DNA from: Corallococcus macrosporus
GTDB lineage: Bacteria; Myxococcota; Myxococcia; Myxococcales; Myxococcaceae
Direction of reading: 5' to 3'
Length of the DNA: 64,000 bases
Assembly: GCF_017302985.1 (NCBI RefSeq)
Contig: NZ_JAFIMU010000004.1
Span: 186,001 to 250,000, forward strand
The stretch's first letter is position 1. Every line of letters begins with the position of its first letter. This document shows, in pieces, positions 1 through 64,000 of this stretch. Under the pieces are notes generated by a model that was given only the letters and a program-made list of their open reading frames with translations, was not told where the DNA came from and ran no database searches. A program made the position numbers and the translations under genes.

Positions 1-1618
1 ACTTCATCCGCCCCACCTCGCCGAGGAACGCTTCCGCCCGGCCCAGGGGCGCGTCGAAGCCCGCGCGCAGCGCCGCCACCAGCCACGCCACCAGCACCTC
101 CGAGTTGCGGCTGTCCGTGAGCGCGTACTTCGCGTCCAGCTCGCGGAAGACGCCCGGTGCCGTGTCCGCCGGCATGGACTCCAGGAAGAGCTGCCACTCG
201 GTGGGCGTCCAGTCCTTCGTGTCCTGCTGCGAAGGCACCTTGCCGCGCAGCTTCTCCAGCGCCTCCAGCCGCGCGGACGCAGGGCGGGGCGCGCTCTCCG
301 GCACGCCGGGCCGGTTGAGGTACGCGTCCGCGTCCACCTTCGCCAGCGCTCCGGGCAGCTCGGCTTCCGTGAAGCGGACGAACTCCTCCGTGGTGAGCGC
401 CTGGAAGCGGTACTTCGCCAGGTAGCGGCGCAGGAAGCCGTCGAAGGTGGGGCGGCCCACCGCGTCCTCCAGCGCGCGCAGGAGCAGGTAGCCCTTCTCG
501 TAGGGAATCTGGGAGAAGGCCTCGTCGGGGTCCACGCCGGACAGGTGCGTGCGCAGCGCGGTGAGCTGCGGGTGCGCGCGGAAGTGGTGCAGCGCCTCGT
601 CCAGCGAGCGGCGCCCCAGGGCCGCGTGCAGCGCCGCGACCTCCGGCCCCGCCAGCGCCTCCAGGATGCGGCGCTCGGCGAAGACGGTGAAGCCCTCGTT
701 GAGCCAGAAGTGCTCCGCGGACGCGTTCGTCACCAGGTTGCCCGTCCACGAGTGCGCCAGCTCATGCGCCACCACGTTCACCAGGCTCTTGTCGCCCGCG
801 ATGAGCGTGGGCGTGAGGAACGTCAGGCGCGGGTTCTCCATGCCGCCGTATGGGAACGACGGCGGCATGAGCAGCAGGTCGAAGCGCTCCCAGTCGTACG
901 GCCCGAAGAGGGACTCCGCGGCCTTGAGCATGTCGTCCACGCCCGCGAACTCGTCCGCCGCATCCTCAAGCGCCTCCGGCTCCGCCCACACGCGCGAGCG
1001 CGGCCCCAGCTCCTTCGACGTGAGGCTGCCCACCGCGAACGCCAGCAGGTACGGCGGCACCGGCTGCGGCATCTCGTAGTGCTCCTCCGCCTCCACGCCG
1101 TGCTCCTCGCGGCCCACGAAGGACGCCGCCATCACGGACTTGAGCTGCTTGGGCACGCGCAGGGACGCGCGGTAGCGGATGCGGATGCGCGGCGTGTCCT
1201 GCAGCGGCACCACGCTGCGCGCGTGGATGGCCTGGCACTGGCTGAACAGGAACGGCTGCTGTCCGCCCGCCGTCTGCGGCGGCGACAGCCACTGCAGCGC
1301 GCTGGCCTCCGGCGATGTCCGGTAGCGCACCGTGAGCTGCTTCACCCCCGCCGGCAGCTCAATCCGCAGCCGGCTCCCCAGGATGGGTTCGGGAGGGGAG
1401 AGGATGTAGGGCAAGGGGCGACCCTGGGCATCCACCACGCCCCGGATGTCCAGGTCGCGGGTGTCCAGGTCGAGGGGCCCCGCTGACGCCTCCTTGAGGG
1501 TCAGCGTGGCCTCCGCGTGCAGGCGGCGCGTCCGGAAATCGACGCGGGCCTTCCAGTCCAGCGTTTCGGTCTCAGGCTGCGTGCTGTCGTTGTACGAGTG
1601 CGGGTCGAGGCGAGCCAT
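1..1618 (-). CDS. M1 family zinc aminopeptidase (leukotriene-A4-hydrolase-like), C-terminus outside window
   Basis: Partial gene: the ATG is at 1618 and the frame stays open to the window edge, giving about 539 codons. M1 enzymes use one zinc ion to remove N-terminal residues from peptides. Reading the minus strand I see the exopeptidase motif PYGGMEN, the zinc motif HELAHSWTGNL, and the downstream LNEGFTVFAERR, whose Glu is the third zinc ligand. A later PYEKGY matches the leukotriene-A4-hydrolase branch. No signal peptide is visible, so it is probably cytoplasmic. It diverges from the fadN-type gene across about 130 bp. The family usually runs to about 600 residues, so little of the C-terminus is missing. 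Confidence 0.9.
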   Translation of the reverse strand, partial: MARLDPHSYNDSTQPETETLDWKARVDFRTRRLHAEATLTLKEASAGPLDLDTRDLDIRGVVDAQGRPLPYILSPPEPILGSRLRIELPAGVKQLTVRYRTSPEASALQWLSPPQTAGGQQPFLFSQCQAIHARSVVPLQDTPRIRIRYRASLRVPKQLKSVMAASFVGREEHGVEAEEHYEMPQPVPPYLLAFAVGSLTSKELGPRSRVWAEPEALEDAADEFAGVDDMLKAAESLFGPYDWERFDLLLMPPSFPYGGMENPRLTFLTPTLIAGDKSLVNVVAHELAHSWTGNLVTNASAEHFWLNEGFTVFAERRILEALAGPEVAALHAALGRRSLDEALHHFRAHPQLTALRTHLSGVDPDEAFSQIPYEKGYLLLRALEDAVGRPTFDGFLRRYLAKYRFQALTTEEFVRFTEAELPGALAKVDADAYLNRPGVPESAPRPASARLEALEKLRGKVPSQQDTKDWTPTEWQLFLESMPADTAPGVFRELDAKYALTDSRNSEVLVAWLVAALRAGFDAPLGRAEAFLGEVGRMK

Positions 1619-1680
1619 GGGGGGACGACTTGTAGTCGGGGAGCCGACCTCCTGGCGAGCACACCCGACGGCAATGCCGG

Positions 1681-1696
1681 TTGACTTCCGGGTCAA
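1681..1696. promoter_or_regulatory. Inverted repeat TTGAC-N6-GTCAA upstream of the beta-oxidation operon
   Basis: A perfect 5-bp inverted repeat with a 6-bp spacer lies about 50 bp before the fadN-type start, between divergent genes. It looks like a binding site for a dimeric repressor, such as the TetR- or GntR-type regulators that often control fatty-acid genes. The left arm could also serve as a -35 element, but the spacing to the nearest AT-rich hexamer (TACATT at 1702) is only 15 bp. This is a candidate only. Confidence 0.3.
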
Positions 1697-1747
1697 TCGC
1701 CTACATTTGTGCAGTCCCCTACTTCCTTTCAAGGGAGCGAATTTCCG

Positions 1748-4138
1748 ATGACGACCCGGATCCGAAAAGTGGCGGTGCTTGGCGCTGGCGTGATGGGCAG
1801 CGGCATCGCCGCGCATCTGGCCAACTCCGGCGTGCGCGCCCTGTTGCTGGACATCGTTCCGCCCAAGGCTGCTCCGGGCGAGGACACCGCTTCCAAGGCG
1901 TTCCGCAACAAGTTCGCCCAGGGCGCGCTGGCGAACCTGCGCAAGGCGAAGCCCAGCCCCATCGTGTCCGAGCAGGTGCTGGCGGCCATCGAAGTGGGCA
2001 ACCTGGAGGACGACCTCCAGCGGCTGGGCGAGTGCGATTGGATCATCGAGGTCGTGAAGGAGGACCTGGCCGTCAAGCAGGCCCTGTTCGCCAAGGTGGA
2101 GAAGCACGCCCGCAAGGACGCCATCATCTCCTCCAACACCTCCGGCCTCTCCATCGTGGGCATGACCGAAGGCCGCGGCGCGGAGTTCAAGAAGAACTTC
2201 CTCGTCACGCACTTCTTCAACCCCGTGCGCTACATGAAGCTGCTGGAGCTCGTGGCCGGCCAGGAGACGAACCCGGAGGTCGTGAAGACCGTCCACAAGT
2301 TCGGTGAAGAGGTCCTGGGCAAGGGCATCGTCTACGGCAAGGACACCACCAACTTCATCGCGAACCGCATTGGCGTGTACGGGATGATGCGGACCATCTC
2401 CGAGATGCAGAAGACGGAGATGACCATCGAAGAGGTGGACAAGATCTTTGGCCCGGCCATGGGCCGTCCCAAGTCCGCCGTCTTCCGCACCGCGGACATC
2501 GTGGGCCTGGACACGTTCACCCACGTGGCGAAGAACTGTTACGACACGCTGACCCACGACGAGGAGCGCAGCGTCTTCGCCGCCCCCGACTTCCTCCAGA
2601 AGATGGTGGAGAAGGGGATGCTGGGCGACAAGACGGGCGGCGGCTTCTACAAGAAGGACAAGTCCGCGGGCGGCAAGGACATCCTCGCGCTGGACCTGAA
2701 GACGCTGGAGTACCGGCCGCAGGCGAAGGTGCGCTTCGACTCGCTGGGCGCCGCGAAGGACATCGAGAACGTCAAGGAGCGCGTGGCGTCCGTGATGAAC
2801 GCGGACGACAAGGCCGGCAAGTTCGCCGAGCGCGTCACCCTGGACGTGCTGGCGTACTCCAGCCGCCGCATCCCGGAGATCGCGGACGACCTGGTCAACG
2901 TGGACCGCGGCGTGCGCTGGGGCTTCGGCTGGGACCTGGGCCCCTTCGAGGTCTGGGACGCCTACGGTGTCCAGAAGGGCGTGGAGCGCATGAAGGCGCT
3001 GGGCCTCAAGCCCGCCGCCTGGGTGGAGGAGATGCTAGCCAAGGGCCGCACGTCCTTCTACGGCGTGCAGGACGGCCGCGACACCTACTGGGACATCCCG
3101 TCCAAGTCCGTGAAGCCCGTCGTTGAGAACGCGCGCACGTCCCGCGTGGAGTACCTCAAGCGCGGCAACAAGAAGATCACCGGCAACGACAGCGCGTCGC
3201 TGTGGGACATGGGCGACGGTGTCACGCTCTTGGAGTTCCACTCCAAGATGAACTCCATCGACGATGACATCATCGCGATGATGAACACCGCGCTGGATGA
3301 GACGGAGAAGAACTTCAAGGGCCTCGTCATCGGCAACGACGGGTCCAACTTCTCCGCGGGCGCGAACATCATGGCCATGCTGATGGCGGCCAAGAGCGAG
3401 GACTTCGACTCCATCCGCAAGATGGCGTCCGCGTTCCAGCAGGCCAACCAGCGCATGCGCTACAGCCCCGTGCCCGTCGTGACGGCGCCCTTCAACCTCA
3501 CGCTGGGCGGCGGCGCGGAGGTCACCATGGGTGGCAACGCGGTGCAGGCCAGCGCGGAGCTGTACATGGGCCTCGTGGAAGTGGGCGTGGGCCTCATCCC
3601 GGGCGGCGGCGGCACCATGATGCTGCTGCGCAACGTGTTCGGCGCGTACGCGGCGGACAAGGACTTCGACGCGCTGCCCTTCCTCAAGAAGGTGTTCCTC
3701 GCCATCGGCACCGCGAAGGTGGCGACGAGCGCGGAGGAGGCCCGCGAGTTCGGCTTCCTGTCGCAGCAGGACGGCATCACGGGCAACCGCGACTTCCTGC
3801 TGTCGGACGCGAAGTCGCGCGTGCTGGGCCTGGCGAACGGCGGCTTCCGCCCGCCGCGTCCCACGCGCTTCCGGCTGCCGGGCCCGAACGGCGCGGCCAC
3901 CATCGACATGATGCTGTACGACATGCAGCTCAACAATCAGATCAGCGCCCACGACCGGAAGATCGCCCAGAAGCTGGCGCGCGTGCTGTCCGGTGGTGAC
4001 ACCAGCCCGTCCGTGCTGGTGACCGAGGACAAGCTGCTGGAGCTGGAGATGGAAGCGTTCCTGAGCCTCATCGGCGAGGAGAAGACCCAGGACCGCATGA
4101 TGTTCATGCTCGAGAAGGGCAAGCCGCTGCGCAACTAG
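1748..4138 (+). CDS. fadN: 3-hydroxyacyl-CoA dehydrogenase / enoyl-CoA hydratase fusion (FadN type)
   Basis: Bifunctional beta-oxidation enzyme of 796 residues that hydrates enoyl-CoA and oxidises 3-hydroxyacyl-CoA with NAD. The start is the ATG at 1748, with AAGGGAG at 1731-1737. The N-terminus holds the Rossmann motif VLGAGVMGSGIAAHL, followed by SSNTSGLS and HFFNPVRYMKL, typical of the dehydrogenase domain. The C-terminal third carries crotonase motifs, including NFSAGANI and a Gly-rich GLIPGGGG. Dehydrogenase first and hydratase last is the order of Bacillus FadN, the reverse of E. coli FadB. The thiolase follows after 81 bp, so the two probably form one operon. Confidence 0.92.
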   Translation: MTTRIRKVAVLGAGVMGSGIAAHLANSGVRALLLDIVPPKAAPGEDTASKAFRNKFAQGALANLRKAKPSPIVSEQVLAAIEVGNLEDDLQRLGECDWIIEVVKEDLAVKQALFAKVEKHARKDAIISSNTSGLSIVGMTEGRGAEFKKNFLVTHFFNPVRYMKLLELVAGQETNPEVVKTVHKFGEEVLGKGIVYGKDTTNFIANRIGVYGMMRTISEMQKTEMTIEEVDKIFGPAMGRPKSAVFRTADIVGLDTFTHVAKNCYDTLTHDEERSVFAAPDFLQKMVEKGMLGDKTGGGFYKKDKSAGGKDILALDLKTLEYRPQAKVRFDSLGAAKDIENVKERVASVMNADDKAGKFAERVTLDVLAYSSRRIPEIADDLVNVDRGVRWGFGWDLGPFEVWDAYGVQKGVERMKALGLKPAAWVEEMLAKGRTSFYGVQDGRDTYWDIPSKSVKPVVENARTSRVEYLKRGNKKITGNDSASLWDMGDGVTLLEFHSKMNSIDDDIIAMMNTALDETEKNFKGLVIGNDGSNFSAGANIMAMLMAAKSEDFDSIRKMASAFQQANQRMRYSPVPVVTAPFNLTLGGGAEVTMGGNAVQASAELYMGLVEVGVGLIPGGGGTMMLLRNVFGAYAADKDFDALPFLKKVFLAIGTAKVATSAEEAREFGFLSQQDGITGNRDFLLSDAKSRVLGLANGGFRPPRPTRFRLPGPNGAATIDMMLYDMQLNNQISAHDRKIAQKLARVLSGGDTSPSVLVTEDKLLELEMEAFLSLIGEEKTQDRMMFMLEKGKPLRN

Positions 4139-4219
4139 CGCGAGGCGTTTACCCAATGGTTTTCCAGACGCGAATTCCGAAGCACGCCCGGACGCTGTCC
4201 GGGCAGGGAGACATCTAAA

Positions 4220-5392
4220 ATGTCCGGTCGAGTCGTGATTGCCAGCGCGGTGCGCACCCCCTTCACCCGCGCCCACAAGGGAGAGTTCAAGGACACGCGG
4301 CCGGATACGCTCGCGGCCCTTGCCATCAAGGAGGCCGTCGCCCAGGTCCCCGGCCTGAAGCCGACGGACGTGGAGGACGTCATCCTGGGCTGTGCCATGC
4401 CGGAGGCCGAGCAGGGCATGAACGTGGCCCGCAACGCGAGCCTGCTCGCGGGGCTGCCGGACACCGTTCCGGGCATGACCATCAACCGCTTCTGTTCCTC
4501 GGGCGTGCAGTCCGTGGCGCAGGCGGCGCAGGGCATCAAGTCCGGCATGCTCCAGGTCGCCATCGCGGGCGGCACGGAGTCCATGACGATGGTGCCCATG
4601 GGTGGCAACAAGGTCTCCGCCAACCCGGAAATCATGGAGAAGATCCCGGAGGTCTACACCTCCATGGGCGCCACGGCGGAGAACATCGCCACGCGCTACA
4701 GCGTCACGCGTGAGGACGCGGACAAGTTCGCGGCGGAGTCCCAGCGCCGCGCGGCCACCGCGCGCGAGCAGGGGAAGTTCAAGGAGGAGATCTTCCCCGT
4801 CACCACGACGATGTTCGACGAGGACGGTTCCAAGAAGGAAGTCACCGTCACCGTGGACACCATCCTGCGCCCGGAGACGACGGTGGAGGGCCTGGCCAAG
4901 CTGCGCCCGGCCTTCAACGCCAAGGGCGTGGTGACGGCGGGCAACGCGTCGCCGCTGACGGACGGCGCGGCGGCCGCGGTGGTGATGAGCGAGGAGAAGG
5001 CGAAGGAGCTCAACGTCAAGCCGCTGGGCTACTTCGTGGACTACGTGGTCGCCGGCGTGCCGCCGGAGGTCATGGGCATTGGCCCCGTGCCCGCCATCCG
5101 CAAGCTGCTGGAGCGCAACAAGCTGAAGATTGAGGACATCAGCGTGTTCGAGCTCAACGAGGCCTTCGCGGCGCAGGCGCTGCACTGCATCCGCGAGCTG
5201 GGCATCCCGCTGGACAAGGTGAACCCGAACGGCGGCGCCATCGCCCTGGGCCACCCGCTGGGCGTGTCCGGTGCGCGCATGGTGGCCACCATCCTGCGCG
5301 AGCTGAAGCGCCGGGACGGCCGCTACGGCGTGGTGAGCATGTGCATCGGCGGCGGCATGGGTGCCGCGGCGCTGGTGGAGCTGGCGAAGTAG
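4220..5392 (+). CDS. fadA: Acetyl-CoA acyltransferase (thiolase)
   Basis: Thiolase of 390 residues, the usual length. It catalyses the last step of beta-oxidation, cleaving 3-ketoacyl-CoA with CoA. The nucleophilic Cys lies in NRFCSSGVQS (about residue 92), the active-site His in GGAIALGHPLGVSGARM, and the second Cys in the C-terminal CIGGGMGAAAL. GGGAGACAT precedes the ATG. It lies directly downstream of the FadN-type gene, completing hydratase, dehydrogenase and thiolase functions. A strong hairpin follows the stop codon. Confidence 0.95.
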   Translation: MSGRVVIASAVRTPFTRAHKGEFKDTRPDTLAALAIKEAVAQVPGLKPTDVEDVILGCAMPEAEQGMNVARNASLLAGLPDTVPGMTINRFCSSGVQSVAQAAQGIKSGMLQVAIAGGTESMTMVPMGGNKVSANPEIMEKIPEVYTSMGATAENIATRYSVTREDADKFAAESQRRAATAREQGKFKEEIFPVTTTMFDEDGSKKEVTVTVDTILRPETTVEGLAKLRPAFNAKGVVTAGNASPLTDGAAAAVVMSEEKAKELNVKPLGYFVDYVVAGVPPEVMGIGPVPAIRKLLERNKLKIEDISVFELNEAFAAQALHCIRELGIPLDKVNPNGGAIALGHPLGVSGARMVATILRELKRRDGRYGVVSMCIGGGMGAAALVELAK

Positions 5393-5403
5393 TCCGCTTT
5401 CCG

Positions 5404-5438
5404 CTTCGCGCCCCCTGTCACACGAAGGGGGCGCGAAG
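5404..5438. terminator. Bidirectional terminator hairpin between fadA and the MutS-like gene
   Basis: A 13-bp perfect stem (5404-5416 with 5426-5438, CTTCGCGCCCCCT and its complement) encloses a 9-nt loop. It sits in the 54-bp gap between two convergent genes, so it can serve both. There is no long U tract, as is common in such GC-rich genomes. Confidence 0.75.
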
Positions 5439-5446
5439 GGGATGAG

Positions 5447-7285
5447 TCAGGAGGCCGGGGCGTCCGGGTCGTTCACCGGGACGCCCGCCAGGCGCAGCAC
5501 CCGCAGCGCGTTGGTGGTGTCCACCACCCCCTGCCGGAGCCGGTAGTCGAACACCATCTTCCCGTCCTCCAGGTGGTCGCGGAAGTGGACGTTCACCACG
5601 TGCGAGCCCGGCTCGTCCGCCAGCACCGCCAATGACAAATCATGCGTCGTCACCGCGCCACACGCGCCGGAGGCGAGCAGCAGCCGCAGTACCTCACGCG
5701 AGGCAATCTGGCGCTCGCGGGTGTTGGTGCCCAGCAGGATTTCGTCCAGCAGGAAGAGGGCCTGGCCCTTCGCGGCCGCCGCCGCGTCCAGCACCGTCTT
5801 CAGCCGCAGCACCTCCGCGTGGAAGTACGACACGCCGCGCTCCAGCGAGTCCTTCACGCGCATGCTGGTGAGCACCTGCACCGGGGACAGCCGGAACGCC
5901 GCCGCGCACACCGGCGCGCCCGCCAGCGCCAGCACCACGTTGGCGCCCAGCGCGCGCATCAGCGTCGTCTTGCCGCTCATGTTGGAGCCCGTGATCAGCA
6001 GCGCATGGCGCGGGCCGGGCAGGGACACGTCGTTGGGCACGGGCGCGTCCAGGAGCGGGTGGCCCAGCGCGGTGGCCATCACGCTCGGGCCCTGGGCCTC
6101 CAGCTGGGGCCAGGTGAACGCGGGACGGTCATGCGCGAGCCCTCCCAGGCAGCAGAGGGCCTCCAATTCCGCGAGCCCCTCGAACCACTGGCGCACGTCC
6201 CGGCCGTGGGCGGCGCGCCAGCCCTCCAGCGCGAAGAGGGCGTGGATGTCCCAGAGCGTGAGCCAGTGCACCAGGGCGTGGAACTGGTGACGCTTGAACT
6301 CGATGAGCGAGTACAGCCGGCTGAAGCGCCGGAACAGCGCGGACACCGGAGGGCCGCCTTCCGCCCGCAGGCCGGCCTGGAGCTGCTTCAGGCGCGGGTG
6401 CTCGAAGGTCTGCCCCTCCACGCGCTCGAAGAGGGACGCGTAGCGCACGAAGCCGCGCTCGCCCTGTTCCACGGCGTCGTCCATCCGCTTCAGCGTGCGC
6501 CGCGTGGCCACCGCGATGCCCAACTGCGCGAACAACCCCAGCCACACGAGGCTGTCTGGAATCACGCCCACCGTGCCCAGGATGAAGAGCGCGAGCGTCA
6601 CCGGGGGCAGCAGCACCGCCAGCGGGCGCGACCAGCGGATGGCGTCCAGCGACGGGCCGGCCTCCGCCCACTGGATGAACAGGGCGGGGTCCGCCTTGTC
6701 CTTCGCCACCACGCGGGCGTCCGCGCAGAGGTCCTGGCGGAAGTCCACGCGCGGGGCCAGCTCGCGCGCGGCGCCCTGCCGGGTCACCACCGTCTGCGCG
6801 TCCGCGGGCGCGGACAGCCACGCCGCCAGCCGCTCCTCGCCCGCGCGCGTCGCTGTTTCATTGATGAGCTGGAAGAGGCTGCCCTGGCCAAAGACATCCA
6901 GGTCCGTGGCGTACAGGTGGTTGGGGGAGAGGAAGCGCTCACCCTTGTCGGTGAAGGCGTGCCAGCCACCCTCCAGCCGCGCCAGGCCGCGCTCGTTGAG
7001 CAGGACGAAGAGGCGCGCGCGCTGCTCCTTGAGGAACACCTGGTGGTGCAGCACCGCCAGCAGGCCGTAGACGGCGAGCGCGCCCGCCGCCGCCCACCAC
7101 CAGGGCTTGGGCAGCCGGCCCATCAGCGTCAGCGCCGCGATGACGAGCGCCACGACGAAGGCCACGGTGCGCAGGTTGGCGTACCTCGCGCTGACGCGGT
7201 CCAGTGCCGTCAGGTCCGCCTGGGCGGCGGCGCGTCGGTCGGTGTACGTGCGATGGGGGCTCGGGGACTCGTTGGGGACGGGCAC
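5447..7285 (-). CDS. MutS-like ATPase with N-terminal membrane segments
   Basis: About 612 residues from a GTG at 7285. An in-frame TTG at 7333 is possible, but the extra segment is Cys/Arg-rich and looks non-coding. The C-terminal third is a MutS domain V ATPase: Walker A TGSNMSGKTT, Walker B ALFLLDEIL followed by GTNTRER, and a late THD motif. The mismatch-recognition domain I of MutS and the Smr domain of MutS2 are absent. Two hydrophobic stretches near the N-terminus (roughly residues 35-85) and another pair near residues 205-250 look like membrane spans. Its role in repair is unproven; membrane attachment would be odd for a mismatch-repair protein. Confidence 0.8.
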   Translation of the reverse strand: MPVPNESPSPHRTYTDRRAAAQADLTALDRVSARYANLRTVAFVVALVIAALTLMGRLPKPWWWAAAGALAVYGLLAVLHHQVFLKEQRARLFVLLNERGLARLEGGWHAFTDKGERFLSPNHLYATDLDVFGQGSLFQLINETATRAGEERLAAWLSAPADAQTVVTRQGAARELAPRVDFRQDLCADARVVAKDKADPALFIQWAEAGPSLDAIRWSRPLAVLLPPVTLALFILGTVGVIPDSLVWLGLFAQLGIAVATRRTLKRMDDAVEQGERGFVRYASLFERVEGQTFEHPRLKQLQAGLRAEGGPPVSALFRRFSRLYSLIEFKRHQFHALVHWLTLWDIHALFALEGWRAAHGRDVRQWFEGLAELEALCCLGGLAHDRPAFTWPQLEAQGPSVMATALGHPLLDAPVPNDVSLPGPRHALLITGSNMSGKTTLMRALGANVVLALAGAPVCAAAFRLSPVQVLTSMRVKDSLERGVSYFHAEVLRLKTVLDAAAAAKGQALFLLDEILLGTNTRERQIASREVLRLLLASGACGAVTTHDLSLAVLADEPGSHVVNVHFRDHLEDGKMVFDYRLRQGVVDTTNALRVLRLAGVPVNDPDAPAS

Positions 7286-7451
7286 GATGGCCGCGCATGC
7301 TGTGCGGTGGCACCTCCGAGGGCAAGCGCGCAACGCGCTCCGTCACGCTTCGCGGACACCCGGCGTTGACTTCCCGTGGGCCCCCGGGATTTGAATGTGA
7401 CGCGTGAGGGGCGGTCGGGCCGGCCGTGCCTCGCGGAGGGGGTTCCACCCC

Positions 7452-8348
7452 ATGTCGTTCCCCAAGGTCGTACTGGGCGGAGGGCTCCTCGCGGGCCTGC
7501 TCGCCGCGCCTCCCGCCGAAGCGCGCTTCGGCAAGCGCTCGGACTCCCACGAAACGTCGAAGCCCGTCCACAAGGCGTCCGCCATTGGCTCGGACGATGA
7601 CGGCGATTCGAAGAACGAGGACGAGAACCAGAACCGCTCATCGAAGACGACGACCGTGTCCTCGACGGATGACTGCTGCAGCGCCAGCGTGTCCGACGAC
7701 GCCGCCGGCCTCATCCTGGGGGTCGTCTTCGAGCTGCTGTTTCGTGGAGTGGGGGAGGCCATCGCCGCCACGGGCACCCACCACGGTCACGACATCGATG
7801 CTCCGGACGCGGCCCCCCAGCGCAACTCCCTGCGGCACGCCGTGCCGTTCTCCTTCCGCGCGGGCGTGCTGGCGTCGTCCATCGAGGGTGGCCTGGGCCT
7901 GGACTTCAACATCGGCTGGGACGTGGAGCGCTTCGGCGCGGACCTGCGGATGTCGCGGCTCATCGGCACGCGAGAGGCCTCGACGTACCTCGACACACGC
8001 AACCTCGGAGCGATGCACGTGACGTACTCCCCCCTCGTCCGGGAGGACCTGCGGCTGCGCGTGGAGGCGGGCGTCTCCCTGCTGGACCTCCCCGGGCGCC
8101 TCTACGTGGGCCCCAGCGCGGGCGTGTCCGTGGAGGCGTGCGTCCTGGGCCCCCTGGACGTGGAGGCGCGCCTGCAGTTGACGCCCGGGCCCTACCAGCA
8201 GGCGGACGGGCACGCGGGCCTGGCGCTGCACCTGGGCAGCCTCATGCTGCGGGGCGGGGTGCGCTACCTCAACATGGATTCCGAGGTGGCCCCGCTGGGA
8301 CTGGCCCTTGGCTTCTCCCCCGAGTTCGGCATGGGCTTCACGTTCTGA
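7452..8348 (+). CDS. Secreted or outer-membrane protein of unknown function
   Basis: 298 residues from the ATG at 7452. An earlier in-frame ATG at 7404 would add an Arg/Gly-rich tail in front of an obvious signal peptide. Residues 1-25 form that signal (MSFPKVVLGGGLLAGLL, then an Ala-rich cleavage region). An Asp/Asn/Ser-rich linker follows, then a short hydrophobic patch. The last 170 residues alternate polar and hydrophobic positions like beta strands and end in Phe, as in outer-membrane barrels. I recognise no named family. It is transcribed toward mrpC. Confidence 0.75.
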   Translation: MSFPKVVLGGGLLAGLLAAPPAEARFGKRSDSHETSKPVHKASAIGSDDDGDSKNEDENQNRSSKTTTVSSTDDCCSASVSDDAAGLILGVVFELLFRGVGEAIAATGTHHGHDIDAPDAAPQRNSLRHAVPFSFRAGVLASSIEGGLGLDFNIGWDVERFGADLRMSRLIGTREASTYLDTRNLGAMHVTYSPLVREDLRLRVEAGVSLLDLPGRLYVGPSAGVSVEACVLGPLDVEARLQLTPGPYQQADGHAGLALHLGSLMLRGGVRYLNMDSEVAPLGLALGFSPEFGMGFTF

Positions 8349-8435
8349 AAAACACCACGGGCCCGGCCGCGGATGCGGTCGAGCCCGTTGGACGTCACGG
8401 TCCCCCTCGCGGGGAACGCGTGGCCTGCTTTTCGC

Positions 8436-9182
8436 CTACTTCTCCTTGGAGGCCAGCTTGCGCAGGGCCTTCTGGTCACGCACGCAGAGGATGCGGCCGA
8501 CGTTGCCGAGCACGCCCTCGCGCTTCATCTCGTTGATGAGCGTGGACACGAAGGAGCGCGAGGCGCCCACCAGGTCCGCCAGGTCCTGCTGGGTGATGCC
8601 GCGCAGGTCCGTCTCACCGCCGTGCGGGCAGCGCTCGCCGTGCGCCTCCACCAGCGTCAGGAGGGTGTCCGCCAGACGGGCCGGGACTTCCTTGAAGGTC
8701 AGGCCCAGCACGCGCTTGCGCAGCGAGCGCACGCGGTCCGCGTAGGCGCGCACCACGTCCACCGCCAGGGCCGGACGGGCCTCCAACTGGGCGCGGAAGT
8801 CACGGCCCTCGATGCTCCACACCTCGGCCTCGCCCGCCGCCACGGCCATCTCCTCGATGGGCGTGCCCTCGGGGCGGAACAGCTCGCCGAACAGGTCGCC
8901 CGGGCGCAGGATGGACACCACCGAGCGGGTGCTGTTCTTGCCAATGCGCATCAGGCGCACGCGGCCGGACTTCAGCAGGTACACGCGGTCCGACGTGTCG
9001 CCGGGGCGGTAGATGGTGGAGTTGTGCGGGAAGGACTCGACCTTGAAGTAGCCCTTGAAGTCGATCGCTTCCTGGCCAGGGACCAGCTTGTTCGCGGTCA
9101 CCATCATGCCGGACGACGTCGCCTGCAGGGGCGCCACGACGTTGGAACCGATGGGGCCGAGGGGGCGGTTGAAGCCGTGCAT
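8436..9182 (-). CDS. mrpC: MrpC, CRP/FNR-family developmental transcription factor
   Basis: 248 residues from the ATG at 9182, with AGGAG six bases upstream. Residues about 40-150 form a cyclic-nucleotide-binding-like beta barrel (YLLKSGRVRL, PGDLFGELF). The C-terminus is a Crp-type winged helix (DLADLVGASRSFVSTLINEM). The sequence, including the MHGFNRPLGPIGSNVV start, matches what I remember of M. xanthus MrpC, which activates fruA and other developmental genes, is inhibited by Pkn14 phosphorylation, and represses its own gene. It follows mrpB in the same orientation but with its own 265-bp control region. Confidence 0.93.
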   Translation of the reverse strand: MHGFNRPLGPIGSNVVAPLQATSSGMMVTANKLVPGQEAIDFKGYFKVESFPHNSTIYRPGDTSDRVYLLKSGRVRLMRIGKNSTRSVVSILRPGDLFGELFRPEGTPIEEMAVAAGEAEVWSIEGRDFRAQLEARPALAVDVVRAYADRVRSLRKRVLGLTFKEVPARLADTLLTLVEAHGERCPHGGETDLRGITQQDLADLVGASRSFVSTLINEMKREGVLGNVGRILCVRDQKALRKLASKEK

Positions 9183-9256
9183 GGGAGTCTCCTGGAAAGA
9201 CGGAAGGGGATGGGGAAGGTTGGTCGCTGCTGCTGCTGCGGACGGACCTTGCCCTT

Positions 9257-9272
9257 TCCAAGAGGCGTGCCA
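9257..9272 (-). promoter_or_regulatory. Candidate sigma-54 promoter of mrpC
   Basis: On the minus strand, TGGCACG (9272-9266) is followed at the right distance by TTGGA (9261-9257). The -24 GG and the second G of the -12 GG doublet have the required 10-base gap; the -12 element has GG instead of the canonical GC. The predicted start lies near 9247, about 65 bases before the MrpC codon. In M. xanthus, mrpC is known to need the sigma-54 activator MrpB, which supports this assignment. Confidence 0.6.
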
Positions 9273-9354
9273 CGGGCACTTGAAGTATTCCCAGGGGAAC
9301 AGTTCGAGGAATGCCGGGTACTTAGCGCTACAGCCCGGCTCCGTCCCCCCAACT

Positions 9355-9372
9355 GTGTCCAAAACCTGAAAC
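9355..9372. promoter_or_regulatory. MrpC-type binding site, GTGTC-N8-GAAAC
   Basis: The published MrpC consensus, as I recall it, is GTGTC-N8-GACAC. This site differs at one base in the right half. It lies roughly 110-125 bp upstream of the predicted mrpC start, next to a longer palindrome. That position fits the known negative autoregulation of mrpC. Confidence 0.55.
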
Positions 9373-9376
9373 AGAA

Positions 9377-9404
9377 CGTTCAAACAGTCTGATCAGTTTG
9401 AACG
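9377..9404. promoter_or_regulatory. Palindrome with 9-bp arms (CGTTCAAAC / GTTTGAACG), candidate MrpB enhancer
   Basis: Two perfect 9-bp arms are separated by 10 bp. The element is centred about 145 bp upstream of the predicted sigma-54 start, a normal distance for an NtrC-type activator. Only 4 bp separate it from the MrpC-type site, so the two regulators could compete. The assignment to MrpB is inferred from position. Confidence 0.5.
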
Positions 9405-9428
9405 AAACGTTAAAGGGGCGCACCGGTT

Positions 9429-9444
9429 TGTCCGGGCTGGGACA
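9429..9444. promoter_or_regulatory. MrpC-type binding site, TGTC-N8-GACA
   Basis: An exact TGTC-N8-GACA core, matching the inner bases of the recalled MrpC consensus. It lies just before the stop codon of mrpB and is the most distal of the sites seen in this control region. Confidence 0.5.
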
Positions 9445-9447
9445 GTG

Positions 9448-10911
<1,464 letters not shown>

Positions 10912-10918
10912 GGGGTCC

Positions 10919-11905
10919 TCAGGCGGCGAACGTCAGCGTGAACACCATCCCTGGCTCCGCACTCCCCTGGGCCGCCACGTCGCCCCCCACACCCGTCATC
11001 ACCCGCCGCAGGGCGGCCAGGGACAGCCCCGCGCCCCGCGCCAGCCGCGAGCCGAAGGGGTCGAACAGCGAGCCCCGCTCCTCCGGGGGCAGGGCCGCCG
11101 CCGGATCATCCAGGATGAGGCTGACGTGGCCCGGGTCGGGCTGGCGCAGCGTCACCTGGACGCGGCCCTCTTCGGGCAGGCCCATGGCGACATTGAGCAG
11201 GACTTGAGCGAGCACGGGCCTCAACCGGTTGGGATCCACCCTCACGCGGGGCAGGTCCGCCTCTTCCTTCACGTCCACCTCGATGCGGCGCTCGGCCAGT
11301 TCCGGGGCCACCATGGCGGTCGCCTCCTGGACGACCGAGCGCAGCGCGTGGGCGTCCAGGTTCGCGGCGCTCTCCCGGCCGTATTCGGAGAGCAGCCAGA
11401 GCATGCGCTCCATGGTGCGGATCTCCCGGTTGGCGATGGTGAGCCGCCGCTTGTCCCGGTCCGACAGGCCGGTGTTCCGGGCCAGCGTCTGCACCGCCAT
11501 CTTCACGGAGGAGAGCGGGTTGCGGATCTCATGGCTGAGCGACGACGACAGCTTGGAGATCTGCACCGGCGGCGCGCCCTCCAGCACGGTGCCCAGGTCG
11601 AGCACGCCCGCCGCGGCCTCCTCGCCATCCATGCCCAGCACGAGCCGCAGGTGGGACGCGGGCGGGTTGCCGGTGGGGCCGCCCGCGGAGATGGTGACGA
11701 ACTCCACCGCGCGGCGATCCTCGCGCGCTCGCGCATCCAGCTCGCGGGCGCGCTCCTGTGGAACCCCGAGCGCGGTGTGCAGGGGCATGCCCACGAGCGC
11801 CTTGGCGTCGCGGCGCAGCACCTGGGCGCAATCCCCCTCGGCACGTGTCACCCGGAGGTGGGGGGACCAGGCGAGCTGCGCGGCTTGCAGGAGTTGGGCG
11901 TTCAT
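10919..11905 (-). CDS. mrpA: MrpA, sensor histidine kinase-like protein with a degenerate ATP-binding domain
   Basis: 328 residues from the ATG at 11905. A longer start at 11959 would overlap the divergent neighbour. There are no membrane spans, so it should be cytoplasmic. An N-terminal sensor-like region of about 120 residues leads to a standard H-box, LSHEIRNPLSSVK. The ATP-binding domain is altered: the G1 box reads DDPAAALP instead of DxGxG, and G2 reads GAGLSLA. This suits reports that M. xanthus MrpA acts chiefly as a phosphatase toward MrpB. mrpB follows after 7 bp. Confidence 0.88.
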   Translation of the reverse strand: MNAQLLQAAQLAWSPHLRVTRAEGDCAQVLRRDAKALVGMPLHTALGVPQERARELDARAREDRRAVEFVTISAGGPTGNPPASHLRLVLGMDGEEAAAGVLDLGTVLEGAPPVQISKLSSSLSHEIRNPLSSVKMAVQTLARNTGLSDRDKRRLTIANREIRTMERMLWLLSEYGRESAANLDAHALRSVVQEATAMVAPELAERRIEVDVKEEADLPRVRVDPNRLRPVLAQVLLNVAMGLPEEGRVQVTLRQPDPGHVSLILDDPAAALPPEERGSLFDPFGSRLARGAGLSLAALRRVMTGVGGDVAAQGSAEPGMVFTLTFAA

Positions 11906-11948
11906 TGGTGGACCTGAAACATACCGGGTAACGTCGAGTGCTGTCCCT

Positions 11949-14828
11949 ATGACCCGCACCCCACGTCCTCCGAAGAACCTTGTGGCCGCCCTTCTGTTCC
12001 TGTCCGGGGCGACCGCGCTCGTCTACGAGCTGGTCTGGTCCAAATACCTGGGGAACGTGCTGGGCAACAGCGGGCAGGCGCACGCCGTCGTGCTGGCCAC
12101 GTTCATGGGGGGCCTGGCGCTGGGGGCGTTTGTCTTCGGGCGGACAGCGGACCGGGTGAAGAGCCCGCTGGCCCTCTACGGCGTGCTGGAGCTGGGCGTG
12201 GGGCTGTACGCGCTGGCGTTCCCCTACGTGCTGGGTGGGCTGGAGCACCTCTGGCTGGCCCTGGCGCCCCACGTTCCGGAAGGCCTGCGGGTGGCGCCGC
12301 GCCTGCTCGTGTCCTCGCTGTCGCTGGTGGTGCCCACGCTGCTGATGGGCGGCACGCTGCCGGCGCTGGTGCGCCACTTCGCGGCGAGCCTGGCGGGCGT
12401 GCGCAAGGAGCTGGCGCGGCTGTATGCCATCAACAGCCTGGGCGCGGCGGTGGGTGTGTACGTGGCGGGCACGCGGCTGGTGCCGCTGGTGGGCCTGTCC
12501 GCGTCCGCGCAGATCGCCGCCGGGCTCAACGTGTTCCTCGCACTGGCGGCGTTGGCGCTGGCCCGGCAGCACCCACCGGCGGTGCTGGTGGGCGCGGCTC
12601 CGGGCGCGGAGGACGTGGCCTATCCCCGGCGGGCGGTGCGGGCGGCGCTCATCGGCGTGATGCTGTCTGGCTTCACGTCCATGCTGTATCAGGTGACGTG
12701 GATCCGCCTGCTGGCCATCGTGCTGGGCGCGTCCACGTATGCCTTCACGCTCATCCTGACGGCGTTCATCCTGGGCATCGGCCTGGGCAGCTTCTGGCTG
12801 ATGACGCGCAAGGAGGGTGGGGACTCGCTGAAGCTGTATGGCTGGACGCAGGTGGGGCTGGTGTTGAGCCTCTGCGTGGCGCTGCCGTTGTACGTGCGGC
12901 TGCCGCACCTGTTCCGCTGGTCCGAGTGGATGCTCACGCGCGCGGTGGAGACGTGGCCCATCTTCCAGGGCATCACCTTCGCGTTCTGCTGCGTGGTGCT
13001 GCTGGTGCCCACGTTCATCATGGGCGCGGCGTTCCCCGCGGCGGCCCGCGTGGCCACGGCGAAGGTGTCCGAGGTGGGGCGCGAGCTGGGCGGCGTCTAC
13101 CTTTGGAACACGGCGGGCACGCTGTCCGGCTCCGTGCTGGGAGGGCTGGTGCTGATGCCCTTCTGGGGCATGCAGGGCAACTTCATCGCGGGCGCGGTGG
13201 TGAACCTGATTGCCGCGGCCCTGGCGTTCCGTGCGCTGTCTCCGCCGAAGGAAGGGGAGGGCGCGCCGGCTCCGGCCTGGCGGACCTTCGCGCCGGTGGG
13301 TGTGGCGGCGGTGCTGGCGGCGGTGGTGCTGGGCAGCATGCATGGCTGGCCGCAGCGGCTGTCCAGCATCGCGGCGATGCGCGCGTACGAGAAGCCCCCT
13401 GAGAGTTACGCGAAGCTGGTGGAGTCCAACGAGAAGCGCATCACGCCCCGGTTCTACGCGGACGACACCTTCGCCACGGTGATGGTGGGGGACCTGCCGA
13501 GCGAGAACCTCCGCTTCATGAAGATCAACGGCAAGACGGACGCCACGAACGGCGGCGACATCGAGACGCAGGTGATGGCAGGCCAGCTGGGCGCGTTGTT
13601 GCACCCTCGCGAGCCGAAGAACGCGCTGCTCATCGGCTCGGGCGCGGCCATCACGGCGGGCAGCGTGCTGTCCCACCCGCTGGAGCGCCTGGACATGGTG
13701 GAGATCTCGCCAGCCGTCATTGAAGCGGCGCGCCTGTTCAAGGCGGACAACCGGAACGTGCTGGATGACCCGCGCATGCACATCCACATCGACGACGCGA
13801 AGACGTTCATGGCGCTGGCGCCCATCAAGTACGACCTCATCGTCAGCGTGCCGTCCAACCCCTGGGTGACGGGCGTGTCCGGCCTCTTCACGCGCGACTT
13901 CTTCCAACTGGTGGACAAGCACCTGACGGACGACGGCGTGCTGGTGCAGTGGATCCACACCTACGAGAGCAACCGCGAGCTGGTGCGGCTGGTGATGCGC
14001 ACGCTGCACGACACCTTCCCGCACGCCACGACGTGGCTGGGGCCGGAGGACCTGGTGATGGTGGCCAGCCGCAAGCCGCTGTCGTTCGACGCGGCGGCGG
14101 TGGCGGCGCGCATGGCCCGGCCGGACGTGAAGGCGGACCTGGCGCGGGTGGAGATCCATGACCTGTTCGGCTTGCTGTCCAAGCAGGTGCACACCGAGGC
14201 CGGACAGAAGGACTTCGCGGGCGAGGGCCCCATCAACACGGACGACCACAACCTGCTGGAGTACGCGTCTCCGGTGGCCTTCTTCCTCGCGAACCTGGAC
14301 GTGCGGGTGAAGGACGAGCGCCGGGCGCCGGACTCGGGACCGGGGCTGCTGCTGCACCAGTACCTGCGCGAGCACCCGCCCACCGCCGAGCAGGTCGCGG
14401 GGCTGTACCGCAACGTGGATCGCTACCACTCGGAGAAGGACCCGGTGGTCCGGGGCGTGGCGGCGCTGTGGCGGTCGCTGGCGCCGGAGGACCCGGCGTC
14501 CGCGCTCGCGCTGGGCAAGGCGGTGCTGGCGCAGGGGGACCTGACGCTGGCGGCGTCGCTGCTGGAGCCGGAGGTGGCGAAGGGCGGCCGTTCCCCGGAG
14601 CTGATCACCGAGTACCTCAAGCTGGTGACGGCCCAGGCGTGGTCCGCGCGCACGGTGTGGACGCCCATGAAGGTGGATGGGGCGCTCTCGGTGGGCCGGG
14701 AGGTGGCGGCGAAACACCCCCAGAACGCGGCGCTGCGGAGGGCCTTCAAGGCCTACTGCGAGGCCCTGCCACCGGCCGCCTGCGAGTCCCCGGTCCGGAC
14801 GCCGACCGCGGCGCCCGGCGGGCCCTGA
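11949..14828 (+). CDS. Fused polytopic membrane / spermidine-synthase-like protein
   Basis: 959 residues from the ATG at 11949. The first 450 residues form many hydrophobic spans with repeated Gly-rich patterns (LVYELVWSKYLG, LLMGGTLPALV), arranged as two similar halves. Next comes a Rossmann methyltransferase-like domain of spermidine-synthase type: NALLIGSGAAITAGS, MVEISPAVIE, and SVPSNPWVTG, a hallmark of the fused family. The last 150 residues look helical. The usual SpeE GGGxG is not intact, so true aminopropyl transfer is doubtful. It diverges from mrpA across only 43 bp. Confidence 0.82.
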   Translation: MTRTPRPPKNLVAALLFLSGATALVYELVWSKYLGNVLGNSGQAHAVVLATFMGGLALGAFVFGRTADRVKSPLALYGVLELGVGLYALAFPYVLGGLEHLWLALAPHVPEGLRVAPRLLVSSLSLVVPTLLMGGTLPALVRHFAASLAGVRKELARLYAINSLGAAVGVYVAGTRLVPLVGLSASAQIAAGLNVFLALAALALARQHPPAVLVGAAPGAEDVAYPRRAVRAALIGVMLSGFTSMLYQVTWIRLLAIVLGASTYAFTLILTAFILGIGLGSFWLMTRKEGGDSLKLYGWTQVGLVLSLCVALPLYVRLPHLFRWSEWMLTRAVETWPIFQGITFAFCCVVLLVPTFIMGAAFPAAARVATAKVSEVGRELGGVYLWNTAGTLSGSVLGGLVLMPFWGMQGNFIAGAVVNLIAAALAFRALSPPKEGEGAPAPAWRTFAPVGVAAVLAAVVLGSMHGWPQRLSSIAAMRAYEKPPESYAKLVESNEKRITPRFYADDTFATVMVGDLPSENLRFMKINGKTDATNGGDIETQVMAGQLGALLHPREPKNALLIGSGAAITAGSVLSHPLERLDMVEISPAVIEAARLFKADNRNVLDDPRMHIHIDDAKTFMALAPIKYDLIVSVPSNPWVTGVSGLFTRDFFQLVDKHLTDDGVLVQWIHTYESNRELVRLVMRTLHDTFPHATTWLGPEDLVMVASRKPLSFDAAAVAARMARPDVKADLARVEIHDLFGLLSKQVHTEAGQKDFAGEGPINTDDHNLLEYASPVAFFLANLDVRVKDERRAPDSGPGLLLHQYLREHPPTAEQVAGLYRNVDRYHSEKDPVVRGVAALWRSLAPEDPASALALGKAVLAQGDLTLAASLLEPEVAKGGRSPELITEYLKLVTAQAWSARTVWTPMKVDGALSVGREVAAKHPQNAALRRAFKAYCEALPPAACESPVRTPTAAPGGP

Positions 14829-14833
14829 AACAG

Positions 14834-14847
14834 GGGCTGATCAGCCC
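14834..14847. terminator. Short hairpin after the SpeE-like gene
   Basis: A perfect 14-bp palindrome, GGGCTGATCAGCCC, lies 6 bases after the stop codon. With no loop and no strong U tract it would be a weak terminator. It could equally be a protein-binding site. Confidence 0.35.
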
Positions 14848-14916
14848 TTGAGAGGCTCCAGGTCCGCGATATTCCTTGAGTCGGCCCCCCATCCTCCCGA
14901 TGACGGATGGAGGTGC

Positions 14917-14945
14917 TTGCCCGCCCGTAATACTGTCTGTATCGA
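14917..14945 (+). promoter_or_regulatory. Candidate sigma-70-type promoter of the pilin gene
   Basis: TTGCCC (14917-14922) and TATCGA (14940-14945) are separated by 17 bp, about 60 bases before the pilin ATG. Both hexamers are imperfect, so this is a weak prediction. Confidence 0.3.
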
Positions 14946-15002
14946 CCCTGACTTCCCGCAGGGTGTGTCTCTCCACCGCTGCAACGACCCCCGGAGTTTC
15001 CC

Positions 15003-15269
15003 ATGAACGCGATCGCGAAGGCCCCGAAGAAGCAGTTCCGCAAGAACCGTGGTCAGGGCATGACCGAGTACATCATCATCGTTGCCCTCATCGCGATCGC
15101 CGCCATCGGCGTCATCACCCTGTTCGGCGACAACATCCGCAAGCTGTTCGGCGCCTCGGCCGCGGCGCTGGCCGGTGAGGACAACGTGGCGAACGACGGC
15201 CAGACGGCGTCCAACGACCTGAAGAAGAAGACGATGAAGACCTTCGGTCAGAACAACACCTACAACTGA
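15003..15269 (+). CDS. Flp/Fap-type (type IVb) pilin
   Basis: 88 residues. A short basic leader (KKQFRKNRGQG) is followed by MTEYIIIVALIAIAAIGVITLFG, where cleavage after Gly would leave a hydrophobic N-terminal helix with Glu near position 3 of the mature protein. This is the pattern of Flp pilins assembled by Tad machines. The mature pilin would be about 69 residues, with a polar tail. It stands alone: no TadA ATPase, prepilin peptidase or secretin gene lies nearby, so assembly genes must be elsewhere. A hairpin follows the gene. Confidence 0.85.
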   Translation: MNAIAKAPKKQFRKNRGQGMTEYIIIVALIAIAAIGVITLFGDNIRKLFGASAAALAGEDNVANDGQTASNDLKKKTMKTFGQNNTYN

Positions 15270-15329
15270 GCCGCTTCCGCGGTTCGTCCGGGAGATGCCG
15301 GCGCCCTCGCGGTGCTGGCGTCCCGGTGG

Positions 15330-15363
15330 ATGGCAGGTCCCTCCGGATGGAAGGGCCTGCCAT
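15330..15363. terminator. Hairpin terminator between the pilin and a convergent gene
   Basis: ATGGCAGG (15330-15337) pairs with CCTGCCAT (15356-15363), with additional pairing of CCCT with AGGG inside. A T-rich run (TCGTGTTTCT) follows on the plus strand. The hairpin lies between convergent genes and may work in both directions. Confidence 0.65.
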
Positions 15364-15371
15364 TCGTGTTT

Positions 15372-16835
15372 CTAGGTGCGCTCGCGGGCCCAGAGGACCC
15401 AGCCGTTCGCCCGCGTCAGCTCGCGCCAGCCGCCGCGCTCCCGGAGGTGGTCCAACAGGAGGTGGCCCGGGTTCTGCGTGTCCCAGACGATGTAGTCGGG
15501 GGCATAGGCCTCCAGCGCCTGCTCCCAGCCGGGCTCGGACCACAGGAGCTGTTCGTAGGCCCGGTGGATGGCGGCGGGGAACGGATCATTCCGGCTGTCG
15601 ATGTAGACCTTGTACGGGGCGCCCGCGAAGTAGGAGATGGGCCCGCCCATGACGAAGCGGTTGAGCACGCGGCCCGGCGGCTGCCGGCCCAGGGCCTGGA
15701 GCACGGGCAGGGGAATGCTGGGGTGTGTCCCCTGCTCCACGGGACGGGGCGCGCCCGCGTGCAGCGTGATGAGGCTGGCCACCAGGACGGCGGGCCACAG
15801 CGCCAGGGACGTACCGGTACTCCACGAGGCCAGGGCGCGCTCGAGCCGCGACAGCAGGCGGGGGAGGGCGGGCGCGTCCGCGGTGCCCGTGCGCGCGTGC
15901 TCCACCAGGGCGAGCGCGACGAGCACGGCGGCGAACGGCGCGTGGCGCTGGACCTTCAGCGCGGCGACCCCCAGCACGAGCGAGGGCAGGAGGGACGCGG
16001 CCCGCCGCACCGGGGCGCGGCCGATGACGAAGAGGCACGCGCCGAAGAGCAGCAGGTAGACCCAGCTCCAGCGCAGCTCCAGGTCCAGGGGGCCCCACTC
16101 GTTGATGCGCTGGGTGGACGGCAGGAGCGAGTGCTGGATGGGATACAGGTAGATGTGAGGGCCGTCTGGCGACACGCCCGCGACGAGGAACATCGCGAGC
16201 GCCGCGGCGAGCGCGGTCCCGCAACGGCGCAGTGACGCGGGGCTGCGGTCATCCAGGGCCGTGCCCATCGCGGTGGACGCGAGCACCGCCGGCCCCAGCA
16301 GCCAGCTGCCATGCAGGTTGGCCCAGGCGAGGCCCAGGAGGGGGAAGGCCCAGAGCACCTTCTCCTGGCCCTGCCGCCAGGCCTGGACACCCAGGATCGC
16401 GAGGACGAAGAACAGGTGTCCCACGTGGAAGGGGCGCTCCTCGAGCCAGGTGTGGGCCTGGACGGCCGAAACAAGGCCCAGACACAGCAGCACGAGCAGG
16501 TGGGAGGGCCGCGGGTCCGCGCGCCGCAGGGCGACCCAGAGCAGGACCCCGTTGGCCGCCACGAGCGCGGCGACGAAGAGCGAAGGCCCCGCGGCGCCCA
16601 GGACCTTCACGAGCAGGACGCAGAGCACGCCGAAGCCCCACTCGTGGGGGACCCAGCCCGCGGTGCCCGTCACGCTGAAGGGATCCACGCGGGTGAAGCC
16701 GTGCTCCAGCACATAGCGGCCGCCCGCCATGTGGAAGAACAGGTCGTAGTTGCGCAGGGGCCGCAGCCCCAACCAGAAGATGAGCCCCAGCGCGAACACG
16801 GCCACGGGGGCGGGCAGGAAGCGACGGAACCGCAT
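15372..16835 (-). CDS. Polytopic membrane protein, GT-C glycosyltransferase-like
   Basis: 487 residues from the ATG at 16835, with roughly ten hydrophobic spans. An early loop reads NYDLFFHMAGGRYVL and then DPFSVTG and PHEW, a pattern I associate with GT-C-like membrane proteins (an Asp, then WWH/FFH, then DPFS). The C-terminal 120 residues are soluble-looking (YKVYIDSRNDPF, DYIVWD). A role in moving sugars onto lipids or proteins is likely but unproven. It starts 17 bp after the upstream membrane-protein gene, so they are probably co-transcribed. Confidence 0.7.
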   Translation of the reverse strand: MRFRRFLPAPVAVFALGLIFWLGLRPLRNYDLFFHMAGGRYVLEHGFTRVDPFSVTGTAGWVPHEWGFGVLCVLLVKVLGAAGPSLFVAALVAANGVLLWVALRRADPRPSHLLVLLCLGLVSAVQAHTWLEERPFHVGHLFFVLAILGVQAWRQGQEKVLWAFPLLGLAWANLHGSWLLGPAVLASTAMGTALDDRSPASLRRCGTALAAALAMFLVAGVSPDGPHIYLYPIQHSLLPSTQRINEWGPLDLELRWSWVYLLLFGACLFVIGRAPVRRAASLLPSLVLGVAALKVQRHAPFAAVLVALALVEHARTGTADAPALPRLLSRLERALASWSTGTSLALWPAVLVASLITLHAGAPRPVEQGTHPSIPLPVLQALGRQPPGRVLNRFVMGGPISYFAGAPYKVYIDSRNDPFPAAIHRAYEQLLWSEPGWEQALEAYAPDYIVWDTQNPGHLLLDHLRERGGWRELTRANGWVLWARERT

Positions 16836-16852
16836 GGCGTTTGCGTAAACCC

Positions 16853-18049
16853 CTACCGCGCGGACAGGGGCGGGCGGGGGCCGCTGGAGAAGCCCAGGCG
16901 GCGCAGCATCACCTGCCGGATGGATGGGATGCGGAAGCGGAAGATGAAGGCGTCCGCGAAGTAGTGCGCGAGCACGCACGCGAAGCTCAGGCAGGTCAGC
17001 GCACGGAGCAGGGGATGCGCCTGCGCGCCACCGCCGATGCCCAGTGAGCCGCGCATGGGCCCCTCCAGCAGGAAGCCATGCACCACGCCCAACGCGAACA
17101 GCGGGAGCATGGAGGCAATCATCGCGGGCCAGATGAGCTTCTGGCTGAGGCGGGGAGCGTCGCCTTCGCGCGGCTCCAGCATGCGGGCGCTGAGCACGTA
17201 GTACTCCAGGCCGTGCATGCCCGGGAGCATCACGTAGCCCCAGGACGGGGCCACGAGCGCCAGGCCCGTCGCCGTGGCCATGCCCAGGAGGTAGAGCACC
17301 TTGGGGCCGCTGGCGGTGCCGGAGCGGAGCACGCTCCGGAAGAGCAGCAGGAAGTAGCCCAGCCAGACGGCGATGAGCAGGGGTAGCGTCTGCCACGGCA
17401 GCACCGCGCCCTGACCCACGTCGAGGTACGCGGGGGCTCCGGGGGCGGCGGACTCGGCGACGAAGAAGATGCGGACGAGGAGGACGGAGAGCAGCAGCGG
17501 GACGTAGAGCTGCTGGAGCTTGCGCTCGAGCGGGGAGGGTGAGGCCAGGCCCTCCTGTCCGCCGCGCAGGCCGTGCAGGGACCACAGGCCCCGGTGTTGC
17601 GACAGGGTGTGGTGCATGCCGAAGACGTTGAAGATGACGGCCACGGCGAAGGTGTGGATGGAGCGGTCGGCGTAGAAGGTGAAGAACAGCGCGGTTCCCA
17701 CTCCGAGCATGGCCAGCGCACCGGCCAGGATGGTGCGCGGCTGCTTGGGGGCGGCGGTCAGCACGTCACGGTGCACGCCGAAGAGCAGGAACGTCAGGAT
17801 GACGTGCGTGGCGTTGCCCAGGAGGTTCTGGGCCGTCCACCCCAGCAGCCGGTGGGCGTTGTCCTCGGCGTCCGGGGCGAGGAACGTGCTGGCGACAGCG
17901 GCCACCAGCGTCAGCGCCAGGGGGATGCCCAGGATGGCGAGGTCGGCCCGGGGGGAGAACAGCCACAGGCGGCGAAAGCGCAGGGTGCCGGGGGCGGCCG
18001 GCGTGTCCTGCTCCGTGGCGGTGGCGACTCCGGGGCTCAGCGGTGTCAT
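16853..18049 (-). CDS. Histidine-rich polytopic membrane protein of unknown function
   Basis: 398 residues from the ATG at 18049, with about ten hydrophobic spans. Conserved-looking His clusters lie at the membrane edges: MHHTLSQHRG, MHGLEYY and AHYFADAFIFRF. Such spacing can bind metal or haem, and HYF-type motifs occur in several membrane protein families of unknown function. I cannot name the family. The next gene, GT-C-like, begins 17 bp downstream, so the two may work together in the envelope. Confidence 0.65.
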   Translation of the reverse strand: MTPLSPGVATATEQDTPAAPGTLRFRRLWLFSPRADLAILGIPLALTLVAAVASTFLAPDAEDNAHRLLGWTAQNLLGNATHVILTFLLFGVHRDVLTAAPKQPRTILAGALAMLGVGTALFFTFYADRSIHTFAVAVIFNVFGMHHTLSQHRGLWSLHGLRGGQEGLASPSPLERKLQQLYVPLLLSVLLVRIFFVAESAAPGAPAYLDVGQGAVLPWQTLPLLIAVWLGYFLLLFRSVLRSGTASGPKVLYLLGMATATGLALVAPSWGYVMLPGMHGLEYYVLSARMLEPREGDAPRLSQKLIWPAMIASMLPLFALGVVHGFLLEGPMRGSLGIGGGAQAHPLLRALTCLSFACVLAHYFADAFIFRFRIPSIRQVMLRRLGFSSGPRPPLSAR

Positions 18050-18198
18050 GGGATTGGGAGTATACCGGGTCCCCAGGGGCCCAGGACCCGCGCTGCCCTG
18101 CCTGCCGGGCGGGGAGGAGGGGACGGGCCGCAGGAGGTGCGACAGATGCTGGGGGGAAGACCGATCGCCACGGGGCACCCGCGTCCTACGGGGAGTGG

Positions 18199-18501
18199 AT
18201 GCGTCTGGCGGTGTTCGGGCTTTTGTTTGTCGGCCTCGTGGCTTGTATGGCCTGGGAGTGCCCGCTGCTGGGCGGACCCCTGTTCTGGATCCTCTGGGCA
18301 GCGTGGTTGGCCGGCTCGGTGTTCTTTCTCGGGCGGCGTGCCTGGTTGATCCATGTCTCACGGTCTTCGACCTATGACGCCATCGATGAGCGGATGAGGC
18401 GCAATGGGAGGTGGCGGGTCGAATTGCTCGACCCGGCGTCGTCGCAGGAGACATGCGACCCTGGAGCCTGCATGGATTTGCCGCTCGGGGACTCTGTGTA
18501 G
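18199..18501 (+). CDS. Small membrane protein of unknown function
   Basis: 100 residues from the ATG at 18199, preceded by a purine-rich GGGGAG. Two hydrophobic spans occupy residues about 1-50, followed by a polar C-terminal tail with three Cys. It lies on its own between a divergent membrane-protein gene and the amidohydrolase gene. Codon use is less GC-biased than that of its neighbours. No family is recognised. Confidence 0.5.
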   Translation: MRLAVFGLLFVGLVACMAWECPLLGGPLFWILWAAWLAGSVFFLGRRAWLIHVSRSSTYDAIDERMRRNGRWRVELLDPASSQETCDPGACMDLPLGDSV

Positions 18502-18543
18502 GGGACGGGGTTCATCCGCCACCCACCCCGTGCTAAAACGGGG

Positions 18544-19878
18544 ATGTCCATGGAAGGCCGACTGCTTCTGAAGAACTGCGCCGTGTTCCGTGCGGACGGT
18601 CGCGTCCGCCACGGCATGGCCGTCGTGGTCGAAGAGGGCATCATCCGCCGCGTCGCTCCGGACGCCGAGGTGCCCGTGCTCCCCGGTGACTGGGAAGTGG
18701 CGTGTCGCGGCCGGCTCGTCGCCCCCGGCCTCGTGGACTGTCACTCGCACATGGTCAACGGGCAGCTCCTGCCCCCCAATGGCGACTTCCTCCTGCGTCA
18801 GCCCCGCTCGCGCCTGGAGCGCATGCGCGGCGTGGCCAACCTCCTCACCGCCGAGGACGTGGAGATCCTCACCCGCTTCGCCGCCGCTCGCGCGCTGCTG
18901 GATGGCGTCTCCCTCGTCGTCGACCACCTGTCCTGCCCCAGCGACGTCGCTGGCGCCCTGGAGGCCCAGGCCCGCGCCGCGAACTCGCTGGGCATCCGCC
19001 TGGTCACGTCCCACTCCACGCACAGCCTGGATGGCGCCGCCGTGGCCGACTCCCAGGCCGATGCCAACGCCGAATTCGTCCGCCGCTACCGGGAACACCC
19101 TCGCGTCCGGGGCGCCCTGGGCTTCCATGCGTCCTACACCTGCGAGGACGCCCTCCTGTCCCGCATCGCGGGGCACCGCCAGGAGCTGAACGCGTCCGTC
19201 GTCTTCCACCTCGCGGAGAACGAGGACGACCTCTCCACGACCTACTCCACGCACGGCCGCCGCGTCGTGCCGCGCCTGGATGCGCTGGGCCTGCTGGGGC
19301 CTCACGCCATCGCCGGCTACCCTCGCGCCGTGGAGCGCTCCGAGGCGGAACGGCTGGCCGCCTCCGGCACGTTCATCGCCCTCACTCCCCGCGCCACGCG
19401 CTCCATGGACCGCGCGGCCGAATCCGCTGACGGCGCGCTGTCCAGCCTCCACCTCGTGGGTCTGGGCACTGGCGGCCATGGCACCCTCCAGGAGGAACTC
19501 GCCGGGGCGCTCGTCAGCATGCTGTCCCTGGCGCGCTCCGGGCGCATGCCGGACCTGGATGATTCGCTGGCGCACCTGTTCGTCAGCGGCCCCGCGGAGC
19601 TCTGCACCCGCCTGTATGGCAAGCCTTCGGGCGGCGTGGACGAGGGCAGCATCGCGGACCTCGTCGTCTACGACGCCATCCCCGCCGCCGACCCGGAGAC
19701 GGGCTACTCGCCGTTCCTCCTGGGCCAGCTCGTCGCCGCCCGCGTGGCGTGGACCATCGTCGATGGCCGCGTCTGCGTCCGCGAAGGGCAGCTGCTGGGC
19801 AATGACTACGTGGAGCTGGCCCGCGACGCCGCCGCCGCGCTCGCTCGCGTCTGGTCCCGCGCACGGCTGGGTTCGTAG
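18544..19878 (+). CDS. SsnA-like amidohydrolase homologue lacking two metal ligands
   Basis: 444 residues, with overall similarity to the SsnA/chlorohydrolase branch of amidohydrolases. The first metal motif HSH (about residues 67-69) and a later His in VVFHLAENEDD remain. The third His expected in AHCxxL is replaced (AIAGYPRA), and the Asp of the usual GTDG is replaced (GLGTGGHGT). Without these ligands ordinary hydrolysis is unlikely. The frame is intact and codon use is normal, so this is not decay. The methyltransferase gene follows after 14 bp, suggesting one transcript. Confidence 0.75.
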   Translation: MSMEGRLLLKNCAVFRADGRVRHGMAVVVEEGIIRRVAPDAEVPVLPGDWEVACRGRLVAPGLVDCHSHMVNGQLLPPNGDFLLRQPRSRLERMRGVANLLTAEDVEILTRFAAARALLDGVSLVVDHLSCPSDVAGALEAQARAANSLGIRLVTSHSTHSLDGAAVADSQADANAEFVRRYREHPRVRGALGFHASYTCEDALLSRIAGHRQELNASVVFHLAENEDDLSTTYSTHGRRVVPRLDALGLLGPHAIAGYPRAVERSEAERLAASGTFIALTPRATRSMDRAAESADGALSSLHLVGLGTGGHGTLQEELAGALVSMLSLARSGRMPDLDDSLAHLFVSGPAELCTRLYGKPSGGVDEGSIADLVVYDAIPAADPETGYSPFLLGQLVAARVAWTIVDGRVCVREGQLLGNDYVELARDAAAALARVWSRARLGS

Positions 19879-19892
19879 GGTAGAAGGGGCGC

Positions 19893-20879
19893 GTGAGTGC
19901 CCTGCCTCCCCAGCTCGTGGACCTGCTGCGCGCTTCCCGCTCCCGCCGGGGGGCGCTGCTCGCCGACCCCGCCACCTCCGCGTTCCGCCTGCTGAACGGC
20001 GCCGCGGATGGCGTGCCCGAAGTGACCGCGGATGTCTTTGGCGACGTCGTCGTGGTGAGCCTCTACCGCGACCTGACGGAACCGGAAGAGGCCACGCTGC
20101 TCGACGCCGCTGTCTCCGCGTGGGCTCCCCGGAGCGTCTACCTCAAGCGCCGTCCCCGGGAGGCGCGCGTGCTCGCCAACGTGGCGAAGGACGCGCTGGC
20201 TCCGGAGTCCGCGGCTCGCGGTGAGCCCGTGGAGGACTTCGTCGCGAAGGAGAACGGCCTGTCCTTCCACATCCGCCCGGGACAAGGCCTCTCCGTGGGG
20301 CTCTACCTGGACATGCGCGACACGCGCGCGTGGCTCCAGTCCCAGGCCTCCGGGCTCACCGTCCTCAATCTCTTCGCGTACACGTGCGCCTTCGGCGTCG
20401 CCGCGACCGCCGGGGGCGCGAAGCGCGTGCTCAACATGGACGCCAGCCGCCGCGTGCTCGAGTGGGGCGAGGAAAACGCGCGCCTCAACGGTCAATCCGT
20501 GGACCGCTATGACTACGTGGCTGGCGATGTCTTCGATTGGCTCGGACGGCTCGCGAAGAAGGGGGAGTCCTTCGACGTCGTGGTCGCGGACCCTCCGTCG
20601 TTCTCCACCACGAAGACGACGCGCTTCTCCGCCGCTCGCGACTACGCCCGGCTGGCCGAGGCCGCCGCGAAGGTGGTGGCTCCCAAGGGACGCCTGGTCG
20701 CCTGCTGCAACCTGGCGGGACTGCCCTCGCGCCGCTTCGAAACGATGGTGATGGAAGGCGTGACGCGGGCTGGCAGGACGGGGAAGGCAGTGGGGTCGCT
20801 CGGTCCCTCGGGGCTCGACTTTCCGGCCCCTCCTGGCGAGGAACCGGCGCTCAAGGTGCACGTCGTCCAACTTCGTTAG
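19893..20879 (+). CDS. Class I SAM-dependent methyltransferase, RlmI-like
   Basis: 328 residues from a GTG at 19893. The central motif VLNLFAYTCAFGVAA matches the SAM-binding loop of RlmI-type 23S rRNA cytosine-5 methyltransferases. It is followed by the acidic VLNMDASRRVLEW, and by VVADPPSFS, the catalytic motif IV of this group. RlmI normally begins with a PUA domain; here the N-terminal 100 residues are short and unclear. RNA or another substrate is possible. It sits 14 bp after the amidohydrolase-like gene. Confidence 0.78.
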   Translation: MSALPPQLVDLLRASRSRRGALLADPATSAFRLLNGAADGVPEVTADVFGDVVVVSLYRDLTEPEEATLLDAAVSAWAPRSVYLKRRPREARVLANVAKDALAPESAARGEPVEDFVAKENGLSFHIRPGQGLSVGLYLDMRDTRAWLQSQASGLTVLNLFAYTCAFGVAATAGGAKRVLNMDASRRVLEWGEENARLNGQSVDRYDYVAGDVFDWLGRLAKKGESFDVVVADPPSFSTTKTTRFSAARDYARLAEAAAKVVAPKGRLVACCNLAGLPSRRFETMVMEGVTRAGRTGKAVGSLGPSGLDFPAPPGEEPALKVHVVQLR

Positions 20880-20912
20880 CGCCTCCGGGTAGGGCGCGGC
20901 TAGATTGCTTCC

Positions 20913-22133
20913 ATGGCTCCCGCCGCCTCCTCGCCCCCGCGCGACGCGTTCCGCTTCGGCAACTACCGGCTCATCGACCGGATCGCCGTGGGGGGCATGG
21001 CGGAGATCTTCCTCGCGCACCAGGTGGATGCGAGCGGTGACGAGACGCCCATCGTCATCAAGCGCATCCGTCCGCACCTGTCCAAGCACGCGGCCTTCGT
21101 GAAGATGTTCCTCAACGAGGCGCGGCTGGCCGCCCAGCTCAACCACCCCAACATCGTGCAGATCCACGACCTGGGGAAGATCGTCGACAGCTACTTCATC
21201 GCCATGGAGTACGTGTCCGGCCGCGACATGCGCCGCGTCGTGCCCAAGGCCGAGTCCATGGGGATTCCGTTCCCCATGGTGTACGCGCTGAAGATTGCCT
21301 CCTGCGTCTGCGCGGGCCTGCACTACGCGCACACGAAGAAGGACCGCTACGGCAACCCGCTCAACATCGTCCACCGCGACGTGACGCCGGAGAACATCGT
21401 CGTCGCGTTCGACGGCTCGGTGAAGGTGCTCGACTTCGGCATCGCCAAGGCCGCCAACCAGGTGGAGGAGACGCGCTCGGGGGAGATCAAGGGCAAGCTC
21501 AGCTACCTCTCCCCGGAGCAGTGCCTGGGCCGGACGCTGGACTGCCGCAGCGACATCTTCTCGCTGGGCACCGTCCTCTACGAGTGGCTCACCGGCTTCA
21601 AGCTCTTCACCGGCGAGTCCGACGTCGCCGTCATGCGCAGCATCACCGAGGCGAAGATCTACGCGCCGTCGTACTTCCGCGAGGACCTGCCGGAGCGCGT
21701 GGAGGCCATCCTGATGCGCGCGCTCGCCCGCGACCGCGAGCGCCGCTACCAGACGGCGCTGGACATGCAGCGCGACCTGGATGCGTTCCTGGACGCGTAT
21801 GACTTCACGCCCACGCCGCTGCACCTGGCCAACTTCGTCAAGCAGCTCTTCGAGGACGAGCGCCCGCAGGAGCTGAAGCGGCTGTCCACGCGCCAGTCCT
21901 CCGCGCCCACGTCGGAAGTGGCGCTGGAGCTGTCGGAGGTGGTGGCGTCCGTGGAAGGCCCGCCCACGGAGGCCATGCGCATGGATGACCTCCCCGCCAC
22001 CGAGCCGCGCCTGCTCGCGCTCACCCTGGACCCCTCGCTGTACGAGAAGCTGGAGTCCCAGGCGCGCAAGGCGAACGTCTCCTTGGCGAAGCTCGCGGCG
22101 GATGTGCTGGAGGGCTGGCTGAAGTCGCGTTGA
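20913..22133 (+). CDS. Soluble Ser/Thr protein kinase with a ribbon-helix-helix-like tail
   Basis: 406 residues. The kinase domain spans about residues 12-300: glycine loop AVGGMAEIF, Lys in VIKRI, catalytic HRDVTPEN, DFGIAK, and SPE in place of APE. No membrane span is present, unlike many Pkn proteins. After a linker rich in Ser, Glu and Ala, the last 40 residues (LALTLDPSLYEKLESQ, then SLAKLAADVLEGWL) resemble a CopG/Arc ribbon-helix-helix unit, which would allow dimerisation or DNA binding. Its targets are unknown. Confidence 0.85.
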   Translation: MAPAASSPPRDAFRFGNYRLIDRIAVGGMAEIFLAHQVDASGDETPIVIKRIRPHLSKHAAFVKMFLNEARLAAQLNHPNIVQIHDLGKIVDSYFIAMEYVSGRDMRRVVPKAESMGIPFPMVYALKIASCVCAGLHYAHTKKDRYGNPLNIVHRDVTPENIVVAFDGSVKVLDFGIAKAANQVEETRSGEIKGKLSYLSPEQCLGRTLDCRSDIFSLGTVLYEWLTGFKLFTGESDVAVMRSITEAKIYAPSYFREDLPERVEAILMRALARDRERRYQTALDMQRDLDAFLDAYDFTPTPLHLANFVKQLFEDERPQELKRLSTRQSSAPTSEVALELSEVVASVEGPPTEAMRMDDLPATEPRLLALTLDPSLYEKLESQARKANVSLAKLAADVLEGWLKSR

Positions 22134-22155
22134 TCCGCGTGCCCCTGCTCACCCC

Positions 22156-22953
22156 ATGCCCCGGCTGAAGCTGACGCTCGAATACGAAGGCACCCGGTAC
22201 GTGGGCTGGCAGGTGCAGCCCAACGGGCCGTCCATCCAGTCCACGCTCCAAGACGCGCTCCAGAAGCTCGTGGGCGAACGCGTGTTCGTGGCTTCCGCCG
22301 GCCGCACCGACGCGGGCGTGCATGCGACGGGGCAGGTGGCTTGCTTCGACTCGCCGCGTGTGCTGCCGATGAAGGCATACACGATGGGGCTCAATGGCAT
22401 CCTTCCGCCGGACATCGCGGTGGTGGCCGCGGAGGAGGTGGCCCCGGACTTCGATCCGCGCCGCTGGTCGCGCGGCAAGCGCTACCGCTACCGGCTGAGC
22501 AACCGGCGCACGCGGTCCCCGCTGCTGCGCACGACGCACTGGGAGCTGTTCGCTCCGCTGGACGTGGAGGCCATGCTCCGCGCGTCGCAGGCCCTCATCG
22601 GCCGGCACGACTTCTCCGCGTTCCGCGCCGCGGACTGCCAGGCGAAGCATGCGGTGCGCGAGATCCGGCAGGTGCGCGTGGAGGGAGCCTCCGGCGACAC
22701 CGTGGCCGTCGTGGTGGAGGGCACCGCGTTCCTCAAGCACATGGTGCGCAACCTGGTGGGCACGCTGGTGGAGGTGGGCAAGGGCCGCCGCCCCGAGGCC
22801 TGGGTGTCGGAGGTGCTGGCCTCGCGCGAGCGCAAGCTGGCCGGGGCCACGGCGCCGCCACAGGGGCTGGTGCTGGAGGAGGTCTTCTACGGCGACGGCC
22901 CGCCCCCTCGCTCGGCGGGGGACGCGGCTGTCGGGGAAGAGGACGAAGGGTGA
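22156..22953 (+). CDS. truA: tRNA pseudouridine synthase A
   Basis: 265 residues. It converts uridines at positions 38-40 of the anticodon arm to pseudouridine. The catalytic Asp lies in SAGRTDAGVHATGQ, about residue 55. Other TruA markers are LEYEGTRYVGWQ at the start, GKRYRYRL, HDFSAFRA, and FLKHMVRNLVGTL. Its length is normal. It follows the kinase gene by 22 bp and precedes a small membrane protein. Confidence 0.95.
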   Translation: MPRLKLTLEYEGTRYVGWQVQPNGPSIQSTLQDALQKLVGERVFVASAGRTDAGVHATGQVACFDSPRVLPMKAYTMGLNGILPPDIAVVAAEEVAPDFDPRRWSRGKRYRYRLSNRRTRSPLLRTTHWELFAPLDVEAMLRASQALIGRHDFSAFRAADCQAKHAVREIRQVRVEGASGDTVAVVVEGTAFLKHMVRNLVGTLVEVGKGRRPEAWVSEVLASRERKLAGATAPPQGLVLEEVFYGDGPPPRSAGDAAVGEEDEG

Positions 22954-22975
22954 GAGTGCGCTAGGCTTTGGGCCC

Positions 22976-23611
22976 GTGAGCTCCAAACCCAGTGCCCTCG
23001 AGCCCCTGCGCGTCCGCGTCCGCCGCTTCCAGTTCATCGTCGGACTGGGCTTCCTGTCGCTGGTGCTGGGGGCCATGCTCAGCGTGTCGCTGGTGCTGCG
23101 CCTGCACTCGCGGGTGAACGCGCTGCCCTCGGACTTCCTGCGCATCCCGATGGCGGTGGTGCTGGAGGACCTGTGGGTGCTCGCGGTGCTGCCGGCGCTC
23201 TGCTACGGCGCGGCCCGCGTCGTCGCACTGCGCACGTGGACCACGGCCGTGGGGGCCGCTGTCTCCGGGGGCGTGTTCGTGGTCGCGCTCAACTTCGTGC
23301 GCGACGGCCTGGAGGGCCTCACCTCGGGCTGGAGCTTCGCGTCCGGGCTGCGCCTCGTGGCCTTCGTGGGCGGCATCCTGCTGAGCGCCCGGGCCATCCG
23401 CGCGGGCCGTGCCGCCGCGGAGAAGGGCTCCGCCGCCGCGCAGGAGAAGGCCGCCGCGCGCAAGTCGGAGTACGACGAGTTCCTCAAGGCCGCTGAAGCA
23501 GGAGGCGCCCGTCTGGAGCAGCGCGAGGGGGCGGCTTCCCCGGACACCTCCGCCGCACCCGAGGGGACGGCTGCTTCCCCGGGCGACGCGACGAAGACGC
23601 CCGCGGCTTGA
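22976..23611 (+). CDS. Membrane protein with four predicted spans, unknown function
   Basis: 211 residues from a GTG at 22976, 22 bp after truA. About four hydrophobic spans occupy residues 15-140. A charged Ala/Lys/Glu helix follows (RAAAEKGSAAAQEKAA), probably a coiled coil in the cytoplasm, and then a low-complexity Ala/Ser/Pro tail. The start is chosen because the frame upstream runs inside truA. No family is recognised. Confidence 0.6.
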   Translation: MSSKPSALEPLRVRVRRFQFIVGLGFLSLVLGAMLSVSLVLRLHSRVNALPSDFLRIPMAVVLEDLWVLAVLPALCYGAARVVALRTWTTAVGAAVSGGVFVVALNFVRDGLEGLTSGWSFASGLRLVAFVGGILLSARAIRAGRAAAEKGSAAAQEKAAARKSEYDEFLKAAEAGGARLEQREGAASPDTSAAPEGTAASPGDATKTPAA

Positions 23612-23654
23612 GGCGGCTCCGGTTTCGTGCCGAAGCCGCCTCGCGTTCCACGTC

Positions 23655-24725
23655 CTACGGGTAGCAGGCCGCCTGGCGCAGGCCGGTGTCCTCGGGGTAG
23701 CCAAGGGCCACGTTGAAGTTCTGCACGGCCTGTCCGGCCATGCCCTTCACCAGGTTGTCCAGCGCCGCCATCACCGCCACGGAGCGGCCCTTCGTCGCCA
23801 CGGAGATGTCGCAGAAGTTGCTGCCCGCGACGGCCGCCACGCGCGGCGTGCCCTCCACGATGCGCACGAACTTCGAGCCCTCGTAGTAGCGGCGGTACTT
23901 CTCCGTCAGCGACTGCGTCACCACCGCGCCGCCGTGCTCCGGCCACTCGAACTGCACGGTGGCGAAGATGCCGCGCACCATGGGCGCCGAGTGCGGCACG
24001 AAGGCCAGCCGGTGCCGCTGGGCACCATGGGCCACCAGCATCACCTCCACCTCCGCCTCGTGCTGGTGCTCCAGCGGCTTGTACGCGCGGAAGTCGTGCG
24101 CGCGCGTCGGGTGGTGCGTGCCCTCGCCCGGCAGCGAGCCGGAACCCGACGAGCCCGTGACGCCCGACACCGCCAAAAGCCCCAGCCCCGGCGTGGCCGC
24201 GATGGGCAACAGCGCCAGTTGCACCGCCGTCGCGAAGCAGCCCGGGTTGGCGATGCGCTTCGCCGTCTTCACCTGCTCACGCTTCCACTCCGTGAGGCCG
24301 TAGGTGAACGTGCCCAGCAGGTCCGGGGACGGGTGCGGCCGGCCGTAGGCGCCCGCGTACCGGCCCGGGTGGTCCAGGCGGAAGTCGGACGACAGGTCCA
24401 CCAGCAGCATCCGGTCCGTGAGCCCCGCGTCCGCCCACTGCTTCTCCAGCCCGGCGAACTGCGTCGCCAGGTCGCCGTGGCCCAGCGCGCTGAACACCAC
24501 CGGGCGCTGCGAGTCCGCGAGCCAGCGCCAGTCCGGCTCCGCCTCGAAGCGGCCGTCCACCAGCCCGCGCAGGTGCGGGTGCACCTTGTGGATGGGCGAG
24601 CCCGCGTGGTGCCGGGACACCACGCGGATGCCGGCGTTGCCAGGGTGGCCCGCGAGCAGCCGCAGCAGCTCGCCTCCGCCGAAACCGGAGGCCCCCAGGA
24701 TGTAGATGTGCGCAGGCGACGTCAT
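23655..24725 (-). CDS. argC: N-acyl-gamma-glutamyl-phosphate reductase
   Basis: 356 residues. NADPH-dependent reduction of N-acylglutamyl phosphate to the semialdehyde, third step of arginine synthesis. The N-terminus has YILGASGFGGGELLRLL for the dinucleotide, and the catalytic Cys is in NPGCFATAVQLAL. Substrate-binding GEGTHHPTRAHDF and FVPHSAPMVRGI are present. The ATG overlaps the stop of the preceding P-loop gene by 4 bp (ATGA), implying coupled translation. It is the last gene of the arg operon. If the carbamoyltransferase uses succinyl-ornithine, this enzyme must accept the succinyl form. Confidence 0.93.
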   Translation of the reverse strand: MTSPAHIYILGASGFGGGELLRLLAGHPGNAGIRVVSRHHAGSPIHKVHPHLRGLVDGRFEAEPDWRWLADSQRPVVFSALGHGDLATQFAGLEKQWADAGLTDRMLLVDLSSDFRLDHPGRYAGAYGRPHPSPDLLGTFTYGLTEWKREQVKTAKRIANPGCFATAVQLALLPIAATPGLGLLAVSGVTGSSGSGSLPGEGTHHPTRAHDFRAYKPLEHQHEAEVEVMLVAHGAQRHRLAFVPHSAPMVRGIFATVQFEWPEHGGAVVTQSLTEKYRRYYEGSKFVRIVEGTPRVAAVAGSNFCDISVATKGRSVAVMAALDNLVKGMAGQAVQNFNVALGYPEDTGLRQAACYP

Positions 24726-25783
24726 GACTTCCTCCCCGCACCGAGCTTCGGCGCGAGCTTCTCCACGATGAGATTCCCCAGGGCGTTGGGATCCGCGCGC
24801 GCGTTGCGAGCGGGCAGCCCCACCACCTGCTCCACGAAGCGCACGCCCACCGCGTTGTCCGTGGCGGGCCCGGCCACCATGTCCATCTCGATGCCGTACA
24901 CCTCGCGCAGGTGCCGCACGCCGCCGGCCGCGCCCACCGGGTCGTTCGCGCACAGGATGTACGCGCCGCCCAGCGCCTTGAGCTCCGGGTCCGCCAGGAT
25001 GGCCTGCACGCCGTACTCGCCCATGATGCCGTCGCCCGTCTCCGCGACGATGACGTCCACCTCCTGGGCCGCCATCTCCGAGAAGACGATGCGCGCCACC
25101 TTGGACGCCGTGCGCGCGCCGGTGCACACGACGCCCGCGTCGGTGAAGTCCATCACCACGTCCGCGCCGCTGTCCTGCATGGACAGCGTGTCGCGCATCA
25201 GCGACACGCCCGTGAGCTTCGCGCCGCCCACGCGGTAGCCCGCCTGGGAGAGCTTGCGCACCACGACGCTGGCCGCGTACGTCTTGCCCGCGTTCATGCA
25301 GGTGCCCACCACGTACACCACGGGGCACGTCACCGCCCGCGACGTGCCCTTGAGCGCGCCGGTGGAGATGTGCGCGTGCTGGCCCGCGCGCGACTGGAAC
25401 TCCGGGAAGGTGAGGACCTGGCCCAGCACCTCCGCCTCGAACGGCGGCCCCACGCCCGGGTTGTGCGAGGTGCACTTCCCGATGACGCCGCCCATGTTGA
25501 GGATGTTGAGCTTGTCGCCCACCGTGACGGACGCGGGCACGACGCCCTCGTAGCCGTGCAGGGCGTTGCGGTGGCCCAGCGCGCCCACGACGATGTCGCC
25601 CGCGTGGAGCGTGACGAGCCGGCCGTTCACGTCCTCCAGCTGGTTGTAGACGCTCTTCTCCCCGTGGATGCGCACCGCGATGACGGCGCCCTCTTCGCAC
25701 TTCACCTCGTCCGTGAGGTGCACGGTGCGCCCCACCTGGAGGTTGCGGGTGACACTTCCGACCTTGTCGACGTGGATCTTCAT
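24722..25783 (-). CDS. Unknown P-loop protein within the arginine operon (DUF1611-like)
   Basis: 353 residues. The N-terminal half has conserved-looking Gly-rich turns (GDIVVGALGHRNALHGYEG, NMGGVIGKC). The C-terminal half starts with a P-loop, VVGTCMNAGKTYAAS, then KLTGVSLMRDT, and VIVAETGDGIMGEYG. This P-loop region recalls DUF1611/DgcN-type ATPases, some of which act on N-acylated amino acids; I am not certain of the family. It lies 4 bp after argG and overlaps argC by 4 bp, so it is made together with arginine enzymes. A function in that pathway is likely, but which one is open. Confidence 0.75.
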   Translation of the reverse strand: MKIHVDKVGSVTRNLQVGRTVHLTDEVKCEEGAVIAVRIHGEKSVYNQLEDVNGRLVTLHAGDIVVGALGHRNALHGYEGVVPASVTVGDKLNILNMGGVIGKCTSHNPGVGPPFEAEVLGQVLTFPEFQSRAGQHAHISTGALKGTSRAVTCPVVYVVGTCMNAGKTYAASVVVRKLSQAGYRVGGAKLTGVSLMRDTLSMQDSGADVVMDFTDAGVVCTGARTASKVARIVFSEMAAQEVDVIVAETGDGIMGEYGVQAILADPELKALGGAYILCANDPVGAAGGVRHLREVYGIEMDMVAGPATDNAVGVRFVEQVVGLPARNARADPNALGNLIVEKLAPKLGAGRKS

Positions 25784-25787
25784 GTCG

Positions 25788-26975
25788 TCACTTCGCTTTC
25801 TGCGAGAGCATCTGCGCGACGCCGTAGAGCTTGGCGAACCCCGCCGCCTCCGTCCCCGTCCACAACACGTTGGCCTCTCCGTACGTCGCCACCTTCGCGT
25901 CCATCAGCGAGTGCGGCGAACGCACGCCTTCCACGACGTGGGCGCGCGGGGTGAGCACCAGCTTCACCTCGCCCGTCACGCGGTCCTGCGAGGAGGCGAG
26001 GAACGCCTCCAGGTCCTTCACCAGCGGGTCGAAGAAGTGCCCCTCGTGCAGCAGCGACCCGTACAGGTTGCCCACCGTCTCCTTCCAGAAGAGCTGCTTG
26101 CCCGACAGCACCAGCTTCTCCAGCTCGCGGTGCGACGCGATGAGCAGGTGCGCCGCGGGCGCCTCGAAGCCCACGCGGCCCTTGATGCCCAGGATGGTGT
26201 CGCCCAGGTGCACGCCCCGGCCAATGCCGTACGGCCTGCCCAGCGCGTTGAGCTTCTCCACCACGTCCACCGCCGACAGCGCCTTGCCGTCGAGCGCCAC
26301 CGGCACGCCCTTGTCGAAGGAGATGATCAGCGGCAGCGGCTTCAGGTCGGTGGGAATCTCCCCACCGGGGAAGGCCGCTTCCGGCAGGGTGCTCCACGAG
26401 TCCAGCGTCTCGCGGCCGCCCACGGACGTGCCCCACATGCCCTCGTTGACGGAGTACGTGCCCGTCTTCGCCGGCAGGTGGAAGCCGCGCTCCGCGAGGA
26501 AGGAAATCTCCTGCTGGCGGGAGAGCGCCAGGTCGCGGATGGGCGTGATGAGCTGGAGCTGCGGCGCGAGCGTGCGGAAGGCCACGTCGAAGCGGACCTG
26601 ATCATTCCCCGCGCCGGTGCTGCCGTGGGCCACGGCCTGCACGCCCAGCTTCTCCGCCATGCGCACGGCCTCCACGGCCTGGCACGCGCGCTCCGCGGAG
26701 ACGCTCAGCGGGTAGAGCTGGCCGCGCAGCACGTTGCCGGCGATGAGGAAGCGCAGGTAGCCCTGGAACAGGGTGTCGCGCGCGTCCACCGTGTGGTGCG
26801 CCACCGCGCCCAGCTTCTGGGACAGGGCCTGGATGCGCTGCAGCTGCTCGGGCGGGAAGCCGCCCGTGTCCACGGTGACGGTGGTGACGTCCCAGCCCTG
26901 CTCACGCAGGTACACCGTGCAGAAGGCGGTATCGAGGCCACCGGAGAACGCCAGCACCACGGACTTCTTGCTCAT
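25788..26975 (-). CDS. argG: Argininosuccinate synthase
   Basis: 395 residues from the ATG at 26975. ATP-dependent joining of citrulline and aspartate. The PP-loop reads VLAFSGGLDTAFC, followed by a VDTGGF segment, and HGSTGAGNDQVRFD and EGMWGTSVGGRE mark the active site. The loop and overall sequence look closer, from memory, to the Bacteroidetes-type enzyme than to E. coli ArgG. The gene starts 40 bp after argH and is followed after 4 bp by the P-loop gene. Confidence 0.93.
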   Translation of the reverse strand: MSKKSVVLAFSGGLDTAFCTVYLREQGWDVTTVTVDTGGFPPEQLQRIQALSQKLGAVAHHTVDARDTLFQGYLRFLIAGNVLRGQLYPLSVSAERACQAVEAVRMAEKLGVQAVAHGSTGAGNDQVRFDVAFRTLAPQLQLITPIRDLALSRQQEISFLAERGFHLPAKTGTYSVNEGMWGTSVGGRETLDSWSTLPEAAFPGGEIPTDLKPLPLIISFDKGVPVALDGKALSAVDVVEKLNALGRPYGIGRGVHLGDTILGIKGRVGFEAPAAHLLIASHRELEKLVLSGKQLFWKETVGNLYGSLLHEGHFFDPLVKDLEAFLASSQDRVTGEVKLVLTPRAHVVEGVRSPHSLMDAKVATYGEANVLWTGTEAAGFAKLYGVAQMLSQKAK

Positions 26976-27015
26976 CTTCGGACTCCTGTTGCTGCGAAAG
27001 GGGGTGAGGAAGGTT

Positions 27016-28365
27016 TCAGGGGGCCCAGACGCGTGAAGCGGCCTCGGCCTGCTGGGCATGGGTGCGCGTGAGCCAGTCGCGCGCGTCCGCCAGTTCCTCG
27101 CGCGCGGTGGCGAGGCCCAGGTTGCCGGCGCCACCCAGGTGGGTGGCCGTCAGCGCGCCACGGTCCGGCTGGAAGGTGCCTTCGTTGAGCTGACGGCCCA
27201 CCTCGCGGTACGCGTCGCGGAAGGGCTGGCCCTTCGCCACGAGCGCGTAGGCGTGGTGCGCGGCGTAGAGCGTGTCGTCGCACGCCGCGCGCGCCTTCTC
27301 CGCGTTCACCTTCAGCGCGGGCACCAGCCGCGCCAGGACCTCCAGAAGCGCCTTCGCGCTGGTGAGGGCCTGGAGGGTGGGGCGCTTCAGCAACTGGAAG
27401 TCACGGTGGTAGCTGGAGGGAAGCCCGCCGGCCACCGCCTCCACCTGGTGCGCAAGGCCGCGCAGCTCGCGGCAGCGGCCCCGGGCCAGCTCCACCACGT
27501 CCGGGTTCTTCTTCTGCGGCATGATGGACGAGCCGGTCGTGAAGGCATCCGGCAGGGCCAGGAAGCCGAACTCGTCCATGCTGTAGAGCTGCACGTCCCA
27601 AAGCCACTTCTCCAGAGTGCCCGCCACCGAGCACGCCCAGGTGAGCAGCGCTGCTTCATGCCGCCCCCGACTGTCCTGCGCGTCGATGGGGCTGCGTTGA
27701 ACTCGACTAAAACCGAGCAACCGCGCGACATATTCACGGTCGATGGGCAGCGGCACGCCGAAGCCCGCGGCGGCGCCCAGCGGGCAGCGGTCGAGCCGCC
27801 CCCACACGCCCTTCAGCGCCTCCAGCTCCTCCAGCAGCCCTTCGGCGAACGCCATGCCCCACAGGCCGAAGGTGGACGGCATCGCGCGGCGCAGGTGCGT
27901 GTAGCCGGGCAGGGGCAGGTCCGCATGCGCCTGCGCGAAGTCGAGGAACGTGCCGGCCAGCTCCGCCGTGCGCGCACCCAGCGCGAGCAGTTCCTCGCGC
28001 ATGAAGAGGCGCAGGGCGAGCAGCACCTGGTCGTTGCGCGAGCGCGCCAGGTGGATGCGCTTGCCCGCCTCGCCGGTGCGCTCCACGAGCGCGGCCTCCA
28101 GCGCGGTGTGGCCGTCCTCCTGCTCCGGGCGGATGGTGAAGCGGCCCGCTCGGGCCTCGTCGTGCAGCGCGTGCAGGGCGCTCACGAGCGACGCGGCGGC
28201 GTCAGGCGCGAGCAGCCCCACGTGCGCGAGCATGCGGGCGTGCGCGGCGCTGCCCAGCGCGTCGTGCGGGACGAGCGACAGGTCCACCACCGGGTCATCG
28301 CCCACGGTGAAGGCGTGGATGGCCGCGTCCAGCGGCTGGCCCTTGCCCCACAATGTCTCAGCCAC
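27016..28365 (-). CDS. argH: Argininosuccinate lyase
   Basis: 449 residues from a GTG at 28365. The strong GGGGAGG six bases upstream favours this start over an ATG at 28383, which would lie in front of the ribosome site. The enzyme releases arginine and fumarate from argininosuccinate. Key motifs are HLARSRNDQV and the family signature GSSIMPQKKNPD, with its catalytic Ser. The start overlaps the end of argE by 8 bp, indicating coupled translation. Confidence 0.92.
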   Translation of the reverse strand: MAETLWGKGQPLDAAIHAFTVGDDPVVDLSLVPHDALGSAAHARMLAHVGLLAPDAAASLVSALHALHDEARAGRFTIRPEQEDGHTALEAALVERTGEAGKRIHLARSRNDQVLLALRLFMREELLALGARTAELAGTFLDFAQAHADLPLPGYTHLRRAMPSTFGLWGMAFAEGLLEELEALKGVWGRLDRCPLGAAAGFGVPLPIDREYVARLLGFSRVQRSPIDAQDSRGRHEAALLTWACSVAGTLEKWLWDVQLYSMDEFGFLALPDAFTTGSSIMPQKKNPDVVELARGRCRELRGLAHQVEAVAGGLPSSYHRDFQLLKRPTLQALTSAKALLEVLARLVPALKVNAEKARAACDDTLYAAHHAYALVAKGQPFRDAYREVGRQLNEGTFQPDRGALTATHLGGAGNLGLATAREELADARDWLTRTHAQQAEAASRVWAP

Positions 28366-29428
28366 GCGACACCTCCCCGGCATAGCCGTGCAGCAGTCGT
28401 CGATAGAACGCGAGCCCCGCCTCCAGCTCCGCGCGCGTGAGGTACTCGTTCGCCTGGTGGCTCCGGAGCGTGTCGCCCGGACCCACCTTCACCGCGGGCA
28501 GGTCGCCCAGGAACGCCCAGTCGGACGTGGTGCTGGAGCCCACGGTCGCCTGTCCCGACGCCGCCACCGCCGCGCGCACCAGCGGGTGCGACGCGTCCGT
28601 GCCCTTGGGCAGGTAGCGCGCGGAGTGCACCACCACCTCGCTCTCCAGCGCACGGCCCACGTCCTCCGCCACCTTCGCGTGGTCCATGCCCGGCGTGGTG
28701 CGCAGGTCCACGAAGAACTCGCACCGGTCCGGCACCTGGTTGCGCGCGAGGCCCCCGGACACCTGCGTCACCTGCGCTCGCGCCTCACCCAACAGCGGGT
28801 GCGCGGGGAAGCGCAACGCGGACACGGCCTGGATGTCCCGGGCCGCCTTGAGGATGGCGTTGGATTCCGAGCCCAGGCCACCCGTGTGCGCGTGCGCGAC
28901 GTGGCCGCTCTTGCCGTGCGCCACGCAGCGCAGGAGCAGCATGCCCCGCTGCGCCGTGCAGGGCTTGAGCGACGTGGGCTCTCCCACGATGGCGGCGTCC
29001 AGCGGCCCCAGCGCGGGCAACAGTGGCCCCAGCCCCTTGCCGCCCGTCTCCTCCTCGGCGGTGAGCGCGAAGACGCACTCCACACCGGAAGGCGCGCCTT
29101 CTTCGAGGAGCGCCTTCGCGGTGAGGAGCATGGCGGTGACGCAGCCCTTGGCGTCGTTGGCGCCCAGGCCGTAGAGCGTGTCGTCCTTCCACACGGCCTC
29201 GTGCGGCTCGGTGTTCCACCCGGCGCACGGCTTCACCGTGTCCAGGTGCGAGTTGACGAGCAGGCGCTTCGGCCCGCTGCCCACGCTGAACCACACGTTG
29301 TGGCCCTGGCGGTGCACGCGGGCACCCCAGGACTCCGCATGGCCCGCGACGAGGTCCGCGATGCGGGCCTCGTCGCCGGAGACGCTGGGCGTGGCGACCA
29401 GCGCGGTGAGCAGCTCGGCGGGGTTCAA
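28358..29428 (-). CDS. argE: M20-family deacylase of arginine synthesis (ArgE-like)
   Basis: 356 residues. Zinc-dependent removal of the N-acyl group. Metal ligands are visible in NSHLDTV, GANDAKG, AEEETGGKG, VGEPT and the last LRSHQANEYL. Because the neighbour is an acyl-ornithine carbamoyltransferase, the natural substrate should be acyl-citrulline (acetyl or succinyl), as for the Xanthomonas and Bacteroides counterparts, rather than acetylornithine. The sequence also resembles DapE/LysK. It overlaps argB by 4 bp and argH by 8 bp. Confidence 0.88.
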   Translation of the reverse strand: MNPAELLTALVATPSVSGDEARIADLVAGHAESWGARVHRQGHNVWFSVGSGPKRLLVNSHLDTVKPCAGWNTEPHEAVWKDDTLYGLGANDAKGCVTAMLLTAKALLEEGAPSGVECVFALTAEEETGGKGLGPLLPALGPLDAAIVGEPTSLKPCTAQRGMLLLRCVAHGKSGHVAHAHTGGLGSESNAILKAARDIQAVSALRFPAHPLLGEARAQVTQVSGGLARNQVPDRCEFFVDLRTTPGMDHAKVAEDVGRALESEVVVHSARYLPKGTDASHPLVRAAVAASGQATVGSSTTSDWAFLGDLPAVKVGPGDTLRSHQANEYLTRAELEAGLAFYRRLLHGYAGEVSRG

Positions 29429-30372
29429 CCCTTGGCCTCGCCGTGCTTCACCGGGTGCTCGCGCACGACCATGGTGCCGCTGCCCTCGTTGGTGAAGACC
29501 TCCTCCAACAGGGCGTCGGACTGCTTGCCGCTCACCAGGTGCACGCTGCCCACGCCGCCCACGAGCGCGTGGCGCATGGCGTGCGCCTTCGGACGCATGC
29601 CGCCCGTGAGCCGCCCTTCCGCCTCCAGGGACGCCAGGTCCGACAGCGTGGCCAGCGAGATGAGCGACGACGGGTCGGAGACGTCCTTGAGGAGCCCCGG
29701 CACCTCCACCATGAAGAACAGCTTTTCGGCATGCAGCGCCGCCGCCAGGGCCGCCGCCACCGTGTCCGCGTTGGTGTTGTACACGGCGCCGTCCTGGCCA
29801 CCCGACAGCGGGGCGATGACGGGCACGTAGTCCGCGCTGCGCAGATGCTCCACGACGCGCGTGTCCACGGACTCGATGTCGCCCACGAGGCCGTAGTCCA
29901 CCATGCGGCCCTGGGTTTCACCGGGCTCCGTCACCAGCACGGGCGGGCGCTTGCGCGCCTTGATGAGGCCCGCGTCCACGCCGGACAGGCCCACCGCGGG
30001 CACGCCCGCGGCCTGGAGGTCCGCTAGCAGGTCCGTGTGCAGCTTGCCCGCGAGCACCATCTTCGCCGCGTCCAGCACGGGCGCGGAGGTGATGCGGCGG
30101 CCCGCCACCTTCTCGATGGGCAGGTGCAGGGCGTCACAGAGCGAGTCCAGCTCCGGACCGCCGCCGTGCACCACGACGGGGCGGATGGAGAAGGCCCACA
30201 GCAGGGCGATCTGCTCGCACGCCGTCTTGCGCGTGCGCGGATCCGTCAGCACGGCGCCGCCCAGCTTCACCACGAAGGTCTTGCTGCGGAACTGCTTCAC
30301 GTACTTCGCCGCGTTGCGGAGTGCGGCGTACGGGTCGGGAGACAAAGGCACGGTGGACCTCTGGAAATTCAA
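29425..30372 (-). CDS. argB: N-acylglutamate kinase
   Basis: 315 residues, somewhat longer than E. coli ArgB (258). It phosphorylates the gamma carboxyl of N-acylglutamate. Markers are VVKLGGAVLTD, VVHGGGPELDSL, and YNTNADTVAAALA, with a late GGMRPKAHAMRHAL. The N-terminal extension of about 25 residues resembles the form found in arginine-inhibited kinases. It lies 39 bp after argF' and overlaps argE by 4 bp. Acetyl or succinyl specificity cannot be read directly. Confidence 0.92.
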   Translation of the reverse strand: MNFQRSTVPLSPDPYAALRNAAKYVKQFRSKTFVVKLGGAVLTDPRTRKTACEQIALLWAFSIRPVVVHGGGPELDSLCDALHLPIEKVAGRRITSAPVLDAAKMVLAGKLHTDLLADLQAAGVPAVGLSGVDAGLIKARKRPPVLVTEPGETQGRMVDYGLVGDIESVDTRVVEHLRSADYVPVIAPLSGGQDGAVYNTNADTVAAALAAALHAEKLFFMVEVPGLLKDVSDPSSLISLATLSDLASLEAEGRLTGGMRPKAHAMRHALVGGVGSVHLVSGKQSDALLEEVFTNEGSGTMVVREHPVKHGEAKG

Positions 30373-30411
30373 AAGGGGACGAAGAAGGGTGGGGCGGCGG
30401 GCTGTGACGGC

Positions 30412-31416
30412 TCAGCCGCCGCGCATCCAGGCCAGGAGGGCGCGCTGCACGTGGTAGCGGTTGCCCGCCTCGTCCACGACGCGGCTGCTCGCGTGGTCCA
30501 GCACCTCGTCGGCGACCTCCACGTTGCGGCGCACGGGCAGGCAGTGCAGGAACGCCGCGTCCTTCGCGGCCTTCGCCATGTGCCGGCGCGTGGGCATCCA
30601 GCCCGAGTACGACGCGAGCAGCGCCGCCACGTCCGTGGGCGTGCTGGCCGTCTGAGCCGTGGGGCCCCAGGACTTGGCGTACACGGCGCGGCTGCCCACC
30701 AGCGCCTCGTCCTGGTCGTGCGTGTACGTGATGCTGCCGCCGGTGGCCTTGGCGTACGCCTCGGCTTCCGCGCGCACGGCCGGGTGCAGGTCGAAGCCCG
30801 GCGGATGCGCCACGCGCACCTCGCAGCCCGCGGCTGCCGCGGACAAGAGGAACGAGTTGGGAACGGCCTTGGGCAGCGGCTTGATGTGCGGCGCCCAGGT
30901 GAGCGTCACCGGCAGCTTCTTCGTGGTGCCGAACGTCTCGCGCAGCGTGAGCGCGTCCGCCAGGCCCTGGCAGGGGTGCTCGCGCGCGGACTCCATGCTC
31001 ACCACCGGCACGGTGGCCCACTTGCGGAAGGCGTTGATGACGGGGTCGGCCTCGTCCTCCTCGTCACCGCCGCCCTGGGAGAAGGTGCGGATGCCGAGCA
31101 TGTCCACGAAGCGCGACAGGACGGGCGACGCCTCCTTGATGTGCTCCGCGCGGTCCGCGTTCATCACCGCGCCGGGACGGTCCTCCAGCTTCCACACGCC
31201 AGAGCCCACGTCGAGCACGATGGCGTGCCCGCCCGCGCGCAGCATCACCGCCTCGAAGGAGGTGCGCGTGCGCAGCGACGGATTGAAGAACACCATGCCC
31301 AGGATCTTCCCGGGGAACAGCGCCCCAGGGTCCTTCTGCTTCCACGCGGCCGCCTGCGAGAGGACCGCCTCGACGCCTTCCGGGCCCAGGTCCTGGATGC
31401 GGGTGACATGCTTCAT
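30412..31416 (-). CDS. argF': N-acylornithine carbamoyltransferase (acetyl/succinyl type, ArgF')
   Basis: 334 residues from the ATG at 31416. It transfers carbamoyl from carbamoyl phosphate to an acylated ornithine. The carbamoyl-phosphate loop is FFNPSLRTRTSFE. EHPCQGLADALT, LTWAPHIKPLPKAVPNSF, VYAKSWG and HCLPVRRNVEV are shared with the Xanthomonas acetylornithine and Bacteroides succinylornithine enzymes, and differ clearly from ordinary ornithine carbamoyltransferase. The residue that distinguishes the two (Glu92 in Xanthomonas, Pro90 in Bacteroides) is Ala90 here, in NADRAEHIKE. Published changes of Glu92 to Ala gave succinyl preference. It is the first gene of the operon, facing argR. 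Confidence 0.93.
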   Translation of the reverse strand: MKHVTRIQDLGPEGVEAVLSQAAAWKQKDPGALFPGKILGMVFFNPSLRTRTSFEAVMLRAGGHAIVLDVGSGVWKLEDRPGAVMNADRAEHIKEASPVLSRFVDMLGIRTFSQGGGDEEDEADPVINAFRKWATVPVVSMESAREHPCQGLADALTLRETFGTTKKLPVTLTWAPHIKPLPKAVPNSFLLSAAAAGCEVRVAHPPGFDLHPAVRAEAEAYAKATGGSITYTHDQDEALVGSRAVYAKSWGPTAQTASTPTDVAALLASYSGWMPTRRHMAKAAKDAAFLHCLPVRRNVEVADEVLDHASSRVVDEAGNRYHVQRALLAWMRGG

Positions 31417-31461
31417 GGGCTTCGTGCTCCCCCGGCCGCGCCGGATGGATGGGGTACTGCT

Positions 31462-31490
31462 GAATATGCACTCGAATTCATGCATATTCG
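31462..31490. promoter_or_regulatory. Arginine-control region with ARG-box-like repeats
   Basis: Between divergent argF' and argR. GAATATGC (31462-31469) and GCATATTC (31482-31489) form a perfect inverted repeat with a 12-bp spacer, and a nested CGAAT...ATTCG lies at 31473-31490. Additional TGCAT/ATTCA-like pieces lie at 31541-31600. The stretch is strikingly AT-rich for this genome. ArgR boxes are built from TGAAT/ATTCA-like arms, so ArgR is the natural candidate regulator. Confidence 0.55.
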
Positions 31491-31597
31491 CTGAGGAGGC
31501 GCGGATATTATGCAGAACGGCGCAGCGCGCAAGAACATTCACTGGGATTTTTCATCCGCCTTGCGTGCGTATTCAGCCGCATGCATGGTGAACGTGA

Positions 31598-32017
31598 ATG
31601 AACCTGGACGACGCCATCCTTCAGCTCATCTCCCGGCAGGACGTTCCGGATCAGGCGGTGCTCCAGGAGCTGCTGGAGCAGGCGGGGCACGCGCCCAGCC
31701 AGTCCACGCTGTCGCGGCGGCTGAAGAAGCTGCACGTGCAGAAGGTGAACGGGCGCTACCAGCGCACGGAGCCGCCGGTGGCGCCGGTGCCGCTCGCGCC
31801 GAGCGTCACCATCATCGAGGCGCCACCCAACATGCTGGTGCTGAAGACGGCGCCCGGCTACGCGCAGATCTTCGGGCTGGCGCTGGACCGCGAGGAGGTG
31901 GAGGGCCTGGCGGGCACGGTGGCGGGCGACGACACCATCTTCATCGCGGTGAGGGATCCGTCGCTGTTGCAGGACGTGCGCGAAGCGGTGGAGCAGCTCA
32001 TCCAGCGCGGCCCGTGA
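31598..32017 (+). CDS. argR: Arginine repressor
   Basis: 139 residues. The N-terminal winged helix includes PSQSTLSRRLKKL, equivalent to the TQATVSRDL recognition helix of ArgR. The C-terminal arginine-sensing and hexamer-forming domain has GYAQIFGLALD and TVAGDDTIFIAV, close to the GTIAGDDTIF hallmark. It diverges from the arginine operon, and AT-rich inverted repeats between them are likely targets. Its stop overlaps the end of the convergent 2H phosphoesterase gene by 20 bp. Confidence 0.92.
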   Translation: MNLDDAILQLISRQDVPDQAVLQELLEQAGHAPSQSTLSRRLKKLHVQKVNGRYQRTEPPVAPVPLAPSVTIIEAPPNMLVLKTAPGYAQIFGLALDREEVEGLAGTVAGDDTIFIAVRDPSLLQDVREAVEQLIQRGP

Positions 32018-32522
32018 ACGGGAAGCGGCGCACGAGCTCCCACGGGCCTCCGAGGTAGCGCCAGAGCAGCAGCGCTGGAGCCGTGGACTCGAAGGCGGCC
32101 CAGTCCGCGCCCAGCTCCGCGAGCGCGGCCTTCGCTTCCTCGGGAGTGGTCTTGTTCATCAGCGTGACGTGGGGCCGGAAGGGCTGACGGTCCTGCGGCG
32201 TGATCCACTCCGCGAACGCGCGGGACAGCTCGCGGTGCACCGGGACCAGTTCCTGGGCCTCCACGTCCACGGCCATGCCGCGTCCCAGGCTTCGCAGCCT
32301 TCCGAAGCGCAGCGTGGGGGCGGGACGCTCGGTGACGACCTCGAGCGCGGCCTCCACGGCGTCCTGTTCTGATGCGGGCAGGTGGTGGAAGAGGGAGACG
32401 TGCGCGGGGATGACGTTGCGCTCGGGCGGGAAGTAGCGGCGGCGAAGCCCGTCCAGGCGCGCGAAGGTCTCCGGCTCCATCTCGGCGGTGACGAGCAGCG
32501 GGGCTTCGGAGGAGGAGGTCAT
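31998..32522 (-). CDS. 2H phosphoesterase / 2'-5' RNA ligase family protein
   Basis: 174 residues. The two His motifs that define this superfamily are present: HVSLFH (about residue 41) and HVTLMN (about 118). Members act on 2'-5' or cyclic phosphates in RNA or nucleotides. The length fits ThpR-like proteins. The exact substrate cannot be told. The gene runs toward argR and overlaps it by 20 bp at the 3' ends. Confidence 0.85.
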   Translation of the reverse strand: MTSSSEAPLLVTAEMEPETFARLDGLRRRYFPPERNVIPAHVSLFHHLPASEQDAVEAALEVVTERPAPTLRFGRLRSLGRGMAVDVEAQELVPVHRELSRAFAEWITPQDRQPFRPHVTLMNKTTPEEAKAALAELGADWAAFESTAPALLLWRYLGGPWELVRRFPFTGRAG

Positions 32523-32601
32523 GAGTGCTCGCGCACTCTACGCGACGACCCGCGGCGGCGGCGGGAGGGGCCCCCCGCCGCGCCGTCCGACTCCGCTGGG
32601 C

Positions 32602-33300
32602 TCACTTCTGTGATTCGAGGAAGTTCTTCAGCCAGGTGTTGGAGGCGTTGCGGTACTCCGGAATGCGCGAGCGCTCGGCCGCGGCCAGGGCCTTCTTCAC
32701 GCCCGCGGCGTCGAGGTCGTGGGTGTAGACCGGGGTGCCGGGCTGCTGGCGCCAGGAGTCGGCGAGGCTGCCCGCGTCGATGCCGTCGAAGCCCAGCTCC
32801 TCCACGAGCTTGAGCACCTTCGCGCGGTGCTCGGGCGGGTCTCCCGCGATGGGCAGCGCGACGCGGCCGGGCGTGCCCTTCGGGGTGCCCTTGTCCAGCA
32901 GGCTCTGGAAGAAGATGTTGTTGAAGGCCTTGATGACCGGGCGGCCGATGAGCTTCGCGACCCACTCGCTCTCCACCGTGCCGGCTTCGAGCTCCGCGAT
33001 GTTTCCGTCGCGCACGGGGTAGTAGTTGCCCGTGTCGATGACGACGACGTCCTTCGGCACGTTCGCGAAGAGGCCCTTCGGCAGGTCGGGGACCGCCTTC
33101 TGGGGAATGGTCACGACGACGACCTCGCCGGCGTTCGCCGCCTCCTGGACGGTGACGGCCTTCGCGCCCGTCTCCTTCGCCAGGTCGCGCAGGGTGTCCG
33201 GCCCGCGGGAGTTCGCGATGGACACCTCATGCCCCAGCTTCGTCCACCTGCGAGCCAGGGTTCCGCCGATCAGCCCCGCGCCAATGATTCCGATCTTCAT
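32602..33300 (-). CDS. NADP-binding oxidoreductase, F420-dependent NADP reductase-like
   Basis: 232 residues. The N-terminus MKIGIIGAGLIGGTLA with HEVSIANSRGP is a Rossmann fold suited to NADP, since a Ser-Arg pair replaces the acidic residue of NAD enzymes. Further motifs (VVVTIPQKAV, IDTGNYYPVRDG, KAFNNIF) match the NADP oxidoreductase/F420-dependent family, which in bacteria without F420 often has other roles. It stands alone between unrelated genes. Confidence 0.82.
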   Translation of the reverse strand: MKIGIIGAGLIGGTLARRWTKLGHEVSIANSRGPDTLRDLAKETGAKAVTVQEAANAGEVVVVTIPQKAVPDLPKGLFANVPKDVVVIDTGNYYPVRDGNIAELEAGTVESEWVAKLIGRPVIKAFNNIFFQSLLDKGTPKGTPGRVALPIAGDPPEHRAKVLKLVEELGFDGIDAGSLADSWRQQPGTPVYTHDLDAAGVKKALAAAERSRIPEYRNASNTWLKNFLESQK

Positions 33301-33545
33301 GTCGTCCTCCGGGTAGTGGGTCCCACGACTTCAAGCGCCGGTCGGATGCACGACCCGCGACCGCGATGCGCGGCCGGGTTGGATTTCCGCGCGAGCACGG
33401 CCTACCAGGAGGGGCGCCGGCGCCAACGCCGTGGGTTGGCCGCTGACCGGGGCGCCTTCCAAGCGCAGGGGGCTCTTCCGCATTGCCCGGGCCTTTCGCT
33501 AACGTCCTGGATTCACCGGTCCTTTGGGGGCCCGGCCTCGCTGCC

Positions 33546-34433
33546 ATGGCGAACCTTCCATCCGAGCTGGTCGCGGCATTCCGGGGGGCCGCGCGACCCC
33601 TGACTCCCGAGGAGGAGGCGGGGCTCGAGCCCGTGCTGACCGCCATCGTGGAGCGCTGCGAGGCGGCGTGGCCGGGCGGGTGGCTTGCTCCCAAGGCGTT
33701 CGTCGCGCACCTGGGCCTGCACACGCCCCCGGGCGAGCCCCCCACGCAGGCCCTCGCCGCGCTGCACTGCGAGGACCTGTACCTGGCGCTGGCGGCGGTG
33801 GAGGGCCAGCGGGCCGCGCTGGATGCGCTGGACGCGACGGTGCTGGTGCCCGCGGGACGCGCGGTGCGGCGCGTGGAGGACTCGGGGGCCTTCGTGGACG
33901 AGGTGCTCCAGCTCACGCGCCTGCGGCTGCTGGTGGAGGAGGGTGGCCGTGCGCCGCGCCTCACGGAGTACGCGGGCCGGGGACCGCTGCGGCGGTGGGC
34001 GGAGGCCGTGGCGCTGGGCGTCGCGCTGGCGCTCAAGCGCAGGCCGGAGCGCAGCACGCCGCTGGATGACGCGCTCATCGCGGCGGACCTGGGCGCGGCG
34101 GATCCGGAGCTGGAGCACATCCGCCACCGCTACCGTCCCGCCTTCCGCGCTGCCTTCGCGGAGGCCCTGGCCGCGCTCTCCGCGCGGGACCGCAACCTGC
34201 TGCGCATGGGGCTGGTGCAGGGCCTGGGCGTGGAGTCGCTGGGCGCGCTGCACCAGGTGCACGCCTCCACGGTGTCGCGGTGGATGGCGAAGGCGCGCGA
34301 GGCGCTCCTGGAGAACACGCGGGCGGGCCTGGCCCGGAGGCTCGCGCTCAACACGTCCCAGCTCGACAGCCTGCTGCGCGTCCTCGACGGCAGCCTGGAG
34401 CTCAGCCTCGCGTCCCTCTTGAAGAAAGGGTGA
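33546..34433 (+). CDS. Sigma-70-family factor of ECF-like type
   Basis: 295 residues from the ATG at 33546. The C-terminal part resembles sigma region 4: LSARDRNLLRMGLVQGL, then a helix-turn-helix VHASTVSRWMAKAREAL. A middle segment (DEVLQLTRLRLL, RLTEYAGRGPLRRW) recalls region 2 of the myxobacterial kinase-linked ECF factors, though it is divergent. The first 100 residues are unusual. The kinase gene begins 8 bp downstream and carries an anti-sigma-like zinc motif, so the pair probably forms a switch. Confidence 0.78.
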   Translation: MANLPSELVAAFRGAARPLTPEEEAGLEPVLTAIVERCEAAWPGGWLAPKAFVAHLGLHTPPGEPPTQALAALHCEDLYLALAAVEGQRAALDALDATVLVPAGRAVRRVEDSGAFVDEVLQLTRLRLLVEEGGRAPRLTEYAGRGPLRRWAEAVALGVALALKRRPERSTPLDDALIAADLGAADPELEHIRHRYRPAFRAAFAEALAALSARDRNLLRMGLVQGLGVESLGALHQVHASTVSRWMAKAREALLENTRAGLARRLALNTSQLDSLLRVLDGSLELSLASLLKKG

Positions 34434-34441
34434 GCCCACCC

Positions 34442-37400
34442 ATGTCCGAGTCCTCCGCCCATCTCGTGGAGGTCGAGCTGCTCGACCTCGCGGATGGCAT
34501 TCCGTCGCAGTCCCTGCGCGAGCGCGCCGAGACCCACCTGGATGCCTGCGCGGTCTGCCGGGAGGCCCTGGCGGACTTCCTGCGGGTGCGCGCCGCTTCC
34601 GCGCCCGACGTGCACGCCGCGCCCACGGCCGTGGTGCTGTCGGAGGCGCCGCGCACGCGGGCTTCGAGGACGGGCTATCCGCAGGTGGCGCAGGGCACGC
34701 TGCTGGGGCGCTACGTGGTGCTGGAGCGGCTGGGCGCGGGCGGGATGGGCGTCGTCCACGCGGCGTATGATCCGAGCCTCGACCGGCGCATCGGCCTGAA
34801 GCTGCTGCGCACGCTGTCCTCGACGGGCGGTGCCGCGGGGCTGACGGAGCAGCTGCTTCGTGAGGCCCAGGCCGCCGCGCGCACCCGCCACCCGCATGTC
34901 GTCACGGTGCACGACGTGGGGACGTTCGGGGACGTGGTCTTCATCGCGATGGAGCTGGTGGACGGGGGCACGCTGCGCCAGCACCTGAAGGCGTCCGCGA
35001 GGCCGTGGCGCGACGTGGTGCGGTTGTATCTGCAGGCGGGCCGGGGGCTCGCGGCGGCGCACGCGGCGGGCGTGGTGCACCGGGACTTCAAGCCGGACAA
35101 CGTCCTCGTGGACAAGGAGGGCCGCGCCCGCGTGACGGACTTCGGGCTGGCGCGCCTGGAGTCCACCGAAGGCATGGACGCCCCTTCGCTGGCCTCGGGT
35201 GAGGCCGTGCCTCCGGCGGCGGGCCCCGCGCGGGCTCCGGCCGAGGCCGCGTCCCTGAAGAAGGCCCCGCTGGTCACCAGCGTCGCCGGCACTCCCGGAT
35301 ACATCGCGCCGGAGGTGCTCACGGGCGCTCCGGCCGATGCCCGGTCGGATCAGTACGCGTTCTGCGTGTCGCTGTACGAAGGGCTGCACGGCCAGAGGCC
35401 CTCCTCCGCCGAAGCGGGCGGCCTCGCGAACCGGAGCAACATCCCTCGCGCCGTGCACGCGCTCATCGTGCGCGGACTGTCGCGTGCGCCCTCGGAGCGC
35501 CATCCCTCCATGACGGTCCTGCTCGACGCGTTGGAGCGGGCGGCGTTCCCGCGCACCGGCGCGAAGATGGCGGCGGCGGGCGTGGGCGCGGGCCTGCTCG
35601 CCATCGTGGCAGCGTTGGTGGTCGCACGCGGCCCTTCGCCCTGCGCGGAGGACCCTTCGCGCTTCCAGGGCGTCTGGGACGCGGACCGCAAGGCGGCGCT
35701 GCTCAAGGCCTTCCAGGCCACGGGCGCACCGGACGCCGTCGCGGCCTACGAGACCACGGCCCGCGCGCTGGATGCCTATGTCTCCGGCTGGAGCGACAGC
35801 CGGCGCGATGCGTGCCTCGCCACGCACGAACACGGCACCCAGTCCACCGCGGTGCTGGACCTGCGCACGAACTGCCTGGAGCGCCGCCGCCGGGAGCTGA
35901 CCTCGCTGACCGAGGTGCTCCTCTCCGCGGACCGGGCGGGCGTCGCAACCGCGCCGGAAGCCGCGCAGGCGTTGAGCCCGCTCTCGCGCTGCGCGGACGT
36001 GGAGGCCCTGTCCCAGCCCGTGCCTCCGCCGGAGCGCCCCGAGGTCGCCGCTCGCGTGAAGGCCGCGTACGCGAAGCTGGACGACGCGCGGGCCCGCCTG
36101 GGCGCGGACCGGTGGCAGGACGCCGTGGACCGCGTCGCTCCCATCATCAAAGAGGCCGAGGCGCTGGGCTACCAGCCGCTCCTCGGCGAAGCCCTGCTCA
36201 TCGAAGGCGAAGCCCGCGCCTTCCTGCGCGACGAGGCCGCGGAACCCGCGCTGCGCCGCGCGATGCTCGCGTCCCTGTCCGGGCGCGACGATCTGCGCGC
36301 CGCGGAGGCCGCCGTCCATCAGGTCTTCGTCGACGGCGAAGTGACCCAGCGCCCGGAGCAGGCGAAGGCCCACGCCGACGAGGCCCGGGCGCTCCTGGCG
36401 CGCTCCGGCGGCAACCCGGAGCTGGAGTCGCAGTTGCTCGTGTACGAAGGCAACTCGCTGGAACAGCAGTCGCGTTCCTCGGAAGCACTGCCGCTCATCC
36501 AGCAGGGGCTGGCGCTCCAGGAGCGGCTGCATGGCCGAGACTCACCCCGGCTTGCCCGCGGGCTGCTCACCCTGGCCTCCACCCAGCGGTCCATGGGGCG
36601 CAAGGAGGATGCGCTCGCGACCGTCCAGCGCGCCCGGAATATCCTGGAGGCCGCCTACGGCCCGGACCACCCGAAGGTCGCCATCACCCTCAACAACATT
36701 GGCGGCACCCTGGTGGAACTGCAGCGCTACCAGGAGGGCCAGGAGGCCTTCCTGGAGGTCCTGCGCCGCTATGAGCGCATCTACGGTCCGGATCACCAGC
36801 CCCTGCGCTACGTCGCCGGTCTGCGAGGGAACCTGAGCGCGGCGGCCTACCGCATGGGGCGCTACGACGAGGCCGAGCGCCACATGCACGAGGCCCGGGC
36901 CATCTACAACCAGCTGTTCCCCAAGGGCTCCGTCTTCCGCATCCGCACGGGCACCAACCTGTCCCAGATCCTCATGAACCAGAGCCGGATGGCCGAGGCC
37001 CAGGCGCTGCTCCAGCAGATGGAGGAGGAGGCGATGGTGGGCCGGGCCGATGGCCGCAAGGACCCCATCTTCGCGGCGCCAGCACGCTGCATGGCGGAGG
37101 CCTGGATGCGGCTGGATCAGCCCGCGCGCGCCGTCGCGGAGGCGAAGCGCGCCGTGGCCATCGTGCGGGAGCTGGAGGCGGAGAGCGAACTGGGCGAGGT
37201 GCTGCGCGTCCTGACCCTGGCCCTCATCCAGGCGAAGCAGCTCAACGAGGCCCGGGACGCGGCGCGCGAGCTCCTGGCCCTGCACCACAAGCTCGCGGGC
37301 GCGGAGGCCCGGCCTCCCATGGAGGTGGCGGAGATGCTGGCCGAACTTGCCCTGGCAAGGGGCGAGGTGGAGCAGGCCCTCCCGTGGGCGGAGCAGGCCC

Positions 37401-37603
37401 TGGAGGCCTGGAACCAGACGGCGGCCTCCCCCCTGGAGATGGCCAACATCCGCTTCGTCCTGGCCCGCGCGCTGCGCCGCGCCCACCGCGAGCCGGAGCG
37501 GGCCCGCGCGCTGGCCGCCGCGGCCCGCGACGCCGTGCTCCCCACCCCCGAGCCCCGGATGCTCAAGCTCTCCGAGCTGGACGCGTTCCTGAGCGCGCCC
37601 TGA
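34442..37603 (+). CDS. Membrane Ser/Thr kinase with N-terminal anti-sigma-type zinc motif and C-terminal TPR repeats
   Basis: 1053 residues from the ATG at 34442. His32, Cys36 and Cys39 (HLDACAVC) form an HxxxCxxC motif, as in zinc anti-sigma domains. The kinase follows at about 88-365: LGAGGMGVVHAAYD, HRDFKPDN, DFGLAR, TPGYIAPE. A single membrane span lies near residues 378-397 (AAAGVGAGLLAIVAALVV). The remaining 650 residues contain repeated helical pairs typical of tetratricopeptide repeats. The preceding sigma-like gene ends 8 bp upstream, so co-expression is nearly certain. The cytoplasmic kinase likely controls its sigma partner. Confidence 0.87.
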   Translation: MSESSAHLVEVELLDLADGIPSQSLRERAETHLDACAVCREALADFLRVRAASAPDVHAAPTAVVLSEAPRTRASRTGYPQVAQGTLLGRYVVLERLGAGGMGVVHAAYDPSLDRRIGLKLLRTLSSTGGAAGLTEQLLREAQAAARTRHPHVVTVHDVGTFGDVVFIAMELVDGGTLRQHLKASARPWRDVVRLYLQAGRGLAAAHAAGVVHRDFKPDNVLVDKEGRARVTDFGLARLESTEGMDAPSLASGEAVPPAAGPARAPAEAASLKKAPLVTSVAGTPGYIAPEVLTGAPADARSDQYAFCVSLYEGLHGQRPSSAEAGGLANRSNIPRAVHALIVRGLSRAPSERHPSMTVLLDALERAAFPRTGAKMAAAGVGAGLLAIVAALVVARGPSPCAEDPSRFQGVWDADRKAALLKAFQATGAPDAVAAYETTARALDAYVSGWSDSRRDACLATHEHGTQSTAVLDLRTNCLERRRRELTSLTEVLLSADRAGVATAPEAAQALSPLSRCADVEALSQPVPPPERPEVAARVKAAYAKLDDARARLGADRWQDAVDRVAPIIKEAEALGYQPLLGEALLIEGEARAFLRDEAAEPALRRAMLASLSGRDDLRAAEAAVHQVFVDGEVTQRPEQAKAHADEARALLARSGGNPELESQLLVYEGNSLEQQSRSSEALPLIQQGLALQERLHGRDSPRLARGLLTLASTQRSMGRKEDALATVQRARNILEAAYGPDHPKVAITLNNIGGTLVELQRYQEGQEAFLEVLRRYERIYGPDHQPLRYVAGLRGNLSAAAYRMGRYDEAERHMHEARAIYNQLFPKGSVFRIRTGTNLSQILMNQSRMAEAQALLQQMEEEAMVGRADGRKDPIFAAPARCMAEAWMRLDQPARAVAEAKRAVAIVRELEAESELGEVLRVLTLALIQAKQLNEARDAARELLALHHKLAGAEARPPMEVAEMLAELALARGEVEQALPWAEQALEAWNQTAASPLEMANIRFVLARALRRAHREPERARALAAAARDAVLPTPEPRMLKLSELDAFLSAP

Positions 37604-37619
37604 TAGGGTCCCGCCCCCT

Positions 37620-38360
37620 ATGCGAACCCTCGTCGGACTGACCTCTTCGGGCTGGACGGAGAAGGCCCGGTGGGCGTTGGACCACCACCGCGTCACCTAC
37701 CGCTACCAGGACTACGTCCCCCTCATCCAGGAGCGCTGGCTGCGCAAGCAGGTGGCGCCCGGCGTGAAGCCCTCCGTGCCGCTGCTCGTGGATCCGCCCC
37801 AGGCCGCGACGCACGGCTCGTTCGCCATCGCGAAGCGCGCGGAGGAGCTGGGGCAGGGGAGCCCGCTGTTCCCGGCCGCGCACCTGGACGCCATCACCGC
37901 GTGGAACGACACCAGCGAAGAGGTGCTGGACCTGGCGCGCGCCTACGCCATGCCGCGCATGCTGACGATCTCCCGCGCCCAGGCGGAGGCCCTGCCGAAG
38001 TTCGTCCCCGGCTTCCTGCGCCCGCTGTTCGCGCCCTCCGCGCGCCTGGGCATGCGCTACGTGGTGAAGAAGCACCAGGTGGCGGATGGCACGCCGGAGG
38101 TCATCGAGGCCAAGGTCGCCCCCGCCTACGACAAGCTGCGCGCGGCGCTGGGCGGCCGGCCCTACCTGCTGGCGGCGGGCTTCACCTACGCGGACATCAC
38201 CACCGCGGCGATGCTCGTGCTCCTGGGGCCGCCGGCGGACCGGCACCTGCCCATGGGGCCGGGCACGCGCGAGGTGTGGACCCATCCAGGGCTCGCCGCG
38301 CGCTTCCCGGACCTGCTCGCGTGGCGCGACGCGCTCTACGACAAGCACCGCCGCACCTGA
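37620..38360 (+). CDS. Glutathione S-transferase family protein
   Basis: 246 residues. The N-terminal thioredoxin-like half (LVGLTSSGWTEKARWALDH) places Ser/Trp where GSTs bind the thiol, and VPLLVD and the following HGSFAIA fit the glutathione site. The C-terminal half is all-helical with YLLAAGFTYADITTAA, the usual GST N-capping box region. No particular substrate can be assigned. It lies 16 bp after the large kinase gene and ends at a strong terminator. Confidence 0.82.
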   Translation: MRTLVGLTSSGWTEKARWALDHHRVTYRYQDYVPLIQERWLRKQVAPGVKPSVPLLVDPPQAATHGSFAIAKRAEELGQGSPLFPAAHLDAITAWNDTSEEVLDLARAYAMPRMLTISRAQAEALPKFVPGFLRPLFAPSARLGMRYVVKKHQVADGTPEVIEAKVAPAYDKLRAALGGRPYLLAAGFTYADITTAAMLVLLGPPADRHLPMGPGTREVWTHPGLAARFPDLLAWRDALYDKHRRT

Positions 38361-38370
38361 TGAAGACAAC

Positions 38371-38400
38371 GGGCCGCCTCCCCGTGAGGGAAGGCGGCCC
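38371..38400. terminator. Bidirectional terminator between the GST-like gene and clpB
   Basis: GGGCCGCCT (38371-38379) pairs perfectly with AGGCGGCCC (38392-38400), leaving a loop of about 12 bases that can pair further. It lies in the 73-bp gap between two convergent genes. Confidence 0.75.
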
Positions 38401-38433
38401 GCCTTGAAGCGAAGCCCCGGTGCGTGAAGCGGA

Positions 38434-41058
38434 CTACGCCGTCTTCTTCACGCCCTTGGAGTTGTCCACCAGCACCTTGGCGAAGGTGAGCCCGTCGGGG
38501 CCCGCGTCCGCCTGGATGTGCTCGCCCGGCGCGAACTCGCCGTTGAGCACCTGGAGCGCGAGCGGATCCAGCAGGTACTTCTGCACGGCCCGCTTCAGCG
38601 GCCGGGCGCCGTACGTCGGGTCGTAGCCGCGCTCCGCCAGGAGCTCCCGCGCGCTGTCCGTGAGGTCCAGCGTCAGGCGCTTGGCCTGGAGCAGCTTCTG
38701 CAGCTTGCCCAGCTGGATGTCGACGATGCGGTAGATGTCCTTCTTGCGCAGCGGCTCGAAGACGACGATCTCGTCCACGCGGTTGAGGAACTCCGGCCGG
38801 AAGTGGCCGCGCAGCGCCTCCATCACCTCGCCGCGCGTCTTCTCGTTGAGCGTGTCCGTGCCCGCCATGCCCTCCTGGATGGCCTGCGAGCCGATGTTGG
38901 ACGTGAGGATGAGCACCGTGTTGCGGAAGTCCACCGTGCGGCCCTGGCTGTCCGTCACCCGGCCTTCGTCCAGGATCTGCAGCAGGATGTTGAACACGTC
39001 GTGGTGTGCCTTCTCGATCTCATCGAAGAGCACCACCGTGTACGGCCTGCGGCGCACGGCCTCCGTGAGCTGGCCGCCCTCCTCGTAGCCGACGTAGCCC
39101 GGGGGCGCGCCCACGAGCCGCGACACCGCGTGCTTCTCCATGTACTCGGACATGTCGATGCGGACCATGGCCGTGTCGTCGTCGAAGAGGAACTCCGCCA
39201 GCGCCTTCGCCGTCTCCGTCTTGCCCACGCCCGTGGGGCCCAGGAAGATGAACGAGCCGATGGGACGGTTCGGGTCCTGCAGCCCGCTGCGCGCGCGGCG
39301 CACGGCGTTGGACACGGCTTCAATCGCGCTGCGCTGACCGATGACGCGCTCGGCGAGCCGGTCCTCCATCTTGACCAGCTTCTGCATCTCGCCCTCCATC
39401 AGCTTGGAGACCGGGATGCCCGTCCACTTGGCCACGACCGACGCGATGTCCTCGGAGTCCACCTCCTCCTTGAGGAACTTCTGGTGCTTCTGCAGCTCCG
39501 CCAGCTTCTCGTTCTGCGCCGTGACTTCCTTCTCCAGGCCCGGGATGACGCCGAACTTCAGCTCGGCGGCGCGGTTCAGGTCGCCCTGGCGCTCGGCGGC
39601 GGCCTGGTCGTTGCGCGCCTTCTCCTGCTTCTCCTTGAGCGTGCGCAGCGCCGCGATGGCCTTCTTCTCCTCGTCCCAGTGCGCCTTGAGCGAGTTGAAC
39701 TTCTCGTTGAGGTTCGCGAGCTCCTTCTCGATGGTGGCCAGGCGCTCGCGCGAGTGCGGGTCCGTCTCCTTGCGCAGGCCCTCGCGCTCGATTTCGAGCT
39801 GCGTCACCTTGCGGCGGATGTCGTCGATCTCCGTGGGCATGGAGTCGATCTCGATGCGCAGGCGGCTGGAGGCCTCGTCGACCAGGTCGATGGCCTTGTC
39901 CGGCAGGAAGCGGTCCGCGATGTACCGGTGGCTGAGCGTGGCCGCCGCGACGAGCGCGGAGTCCTGGATGCGCACGCCGTGGTGGACCTCGTAGCGCTCC
40001 TTGAGGCCACGCAGGATGCTGATGGTGTCGTGCACCGTGGGCTCGCCCACGAACACCGGCTGGAAGCGGCGCTCCAGCGCGGCGTCCTTCTCGATGTGCT
40101 TGCGGTACTCATCCAGCGTCGTCGCGCCAATGCAGTGCAGCTCGCCGCGCGCGAGCGCCGGCTTGAGCATGTTGCCCGCGTCCATGGCGCCTTCCGCCTT
40201 CCCGGCGCCCACGAGCGTGTGCATCTCGTCGATGAAGAGGATGATTTCGCCGGCCGCGTCCGCGACCTCCTTGAGGACCGCCTTGAGGCGCTCCTCGAAC
40301 TCGCCGCGGTACTTCGCGCCGGCCACCATCGCCCCCAGGTCCAGGGTGATGAGGCGCTTGTTCTTCAGGCCCTCCGGCACGTCGCCGTCCACGATGCGGC
40401 GCGCGAGCCCTTCGGCGATGGCCGTCTTGCCCACGCCCGGCTCACCGATGAGGACGGGGTTGTTCTTGGTGCGGCGGCTGAGCACTTGGATGCAGCGGCG
40501 GATCTCCTCGTCGCGTCCGATGACGGGGTCCAGCTTGCCGCTGCGCGCGGCCTCCGTGAGGTCGCGGCCGTACTTCTCCAGCGCCTGGTAGGTGGACTCC
40601 GCGTCGGCGCTCGTCACGCGCGCGGAACCGCGGACCTCCTTGAGGCCCGCCTGCACGCGCTCGCGCGTCACGCCGGAGGACTTCATGGCCTCGCCGACGG
40701 CGCCCTTGTCCTGGGTCAGCGCGAGCAGCAGGTGCTCGGAGGACGTGAAGTCGTCCTTCAGCGCCTTGGCCTCGTCCTCCGCCTTGTCGAAGGTCTTCAT
40801 CAGGCGCTGGCTGAGCATGGCGCTCTCGCCGCCCTGGATGCGCGGGAGCTTCTGGAGCGCTTCGCCCAGCCGGCCCGCGAACAGCTTCACGTCCACGCCA
40901 ATCTTGCGCAGCAGGGGGTCGACGATGCCGTCCTTCTGCCCCAGCAGCGCCGTGGCCAGGTGCTCCGGCTCGTAGTGGGGATTGTCGGCCCGGCGGGCCA
41001 GGGACTGACCCTCCTGGATCGCCTCCTGCGCCTTCACCGTGTATTTGTCGAGTCGCAT
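38434..41058 (-). CDS. clpB: ClpB disaggregase (Hsp104 family)
   Basis: 874 residues from the ATG at 41058. It unfolds and rescues aggregated proteins together with DnaK. The N domain begins [14 protein letters not shown]. The first AAA+ module has [13 protein letters not shown] and the second [14 protein letters not shown]; between them lies the long coiled-coil middle domain of ClpB (about residues 400-530), absent from ClpA and ClpC. FDEIEKAH is the second Walker B. The 220 bp upstream hold no clear heat-shock promoter that I can recognise. Confidence 0.95.
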
Positions 41059-41277
41059 GAACTCAACGTAAGGGCCAGGGACCCCTTGGCAAGGCGACAC
41101 TGCCGGTGCGCCCTGCGATTTCCCCGGAATACTTTGAGCCGCTGGAAGCAGCCGGGAAAGCGTGGAGGCGAAGTTGCCAGGGGGTAGGGGGGTCGGTTAT
41201 AGGCGGCGCCCATCCTTGGGGGCTTCACTCTGGACGCACACGGCGGCTATCTCGTTCGACTCGACACCTTTTCCGGG

Positions 41278-41832
41278 TTGGCGCTGGTGCGTCTGGCCCG
41301 GGAGGCCCTGTCGATGGACAGCGTCCCGGCCGCCACGGCGCTGCGCGTCACCATCAACCGCCGCCGCAAGGTGGTGCGCTTGGCCTTCCTGGGGCCCTTC
41401 TCCCAGGGCCGGCAGGGCGCCCACTGGTACGCCGCCCACCACGCCCTGGCCCGCCTGCTGTCCGCCGCCGCCAACGCCACCGTGCACGCCTACGTGTACG
41501 ACGCCGACGAGGGCGAGGAAGTCATCGCCTACGGCAATGGCCGCCGGGTGGGTGGGGAGAAGGTGGTGTACGAGGACGCCGAGCTGCCGTGCCCCCTGGA
41601 GGAGCTGGATGACGCGGCGTTCGCCCGGCTCCAGTCCCGCTGGCCCATGGGGCACCTGGCCTACGTCTACGGGCTGACCCGGGACGAGCTCTTGCGCATC
41701 CCCAAGGCCCCGCTGGCCCGCGTGCTGCCCCTGGAGGGCACGGCCGCCGGCTCCGAAGCGGACGCGATGGCCGCCCTGGAAGCGCTGCTCCTGGGGCCGG
41801 CGCAGCCCCGAGCCGAGTCGGACGTCGGCTGA
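41278..41832 (+). CDS. Conserved-looking protein of unknown function
   Basis: 184 residues if translation begins at the TTG at 41278. The frame is open upstream to a stop near 41199, and the translated upstream piece (GGYLVRLDTFSG) looks coding, so the true start may be a rarer codon near 41225. The protein is mixed alpha/beta with no membrane span or known motif: RVTINRRRKVVRLAFLG, then HAYVYDADEGEEV. It diverges from clpB. No family is recognised. Confidence 0.55.
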   Translation: MALVRLAREALSMDSVPAATALRVTINRRRKVVRLAFLGPFSQGRQGAHWYAAHHALARLLSAAANATVHAYVYDADEGEEVIAYGNGRRVGGEKVVYEDAELPCPLEELDDAAFARLQSRWPMGHLAYVYGLTRDELLRIPKAPLARVLPLEGTAAGSEADAMAALEALLLGPAQPRAESDVG

Positions 41833-41884
41833 CGCAGGCGGGACGGCTGCTTTCGCCGCGCTGCGTCAGTCCCGTGCGACGACT

Positions 41885-42547
41885 TCAGGGGTCTTCGGTG
41901 GGCCCGTCGAGCGTGTGGATGGCCTCGCGCACGCCCTCGCTGCGGAAGTACTGGGCAATCAGGGCGAAGCCGCCGGCGACGAGCACCGTGGGCAGCACCG
42001 CGCTGAGGGTCATCAGGGAGGGCACGAGCGCGTAGAGCTGCTGCGCGGCGGCCGGGTCCTGGAACTCCGGCAGGCCCTTGAGCCCCTGCACCATGGCCTG
42101 GCTGGTGTGCCGGGCCACGACGGTCCACTGGGCCCCGTCGATGGTGCGCATCAGCGCGGCGAAGATGCCCGCGCCGCCCAACAGCTGCCGGAAGCCGTCC
42201 CGGGGCATGCCCTCCGGGGAGCGCAGCATGCGGCTGGAGGCGAAGAAGAGCAGGGTGCAGGCCACCGTCAGGCCGGTCAGCACCAGGGCGCGGGACTCGC
42301 GCATGGGGGAGAGCGCGGACAGCTGCGCCTCCATGATGGCCTGGGTGACGGCGGGGTCCTTGCCCAGCAGGGACAGGGTGGGGGTGTGCTCCCGCTGCGC
42401 TTCGCGGTGGGCCTCGAAGTTCATCATGACGGAGGCCTCGCTGCAGGCGAGGAACCCCGTCAGGGTGGAGAGCGCCAGGCACAGCGCGGCGGCGATGCGG
42501 ACGCCCCGGGGCAGCGCCCCCGGGCGGGTGACTTCAGGAGGCTTCAC
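41885..42547 (-). CDS. Membrane protein with about three spans, unknown function
   Basis: 220 residues. Hydrophobic spans lie near residues 18-40, 85-105 and 175-200. The first includes LTGFLACSEAS and could be a signal anchor. The ATG overlaps the stop of the DUF1844 gene by 4 bp, and that gene overlaps the acidic-protein gene in the same way, so three small genes are made in step. Function unknown. Confidence 0.65.
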   Translation of the reverse strand: MKPPEVTRPGALPRGVRIAAALCLALSTLTGFLACSEASVMMNFEAHREAQREHTPTLSLLGKDPAVTQAIMEAQLSALSPMRESRALVLTGLTVACTLLFFASSRMLRSPEGMPRDGFRQLLGGAGIFAALMRTIDGAQWTVVARHTSQAMVQGLKGLPEFQDPAAAQQLYALVPSLMTLSAVLPTVLVAGGFALIAQYFRSEGVREAIHTLDGPTEDP

Positions 42548-42855
42548 TTCCGGCTCGCCTCCACGTAGCGCAGGCGCAGGTCGGACAGGAGGTTGTCCAC
42601 GAGCTTCTCCTCCTCGGCGGTGAGGTTGCCGCGCGTCTTCTCGCGGAGCATCGCCAGGAGGTCCAGGTTCTGCCGGGCCGAGGGCAGGTCCTTCTCCATG
42701 CGGCCCGTCTCCGGGTTCGGCGCGCCCCCCAGGTGGATGAGGACGGCGGAACCCAGCCCGACGACGAAGGTGCTGAACGACAGGGACTCCTCGGAGGCGG
42801 GGCTCGCTTCCCCCGTCATCACGAAGGTCTCACCCCGCTTCTCCGAAGGGCTCAT
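42544..42855 (-). CDS. DUF1844 family protein
   Basis: 103 residues. The pattern LSFSTFVVGLGSAVLIHLG, followed by a conserved-looking PNPETGR and DLPSARQNLDLLAML, fits DUF1844, a small bacterial family of unknown role. The hydrophobic first part may touch the membrane. It overlaps both neighbours by 4 bp. Confidence 0.8.
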   Translation of the reverse strand: MSPSEKRGETFVMTGEASPASEESLSFSTFVVGLGSAVLIHLGGAPNPETGRMEKDLPSARQNLDLLAMLREKTRGNLTAEEEKLVDNLLSDLRLRYVEASRK

Positions 42856-43118
42856 TCGGACGCCTTGTCCTCGTCGTCGGCCGACTCGTCGGCGTCGTCC
42901 TCGTCGGAGGCGTCGTCGTCCGTGTCGTCCTCGTCCTCGTCATCGAAGTCGTCGTCGAGGTCGCCATCCATCAGCGTCTCGATGGGGACGGCCTTGTCAG
43001 CCACGTCCGGCAGCTCCTCGAGGTGCTTCTTGTACGCGTCCTCGTCCACCTGGCCGCTGCGCTGGTAGCGCTCGGCGGTGCGCTTGTCGAGGTGCTTCGG
43101 GTTGATGCCTTCGGCCAT
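42852..43118 (-). CDS. Small protein with a long acidic tail
   Basis: 88 residues. The first 45 are normal and helical (NPKHLDKRTAERYQRSG). The last 38 are almost all Asp, Glu, Ala or Ser. Such tails bind basic partners or cations. The gene leads the three-gene chain with DUF1844 and the membrane protein. No family is recognised. Confidence 0.7.
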   Translation of the reverse strand: MAEGINPKHLDKRTAERYQRSGQVDEDAYKKHLEELPDVADKAVPIETLMDGDLDDDFDDEDEDDTDDDASDEDDADESADDEDKASE

Positions 43119-43211
43119 GATTCAAATCCTCGGAATTGCTTGGAAAACAGCGCGGCACCTTATAGCAGGAGGGACGCCTGTCAACGCCGCTGTCCCCAGG
43201 CCCGGAATCCG

Positions 43212-43871
43212 ATGAACGTCTCGCCCCGCCCCCCGCTTCCCCAAGGCCCGTACCTGTTGGTCGACGACAGCGTCCGTCCGGAGCTGTCCCTGGTGGACAA
43301 GGCCACGTGCCTGCTCGCTGGCGGCGCCCGCGTCCTCCAGCTGCGCATGAAGCGCACCCCGCCCCGGGAGGCGCTGGCCGCGGCCCGGGCGGTGGTGGCC
43401 CGCTGCCGGGAGGCGGGCGCGGTGTGCCTCCTCAACGACCGGGTGGACCTGGCGCTCCTGTCGGACGCGCACGGGGTGCACGTGGGGGACGAGGACCTGC
43501 CCCCGGAGGCCGCGCGGGAGCTCTTGGGCCCGGGCCGGTACGTGGGCGTCACGGCGCGGGGGACGGAAGGGGCCCGGACGGCGCTGGCGGCGGGGGCGGA
43601 CTACGTGGGCGTGGGGCCGCTCTTCGGCACCACCACGAAGGTGGTGCAGGCGCCGGTGCTGGGGCTGGAGGCCTTCCGGCGGGTGGTGGCGGAGAGCCCG
43701 CTGCCGGTGGTGGGCATTGGCGGGGTGGGCCTGGCGAACATCGCCCAGGTGGCGGCGACGGGGGCGCACGGCGCGGCCGTGGTGTCCGACGTCCTGCTCG
43801 CCCAGGACATCGCCGAGCGGGTGCGCCAGCTCTCCGCCGCGTTTGACAGCGCGCGGGGGACTGGCCTCTAA
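43212..43871 (+). CDS. thiE: Thiamine-phosphate synthase
   Basis: 219 residues from the ATG at 43212. It joins the pyrimidine and thiazole halves of thiamine. The TIM-barrel markers include VLQLRMKRTPPREA, CLLNDRVDLALLSDAHGVHVG, and YVGVGPLFGTTTK, with the late phosphate site GIGGVGLANIAQV. It is the first gene of an operon with a glutamine amidotransferase-like gene and a ThiD-like gene. No TPP riboswitch is visible upstream. Confidence 0.9.
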   Translation: MNVSPRPPLPQGPYLLVDDSVRPELSLVDKATCLLAGGARVLQLRMKRTPPREALAAARAVVARCREAGAVCLLNDRVDLALLSDAHGVHVGDEDLPPEAARELLGPGRYVGVTARGTEGARTALAAGADYVGVGPLFGTTTKVVQAPVLGLEAFRRVVAESPLPVVGIGGVGLANIAQVAATGAHGAAVVSDVLLAQDIAERVRQLSAAFDSARGTGL

Positions 43872-43892
43872 CCGGGAGCCAGCGCCCCCACC

Positions 43893-44660
43893 ATGAACCA
43901 TCCACCACCGCGTCATCACGGGACGACCCCGCGTCGTCCCAACATCGGCCTGAGCCCGGACTGGGTCCAGCCGGCCGACTCCGCCTTCCCCCGCTACGAG
44001 CTGAAGGTGCCCTACGCGGAGGCGGTGCTGCGCGCGGGGGGCCTGCCCTTCGTGCTGCCGTACACCGACGACGCGTCCTGCGTGGACGCCTACCTGGAGC
44101 GGGTGTCCGGGCTGGTGGTGACGGGCGGCGCGTTCGACATCCCCCCGTCCGCGTACGGCGAGGAGGCCCGTGAAGGGATGGGCCCGCTGAAGGAGGGCCG
44201 CACGGCCTTCGAGGCGCAGCTCATCCGCGGCGCGCTCAAGCGCAACCTGCCGGTGCTGGGCGTCTGCGGCGGCATGCAGCTCTTGGCCGTGGTGCTGGGC
44301 GGCACGCTGTTCCAGGACATCCTGCGCGAGGTGCCGGGCGCGCGCGACCACGAGCAGAAGCACGACCGCACCCAGCCGCAGCACCCGGTGGAGGTGAAGA
44401 ACGGCACGCTCCTGGCGGAGGCCGTGGGGCACGGGCAGCTGATGGTGAACTCCACGCACCACCAGGCGGTGAGCAAGCCGGGCACGGACGTGACGGTGAG
44501 CGCGGTGTCGCCGGACGGCGTGGTGGAGGCCATCGAGTCCACCGCGCACGCGTTCGCGCTGGGCGTGCAGTGGCACCCGGAGCTGATGCTGGGGACCATC
44601 CCGGTGCACCTGGGCGTCTACAAGTCGCTGGTGCAGAAGGCGCGAGAGCACCGCCGGTGA
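43893..44660 (+). CDS. Class I glutamine amidotransferase-like hydrolase (peptidase C26, PuuD-like)
   Basis: 255 residues. GVCGGMQLLAVVLGG is the nucleophile elbow with catalytic Cys, NSTHHQAV is typical of the gamma-glutamyl-GABA hydrolase branch, and GVQWHPE supplies His and Glu. Such enzymes cleave gamma-glutamyl amides. The gene sits between thiE and a ThiD-like gene and overlaps the latter by 4 bp (GTGA). A role in thiamine-precursor salvage would be speculative. Confidence 0.85.
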   Translation: MNHPPPRHHGTTPRRPNIGLSPDWVQPADSAFPRYELKVPYAEAVLRAGGLPFVLPYTDDASCVDAYLERVSGLVVTGGAFDIPPSAYGEEAREGMGPLKEGRTAFEAQLIRGALKRNLPVLGVCGGMQLLAVVLGGTLFQDILREVPGARDHEQKHDRTQPQHPVEVKNGTLLAEAVGHGQLMVNSTHHQAVSKPGTDVTVSAVSPDGVVEAIESTAHAFALGVQWHPELMLGTIPVHLGVYKSLVQKAREHRR

Positions 44661-45397
44661 GGCCTCGCGTCCTGCTCCTGGCGGGACTGGAGCCCACGGG
44701 CCGGGCCGGGCTGCTCGCGGACGTGGCCGCGGTGCGCGCGCGGGGCGGCGACGCGGTGGCGGTGCCCACGGCCCAGACGGCGCAGGGCGCGCACACGTTC
44801 GCGGTGGTGCCTGCCTCTCCGCGCATGCTGGCCGCGCAGGTGACGGCCGCGCGCGAGTGGGGCCCCCTGCATGCGGTGAAGTGGGGCGTGGTGCCCGGGC
44901 CGTCGCAGCTGGCCACCGCGAAGGCGGCGCTCAAGGACTCGGACGTGTGGTGGGTGGTGGATCCGGTGGTGCGCTCGTCGCGGGGGCAGGTGCTGTCGAG
45001 GCTGACGGCCCGGCACTACCTGGCGCTGGCGGGCCCGCGCGTGCTGGTGACGCCGAACCTGGAGGAGGCCGCGTGGCTGCTGGGCCGGCCCGCGCTGGGC
45101 ACGGTGGAGGACGCCCAGGAGGCCGCGGAGGCGCTGTGCCAGCGCGGCTTCGGCGCGGTGCTGGTGAAGGGCGGGCACCTGCCGGAAGGGCAGGGCCTGG
45201 CGGACGTGCTCGCGTCCGCCGGCCGCACCGTGGTGATGCGGGGACGGAGGCTGAAGCGGCCCCCTGAGCGCCGGGGCACCGGCTGCCGGCTGGCGTCCGC
45301 GCTGGCCGCGGAGCTGGGCCGGGGCACAGGCCCGGAAGCCGCGGTGCGAGCGGCCCGCGAGCATGTCACGGGCTACCTGCGCACCGGCCGGGACTGA
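44657..45397 (+). CDS. ThiD-like hydroxymethylpyrimidine (phosphate) kinase, divergent
   Basis: 246 residues from a GTG overlapping the previous stop by 4 bp. It resembles ThiD, which phosphorylates the thiamine pyrimidine. AGLEPTGRAGLLADV corresponds to the ThiD motif GxDPxGGAG but with Glu and Arg in place of Asp and Gly. The anion-hole motif with catalytic Cys is kept (RRGTGCRLASALA). Its position after thiE supports a thiamine role, though specificity may have shifted. The last codons (CGCACCGGCCGGGACTGA) seed the tandem repeats downstream. Confidence 0.8.
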   Translation: MRPRVLLLAGLEPTGRAGLLADVAAVRARGGDAVAVPTAQTAQGAHTFAVVPASPRMLAAQVTAAREWGPLHAVKWGVVPGPSQLATAKAALKDSDVWWVVDPVVRSSRGQVLSRLTARHYLALAGPRVLVTPNLEEAAWLLGRPALGTVEDAQEAAEALCQRGFGAVLVKGGHLPEGQGLADVLASAGRTVVMRGRRLKRPPERRGTGCRLASALAAELGRGTGPEAAVRAAREHVTGYLRTGRD

Positions 45398-45812
45398 CGC
45401 GCGGCCATCGCCTCCGGCAGAGCGTGCGGCTCGGCGCCGCGCACGAGCCGGGACTGACGCGCGGCCACCGCTCCCGGTAGGGCGTGTGGCTCGGCGCCGC
45501 GCGCACCGGCCGGGACTGACGCGTGGCCATCGCCTCCGGCAGAGCGTGCGGCTCGGCGCCGCGCACCGGCCGGGACTGACGCGCGGCCATCGCCTCCGGC
45601 AGAGCGTGCGGCTCGGCGCCGCGCACGAGCCGGGACTGACGCGTGGCCACCGCTCCCGGTAGGGCGTGTGGCTCGGCGCCGCGCGCACCGGCCGGGACTG
45701 ACGCGCGGCCACCACTTCGGCAGGGCGTGCGGCTCGGCGCCGCGCGCACGGGCCGGGACCGACGCGAGCGGACCGGCTTCGGTCCGGGCAGACGGCGCTG
45801 GGCTCGGAGCCC
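45388..45812. repeat. Seven imperfect ~60-bp tandem repeats between the ThiD-like gene and dnaB
   Basis: Units begin with CCGGGACTGACGCG at 45388, 45448, 45510, 45570, 45630 and 45692; the last, degenerate unit at 45753 begins CCGGGACCGACGCG. Lengths are 60-62 bp. Two alternating variants occur (CATCGCCTCCGGCAGAGCG and CACCGCTCCCGGTAGGGCG), suggesting that duplication happened in pairs. Each unit contains GTGCGGCTCGGCGCCGCGC, able to fold back. The first unit includes the stop of the ThiD-like gene, so the array grew from a gene end. There are no unique spacers, ruling out CRISPR. The 440-bp gap holds no credible gene. Confidence 0.9.
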
Positions 45813-45838
45813 CTGCGCGCGGATCAGGACCGGCGCGG

Positions 45839-47236
45839 CTACTCGGTCCGGGCGCGGCTTTCGAAGCGCGTGTACTCCGCGAGGAACACCAGGTCGATGG
45901 AGCCGATGGGGCCGTTACGCTGCTTGGCGACGATGAGCTCCACGGGGATGACCGTGCTGCTCTGGCCCCCGCCACCACCGCCACCGCCACCTCCACCGCC
46001 TCCTCCGCCCTCGCCGCCTTCCTCTTCCGTCTCGCGGTGGATGAACATCACCACGTCGGCGTCCTGCTCGATGGAGCCGGACTCACGCAGGTCCGACAGC
46101 ATGGGCTTGCCGCCCTTGCGCTCCTCCACCTTACGGCTGAGCTGGCTGAGCGCGATGATGGGCACTTCCAGCTCCTTGGCCAGTTGCTTGAGCGCGCGGG
46201 AGATTTCCGCCACTTCCAGCTGGCGGCTCTCCACCTTGCCCTTCTGGTGCATCAGCTGGAGGTAGTCGATGACGAGCAGCGACAGGCGCGGGTCCTTCTG
46301 CTTCACACGCCGCGCCTTCGCGCGCAGGTCGAACGGGGACAGACCGCCCGAGTCGTCGATGTAGATGGGCGCGTTGTAGAGCGCGCCCGCCATCTCCTGG
46401 AACTTCTCCTCGTCGTGCGGGGACAGCCGGCCGCCACGCAGCTTCTTCATGTCCACGCGCGCGGTGGACGCGAGCAGACGCATGAGCAGCTGATCCGCGG
46501 GCATTTCCAGGCTGAAGATGCCGACGGCCTTGTTCTCCTTCAGCGCCGCGTGCACCGCGATGTTCATGGCGAAGGACGTCTTGCCCACGCCGGGACGCGC
46601 CGCGAGGATGATGAGCTCACCGGCGTGCAGCCCCGTCAGCTGGTTGTCCAGGTCGATGTAGCCCGTGGACAGGCCCGTCACGCCCGTCGCCGCGGTCTTC
46701 ATCTTGTCCAGCAGGTCGAGCGTCTGCTCCATCAGCTCGCTGACCGGACGCAGGTCGCCTTCGCGCTTCTTCTCCGCGAGGAGGAAGACCTTGCGCTCGG
46801 CCTCATCGAGCAGGACGTCCAGCTCGCCCGTCTCCTGGCTGGCGAGTTCCTGGATCTCCCGGCCCGCGTTGGCCAGGCGCCGGCGCAGCGCCTGGTCCTT
46901 GACGATGTGGGCGTACTGCACGGCGTTGGCCGCCAGCGGGACGACCTGGTCCAGGCCCATCAGGTACGCGGGGCCGCCCACCGCCACGAGCTGGCCGAGG
47001 ACCTTGAGCTCCTCCGCGAGCGTCAGGTGGTCCACCTGCTTGCTCTGCTGATCCAGCCGCATCATCGCGGCGAAGATCTGCGCGTGCGAAGGGCTGGCGA
47101 AGTCGTCCGCGTGGACGACCTCCGCCACGGGCGTGATGAGCCCGTTGTCCGCCAGCACGGCGCCCAGCACCGCACGCTCCGCGGCGAGATCCTCGTGGAC
47201 CCGCCGTCCTTCCCTACCGTCCAGGACGTTCTGCAT
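45839..47236 (-). CDS. dnaB: Replicative DNA helicase DnaB with a polyglycine insertion
   Basis: 465 residues. It unwinds DNA ahead of the replication fork as a hexamer. The N-terminal domain binds primase; the RecA-like C-terminal domain has AARPGVGKTSFA (Walker A), LLVIDYLQLM (Walker B), SQLSRKVEER and DLRESGSIEQDAD. After HRETEEEGGE comes a run of 15 glycines (residues 410-424, codons 45965-46009), then the conserved IVAKQRNGP. In other DnaB proteins this loop is shorter and charged. The codons are mixed, not one repeated triplet. No intein is present. Confidence 0.95.
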   Translation of the reverse strand: MQNVLDGREGRRVHEDLAAERAVLGAVLADNGLITPVAEVVHADDFASPSHAQIFAAMMRLDQQSKQVDHLTLAEELKVLGQLVAVGGPAYLMGLDQVVPLAANAVQYAHIVKDQALRRRLANAGREIQELASQETGELDVLLDEAERKVFLLAEKKREGDLRPVSELMEQTLDLLDKMKTAATGVTGLSTGYIDLDNQLTGLHAGELIILAARPGVGKTSFAMNIAVHAALKENKAVGIFSLEMPADQLLMRLLASTARVDMKKLRGGRLSPHDEEKFQEMAGALYNAPIYIDDSGGLSPFDLRAKARRVKQKDPRLSLLVIDYLQLMHQKGKVESRQLEVAEISRALKQLAKELEVPIIALSQLSRKVEERKGGKPMLSDLRESGSIEQDADVVMFIHRETEEEGGEGGGGGGGGGGGGGGGQSSTVIPVELIVAKQRNGPIGSIDLVFLAEYTRFESRARTE

Positions 47237-47394
47237 GGCTGCTTGGAACCTCTACAGGCAGCGTCTGACACGTTCCAGCGGACGTCCAGTTTCCTGGCAA
47301 CAGACCTGTAGCACCCGGTAGGTCCTGGGGAGACGCCCTGACGCACCGTGACACCCGCGCCCCGTCTCCGGGTGAACCGACCCGGCGCGTCGGG

Positions 47395-48165
47395 CTATTC
47401 GGCGGCGCCCCACTGCTGGAGGAAGGCCTCCCGGTAGGTGCGACTGAGGATCACCGTGGAGCCGTCCTTGAGGACGAGGATGCCGTCCCCGTGCGTCCAC
47501 GGCTCCAGACGGGCCACGGCCTCCAGGTTCACCAGGTCGCTGCGGTGCACGCGCACGAAGCGGGTGGGGTCCAGGCGCTCCTCCAGGGCGCGCAGCGTCT
47601 GGCGCACCAGGTGTTCGCCCTGGGCGGTGTACAGCCGCACGTACTTGTCCTCCGAGGACAGGCGCCACACGGTGTCCAGGCGCAGCGGGACCCAGCCCTC
47701 GCCCACCTTCACCACCAGCCGCTCCAGGGGGCGCTCCGGGCGGGCGCGGGCCACCGTGGCGAGCAGGGCGTCCAGCGCGGCCGTGCTTTGCGTGCCCGCG
47801 CTCAGGAGCGCATGGGCCTTGTCGAGTGCCCGGGAGAAGCGGCCGGCGTCGTAGGGCTTGAGGAGGTAGTCCGCCGCGTGGGCCTCGAAGGCCTGGAGCG
47901 CGAAGCGCTCATACGCGGTGGAGAAGATGACGGCGGGGCAGGCGTCCGGCCCGAGCGCCTCCAGGACCTCGAAGCCGGTGAGGCCGGGCATCTGCACGTC
48001 GAGCACCACCAGGTCCGGCCGCAGCGCCTCGATGCGCGCCAGCGCCTCCGTCCCGTCCGAGGCCTCGCCCACGCAGGTGAAGCGCGCGTCGGCCTCCAGC
48101 AGGCGCTTCACCTTCGCGCGCGCGGGCGCCTCGTCGTCCACCACCAGCACGCGGAACACCGTCAT
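47395..48165 (-). CDS. LytTR-family response regulator
   Basis: 256 residues from the ATG at 48165. The receiver domain (VLVVDDEAPAR; phosphorylated Asp in LVVLDVQMPG; Lys in YLLKPYD) is joined to a LytTR DNA-binding domain (DTVWRLSSEDKYVRLYTAQG, FVRVHRSDLVNL). Members bind direct repeats and control surface or export genes. The start overlaps the partner kinase gene by 4 bp (ATGA), indicating a matched pair. Confidence 0.9.
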   Translation of the reverse strand: MTVFRVLVVDDEAPARAKVKRLLEADARFTCVGEASDGTEALARIEALRPDLVVLDVQMPGLTGFEVLEALGPDACPAVIFSTAYERFALQAFEAHAADYLLKPYDAGRFSRALDKAHALLSAGTQSTAALDALLATVARARPERPLERLVVKVGEGWVPLRLDTVWRLSSEDKYVRLYTAQGEHLVRQTLRALEERLDPTRFVRVHRSDLVNLEAVARLEPWTHGDGILVLKDGSTVILSRTYREAFLQQWGAAE

Positions 48166-49280
48166 GACGTGGCCTCCCTTCGGGGCAGCCACACCGTCAC
48201 GCGCGCGCCGCCCTCCGGTCCCGCGCCGCGCTCCAACCGTGCCCGGTCACCGTGCAGGAGCGTGAGCACGCGCTCCAGCTGCGTCAGCCCCACGCCGGGT
48301 CCGGAGGCAGGGGAGGGCGCTCCGAAGCCTCGCCCGGTGTCCTCCACCTCCAGCGCCCAGCGGTCGGCCTCGGCGCGCGCGCGGATGCGGACCTCCAGCG
48401 TCCCCACCCGGTCCTGGTTGTGCTTCACCGCGTTCTCCACCAGCGTCTGCAGCGCGAAGCACGGCACCCGCTGGGACTCCAGGCCCGGCGCCACGTCCCA
48501 GCGCACCTCCAGCCGGTCGCCGAAGCGCGCCGCGAGCAGCGCGACGAAGCGCTCGGTGTGCCCTCGCTCCTCGGCCAGCGTCCAGGTGGGCTCGGTGCGC
48601 TCCAGGCTCGCACGCAGCAACTGGCCCAGGTCGCTCAACAGCCGGTCCGTGCGCGACAGGTCCTCGTACATCACCGACCCGATGGTGTGCAGCGCGTTGA
48701 AGAGGAAGTGCGGGTGCAACTGGCCCGTGAGCGCCTGGAGCTGCGCGGCCCGCAGTTCACCCTCCAGCTCCGCGGACCGCAGCGCTCGCGCCTGCCGCTC
48801 CCGCCACTCGTACACGAGCGAGATGACCGCGCAGCCCAGGCCATAGGAGATGAGGTCCTTCTGGGCCTCCATCGGCAGCGCGTAGACGGGAGGCCCCAGG
48901 TCGTACGTCCCCAGCTCCAGCAGCGCGTAGACCACGTGCCGCGTTCCCGCCATCCCCGCGATGTGCAGCGACGTGAAGAGGAGGAACGCCGCGGCGTGGA
49001 TGCCCAGGAAGCGCGTCCAGCCCGCGCGCGGCGACGGCGCGTTGAGCACCGCCGTCATCAGGATGGGCAGGAGCACCGTGACGACCAGCGCGCTCGTCAC
49101 CTCCCAGATGAAGGCCGGCGCCCAGTGGCCGGGATGCCGCTGCATGAGCTGCGTCAGCCGCACCGCGCTGCCCTGCCACAGCCCCAGGGCCAGCCCGAAC
49201 GCCAGGAGCTTGAGCGCCGTGCGCAGCCGCAGCGGGGGCCAGCGCCACGGCCTGGCAGGCATCTGCTCCCGGTCCCTCAC
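48162..49280 (-). CDS. LytS/YehU-type sensor histidine kinase
   Basis: 372 residues from a GTG at 49280, with GGAGG seven bases upstream and a 4-bp overlap with the acyltransferase stop. An ATG at 49262 is an alternative. Four hydrophobic spans lie in the first 150 residues. The kinase core has LHPHFLFNALHTIGS, the His_kinase motif of this family, LVENAVKHNQ and the ATP lid DTGRGFG. No extra sensor domain is present, so the signal is probably sensed in the membrane. It is coupled to the LytTR regulator. Confidence 0.88.
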   Translation of the reverse strand: MRDREQMPARPWRWPPLRLRTALKLLAFGLALGLWQGSAVRLTQLMQRHPGHWAPAFIWEVTSALVVTVLLPILMTAVLNAPSPRAGWTRFLGIHAAAFLLFTSLHIAGMAGTRHVVYALLELGTYDLGPPVYALPMEAQKDLISYGLGCAVISLVYEWRERQARALRSAELEGELRAAQLQALTGQLHPHFLFNALHTIGSVMYEDLSRTDRLLSDLGQLLRASLERTEPTWTLAEERGHTERFVALLAARFGDRLEVRWDVAPGLESQRVPCFALQTLVENAVKHNQDRVGTLEVRIRARAEADRWALEVEDTGRGFGAPSPASGPGVGLTQLERVLTLLHGDRARLERGAGPEGGARVTVWLPRREATS

Positions 49281-50434
49281 CCCACCGCCTCCGGAGCGAG
49301 GACGGCCGTCCGCGCCGCGCGGGGCTTCATGCCGAAGAGCGGCCGCAGCCACGACACGCGGGACACGCCCTCGCACAGCGCCAGCGTGAGCGCGAAGGAC
49401 ACCGTGAGCACCACGAACAGCATGGCCCACGGCCCCACCGGCAGCCGCAGGCACAGGTAGCCCACGCACACGATGACCGTCTGGTGGAAGATGTAGAACG
49501 GATACGACAGCGCCTGCGCGTGCGGCAGCCACGCGGGGGACACGCGGATGTGCCGCCGCGCGTAGGCCAGCGCCACCAGCAGCCCGCTCCAGATGAGGAC
49601 GGAGCCCCCCACGATGGCGGGCACCACCGGCATCACCGGCCACGGCCAGACCAGCTCCACGATGAGCGCCACCCCCCACAGGGCCAAAAGCCCGTGGCGC
49701 AGCGCCACCAGCCGGCCCCACACGCCCGGGCAGCGGCCCAGCAGGTGGCCGTACAGGAAGAGCAGCCCGTAGAGCAGGAAGGTGCGCGGATCATCGAACA
49801 GCGCGTGCGTCTCCGGGTAGTCGCGCAAGAGCACCCGGACGAGCGCCAGCGGCACCCCGAGCCACAGCACGTTGATTCCCCGCGACAGCCACGCGTCCAC
49901 CCACGCGAGGACCCTTCCACCACGCTCCGTGCGCAGCGCCGCGAAGAGGGGCAGGGCCAGGAGGCAGTAGTGGAACAGGTAGGCCACGAACCACAGATGG
50001 TGCCAGCTGAAGCTGCCCGCCGGATAGGACACGAACTCGAACACCGTCGGGTAGAACGCGGCGTAGCTGCCCTGGAACTGCCCCCGGAACAGCCGCTCCA
50101 CGTAGATCTGCGGCGGCACCACCACGAACATGCCGAACACCAGTGGCAGCAGCAGCCGCTTCGTCCGGTCCTTCGTGAACGCCCCCAGCGAGCGCCGCCG
50201 GAGCGCGAACGCCGTGCCCGCGCCGGAGATGACCATCAACAGCGGCATGCGCACCAGGTGCAGCACCGACATCACGGGCTCCAGCTGGGGCAGCGCCTGG
50301 GGGCTCTTGATGTGCCAGTCCCAGGTGTTGAACAGCATCCCGGTGTGGAACAGGTGCAGCACCACGATGGCCAGCACCCGGAGCCAGTCCAGGTCGGGGT
50401 GGTGCACGGCGGCGGGGCGGGTGGGGGCGTTCAT
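49277..50434 (-). CDS. Acyltransferase-3 family membrane protein
   Basis: 385 residues from the ATG at 50434, with GGAGG upstream. About ten hydrophobic spans. DLDWLRVLAIVVLHLFHTG carries the early His of the family, and a following RMPLLMVISG and FVKDR-like basic loop match O-acyltransferases that modify surface sugars. HHLWFVAYLFHY is another typical segment. It leads an operon with the LytS-like kinase and the regulator, overlapping the kinase gene by 4 bp. Confidence 0.85.
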   Translation of the reverse strand: MNAPTRPAAVHHPDLDWLRVLAIVVLHLFHTGMLFNTWDWHIKSPQALPQLEPVMSVLHLVRMPLLMVISGAGTAFALRRRSLGAFTKDRTKRLLLPLVFGMFVVVPPQIYVERLFRGQFQGSYAAFYPTVFEFVSYPAGSFSWHHLWFVAYLFHYCLLALPLFAALRTERGGRVLAWVDAWLSRGINVLWLGVPLALVRVLLRDYPETHALFDDPRTFLLYGLLFLYGHLLGRCPGVWGRLVALRHGLLALWGVALIVELVWPWPVMPVVPAIVGGSVLIWSGLLVALAYARRHIRVSPAWLPHAQALSYPFYIFHQTVIVCVGYLCLRLPVGPWAMLFVVLTVSFALTLALCEGVSRVSWLRPLFGMKPRAARTAVLAPEAVG

Positions 50435-50550
50435 GGGGCGGGGACCTCCAGGCGGTATCCACCGCTGAAGTACCCACGCCGTGGCCCAGGCCTCCACGCG
50501 GATGCCGTGGAACGGACCCGGCGCGGCGCCAGCCGGACTGGAGACGCGAA

Positions 50551-50580
50551 AAGGGCCGCCCGGTTGCCCGGACGGCCCTT
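50551..50580. terminator. Terminator after rplI
   Basis: AAGGGCCG (50551-50558) pairs with CGGCCCTT (50573-50580), with further inner pairing of CCGG. On the minus strand it follows the rplI stop by about 45 bases and is preceded on the plus strand by an A-rich stretch (CGAAAAGG), giving U residues after the stem in the rplI transcript. Confidence 0.7.
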
Positions 50581-50626
50581 CCCTTGAAGCGTTGGAGCCG
50601 TGGAGCGCTCCAGGTGATGCGGTGGA

Positions 50627-51070
50627 CTACTCGGCCACCACGTCGACCTTGATCTTCGCCGTCACCTCGCGGTGCAGGCGCAGCTCCACGTCGTAGCTGC
50701 CCAGCGACTTGATGGGCTCGGCCAGGTGCAGCTGGCGGCGATCCACCTGCTGGCCCTGGGCCGCGAGCGCCTCGGCGATGTCCAGCACCGTCACGGAGCC
50801 GAACAGCTTGTCCTGCTCGCCCACCTTGCGCTTGATGGTGACCTTGACGTTGCCCAGCTTCTTGGCCTGCTCGTCGGCGGCGCCCTTCAGCTTGGCGCTG
50901 CGAGCGGTCTGCACGGACTTCTCGTGCTCCAGCTGGCGCAGGTTCTGCTCGCTGGCCAGGACCGCCTTCTTGCGCGGCAGAAGGAAGTTGCGGCCGAAGC
51001 CGTCCTTCACCGTGACGAGCTCGCCGGACTTGCCGAGGTTGTCGATGTCCTCACGCAGAATGACCTTCAT
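50627..51070 (-). CDS. rplI: 50S ribosomal protein L9
   Basis: 147 residues. The N-terminal domain [32 protein letters not shown] is characteristic, followed by the long connecting helix and a C-terminal RNA-binding domain. The gene ends the rpsF-rpsR-rplI cluster with rpsR 30 bp upstream. AGGA precedes the start. Confidence 0.97.
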
Positions 51071-51100
51071 GTTCCTGTCTCCTGTGTTGCGGACCGGCGG

Positions 51101-51508
51101 CTAGCCGACCACCGCGTTGTAGGGGAGGAGCGCGATGCCGCGGGCGCGCTTGATGGCGACCGCCACCTCACGCTGGTGCTTCGCGCAGTTGCCGGAGATG
51201 CGGCGGGGGATGATCTTGCCGCGCTCGGTGACGAAGTACTTCAGCGTCGCCTGGTCCTTGAAGTCCACCGACGCGTTCTTCTCCGCGCAGAACCGGCAGA
51301 CCTTCTTGCGGCCGAAGCCACGACCACCGCGCTTGTCGTCGTCGCCGCCCATGCCGCCGCGGTCGCCGCGATCACCACCACGGTCGCGGTCACCGCCGCG
51401 ATCACCACCACGGTCGCCACCGCGCGAACCGCCGCCGTAGCCGCCACCGCCACCACCGGGGCCGCGGGAAGCGCCCGCGCCCTGCTTGCTATCCATGCCG
51501 TTGCTCAT
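51101..51508 (-). CDS. rpsR: 30S ribosomal protein S18 with an Arg/Gly-rich N-terminal extension
   Basis: 135 residues; typical S18 has about 75-90. The conserved core starts near residue 65 ([20 protein letters not shown]) and includes the RNA-binding [16 protein letters not shown]. In front is a low-complexity tail with repeated Gly-Gly-Asp-Arg units ([19 protein letters not shown]). Its two Cys at CRFC recall zinc-binding S18 forms. It lies between rpsF (51 bp upstream) and rplI (30 bp downstream). Confidence 0.93.
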
Positions 51509-51559
51509 GAATGTTCTCGTTTCCTGGAAGGTTGGGGGAAGGTCCCGTCAGACGAGGCT

Positions 51560-52036
51560 TTAAGCCTCCTCCGCGGACTCCTCTTCCGAATCGCCACCCG
51601 CGAACTCCGGGGACTCGCCACGGAAGCCACCCTCGCGCTCGGCGGGGGCGCCCGGACGGGTCTCCTCGACGTCGCCGGCCAGCTTCAGGTCCTCGAGGAC
51701 CGGACGGGACTCGGGGTCCACTTCGTCCGCGATCTTCACGGAGATGTAGCGGGTGACCTCGTCGAGGTTGCGCAGGTTGCGCTCGATCTCCGCCACCAGC
51801 TTGCCGTCACCCAGGAAGCTCGTGTGGACGTAGATGGCGCGCGGCTGCTTGGCCACGGGGAACAGCGTCTTCTTCTTCCCCCACACCGTGAAGCGGAGGA
51901 CCTTGCCGCCCTCGCGCGAAACGATGCCGCGGACGCGCTCCTTGAGCTTGTCCACGTTGTCGTCGGTGAGGTCCGGCTTGACCAGGAAGATGGTCTCGTA
52001 CTCACGAAGCCGCTTGGCGGCCTGCGTCTCTGCCAT
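51560..52036 (-). CDS. rpsF: 30S ribosomal protein S6
   Basis: 158 residues from the ATG at 52036, with GGGGAG upstream. The core (LREYETIFLVKPDL, VLRFTVWGKKKTLFPV, YVHTSFLG) is standard. After residue 110 there is a Glu-rich tail (GGDSEEESAEEA), as in bacteria where S6 is extended with acidic residues. It starts the rpsF-rpsR-rplI operon, and S6 and S18 bind each other in the small subunit. Confidence 0.95.
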   Translation of the reverse strand: MAETQAAKRLREYETIFLVKPDLTDDNVDKLKERVRGIVSREGGKVLRFTVWGKKKTLFPVAKQPRAIYVHTSFLGDGKLVAEIERNLRNLDEVTRYISVKIADEVDPESRPVLEDLKLAGDVEETRPGAPAEREGGFRGESPEFAGGDSEEESAEEA

Positions 52037-52314
52037 GTTTCTCTCCCCTTGGGGTCGAGTGCCCCCCGGACCATCCGGGGAGCGGGGAAACGGCCGGTGA
52101 CCCTCGAAGGTCACCACCGGGGACGGGAAATCCTCTCGCGCGCCCGTCACCATCGCGCCTTGGCCCGTGCCTGAACACGGGAAGCTTTGAAAGAACATCC
52201 CCCTTGCGAATGCGTGGGACGCACTCCGGGGGAAGGGGCTTCTAAGAGGACCCCTCCTGGAAAGTCAAGCGGAGGGAAGGGGGCAGGCGGCCGGGCGCCG
52301 GCGGTCCGGGCGCT

Positions 52315-52890
52315 TCAGGCCCGGCGGTTGTGGCGGTTCATGGCGGTGGCCAGCCCGTCGCGCACCCAGCTCTCCGCCATGTCCGCCGCCTTGCCGATGA
52401 GCTCCTCCAGCCCGCGGCGCTCGCCGTCGTCGAAGTTGGACAGCACGTAGCCCGCCACGCGCTCCTTGGCGTTGGGGCCTTCTGGCTTGCCAATGCCCAC
52501 CCGCACGCGGATGAAGGCGTCCTCGCCCAGGCACTGCACCATGCTCTTGAGGCCGTTGTGCCCGCCCGCGCCGCCGCCCGCCTTGAGCTGCAGCCGGCCG
52601 AAGGGCAGGTCCAGCTCGTCGTGCACCACGAGCACGTCCTGGACGGCGACCTTGTAGAAGCGCGCGGCCTCCGCCACGGAGCGGCCGGACAGGTTCATGT
52701 ACGTCTGCGGCTCCACGAAGAGGATGCGCTCGCCGCCCAGGCTTCCCTGGCCCACCCGCGCCTGGAACTTGTCCTGGGTGAGCTCCGCGCGGGCGCGCGC
52801 GAGCAGCGCGTCCACCACCATGAACCCGACGTTGTGGCGGTGGCGCTCGTACTCGCGCCCGGGGTTGCCCAGCCCGCAGATGAGCTTCAT
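52315..52890 (-). CDS. pth: Peptidyl-tRNA hydrolase
   Basis: 191 residues from the ATG at 52890. It frees tRNA from stalled peptidyl-tRNA. The signature [20 protein letters not shown] contains the catalytic His (about 20), and Asn and Asp lie in PQTYMNLSG and [24 protein letters not shown] is also diagnostic. It lies after rplY in the same direction, a common pairing in bacteria. Confidence 0.96.
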
Positions 52891-52935
52891 GGACGGCTCC
52901 GGAAGGAGGGCGGGGCGCAAGGGGCCCACGCCCGG

Positions 52936-52977
52936 GAAAAAGACAGCGGGGCAGGCCCTGGAAGAGGCCCGCCCCGC
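52936..52977 (-). terminator. Rho-independent terminator of rplY
   Basis: On the minus strand a GC-rich stem (GCGGGGC with GCCCCGC, 52977-52946) encloses GGCC/GGCC pairs, followed by a run of T (CTTTTTC) at 52941-52935. It lies 27 bases after the rplY stop and before pth, so pth may have its own promoter or depend on read-through. Confidence 0.75.
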
Positions 52978-53004
52978 GAGGAGACACCAGACGGCGGAAG
53001 AGGA

Positions 53005-53700
53005 CTACTTCTTCGCCGGGGCCTTGGCCGCGGCCGCCGCGGGGGCCTTCGCGTCGCCCGCCTTCGCGTCGCCCGCCTTCGCCGCCGCCGCGGGAGCCGC
53101 CGCCGCCGCAGCAGCCGCCGCCGGAGCCGCCTCCGCCGCTTCCGGCGCGGAGAGGACCGCGATGGTGTAGTTGACGTGCGTCTTCACGGACACGCCCTCG
53201 GGGAGCTTCACGTCGTTCACGTGGATGGCTTCCGCGATCTTCAGGTTGGTGACGTCCACCTCGATCTGGAGCGGGATGGCGCCGGGGAGCGCCCAGACCT
53301 CCAGGTTGCGGCGGATCTGCGTGAGCAGACCGCCGTCCGCCACGCCCGCCGCCTTGCCGGTCAGCACGACGGGCAGGTTCACCTTGACCTGCTCCTTCTC
53401 GTTCACGGCGATGAAGTCCGCGTGCAGGATGTCGCGGGTCAGCGGGTCCATCTGGTAGTCCTTCAGGAGGACCTGCTGATCATTGCCCGCCAGCTTCAGC
53501 GAGATGAGCGTGTTCAGCTTGTGCGGCGTGTTGATGGCCGTGCGGATGGCCTTCGGGTCCACGGAGATGTGCAGCGGCGCCTTCAGGTGCTTGCCGTAGA
53601 CGACGGCGGGAACGCGGCCGGCGGCGCGCAGGCGGCGGGCAACGCCCTTGCCGGAGTTGTCACGGGCCTGGGCTTCGAGGGTGCTCTTGTCGGTGGCCAT
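53005..53700 (-). CDS. rplY: 50S ribosomal protein L25/general stress protein Ctc
   Basis: 231 residues. The N-terminal 5S-rRNA-binding L25 domain (LEAQARDNSGKGVARRLRAA, VPAVVYGK) is joined to the C-terminal TL5/Ctc beta domain (VNLPVVLTGKAAGV, LEVWALPGAIP). The last 45 residues are an Ala/Lys/Pro-rich tail with a repeated KAGDAKAGDAKAP unit, probably unstructured. A structured leader upstream may regulate it. Confidence 0.95.
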   Translation of the reverse strand: MATDKSTLEAQARDNSGKGVARRLRAAGRVPAVVYGKHLKAPLHISVDPKAIRTAINTPHKLNTLISLKLAGNDQQVLLKDYQMDPLTRDILHADFIAVNEKEQVKVNLPVVLTGKAAGVADGGLLTQIRRNLEVWALPGAIPLQIEVDVTNLKIAEAIHVNDVKLPEGVSVKTHVNYTIAVLSAPEAAEAAPAAAAAAAAAPAAAAKAGDAKAGDAKAPAAAAAKAPAKK

Positions 53701-53748
53701 GGAAAGGCTCTCTTTTCGGTGGGGTACCGCGGATGTCACCGGTCCGTC

Positions 53749-53797
53749 GGGCGCCCTCGGCATCCCACCCCCATGGTGGGCCCCGAAGACGGCGCCC
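53749..53797 (-). other. Nested hairpins upstream of rplY
   Basis: An outer stem GGGCGCC/GGCGCCC (53749-53755 with 53791-53797) encloses an inner stem CCCACC/GGTGGG (53764-53769 with 53775-53780). It lies between prs and rplY. It could terminate prs or, since ribosomal protein genes often carry structured leaders, affect rplY. There is no T tract on the minus strand. Confidence 0.45.
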
Positions 53798-53890
53798 GGG
53801 CCGTTTTGCTGGCCCGTTGAACCGGTGGAGGGGGCCGGACATGCCAGCCCCCGGGGTCCTTCGTCAAGCCGCCCGGCTTCCAGGCGGCCC

Positions 53891-53914
53891 GCAAGCTCGC
53901 AAGCTCGCAAGCTC
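53891..53914. repeat. Three copies of GCAAGCTC
   Basis: A perfect direct repeat of an 8-bp unit, just after the prs stop codon. It can change copy number by slippage. I see no wider repeat of this unit in the window. Confidence 0.7.
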
Positions 53915-53932
53915 GGAAGACTGGAAGCAGGC

Positions 53933-54886
53933 TCAGACGAACAGCGAGCTGAGCGAGTCCGCGCGATGGATGCGCGCGATGGCCTCTCCGAAGAGGGCGT
54001 CGGTGTGCAGGGCGCGGATCTTCGGGCAGGCCTTGGCGGTGGCGGCCAGCGGCACCGTGTCCGTGAAGACGACCTCCTCCAGGACGGAGTCGGTGATGCG
54101 CTGGATGGCGGGGCCGGACAGGATGGGGTGCACCGCGTACGCGACCACGCGGCGCGCGCCCTTGTCCTTCAGCGCCAGGGCCGCCTGCGCGAGCGTGCCC
54201 GCGGTGTCCACCATGTCGTCCACGAGGATGGCGTCCTTGCCCTTCACGTCGCCAATGAGGTTCATCACCTCCGAGGCGTTGGGGCGCGGACGGCGCTTGT
54301 CGATGATGGCCAGGCCCGTGTTCAGTCGCTTGGAGTAGGCGCGCGCGCGCTCCACGCCGCCGGCGTCCGGGCTGACGATGACCAGCTCGCTGGACTCCGG
54401 GAAGCGCTTGCGGATGTCCTCCAGGAACACCGGCGAGCCGTAGAGGTGGTCCGAGGGCATGTTGAAGAAGCCCTGGATCTGCCCGGCGTGCATGTCCATG
54501 GACACCACCCGGTTGACCCCCGCGACCTCCAGCATGTCCGCCACCAGCTTGGCGGTGATGGGCGTGCGGGCCGCCACCTTCCGGTCCTGCCGCGCGTAGC
54601 CGTAGTACGGCATCACGGCCGTGATGGAGCCGGCGCTCGCCCGCTTGAGGGCGTCGCACATGATGAGCAGCTCCATCAGGTGGTGGTTCGTGGGCGGGCA
54701 CGTGGACTGGACGATGAACACGTCCTGTCCGCGCACGTTCTCGCCGATCTCGACGTGGATCTCCCCGTCGGAGAACGTGTCCACCGTCGCCTGGCCCAGG
54801 GGACGCTGGAGGTACTGGCAGATGCGCTGCGCCAACGCCGGGTTGGAGTTCCCGGCGAACACCTTGAAGTCACGCGACGGCTGCAT
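53933..54886 (-). CDS. prs: Ribose-phosphate pyrophosphokinase
   Basis: 317 residues. It makes PRPP from ribose 5-phosphate and ATP for nucleotide, His and Trp synthesis. [13 protein letters not shown], the metal site [15 protein letters not shown], the flexible KRRPRPN, and the PRPP-binding [15 protein letters not shown] are all present. spoVG lies upstream in the same direction (gap 42 bp), an arrangement shared with other bacteria. Confidence 0.96.
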
Positions 54887-54928
54887 GGGGGCGCTGACTA
54901 ACCCGTGAGCGCCCCGAAGGGAAGTTCG

Positions 54929-55228
54929 TTAGTCGAGTTCCGCGGCCACGGGACCGAGCGTCCCGTTCTGCGCCTGGTGAAGGTGTTTCTCGTACTCAAT
55001 GAGGATGACCCGCTCCATCTGGCTGCGCGTGTCCGCGTTCAACGGATGGGCGATGTCCTTGTAGGTCCCGTCCTTCCGTTTTTTCGCGGGCATCGCGATG
55101 AAGAGCCCGGTGGAGCCGTGGATCACCTTCAAGTCGCGCACGACGAAGCAGTGATCCAGGGTGATGGTGACGTACGCCTTGAGCTTGTCCTCTTCGACCG
55201 GAAACACCCGGACGTCGGTGATGTTCAT
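54929..55228 (-). CDS. spoVG: SpoVG family protein
   Basis: 99 residues from the ATG at 55228, preceded by a run of G. MNITDVRVFPV, KLKAYVTITLD and VRDLKVIHG match SpoVG, which binds nucleic acid and in Bacillus affects septation during sporulation. The family signature FIAMPAKKRKDGTYKDIAHP is complete. It precedes prs. In a fruiting myxobacterium a developmental role is possible but untested here. Confidence 0.94.
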   Translation of the reverse strand: MNITDVRVFPVEEDKLKAYVTITLDHCFVVRDLKVIHGSTGLFIAMPAKKRKDGTYKDIAHPLNADTRSQMERVILIEYEKHLHQAQNGTLGPVAAELD

Positions 55229-55344
55229 GTCCCCCCCCGAACACTGGAAGATCGGAGCTACGGGGAAGCCTGGGACAGACCGGAGGTGAAAAGCAAGCAC
55301 CTCCTACCCGTCACACCGGGGACCGTTCACTGCCCCGTCAGCCG

Positions 55345-55716
55345 CTATGCCCCGAAGGGCCAGTGACTCAGCAGGTGGGCGAGGAAGGCCAGGTGGTAGA
55401 CGACGATGATGGCGTAGACGACGGCGCCCGCGCGGATGGCGAAGCGGCTGGCCTTGAGCCGGCGGTGCAGGCACAGCAGGCACAGCCCCGCGTTCACGAT
55501 GAGCAGCTTGCTGAACATGAAGAGCAGCGGGGACTGCTCGTACGCCACGCGCATCACGGGGTTGAGCTCCTCCGCCACCCCCAGCTGCAGGAAGAGCAGG
55601 GTGAAGAGCCCGTCCAGCAGGTTCAGCATGAGCAGCGCCACCGACGCCGGCGACATGTAGAAAGAAGCCTGCTGCGCCCAACCCCCGCCCTGCACCTCGT
55701 TCGCCGTCGCCGCCAC
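55345..55716 (-). CDS. DUF5658-like membrane protein
   Basis: 123 residues with three hydrophobic spans. The pattern LNLLDGLFTLLFLQLG, followed by AEELNPVM, resembles DUF5658, a small family of membrane proteins with unknown role. The start is not well fixed: the ATG at 55716 has only a weak purine stretch upstream. Confidence 0.7.
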   Translation of the reverse strand: MAATANEVQGGGWAQQASFYMSPASVALLMLNLLDGLFTLLFLQLGVAEELNPVMRVAYEQSPLLFMFSKLLIVNAGLCLLCLHRRLKASRFAIRAGAVVYAIIVVYHLAFLAHLLSHWPFGA

Positions 55717-55913
55717 TCGCCACCCCCGAAGGTTCCCGTCCGTGCTACCCGGGGGAAGGGCTATTCAAATCCCTTGCCAGGGGTTTCCCGGGCTTCCCGG
55801 AAGCAGCCGGGCAGGCGGCGCGGGTGGGGGCTTGCCTGTCCGGAAACGAAATTGACGGGAAGGGGTGGCCAGCGGAGATTGGCGCCGCTTCCGCCCTTCC
55901 CGACGAGTGCCCC

Positions 55914-56513
55914 TTGCATCAATTCCCCAAAGATATCGGGTGGATAGAGGTCATCTGCGGCTCGATGTTCTCCGGCAAGACGGAGGAGTTGATCCGCCGC
56001 GTCAAGCGCGCGCTGTACGGCCGGCAGAAGGTGCGGGTGTTCAAGCCGCGCATCGACACCCGCTATGACGACACGCAGGTGGTGAGCCATTCCCAGTTGA
56101 AATTGACGTCCCTCCCCATCGAGAGGGCTGAAGAAATTTTCCGGCACCTGTCCCCCGACACGCAGGTGGTGGGCATCGACGAGGTGCAGTTCCTGGGCGG
56201 AGAAGTCGTGCAGGTGTGCGAGGCGCTCGCCCAGAGGGGCATCCGCGTCATCTGCGCCGGGCTGGACCAGGACTACCAGGGGCGCCCCTTCGAGCCGATG
56301 CCCCAGCTGATGGCGGTGGCGGAGTACGTCACGAAGGAGCTGGCCATCTGCGCGGTGTGCGGAAACCCGGCCAACCGTTCGCAGCGCATCATTGGCAGCG
56401 AGGAGCGGGTGGTGGTGGGCGCGGCGGGGGCCTACGAGCCGCGCTGCCGCAAGTGTCACGTGGCGGAACCCGCGGAGGCCAGCCCTCCGCAGACGCTGAA
56501 GCTGTTCGACTGA
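55914..56513 (+). CDS. tdk: Thymidine kinase (class II)
   Basis: 199 residues from a TTG at 55914, chosen because the upstream frame reads like non-coding sequence and class II enzymes usually have 190-200 residues. WIEVICGSMFSGKTEELIR is the Walker A region, VVGIDEVQFL the Walker B, and CAVCGNPA plus CRKCH give four Cys for the structural zinc. It phosphorylates thymidine. UPRT- and HPRT-like genes follow, forming a salvage group. Confidence 0.9.
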   Translation: MHQFPKDIGWIEVICGSMFSGKTEELIRRVKRALYGRQKVRVFKPRIDTRYDDTQVVSHSQLKLTSLPIERAEEIFRHLSPDTQVVGIDEVQFLGGEVVQVCEALAQRGIRVICAGLDQDYQGRPFEPMPQLMAVAEYVTKELAICAVCGNPANRSQRIIGSEERVVVGAAGAYEPRCRKCHVAEPAEASPPQTLKLFD

Positions 56514-56548
56514 AGAGCCGCCCAGGAGCGGCGCGGGAGCCCCATCCG

Positions 56549-57364
56549 ATGCGTGACACCCTGTACGCGAACGTCCCGTTCAAGTTGAACGAGATGACCC
56601 ACCACTATGGGCCCAACGTCCACCTGGTGGGTAATCCGTTTCTCCTCTCCCAACTGGCCACGCTGTGCGCCAAGGGGACGCTCCAGCCGCAGATCAACCG
56701 GCTGGTGGAGCAGCTCTACGCGGACCTGGTGAAGACGGTCATCAACGCGGAGTTCCCGCGCAAGATGGTGACCCTCCCCACGCGCATGATCGACTCCACG
56801 CCCCTGGGCATCTACCAGGGCGAGGTGGTGGACCCGCAGCTGCGCGTGGTGACGGTGAACATCGCGCGGGCGGGCACGCTGCCGTCGCAGGTGACGTACG
56901 ACCTGCTCAACTTCACGGTGGATCCGTCCCTGGTGCGCCAGGACCACATCATCATGAGCCGGATGATCGACGCGGCCCAGGCGGTGGTGGGCTCGGAGAT
57001 TGGCGGCGCGAAGATTGGCGGGGACGTGGATGACGCGTTCGTGCTGTTCCCGGACCCCATGGGGGCCACGGGCGGCAGCCTGTCCACGGCCATCACCCTG
57101 TACAAGACGAAGGTGCCCGGGCGGGCGCGGCGCATCATCACGCTCAACCTCATCGTCACGCCGGAGTACCTGCGGCGGATGACGACGGAGCACCCGGACG
57201 TCATCATCTACGCGCTCCGTCTGGACCGCGGCCTGTCCCCGCCGGAGGTGTTTGGCACCGCGCCGGGCCTGCTGTGGGAAAAGGAGCGGGGCCTGGATGA
57301 CCGGCAGTACATTGTCCCCGGCGGCGGCGGCTTCGGGGAGATCATGAACAACGCCTATGTGTAG
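56549..57364 (+). CDS. upp: Uracil phosphoribosyltransferase-like protein
   Basis: 271 residues, longer than standard Upp (about 210). The PRPP-binding loop is FPDPMGATGGSLSTAI, close to the DPMLATGGS of uracil phosphoribosyltransferase. An earlier VNIARAGTLPSQ also fits. The first 70 residues (HHYGPNVHLVGNP) are not seen in the E. coli enzyme. Because of divergence, the base used may not be uracil. It lies 35 bp after tdk and 12 bp before hpt. Confidence 0.75.
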   Translation: MRDTLYANVPFKLNEMTHHYGPNVHLVGNPFLLSQLATLCAKGTLQPQINRLVEQLYADLVKTVINAEFPRKMVTLPTRMIDSTPLGIYQGEVVDPQLRVVTVNIARAGTLPSQVTYDLLNFTVDPSLVRQDHIIMSRMIDAAQAVVGSEIGGAKIGGDVDDAFVLFPDPMGATGGSLSTAITLYKTKVPGRARRIITLNLIVTPEYLRRMTTEHPDVIIYALRLDRGLSPPEVFGTAPGLLWEKERGLDDRQYIVPGGGGFGEIMNNAYV

Positions 57365-57376
57365 AGGGAGCACCCG

Positions 57377-57913
57377 GTGACGACGTTCCACGAGAAGGAT
57401 GTCGGCGTCCTCATCTCCGAGGAGGCCGTGCAGGCGCGCGTGAAGGAGCTGGGCGCGGAGATCACCCGCGACTACCAGGGCAAGGAGCTCACGCTCATCT
57501 GCGTGCTCAAGGGCTCGGCGTTCTTCGCCATCGACCTGGCGCGCGCCATCGACCTGCCGCTCACGCTCGAGTTCCTGGGCGTGTCCAGCTACCACGGCGG
57601 CACGGAGTCCACGGGCGAGGTGCGCATCACCACGGACGTGTCCAAGCCGATGGCGGGCAAGCACCTGCTCATCATCGAGGACATCATCGACACGGGGCTC
57701 ACCATGAGCTTCCTCCTGGAGAACCTCCGGGCGCGCCACCCCGCGTCGGTGAAGATCTGCTCGCTGCTGGAGAAGCCCGCGCGGGCCAAGACGAAGGTGA
57801 ACATCGACTACAAGGGCTTCGTCATCGAGGACAAGTTCGTCGTCGGGTACGGCCTGGACTACGGCGAGAAGTACCGGAACCTGCCGTTCATCGGCATCTG
57901 GAAGCACGTCTGA
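57377..57913 (+). CDS. hpt: Hypoxanthine phosphoribosyltransferase
   Basis: 178 residues from a GTG at 57377. It salvages hypoxanthine and guanine. VLKGSAFFAIDLARAI, the PRPP motif LLIIEDIIDTGLTMSF, and DKFVVGYGLDYGEKYRNLPFIG all match HPRT. The last gene of the salvage cluster; a hairpin follows. Confidence 0.95.
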   Translation: MTTFHEKDVGVLISEEAVQARVKELGAEITRDYQGKELTLICVLKGSAFFAIDLARAIDLPLTLEFLGVSSYHGGTESTGEVRITTDVSKPMAGKHLLIIEDIIDTGLTMSFLLENLRARHPASVKICSLLEKPARAKTKVNIDYKGFVIEDKFVVGYGLDYGEKYRNLPFIGIWKHV

Positions 57914-57925
57914 GTGCCCGGGCGT

Positions 57926-57943
57926 CCCACCCCGCGGGGTGGG
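57926..57943. terminator. Hairpin after hpt
   Basis: CCCACCCC and GGGGTGGG form a nearly loopless palindrome 13 bases after the hpt stop. No T tract follows, so termination efficiency is uncertain. Confidence 0.5.
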
Positions 57944-58117
57944 GGCCTTGAGTCTGCGAGGGCCCTGTCCACGCGCCGCAAGGCGGCCGTGTGCAGGGCC
58001 TTCGTGCGTCACGGGGTGCGTGCATGCACAGCCTCCTCTGAACACGGAGGAGGCGTGGGCATGCGAGACGGGAACGTGAGGCCCGCCCGGGCGACGACGA
58101 CCACGGGTGGGGAGGCG

Positions 58118-58888
58118 ATGCGGAAGTACCTGGCGGAGGCCATCGGCACGTTCGTGCTGGTGCTCGGTGGCGTGGGGACGGCGGTGCTGGCGGGCGAGCG
58201 CGTCGGCTTCCTCGGCGTGGCGTTCGCCTTCGGGCTGTCGCTGCTGGCCATGGTCTACACGGTGGGCCCCATCTCCGGCTGCCACGTGAACCCGGCCGTG
58301 ACGGTGGGCCTGCTGATGGCGGGCAAGTTCGACAAGCGCCACGTGGCTGGCTACGTCGTCGCGCAGTGCGTGGGCGCCATCGTGGCGGCGGGCGTGGTGC
58401 TGCTCATCGCCAGGGGCGCGCCGGGTGGGTACTCGGCGGGCGCGGAGGGGCTGGGCAGCAACGGCTACGGGGCCTCGTCCCCGGAGGGCTACGGCGGCGG
58501 GGCGGCCTTCCTCACGGAGGTGGCGCTCAGCTTCCTGCTGGTGCTGACGGTGCTGGGGGCCACGGACGCGCGAGCGCCGGTGGGCTTCGCGGGCGTGGCC
58601 ATCGGCCTGGTGCTGACGCTCATCCACCTGGTGGGCATCCCCATCACCAACACGTCGGTGAACCCGGCGCGCAGCCTGGGGCCGGCGCTGTTCGCGGGAG
58701 GGGATGCCCTGCGGCAGTTGTGGATGTTCATCATCGCGCCGCTCCTGGGCGCGGCCTTCGCGTCCGCCGTGTACCGGCTGGTGAACCGGCCGGCGGTGCA
58801 GATTTCCGCCACGCGCGCGGAGCAGGCCACGGACGAGGAGCGCCGCGAGCGCGTCATGGGCCGGCGCGACGCGGAGCACCCCGTCTAG
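58118..58888 (+). CDS. aqpZ: Aquaporin (AqpZ/MIP family)
   Basis: 256 residues from the ATG at 58118 (GGGGAGG is only 2 bases away, so a start further upstream is possible). Six spans and the two NPA half-helices are visible: GCHVNPAVTVG and NTSVNPARSLGPALF. The first span, KYLAEAIGTFVLVLGG, is classical. A Gly/Ser/Tyr-rich loop (GAEGLGSNGYGASSPEG) between spans 3 and 4 is longer than usual. Likely a water channel. Confidence 0.9.
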   Translation: MRKYLAEAIGTFVLVLGGVGTAVLAGERVGFLGVAFAFGLSLLAMVYTVGPISGCHVNPAVTVGLLMAGKFDKRHVAGYVVAQCVGAIVAAGVVLLIARGAPGGYSAGAEGLGSNGYGASSPEGYGGGAAFLTEVALSFLLVLTVLGATDARAPVGFAGVAIGLVLTLIHLVGIPITNTSVNPARSLGPALFAGGDALRQLWMFIIAPLLGAAFASAVYRLVNRPAVQISATRAEQATDEERRERVMGRRDAEHPV

Positions 58889-58899
58889 AGGGTGGGGCG

Positions 58900-59910
58900 C
58901 TAGAAGGCGGCGTCGAAGACGACGTCGTTGGCGGCGCCCACGCCCACGGCCACCTGGTAGGACGACACGCGGCGCTCGAAGAAGTTGGTGAGCTCCTGCA
59001 CGTCCTGCAGGTCCATGAAGTGCAGCGGGTTCTTCGTGTGGAAGATGGGGGCCATGCCCAGCATCTGGAGGCGCTGGTCGGCCACGTACTCCAGGTAGCC
59101 GCGCATCTCCTGCACGGACAGGCCCATCACGCCGCCGCTCAGCAGGTCCTGGGCGAACTGCGTCTCGCACTCCACCGCGTCGCGCATCATCTGCACGACG
59201 TCCTTCTCCAGGCTCGCGTCGAAGAGGTCCGGCTCCTCCTTGCGCGCCGTCTTGATGGCCTCGAAGGCGAAGGCCATGTGGGCGGACTCGTCACGGAACA
59301 CCCAGTTGGTGCCCGCGGCCAGGCCGTTGAGCAGCCCCTTGCTGCGCAGGAAGTACACGTACGCGAAGGCCGCGAAGAAGAAGAGGCCTTCGATGCAGCC
59401 CGCGAAGCAGATGAGGTTGAGCAGGAACTGGCGGCGGTCCGACTTGGAGCGGACCTGGTCCACCGCCTGGATGCTGTCCATCCACTTCATGCAGAAGCGC
59501 GCCTTGCGCTGGATGGACGGGATGTTGTCCACCGCCGCGAAGGCCTTGGCGCGCTCGGCCGGGTCCGGCACGTAGGTGTCCAGCAGCGTCAGGTAGAACT
59601 GGACGTGCAGGGCCTCCTCATAGAGCTGGCGCGACAGGTACATGCGCGCTTCCGGCGCGTTCAGGTGCTTGTAGAGGTTGAGCACCAGGTTGTTGCCGAC
59701 GATGGAGTCGCCCGTGGCGAAGAAGGCCACCAGCCGGTGGATGAGGTGACGCTCCGCGTCCGTCATCTTCGAGCGCAGGTCCACCAGGTCCGTGGAGAAG
59801 TCGATCTCCTCCACCGTCCAGGTGTTCTTGATGGCGTTGCGGTACATCTCGAAGAAGACGGGATACGCCATGGGGCGCAGCGTCAGGTTCATTCCCGGAT
59901 CGAGCAGCAT
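58900..59910 (-). CDS. nrdB: Ribonucleotide reductase small subunit (class Ia)
   Basis: 336 residues. It holds the di-iron centre and tyrosyl radical. EALHVQFY gives Glu, His and, seven residues after the Glu, the radical Tyr; DESAHMAF gives the late Glu and His ligands. The C-terminal tail (NDVVFDAAF) would dock into NrdA. It starts 51 bp after nrdA and its stop is only 11 bp from the aquaporin stop. Confidence 0.93.
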   Translation of the reverse strand: MLLDPGMNLTLRPMAYPVFFEMYRNAIKNTWTVEEIDFSTDLVDLRSKMTDAERHLIHRLVAFFATGDSIVGNNLVLNLYKHLNAPEARMYLSRQLYEEALHVQFYLTLLDTYVPDPAERAKAFAAVDNIPSIQRKARFCMKWMDSIQAVDQVRSKSDRRQFLLNLICFAGCIEGLFFFAAFAYVYFLRSKGLLNGLAAGTNWVFRDESAHMAFAFEAIKTARKEEPDLFDASLEKDVVQMMRDAVECETQFAQDLLSGGVMGLSVQEMRGYLEYVADQRLQMLGMAPIFHTKNPLHFMDLQDVQELTNFFERRVSSYQVAVGVGAANDVVFDAAF

Positions 59911-59961
59911 TTCTTCAGCACTCCCTTACAGACGAAGGACGGGTGGGGGAGACGGCCAGGG

Positions 59962-62433
59962 CTACTGGCACGCCTCGCACGCCTCGGGGTTCTCCAGCGA
60001 GCACGCCACCGCTTCAGCCTCCGCGGTGACCACCTGCGACACCGGCGCGGGCGCGGCGGAAATCGTCGGGCCGCCCTGGCCCACGGTGGCCTTGGCGATG
60101 CGGGTCGCCGGGCGCGAGCGCAGGTAGTACGTCGTCTTCAGCCCCTTCTGCCATGCGTAGAAGTACATCGAGGACAGCTTCCCGATGTTGGGCGTCTCCA
60201 CGAAGAGGTTGAGCGACTGGCTCTGGTCGATGAAGGCGCCGCGGTCCGCGCCCATGTCGATGAGGGCGCGCATGGGGACCTCCCACGCGGTGCGGTAGAT
60301 GGCGCGCAGCTCCTCCGGCAGCTCCGTGAGGTCCTGCACGCTGCCTTCGGCCAGCTTGATGCGGTTGCGGGTGTTCTCGTTCCAGAGCCCCAGCTGCTGC
60401 AGGTCGCGCACCAGGTAGCGGTTCACCTGGAGGAAGTCACCGGACAGCGTCTCGCGCTTGAAGAGGTTGGACACCTGCGGCTCGATGCACTCGTAGCAGC
60501 CCGCGATGGACGCGATGGTGGCCGTGGGCGCGATGGCGATCATCAGCGAGTTGCGCAGGCCCACCTTCATGATGCGCGAGCGCAGCGCGTCCCAGCGCAG
60601 CGTGTCCTCCGGGACGATGCCCCAGCTGTCGAACTGCAGCTCGCCCTTGGCCGCGCGCGTCTCCGGGAAGGACGGGTGCGCGCCGAACTGCTCCGCCAGG
60701 TCGGAGGAGGTGACGAGCGCCGCGTAGTAGATCTCCTCGGAGATCTTCTTGGACAGGTTGCGCGCCTCCACGGAATCGAAGGGCATGCGCAGCTGGAAGA
60801 AGACGTCCTGGAGGCCCATCAGGCCCAGGCCCACCGGGCGCCAGCGGCGGTTGGAGTCCGCGGCGGTGGGGATGGGGTAGTAGTTGAGGTCGATGACGCG
60901 ATCCAACTGCTTGAGCGCGAGCATCGCGTTGGAGCGCAGCAGGTCGAAGTCGAACTTCCCGTCCTTCACCATGCGGCCCAGGTTGAGCGAGCCCAGGTTG
61001 CACACCGCCGTCTCACCCTGGCTCGTGACCTCCAGGATTTCGGTGCAGAGGTTGGACAGGTGGATGACGTTGCCCGGCTGGCCCGTCTGGTTGCTCTTGC
61101 GGTTGCAGATGTCCTTGAAGGTCATCCAGCCGTTGCCCGTCTGGGCCAGCACCTTCATCATCCGGGCGTACAGGTCGCGCGCCTTCACCTTGCGCACGGC
61201 CTGGCCCTGGGCCTCGGCCTCCACGTAGGCCTTCTCGAAGGCCTCGCCGAAGAGGTCGGTGAGGTGGGGCGTGGCCTTCGGGTCGAAGAGGCTCCACTCC
61301 TGGTCCGCCTCCACGCGGCGCATGAAGAGGTCCGGCACCCAGTTGGCCAGGTTGAGGTTGTGCGCGCGGCGGGCCTCGTCGCCGGTGTTGTCACGCAGCT
61401 CGAGGAAGTCCTCGATGTCCGCGTGCCACGTCTCCAGGTACACGCAGCACGCGCCCTTGCGCTTGCCGCCCTGGTTCACCGCCGCCACGGACGCGTCCAG
61501 CGTCTTGAGCCACGGGACGATGCCGTTGGAGTGGCCGTTGGTGGACTTGATCAGCGACCCGCGAGCGCGCACGCGGTGGTACGCCACGCCGATGCCGCCG
61601 CTGAACTTCGACAGCATCGCGATGTCCGAGTACTTCTTGTAGATGGCGTCCAGCTCGTCCGCCGGCGAGTCCAGCAGGAAGCAGCTGGAGAGCTGCTCGT
61701 GGCGGGTGCCGGAGTTGAACAGGGTGGGGGAGCTGGGCAGGTACTCCAGCGAGCTGAACAGGCGGTAGAGCTCGATGGCCTCGCGCGCGTTGTCGCCGGA
61801 CAGGGCGCACGCCACGCGCAGGAAGAAGTCCTGCGGCGTCTCGATGACTTCGCGCGTCTGCGGGTTCTTGAGGAGGTAGCGGTCGTAGACGGTGCGCAGG
61901 CCGAAGTACTCGAACAGGTCGTTGCGGACCGGGTCGATGGCGGCGTTGAGCTTGCGCGCGTTGGCCTGGACGAAGGTGAGCAGGCGGTCCGCGATGAGGC
62001 CGTGCTTGTGGCCGGCGGCGACGGACTGGCTGAAGGACTGGATGTCCTGGTTGCTGACCTCCTTCTGGATGAAGGTGGAGAGCAGGCGCGCGGAGAGCCG
62101 GGCGTACTCGGGCTCCTCCACGATGAGCGCCGCGGCGGTCTGGATGGACAGGCTGTCCAGCTCGCGCGTGGTGGCGCCGTCGTACAGGCCGCTGATGGTC
62201 TTGGTGGCCACGCGCATCACGTCCACGCGTGACAGGCCCACGCAGGACTTGCCCACCGCGCGGACGATCTTGTTGAGGTCCACCGGCTCCGCCGTGCCGT
62301 TGCGCTTCTTCACCCGCATCGTGGTGGCGAAATCACCGGGCGCCGACGAGGCCTGCGTGGCGGGCGCCACGGTGGCGGAGTCAGGGGGCGGAGAGGCGAC
62401 GACGTTCGGCTTCAGGGGCGTCTGGACGGTCAC
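59962..62433 (-). CDS. nrdA: Ribonucleotide reductase large subunit
   Basis: About 823 residues from a GTG at 62433 (GGAAGTGAG upstream); a TTG at 62559 is also possible. An ATP-cone regulatory domain follows the tail (MRVKKRNGTAEPVDLNKIV). The catalytic core shows SSCFLLDSPADELD, YLETWHADIEDFLEL, CNLGSLNL, GLGLMGLQDVFF and YECIEPQ. The C-terminus has paired Cys (ACEACQ) for re-reduction by thioredoxin. It makes deoxynucleotides for replication. Directly upstream of nrdB. Confidence 0.92.
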   Translation of the reverse strand: MTVQTPLKPNVVASPPPDSATVAPATQASSAPGDFATTMRVKKRNGTAEPVDLNKIVRAVGKSCVGLSRVDVMRVATKTISGLYDGATTRELDSLSIQTAAALIVEEPEYARLSARLLSTFIQKEVSNQDIQSFSQSVAAGHKHGLIADRLLTFVQANARKLNAAIDPVRNDLFEYFGLRTVYDRYLLKNPQTREVIETPQDFFLRVACALSGDNAREAIELYRLFSSLEYLPSSPTLFNSGTRHEQLSSCFLLDSPADELDAIYKKYSDIAMLSKFSGGIGVAYHRVRARGSLIKSTNGHSNGIVPWLKTLDASVAAVNQGGKRKGACCVYLETWHADIEDFLELRDNTGDEARRAHNLNLANWVPDLFMRRVEADQEWSLFDPKATPHLTDLFGEAFEKAYVEAEAQGQAVRKVKARDLYARMMKVLAQTGNGWMTFKDICNRKSNQTGQPGNVIHLSNLCTEILEVTSQGETAVCNLGSLNLGRMVKDGKFDFDLLRSNAMLALKQLDRVIDLNYYPIPTAADSNRRWRPVGLGLMGLQDVFFQLRMPFDSVEARNLSKKISEEIYYAALVTSSDLAEQFGAHPSFPETRAAKGELQFDSWGIVPEDTLRWDALRSRIMKVGLRNSLMIAIAPTATIASIAGCYECIEPQVSNLFKRETLSGDFLQVNRYLVRDLQQLGLWNENTRNRIKLAEGSVQDLTELPEELRAIYRTAWEVPMRALIDMGADRGAFIDQSQSLNLFVETPNIGKLSSMYFYAWQKGLKTTYYLRSRPATRIAKATVGQGGPTISAAPAPVSQVVTAEAEAVACSLENPEACEACQ

Positions 62434-62861
62434 GGGCGTCTCACTTCCGGGCAAGGCAATGGCGTAGCCACCAGGGCGGACTGACCCCGTGGGTGACGGC
62501 TTCGGAGATGACAGGGAGGGACTACTTCCGATCAGGACCCGCGGGCTTGGCGGCAACAACCCGACATGTAGCGAATTGTGAGGCGAATGTGTGTGTCAGG
62601 CAAGAAAACCACACGAGCCTCCGGGTTTCGGGAACGTGCCCCCGGGGTGGCGGGCGAGCAACAGAGGAGACCCAAGCTATGGGGGGTCCCCTGGTGTGTC
62701 AACGCTAGATCCTGTGTAAACCTGCCCCCAGGGTCGGATCGATCATTGCAATCTATGATCACTCACCGACACTTTTCGGGCCGTCCTCCGGCGGACATTT
62801 ACACGGCCGGAAAAGGCCGCCCGTGACCGTCTTTTTCATGGGGTCATCCAACCCCCCAAGA
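62434..62861 (-). promoter_or_regulatory. Control region of nrdAB
   Basis: A 428-bp stretch without a convincing gene. On the minus strand TTGACA (62702-62697) and TAGCTT (62679-62674), separated by 17 bp, form a plausible promoter for nrdAB. GATCAT/ATGATC (62741-62760, 8-bp spacer) is a possible operator upstream. ACATGTAGCGAATTGT at 62564-62579 faintly resembles an NrdR box. A CGGCC/GGCCG hairpin at 62804-62819 may end the upstream gene. Confidence 0.45.
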
Positions 62862-63638
62862 TCAGGGCGCGAGGCCCGCGTCGGGGGTTGGGGCGCCTGA
62901 CGGAGGCGTGGCGGGGGCCGGTGCTACAGGGGTGTTGCTCGGGCCCGGTGCTACAGGGCTGTTGTCCGGGGCGCTCTCGGTGTGGACGGCGCGGCGCAGG
63001 GCCTCCTCCAGGTTCCGGGCGGTGGGGCCCACGGTGGTGAGCATCTGGTTGGCGGCGCGGGCGTGGCGGTTCTCCGTCTCCGCGGCGAGCTTGAGCTGGG
63101 CCAGCCCCTCCGACACCAGGCGGCGGGCGTCCTCCAGCTTCTGGCGGGCCTGGTAGAAGGCGACGTCGGTGAGCATGGACTGGAGGCTGCGGCGCTGCTC
63201 CTCCGTGATGCCGGAGAGCTTCTCCGCGCGGCGCAGGTAGTAGAGGCCGCGCTCCACCTTGGGGGGCTCGCCGGACGCGATGCGCGGGCGGGCCAGGGTC
63301 TCCAGCAGGGGGAAGAGGGCGCGGTCCAGGTCGTCGCGGTCGGTGAACTTCTGCTGCGTCAGCAGGGTGACGTCCTGGCCCTCCAGGGGGATGGGGGCGT
63401 AGGTGTCCGCGAGGCGCGGGTCGCCCGGGCGGTAGGCGGCGGCGCCCGTGGGCATGGCGCGGCCCTTCATCACCACCAGCTCGTCGTTCTCCTGCACGAC
63501 GGTGAAGGTGCGGGCGTTGAGTTGGCCCAGGAGGAAGACGACGCCGCCACCCAGGCCCAGGATGACGAGGAAGACGAGCAGTCGGGTGAAGGTGCGGCGG
63601 GCCCGGTAGCCGAATCCCTGCGGTGAATGGGTGGTCAT
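62862..63638 (-). CDS. Single-span membrane-anchored protein of unknown function
   Basis: 258 residues from the ATG at 63638. One hydrophobic span at about residues 20-40 (LLVFLVILGLGGGVVFLLG) anchors a periplasm-facing or cytoplasm-facing domain. A helical part with Arg, Glu and Ala (YQARQKLEDARRLVSEG) may form a coiled coil. The tail is Pro/Ala-rich with a repeated TPVAPAPA-type unit. Upstream is a divergent partial gene. Confidence 0.7.
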   Translation of the reverse strand: MTTHSPQGFGYRARRTFTRLLVFLVILGLGGGVVFLLGQLNARTFTVVQENDELVVMKGRAMPTGAAAYRPGDPRLADTYAPIPLEGQDVTLLTQQKFTDRDDLDRALFPLLETLARPRIASGEPPKVERGLYYLRRAEKLSGITEEQRRSLQSMLTDVAFYQARQKLEDARRLVSEGLAQLKLAAETENRHARAANQMLTTVGPTARNLEEALRRAVHTESAPDNSPVAPGPSNTPVAPAPATPPSGAPTPDAGLAP

Positions 63639-63766
63639 GTCGCCTGCTCTCCGGTCGGTCGGGCGTGGGCCCGTGAGGGTCTGGCCCTGAAATTGGGTCT
63701 TCTGGGACTCCAACGCTACAGTTCTCGCCCCCTCGGGAACATCATTTGCAACCCACCTTTCGTCGC

Positions 63767-64000
63767 ATGGGGCCCAGCGAACTGCTGCCCCGCTACATCT
63801 TCGCGGAGAGCCTGTTCGCGCGCCGACGCGTGCTCGAGGTCGACGCCGTGTCGTCCACGGGCGGCGAGAGCGCGCGCTTTCTCGTCGAGCGGGGTGCTCG
63901 CACCGTGGTGGCGTGCGACGCGGACGTGGCGGCGGTGGAGGCGGCGCAGAAGGCCCATGCGCACCCGCAGCTGCGCTTCCGCGCCAACGTCTATGACGAC
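63767..64000 (+). CDS. SAM-dependent methyltransferase-like protein, N-terminal part only
   Basis: 78 codons from the ATG at 63767 to the window edge. LLPRYIFAESLFARRRVLEVDAVSSTGGESARFL has the position and shape of a Rossmann motif I, and VVACDADVAAVEAA resembles motif II of class I methyltransferases. The usual Gly-rich loop is altered (VDAVSSTGG). Function cannot be judged from the fragment. Confidence 0.6.
   Translation, partial: MGPSELLPRYIFAESLFARRRVLEVDAVSSTGGESARFLVERGARTVVACDADVAAVEAAQKAHAHPQLRFRANVYDD

Follow-up and report, generated by a model that had tools for sequence, protein, structure and literature searches.

A myxobacterial arginine operon with a succinyl-type carbamoyltransferase and a DUF1611-like candidate for the first step

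The window, a 64,000-nucleotide stretch of DNA whose nearest relatives are Corallococcus, contains an operon that, judging from its genes, probably makes arginine via N-acylated, most likely N-succinylated, intermediates, with a DUF1611-like protein acting first. A preliminary description had read the locus as an arg operon with a succinyl-type switch in its carbamoyltransferase (CT), which holds, but it overlooked the DUF1611-like gene. It had also proposed an N-succinyl route to arginine, to which argB, argC and argE might be adapted. We still infer this route rather than observe it; enzyme class, switch residues and gene context nonetheless make it the best reading, because it agrees with two further diagnostic positions of the CT, with the subfamily of the M20 enzyme, with a genome in which neither ArgJ nor OTC was found and with a wide co-occurrence of the genes.

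On balance, we lean towards a broader view as well, in which DUF1611-like proteins form a separate class of N-acyl-L-glutamate synthase, neither GNAT nor ArgJ, that succinylates its substrate, and in which the pathway is widespread outside Bacteroidetes and has been mis-annotated as an acetylcitrulline route. Its range would then take in Myxococcaceae, Holophagaceae and members of Planctomycetota, Elusimicrobiota, Armatimonadota and Gemmatimonadota, among others.

Organization of the operon and its upstream region

The genes for CT, ArgB, the M20 deacylase, ArgH, ArgG, the DUF1611-like protein and ArgC follow one another on the minus strand with tight spacing (Table 1). The DUF1611-like gene sits between argG and argC, and its stop overlaps the start of argC by 4 bases. 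We set the argG start at MSKKSVVLAF, the open reading frame extending further upstream. ArgB consists of PF00696 only, with no acetyltransferase domain or GNAT tail. Two CTs, those of C. carmarthensis (L148) and C. exercitus (L152), are identical to that of the window in our tree.

Table 1. Features of the arginine operon and its upstream region in the window
Feature	Coordinates	Strand	Basis
Acyl-ornithine carbamoyltransferase (CT), Ala90/Pro/Glu	30412..31416	-	NF003384 446.6 bits; SxRT, HPxQ, HxLP
ArgB-type N-acylglutamate kinase	29425..30351	-	TIGR00761 203 bits (cut-off 151.3)
M20 deacylase, candidate N-succinylcitrulline desuccinylase	28358..29428	-	Best PDB match 3ct9, E 1.9e-58
argH, argininosuccinate lyase	27016..28383	-	TIGR00838 301.5 bits (cut-off 279.5)
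argG, argininosuccinate synthase	25788..26975	-	TIGR00032 305.6 bits (cut-off 268.2)
DUF1611/DgcN-like P-loop protein, candidate N-acyl(succinyl)-L-glutamate synthase	24722..25783	-	arg neighbours, confident model
argC, N-acyl-gamma-glutamyl-phosphate reductase	23655..24725	-	TIGR01850 326.1 bits (cut-off 233.6)
argR-type arginine repressor	31598..32017	+	PF02863 and PF01316 above cut-off; divergent from operon
Inverted repeat GAATATGCA/TGCATATTC	31462..31489	.	Read directly; upstream of operon

The argR-type protein scores 86.2 bits with TIGR01529, under the cut-off of 130.45. The inverted repeat upstream of the operon is a possible ArgR operator; similar elements, not always exact, are found in the 13 relatives listed. 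A search with the ArgR operator pattern TGAATNNNNATTCA, one mismatch allowed, gave no match. The interval between CT and argR (31417-31597) also contains a promoter-like core, TTGCGC...TAnTAT, and GCATATNCA-like elements, and both recur, again not always exactly, in the 13 relatives listed.

Switch residues of the carbamoyltransferase

The CT reading frame encodes 334 residues. The three motifs quoted for it in the preliminary description are present (from residues 43, 172 and 245 onwards). Residue 90, within NADRAEHIKEA, is indeed an alanine. Its proposed equivalence to Glu92 of the Xanthomonas AOTC was borne out: the switch region aligns without gaps by HMMER (3kzc has Glu), and alignment with the AOTC chains of the PDB places Ala90, and no other residue, at the switch. 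Assignment to the acyl-ornithine class rather than ArgF is likewise sound. The NF003384 score lies far above the cut-off of 288, and we rejected an ArgF identity since TIGR00658 gives 168.7 bits, well under its cut-off of 280.85. The transcarbamylase motifs take the form SLRT, HPCQ and HCLP, and the proline-rich loop of the knotted class is present in the alignment (TWAPHIKPLPKAVPN versus TWTYHPKPLNTAVAN in Xanthomonas). Scored over its whole length, the window CT is closer to the AOTC of Xanthomonas than to SOTC, the Bacteroides SOTC chains matching it at E 1.6e-57. The best-scoring PDB chain is 3l02, which has Ala at the switch by HMMER.

A 2007 study reportedly converted the Xanthomonas enzyme to a succinylornithine enzyme by replacing Glu92. 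This conversion of the acetylornithine enzyme is restated in the accessible text of PMC7311316. As described in the available part of PMC4581275, acetyl enzymes are marked by Glu92, Asn185 and Lys302, and succinyl enzymes by A/S/P/V/Q at 92, P at 185 and V/I/E at 302. In a MAFFT alignment anchored on Xanthomonas (Xc) numbering, the window CT has Ala, Pro and Glu at these positions; all three thus agree with the published succinyl type and none with Glu92/Asn185/Lys302. The same portion of PMC4581275 gives H176, R178 and R278 (B. fragilis numbering) as the residues that anchor the succinyl group. The window CT has His, Lys and Arg at Xc positions 180, 182 and 298, which probably correspond to them. 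The Lys at the R178 equivalent, a deviation at one of the three anchoring residues, counts against the succinyl reading.

That the enzyme has broad or other substrates, such as ornithine, so that Ala90 says nothing about the acyl group, strikes us as scarcely credible: position 92 does vary in the family (A, V, P, S, T, Q), but the TIGR00658 score falls far short of its cut-off, the CT has the proline-rich loop that marks knotted acyl-ornithine enzymes and the neighbouring genes are of acyl type. A somewhat unlikely but weightier alternative is an operon running on N-acetyl intermediates, in which the Ala90 CT would, in the context of its own sequence, use N-acetylornithine, the DUF1611-like protein would be an N-acetylglutamate synthase, and ArgE and/or the M20 enzyme would deacetylate. 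The NCBIfam name that the NF003384 match confers, N-acetylornithine carbamoyltransferase, speaks for this alternative, and the succinyl-type state of all three published discriminating residues speaks against it.

We read the switch residues in 32 of the 67 Myxococcota genomes with a CT above the NF003384 cut-off, namely the window, 17 loci of its family, L049-L052, six loci with Glu92 and four of family f11. Position 92 is Ala in all 17 window-family loci, Thr in L049 and Val in L050-L052. The CTs of L050-L052 keep the acetyl-type Lys302, and two of them have Ala at 185, which speaks against the succinyl reading.

Candidates for the first enzyme in the genome

Only two OTCace_N proteins were found in the window's own genome, the window CT and a second protein recognizable as an ATCase by its HPSQ and RLQTERM motifs. 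Neither OTC nor ArgJ was found in this genome, and hence carbamoylation must take place on an ornithine that is already acylated. The best match to the ArgA model TIGR01890 reaches 123.2 of 202.85 bits and is the kinase part of ArgB; across nine genomes with the DUF1611-like gene that were tested, none has an ArgA above the TIGR01890 cut-off. With no ArgJ, no ArgA above cut-off and no NAGS among the GNATs scanned, the acylation of glutamate would have to fall either to the DUF1611-like protein or to a GNAT that escaped recognition.

This second option would combine a succinyl-type CT with an unlinked short GNAT, similar to BT3761/ArgA2, that acylates glutamate, the DUF1611-like protein serving in feedback control or channelling. 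We consider it quite improbable. It has precedent in the succinyl pathways of Bacteroidetes, which use a GNAT according to the accessible parts of PMC7311316 and PMC9026213, and the window's genome has 37 PF00583 (GNAT) matches, two of them weakly similar to the GNAT part of ArgA. However, none of the 28 GNATs scanned (all of the 37 except L217, L218 and seven others) passes a NAGS cut-off. For the eight of these 28 that match no family at E 1e-5 the test is a weak one, and the frame of L200 is possibly wrong. Two further points, both described below, weigh against the GNAT option: at the loci examined, argC has the DUF1611-like gene as a constant neighbour, and in the two phyla sampled this gene does not co-occur with ArgJ.

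Linkage and distribution of the DUF1611-like gene

A scan of an 84,980-species collection yielded 304 relatives of the DUF1611-like protein, and the best 80 were kept. An arg gene adjoins the DUF1611-like gene at every one of these 80 loci. Its neighbours there are argG (76), argC (75), argB (68), argH (66), CT (61), M20 (59) and argR (58), with many of the absences falling at contig ends. The bacterial phyla represented among the best 80 of 304 are Elusimicrobiota, Planctomycetota, Gemmatimonadota, Acidobacteriota, Armatimonadota, Eiseniibacteriota, Bdellovibrionota, Pseudomonadota and Myxococcota, alongside one Woesearchaeota bin. A gene-sized gap between argC and CT is seen in 23 of the best 80, and an argD-like gene was found in both of the two scanned (L123, L171). 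All steps from N-acylglutamate to arginine are assigned in the fuller operons, which leaves the DUF1611-like gene for the first step. Three loci with the gene (L144, L161 and L184) show no CT match within the stretch examined; in L144 and L161, argB directly precedes it.

A strong copy of the DUF1611-like gene (>400 bits) occurs in 59 of 195 Myxococcota genomes, and a weak match (97 bits or less) in six more. A CT above the NF003384 cut-off accompanies 57 of the 59 strong copies, comprising 53 genomes of the window's GTDB family plus G188, G189, G192 and G193; of the remaining two, G187 has its copy at the end of a contig, and G194 carries an ordinary OTC. One contig is represented twice among the loci read, as L109/G195 and as L104/G194. 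ArgJ was found in none of the 59 genomes with a strong copy, compared to 90 of the other 136 (90/195 overall), and it is present in all six with a weak match. Similarly, in 199 genomes of Acidobacteriota, the phylum of Geothrix, ArgJ was found in 0/49 with a copy of at least 247 bits versus 70/150 of the others, these 49 copies being counted by score and not by arg-operon context. Nine Acidobacteriota have a weaker best copy (124-165 bits) and three of these overlap with ArgJ; the weaker copies may be other DUF1611 proteins. Fisher tests, which ignore phylogeny, gave P values of 5.4e-21 and 1.2e-11.

One archaeal locus departs from this pattern and speaks against our reading. In L171 (Woesearchaeota), argJ (17832-18971) directly follows argH, in addition to the DUF1611-like gene and a CT of the Ala92 type; its ArgJ is the only one among the 43 genomes with the DUF1611-like gene in the search that revealed it. 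G194 pairs a DUF-argC-argB cluster with an ordinary OTC (397.7 bits). The DUF1611-like gene thus does not require an acyl-citrulline route, an observation that counts against our reading and favours the N-acetyl alternative.

Co-variation with carbamoyltransferase type

We tabulated the switch positions of the 61 CTs linked to the DUF1611-like gene in the best 80 of 304 loci. Position 92 is Ala in 47, Val and Pro in five each, Ser in two, and Thr and Gln in one each; Glu92 occurs in none of the 61. Pro185 is present in 60; the acetyl-type Lys302 is kept in two, a point against the succinyl reading. This consistent avoidance of Glu92 argues against N-acetyl intermediates.

Xanthomonas AOTC and its operon share with the window operon their motifs, their family and a carbamoylation that precedes deacylation. 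Operons of the Xanthomonas type differ in having Glu92/Asn185/Lys302, a NAGS-kinase fusion and a 2f7v-type deacetylase, and such operons occur in other Myxococcota (L033-L037 and L071; fusion checked in three, M20 in one). The six Myxococcota CTs with Glu92, Asn185 and Lys302 form one clade with Xanthomonas (100/100), and the DUF1611-like gene is absent from all six genomes. In the three complete Glu92 operons checked (L034, L036 and L037), ArgB carries the NAT domain of NAGS (PF04768) as a fusion, and the best PDB match of the M20 protein in the one operon checked for it (L037) is 2f7v (E 1.6e-64). First enzyme, CT and deacylase thus appear, from sequence, to change together in the operons checked, and the different synthase and M20 types of the Glu92 operons again disfavour the N-acetyl alternative. 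One caveat is that the Glu92 enzymes are a single clade, and hence the co-variation may reflect few events rather than many independent ones. For the window we rejected a plain Xanthomonas-type AOTC, since the three switch positions and the subfamily of the M20 enzyme differ and the operon contains no NAGS-kinase.

Family and fold of the DUF1611-like protein

The DUF1611 model, PF07755, scores 23.3 bits on the window protein, under the gathering score of 25, and matches 32 of 42 family members at E values up to 0.1. No DUF1611 entry was found among PDB sequences by phmmer or profile search (queries P0007, A1 and A5). An AlphaFold model based on 42 sequences has a pLDDT of 95.1 and a pTM of 0.92; the lysine of the P-loop is K167. 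VIA-align of this model gave Z scores of 16.8 for 2g0t, 15.4 for 2obn and 14.8 for DgcN (7xrj), and among the 50 matches listed, only these three have ranges that reach back to residues 54-55. CTP and dethiobiotin synthetases, with the common P-loop domain, tie with the three on Z, and P-loop GTPases and dethiobiotin synthetases are among the first matches of Foldseek. The equal scores of P-loop enzymes with other functions, and the PF07755 score under the threshold, count against the proposed role.

We take DgcN (7xrj) to be a D-glutamate N-acetyltransferase of the DUF1611 family, and we know of no activity for any member of the DUF1611-like family. Given the similarity of the model to DgcN, a role as acyl-CoA:glutamate N-acyltransferase is chemically plausible. 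The D-glutamate N-acetyltransferase class is mentioned in the available text of PMC11747546. The N-acetyl alternative draws some support here, one structural relative (DgcN) being titled an N-acetyltransferase. Judging from the model, the window protein may share the fold of DUF1611/DgcN proteins (2g0t, 2obn, 7xrj), in line with its weak Pfam match; it differs from them in its linkage to arginine synthesis. No description of the DUF1611-like family in arginine synthesis was found among the open-access literature matches listed.

Deacylases inside and outside the operon

The window M20 protein matches 3ct9 far better (Table 1) than the acetylcitrulline deacetylase 2f7v (E 1.2e-18), and 3ct9 is also the best match of the M20 protein in the archaeal operon of L171 (E 1.2e-41). 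We presume that 3ct9 is B. thetaiotaomicron BT3549. The latter is a desuccinylase candidate, as described in the accessible portion of PMC7311316.

A true ArgE is encoded outside the operon in all six window-family genomes tested and in three of three further ones (TIGR01892, 494-555 bits). The simple pathway leaves this separate enzyme unexplained, and its retention in 9/9 genomes of the family favours N-acetyl intermediates. Outside the window's family, however, ArgE exceeds the cut-off in only three of 46 genomes tested (G204, G227 and G208), which is hard to reconcile with that alternative. The operons of G204 (L122) and G227 (L161) show no M20 protein and that of G208 (L126) has one, a pattern which suggests that ArgE and the operon M20 can replace each other.

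In an alignment with E. coli ArgE, the separate enzyme has Tyr and Phe at ArgE-specific positions, within the stretches NKGYC and SFGTE; the operon M20 protein has Met and Thr at the two positions. M. xanthus ArgE likewise has Tyr and Phe, according to the available part of PMC11270798. In the part of PMC5801462 that is accessible, an insertion in MXAN_1012 (argE) of M. xanthus is an arginine auxotroph. This ArgE is thus reported as necessary for arginine synthesis, and it belongs to the M20 family, as does the operon enzyme. Residues and map position lead us to infer that MXAN_1012 is the counterpart of the family's true ArgE. Its likely orthologue in the window genome, outside the operon, is 33% identical to the operon M20 protein over 299 residues. 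Given the auxotrophy, the operon M20 enzyme may not be the sole or real deacylase in M. xanthus; deacylation there may be performed by ArgE, or both enzymes may be needed. Two ArgE proteins of the Tyr/Phe kind (L250:9774-10916 and L249:9261-10403) lie in regions without recognised arg genes nearby, the one in L249 near a putative HutF-like amidohydrolase.

Proposed pathway and relation to known systems

In the N-succinyl route that we favour, the DUF1611-like protein would transfer succinyl from succinyl-CoA to L-glutamate. ArgB would then phosphorylate and ArgC reduce the N-succinyl compound, and ArgD, presumably encoded elsewhere in the genome, would transaminate the product to N-succinylornithine. 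The Ala90 CT would yield N-succinylcitrulline, the M20 enzyme would strip off the succinyl group to give citrulline, and ArgG and ArgH would produce arginine, with ArgR presumably acting as repressor. What the sequence itself shows is which genes are present, the switch residues, the conserved linkage and the lack of ArgJ and OTC in this genome; from these we deduce which acyl group is used, what each enzyme acts on and that the DUF1611-like protein is an acyltransferase.

The likeness to the Bacteroidetes pathway, with its B. fragilis SOTC (1js1, 2fg6), lies in the succinyl-type residues and the M20 protein of the 3ct9 subfamily. As in the window genome, no ArgJ or OTC is reported for B. thetaiotaomicron in the accessible text of PMC7311316. 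The first step differs: in Bacteroidetes it is catalysed by the GNAT BT3761/ArgA2 (PMC7311316 and PMC9026213, as far as available), whereas for the window operon we propose a DUF1611-like P-loop protein. In the open-access collection searched, 'succinylglutamate synthase' was found only in these two papers, both of which, in their accessible portions, concern Bacteroidetes. No description of a myxobacterial succinyl route was found in an open-access search, which covered neither the 2007 switch paper nor the 1998 paper on M. xanthus argE.

The first arginine step is a known gap in annotated genomes, as noted in the available portions of PMC7311316 and PMC9026213, and a conserved candidate gene makes this gap directly testable with one protein and two acyl-CoAs. 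If our reading is correct, the succinyl pathway described for Bacteroidetes would extend to some ten phyla, and the name that these enzymes receive automatically, 'N-acetylornithine carbamoyltransferase', would have to be corrected.

Unusual carbamoyltransferases of family f11

Loci L053-L058 of the Myxococcota family f11 (e.g. L055:9625-10668) encode a CT near AOTC (298 bits). Its switch residue is Thr, its proline-rich loop reads SPS where HPK is expected, and Asp takes the place of Arg298; no other protein of the window operon was matched within the stretches examined. A second odd CT is found at L059-L065, also of f11 (e.g. L062:9190-10203). It carries the motifs SVRT and HPMP and a loop reading VWGHGxLARSW, its 80's loop is short, and in L062 its scores with the models for AOTC, OTC and YgeW all stay below cut-off.
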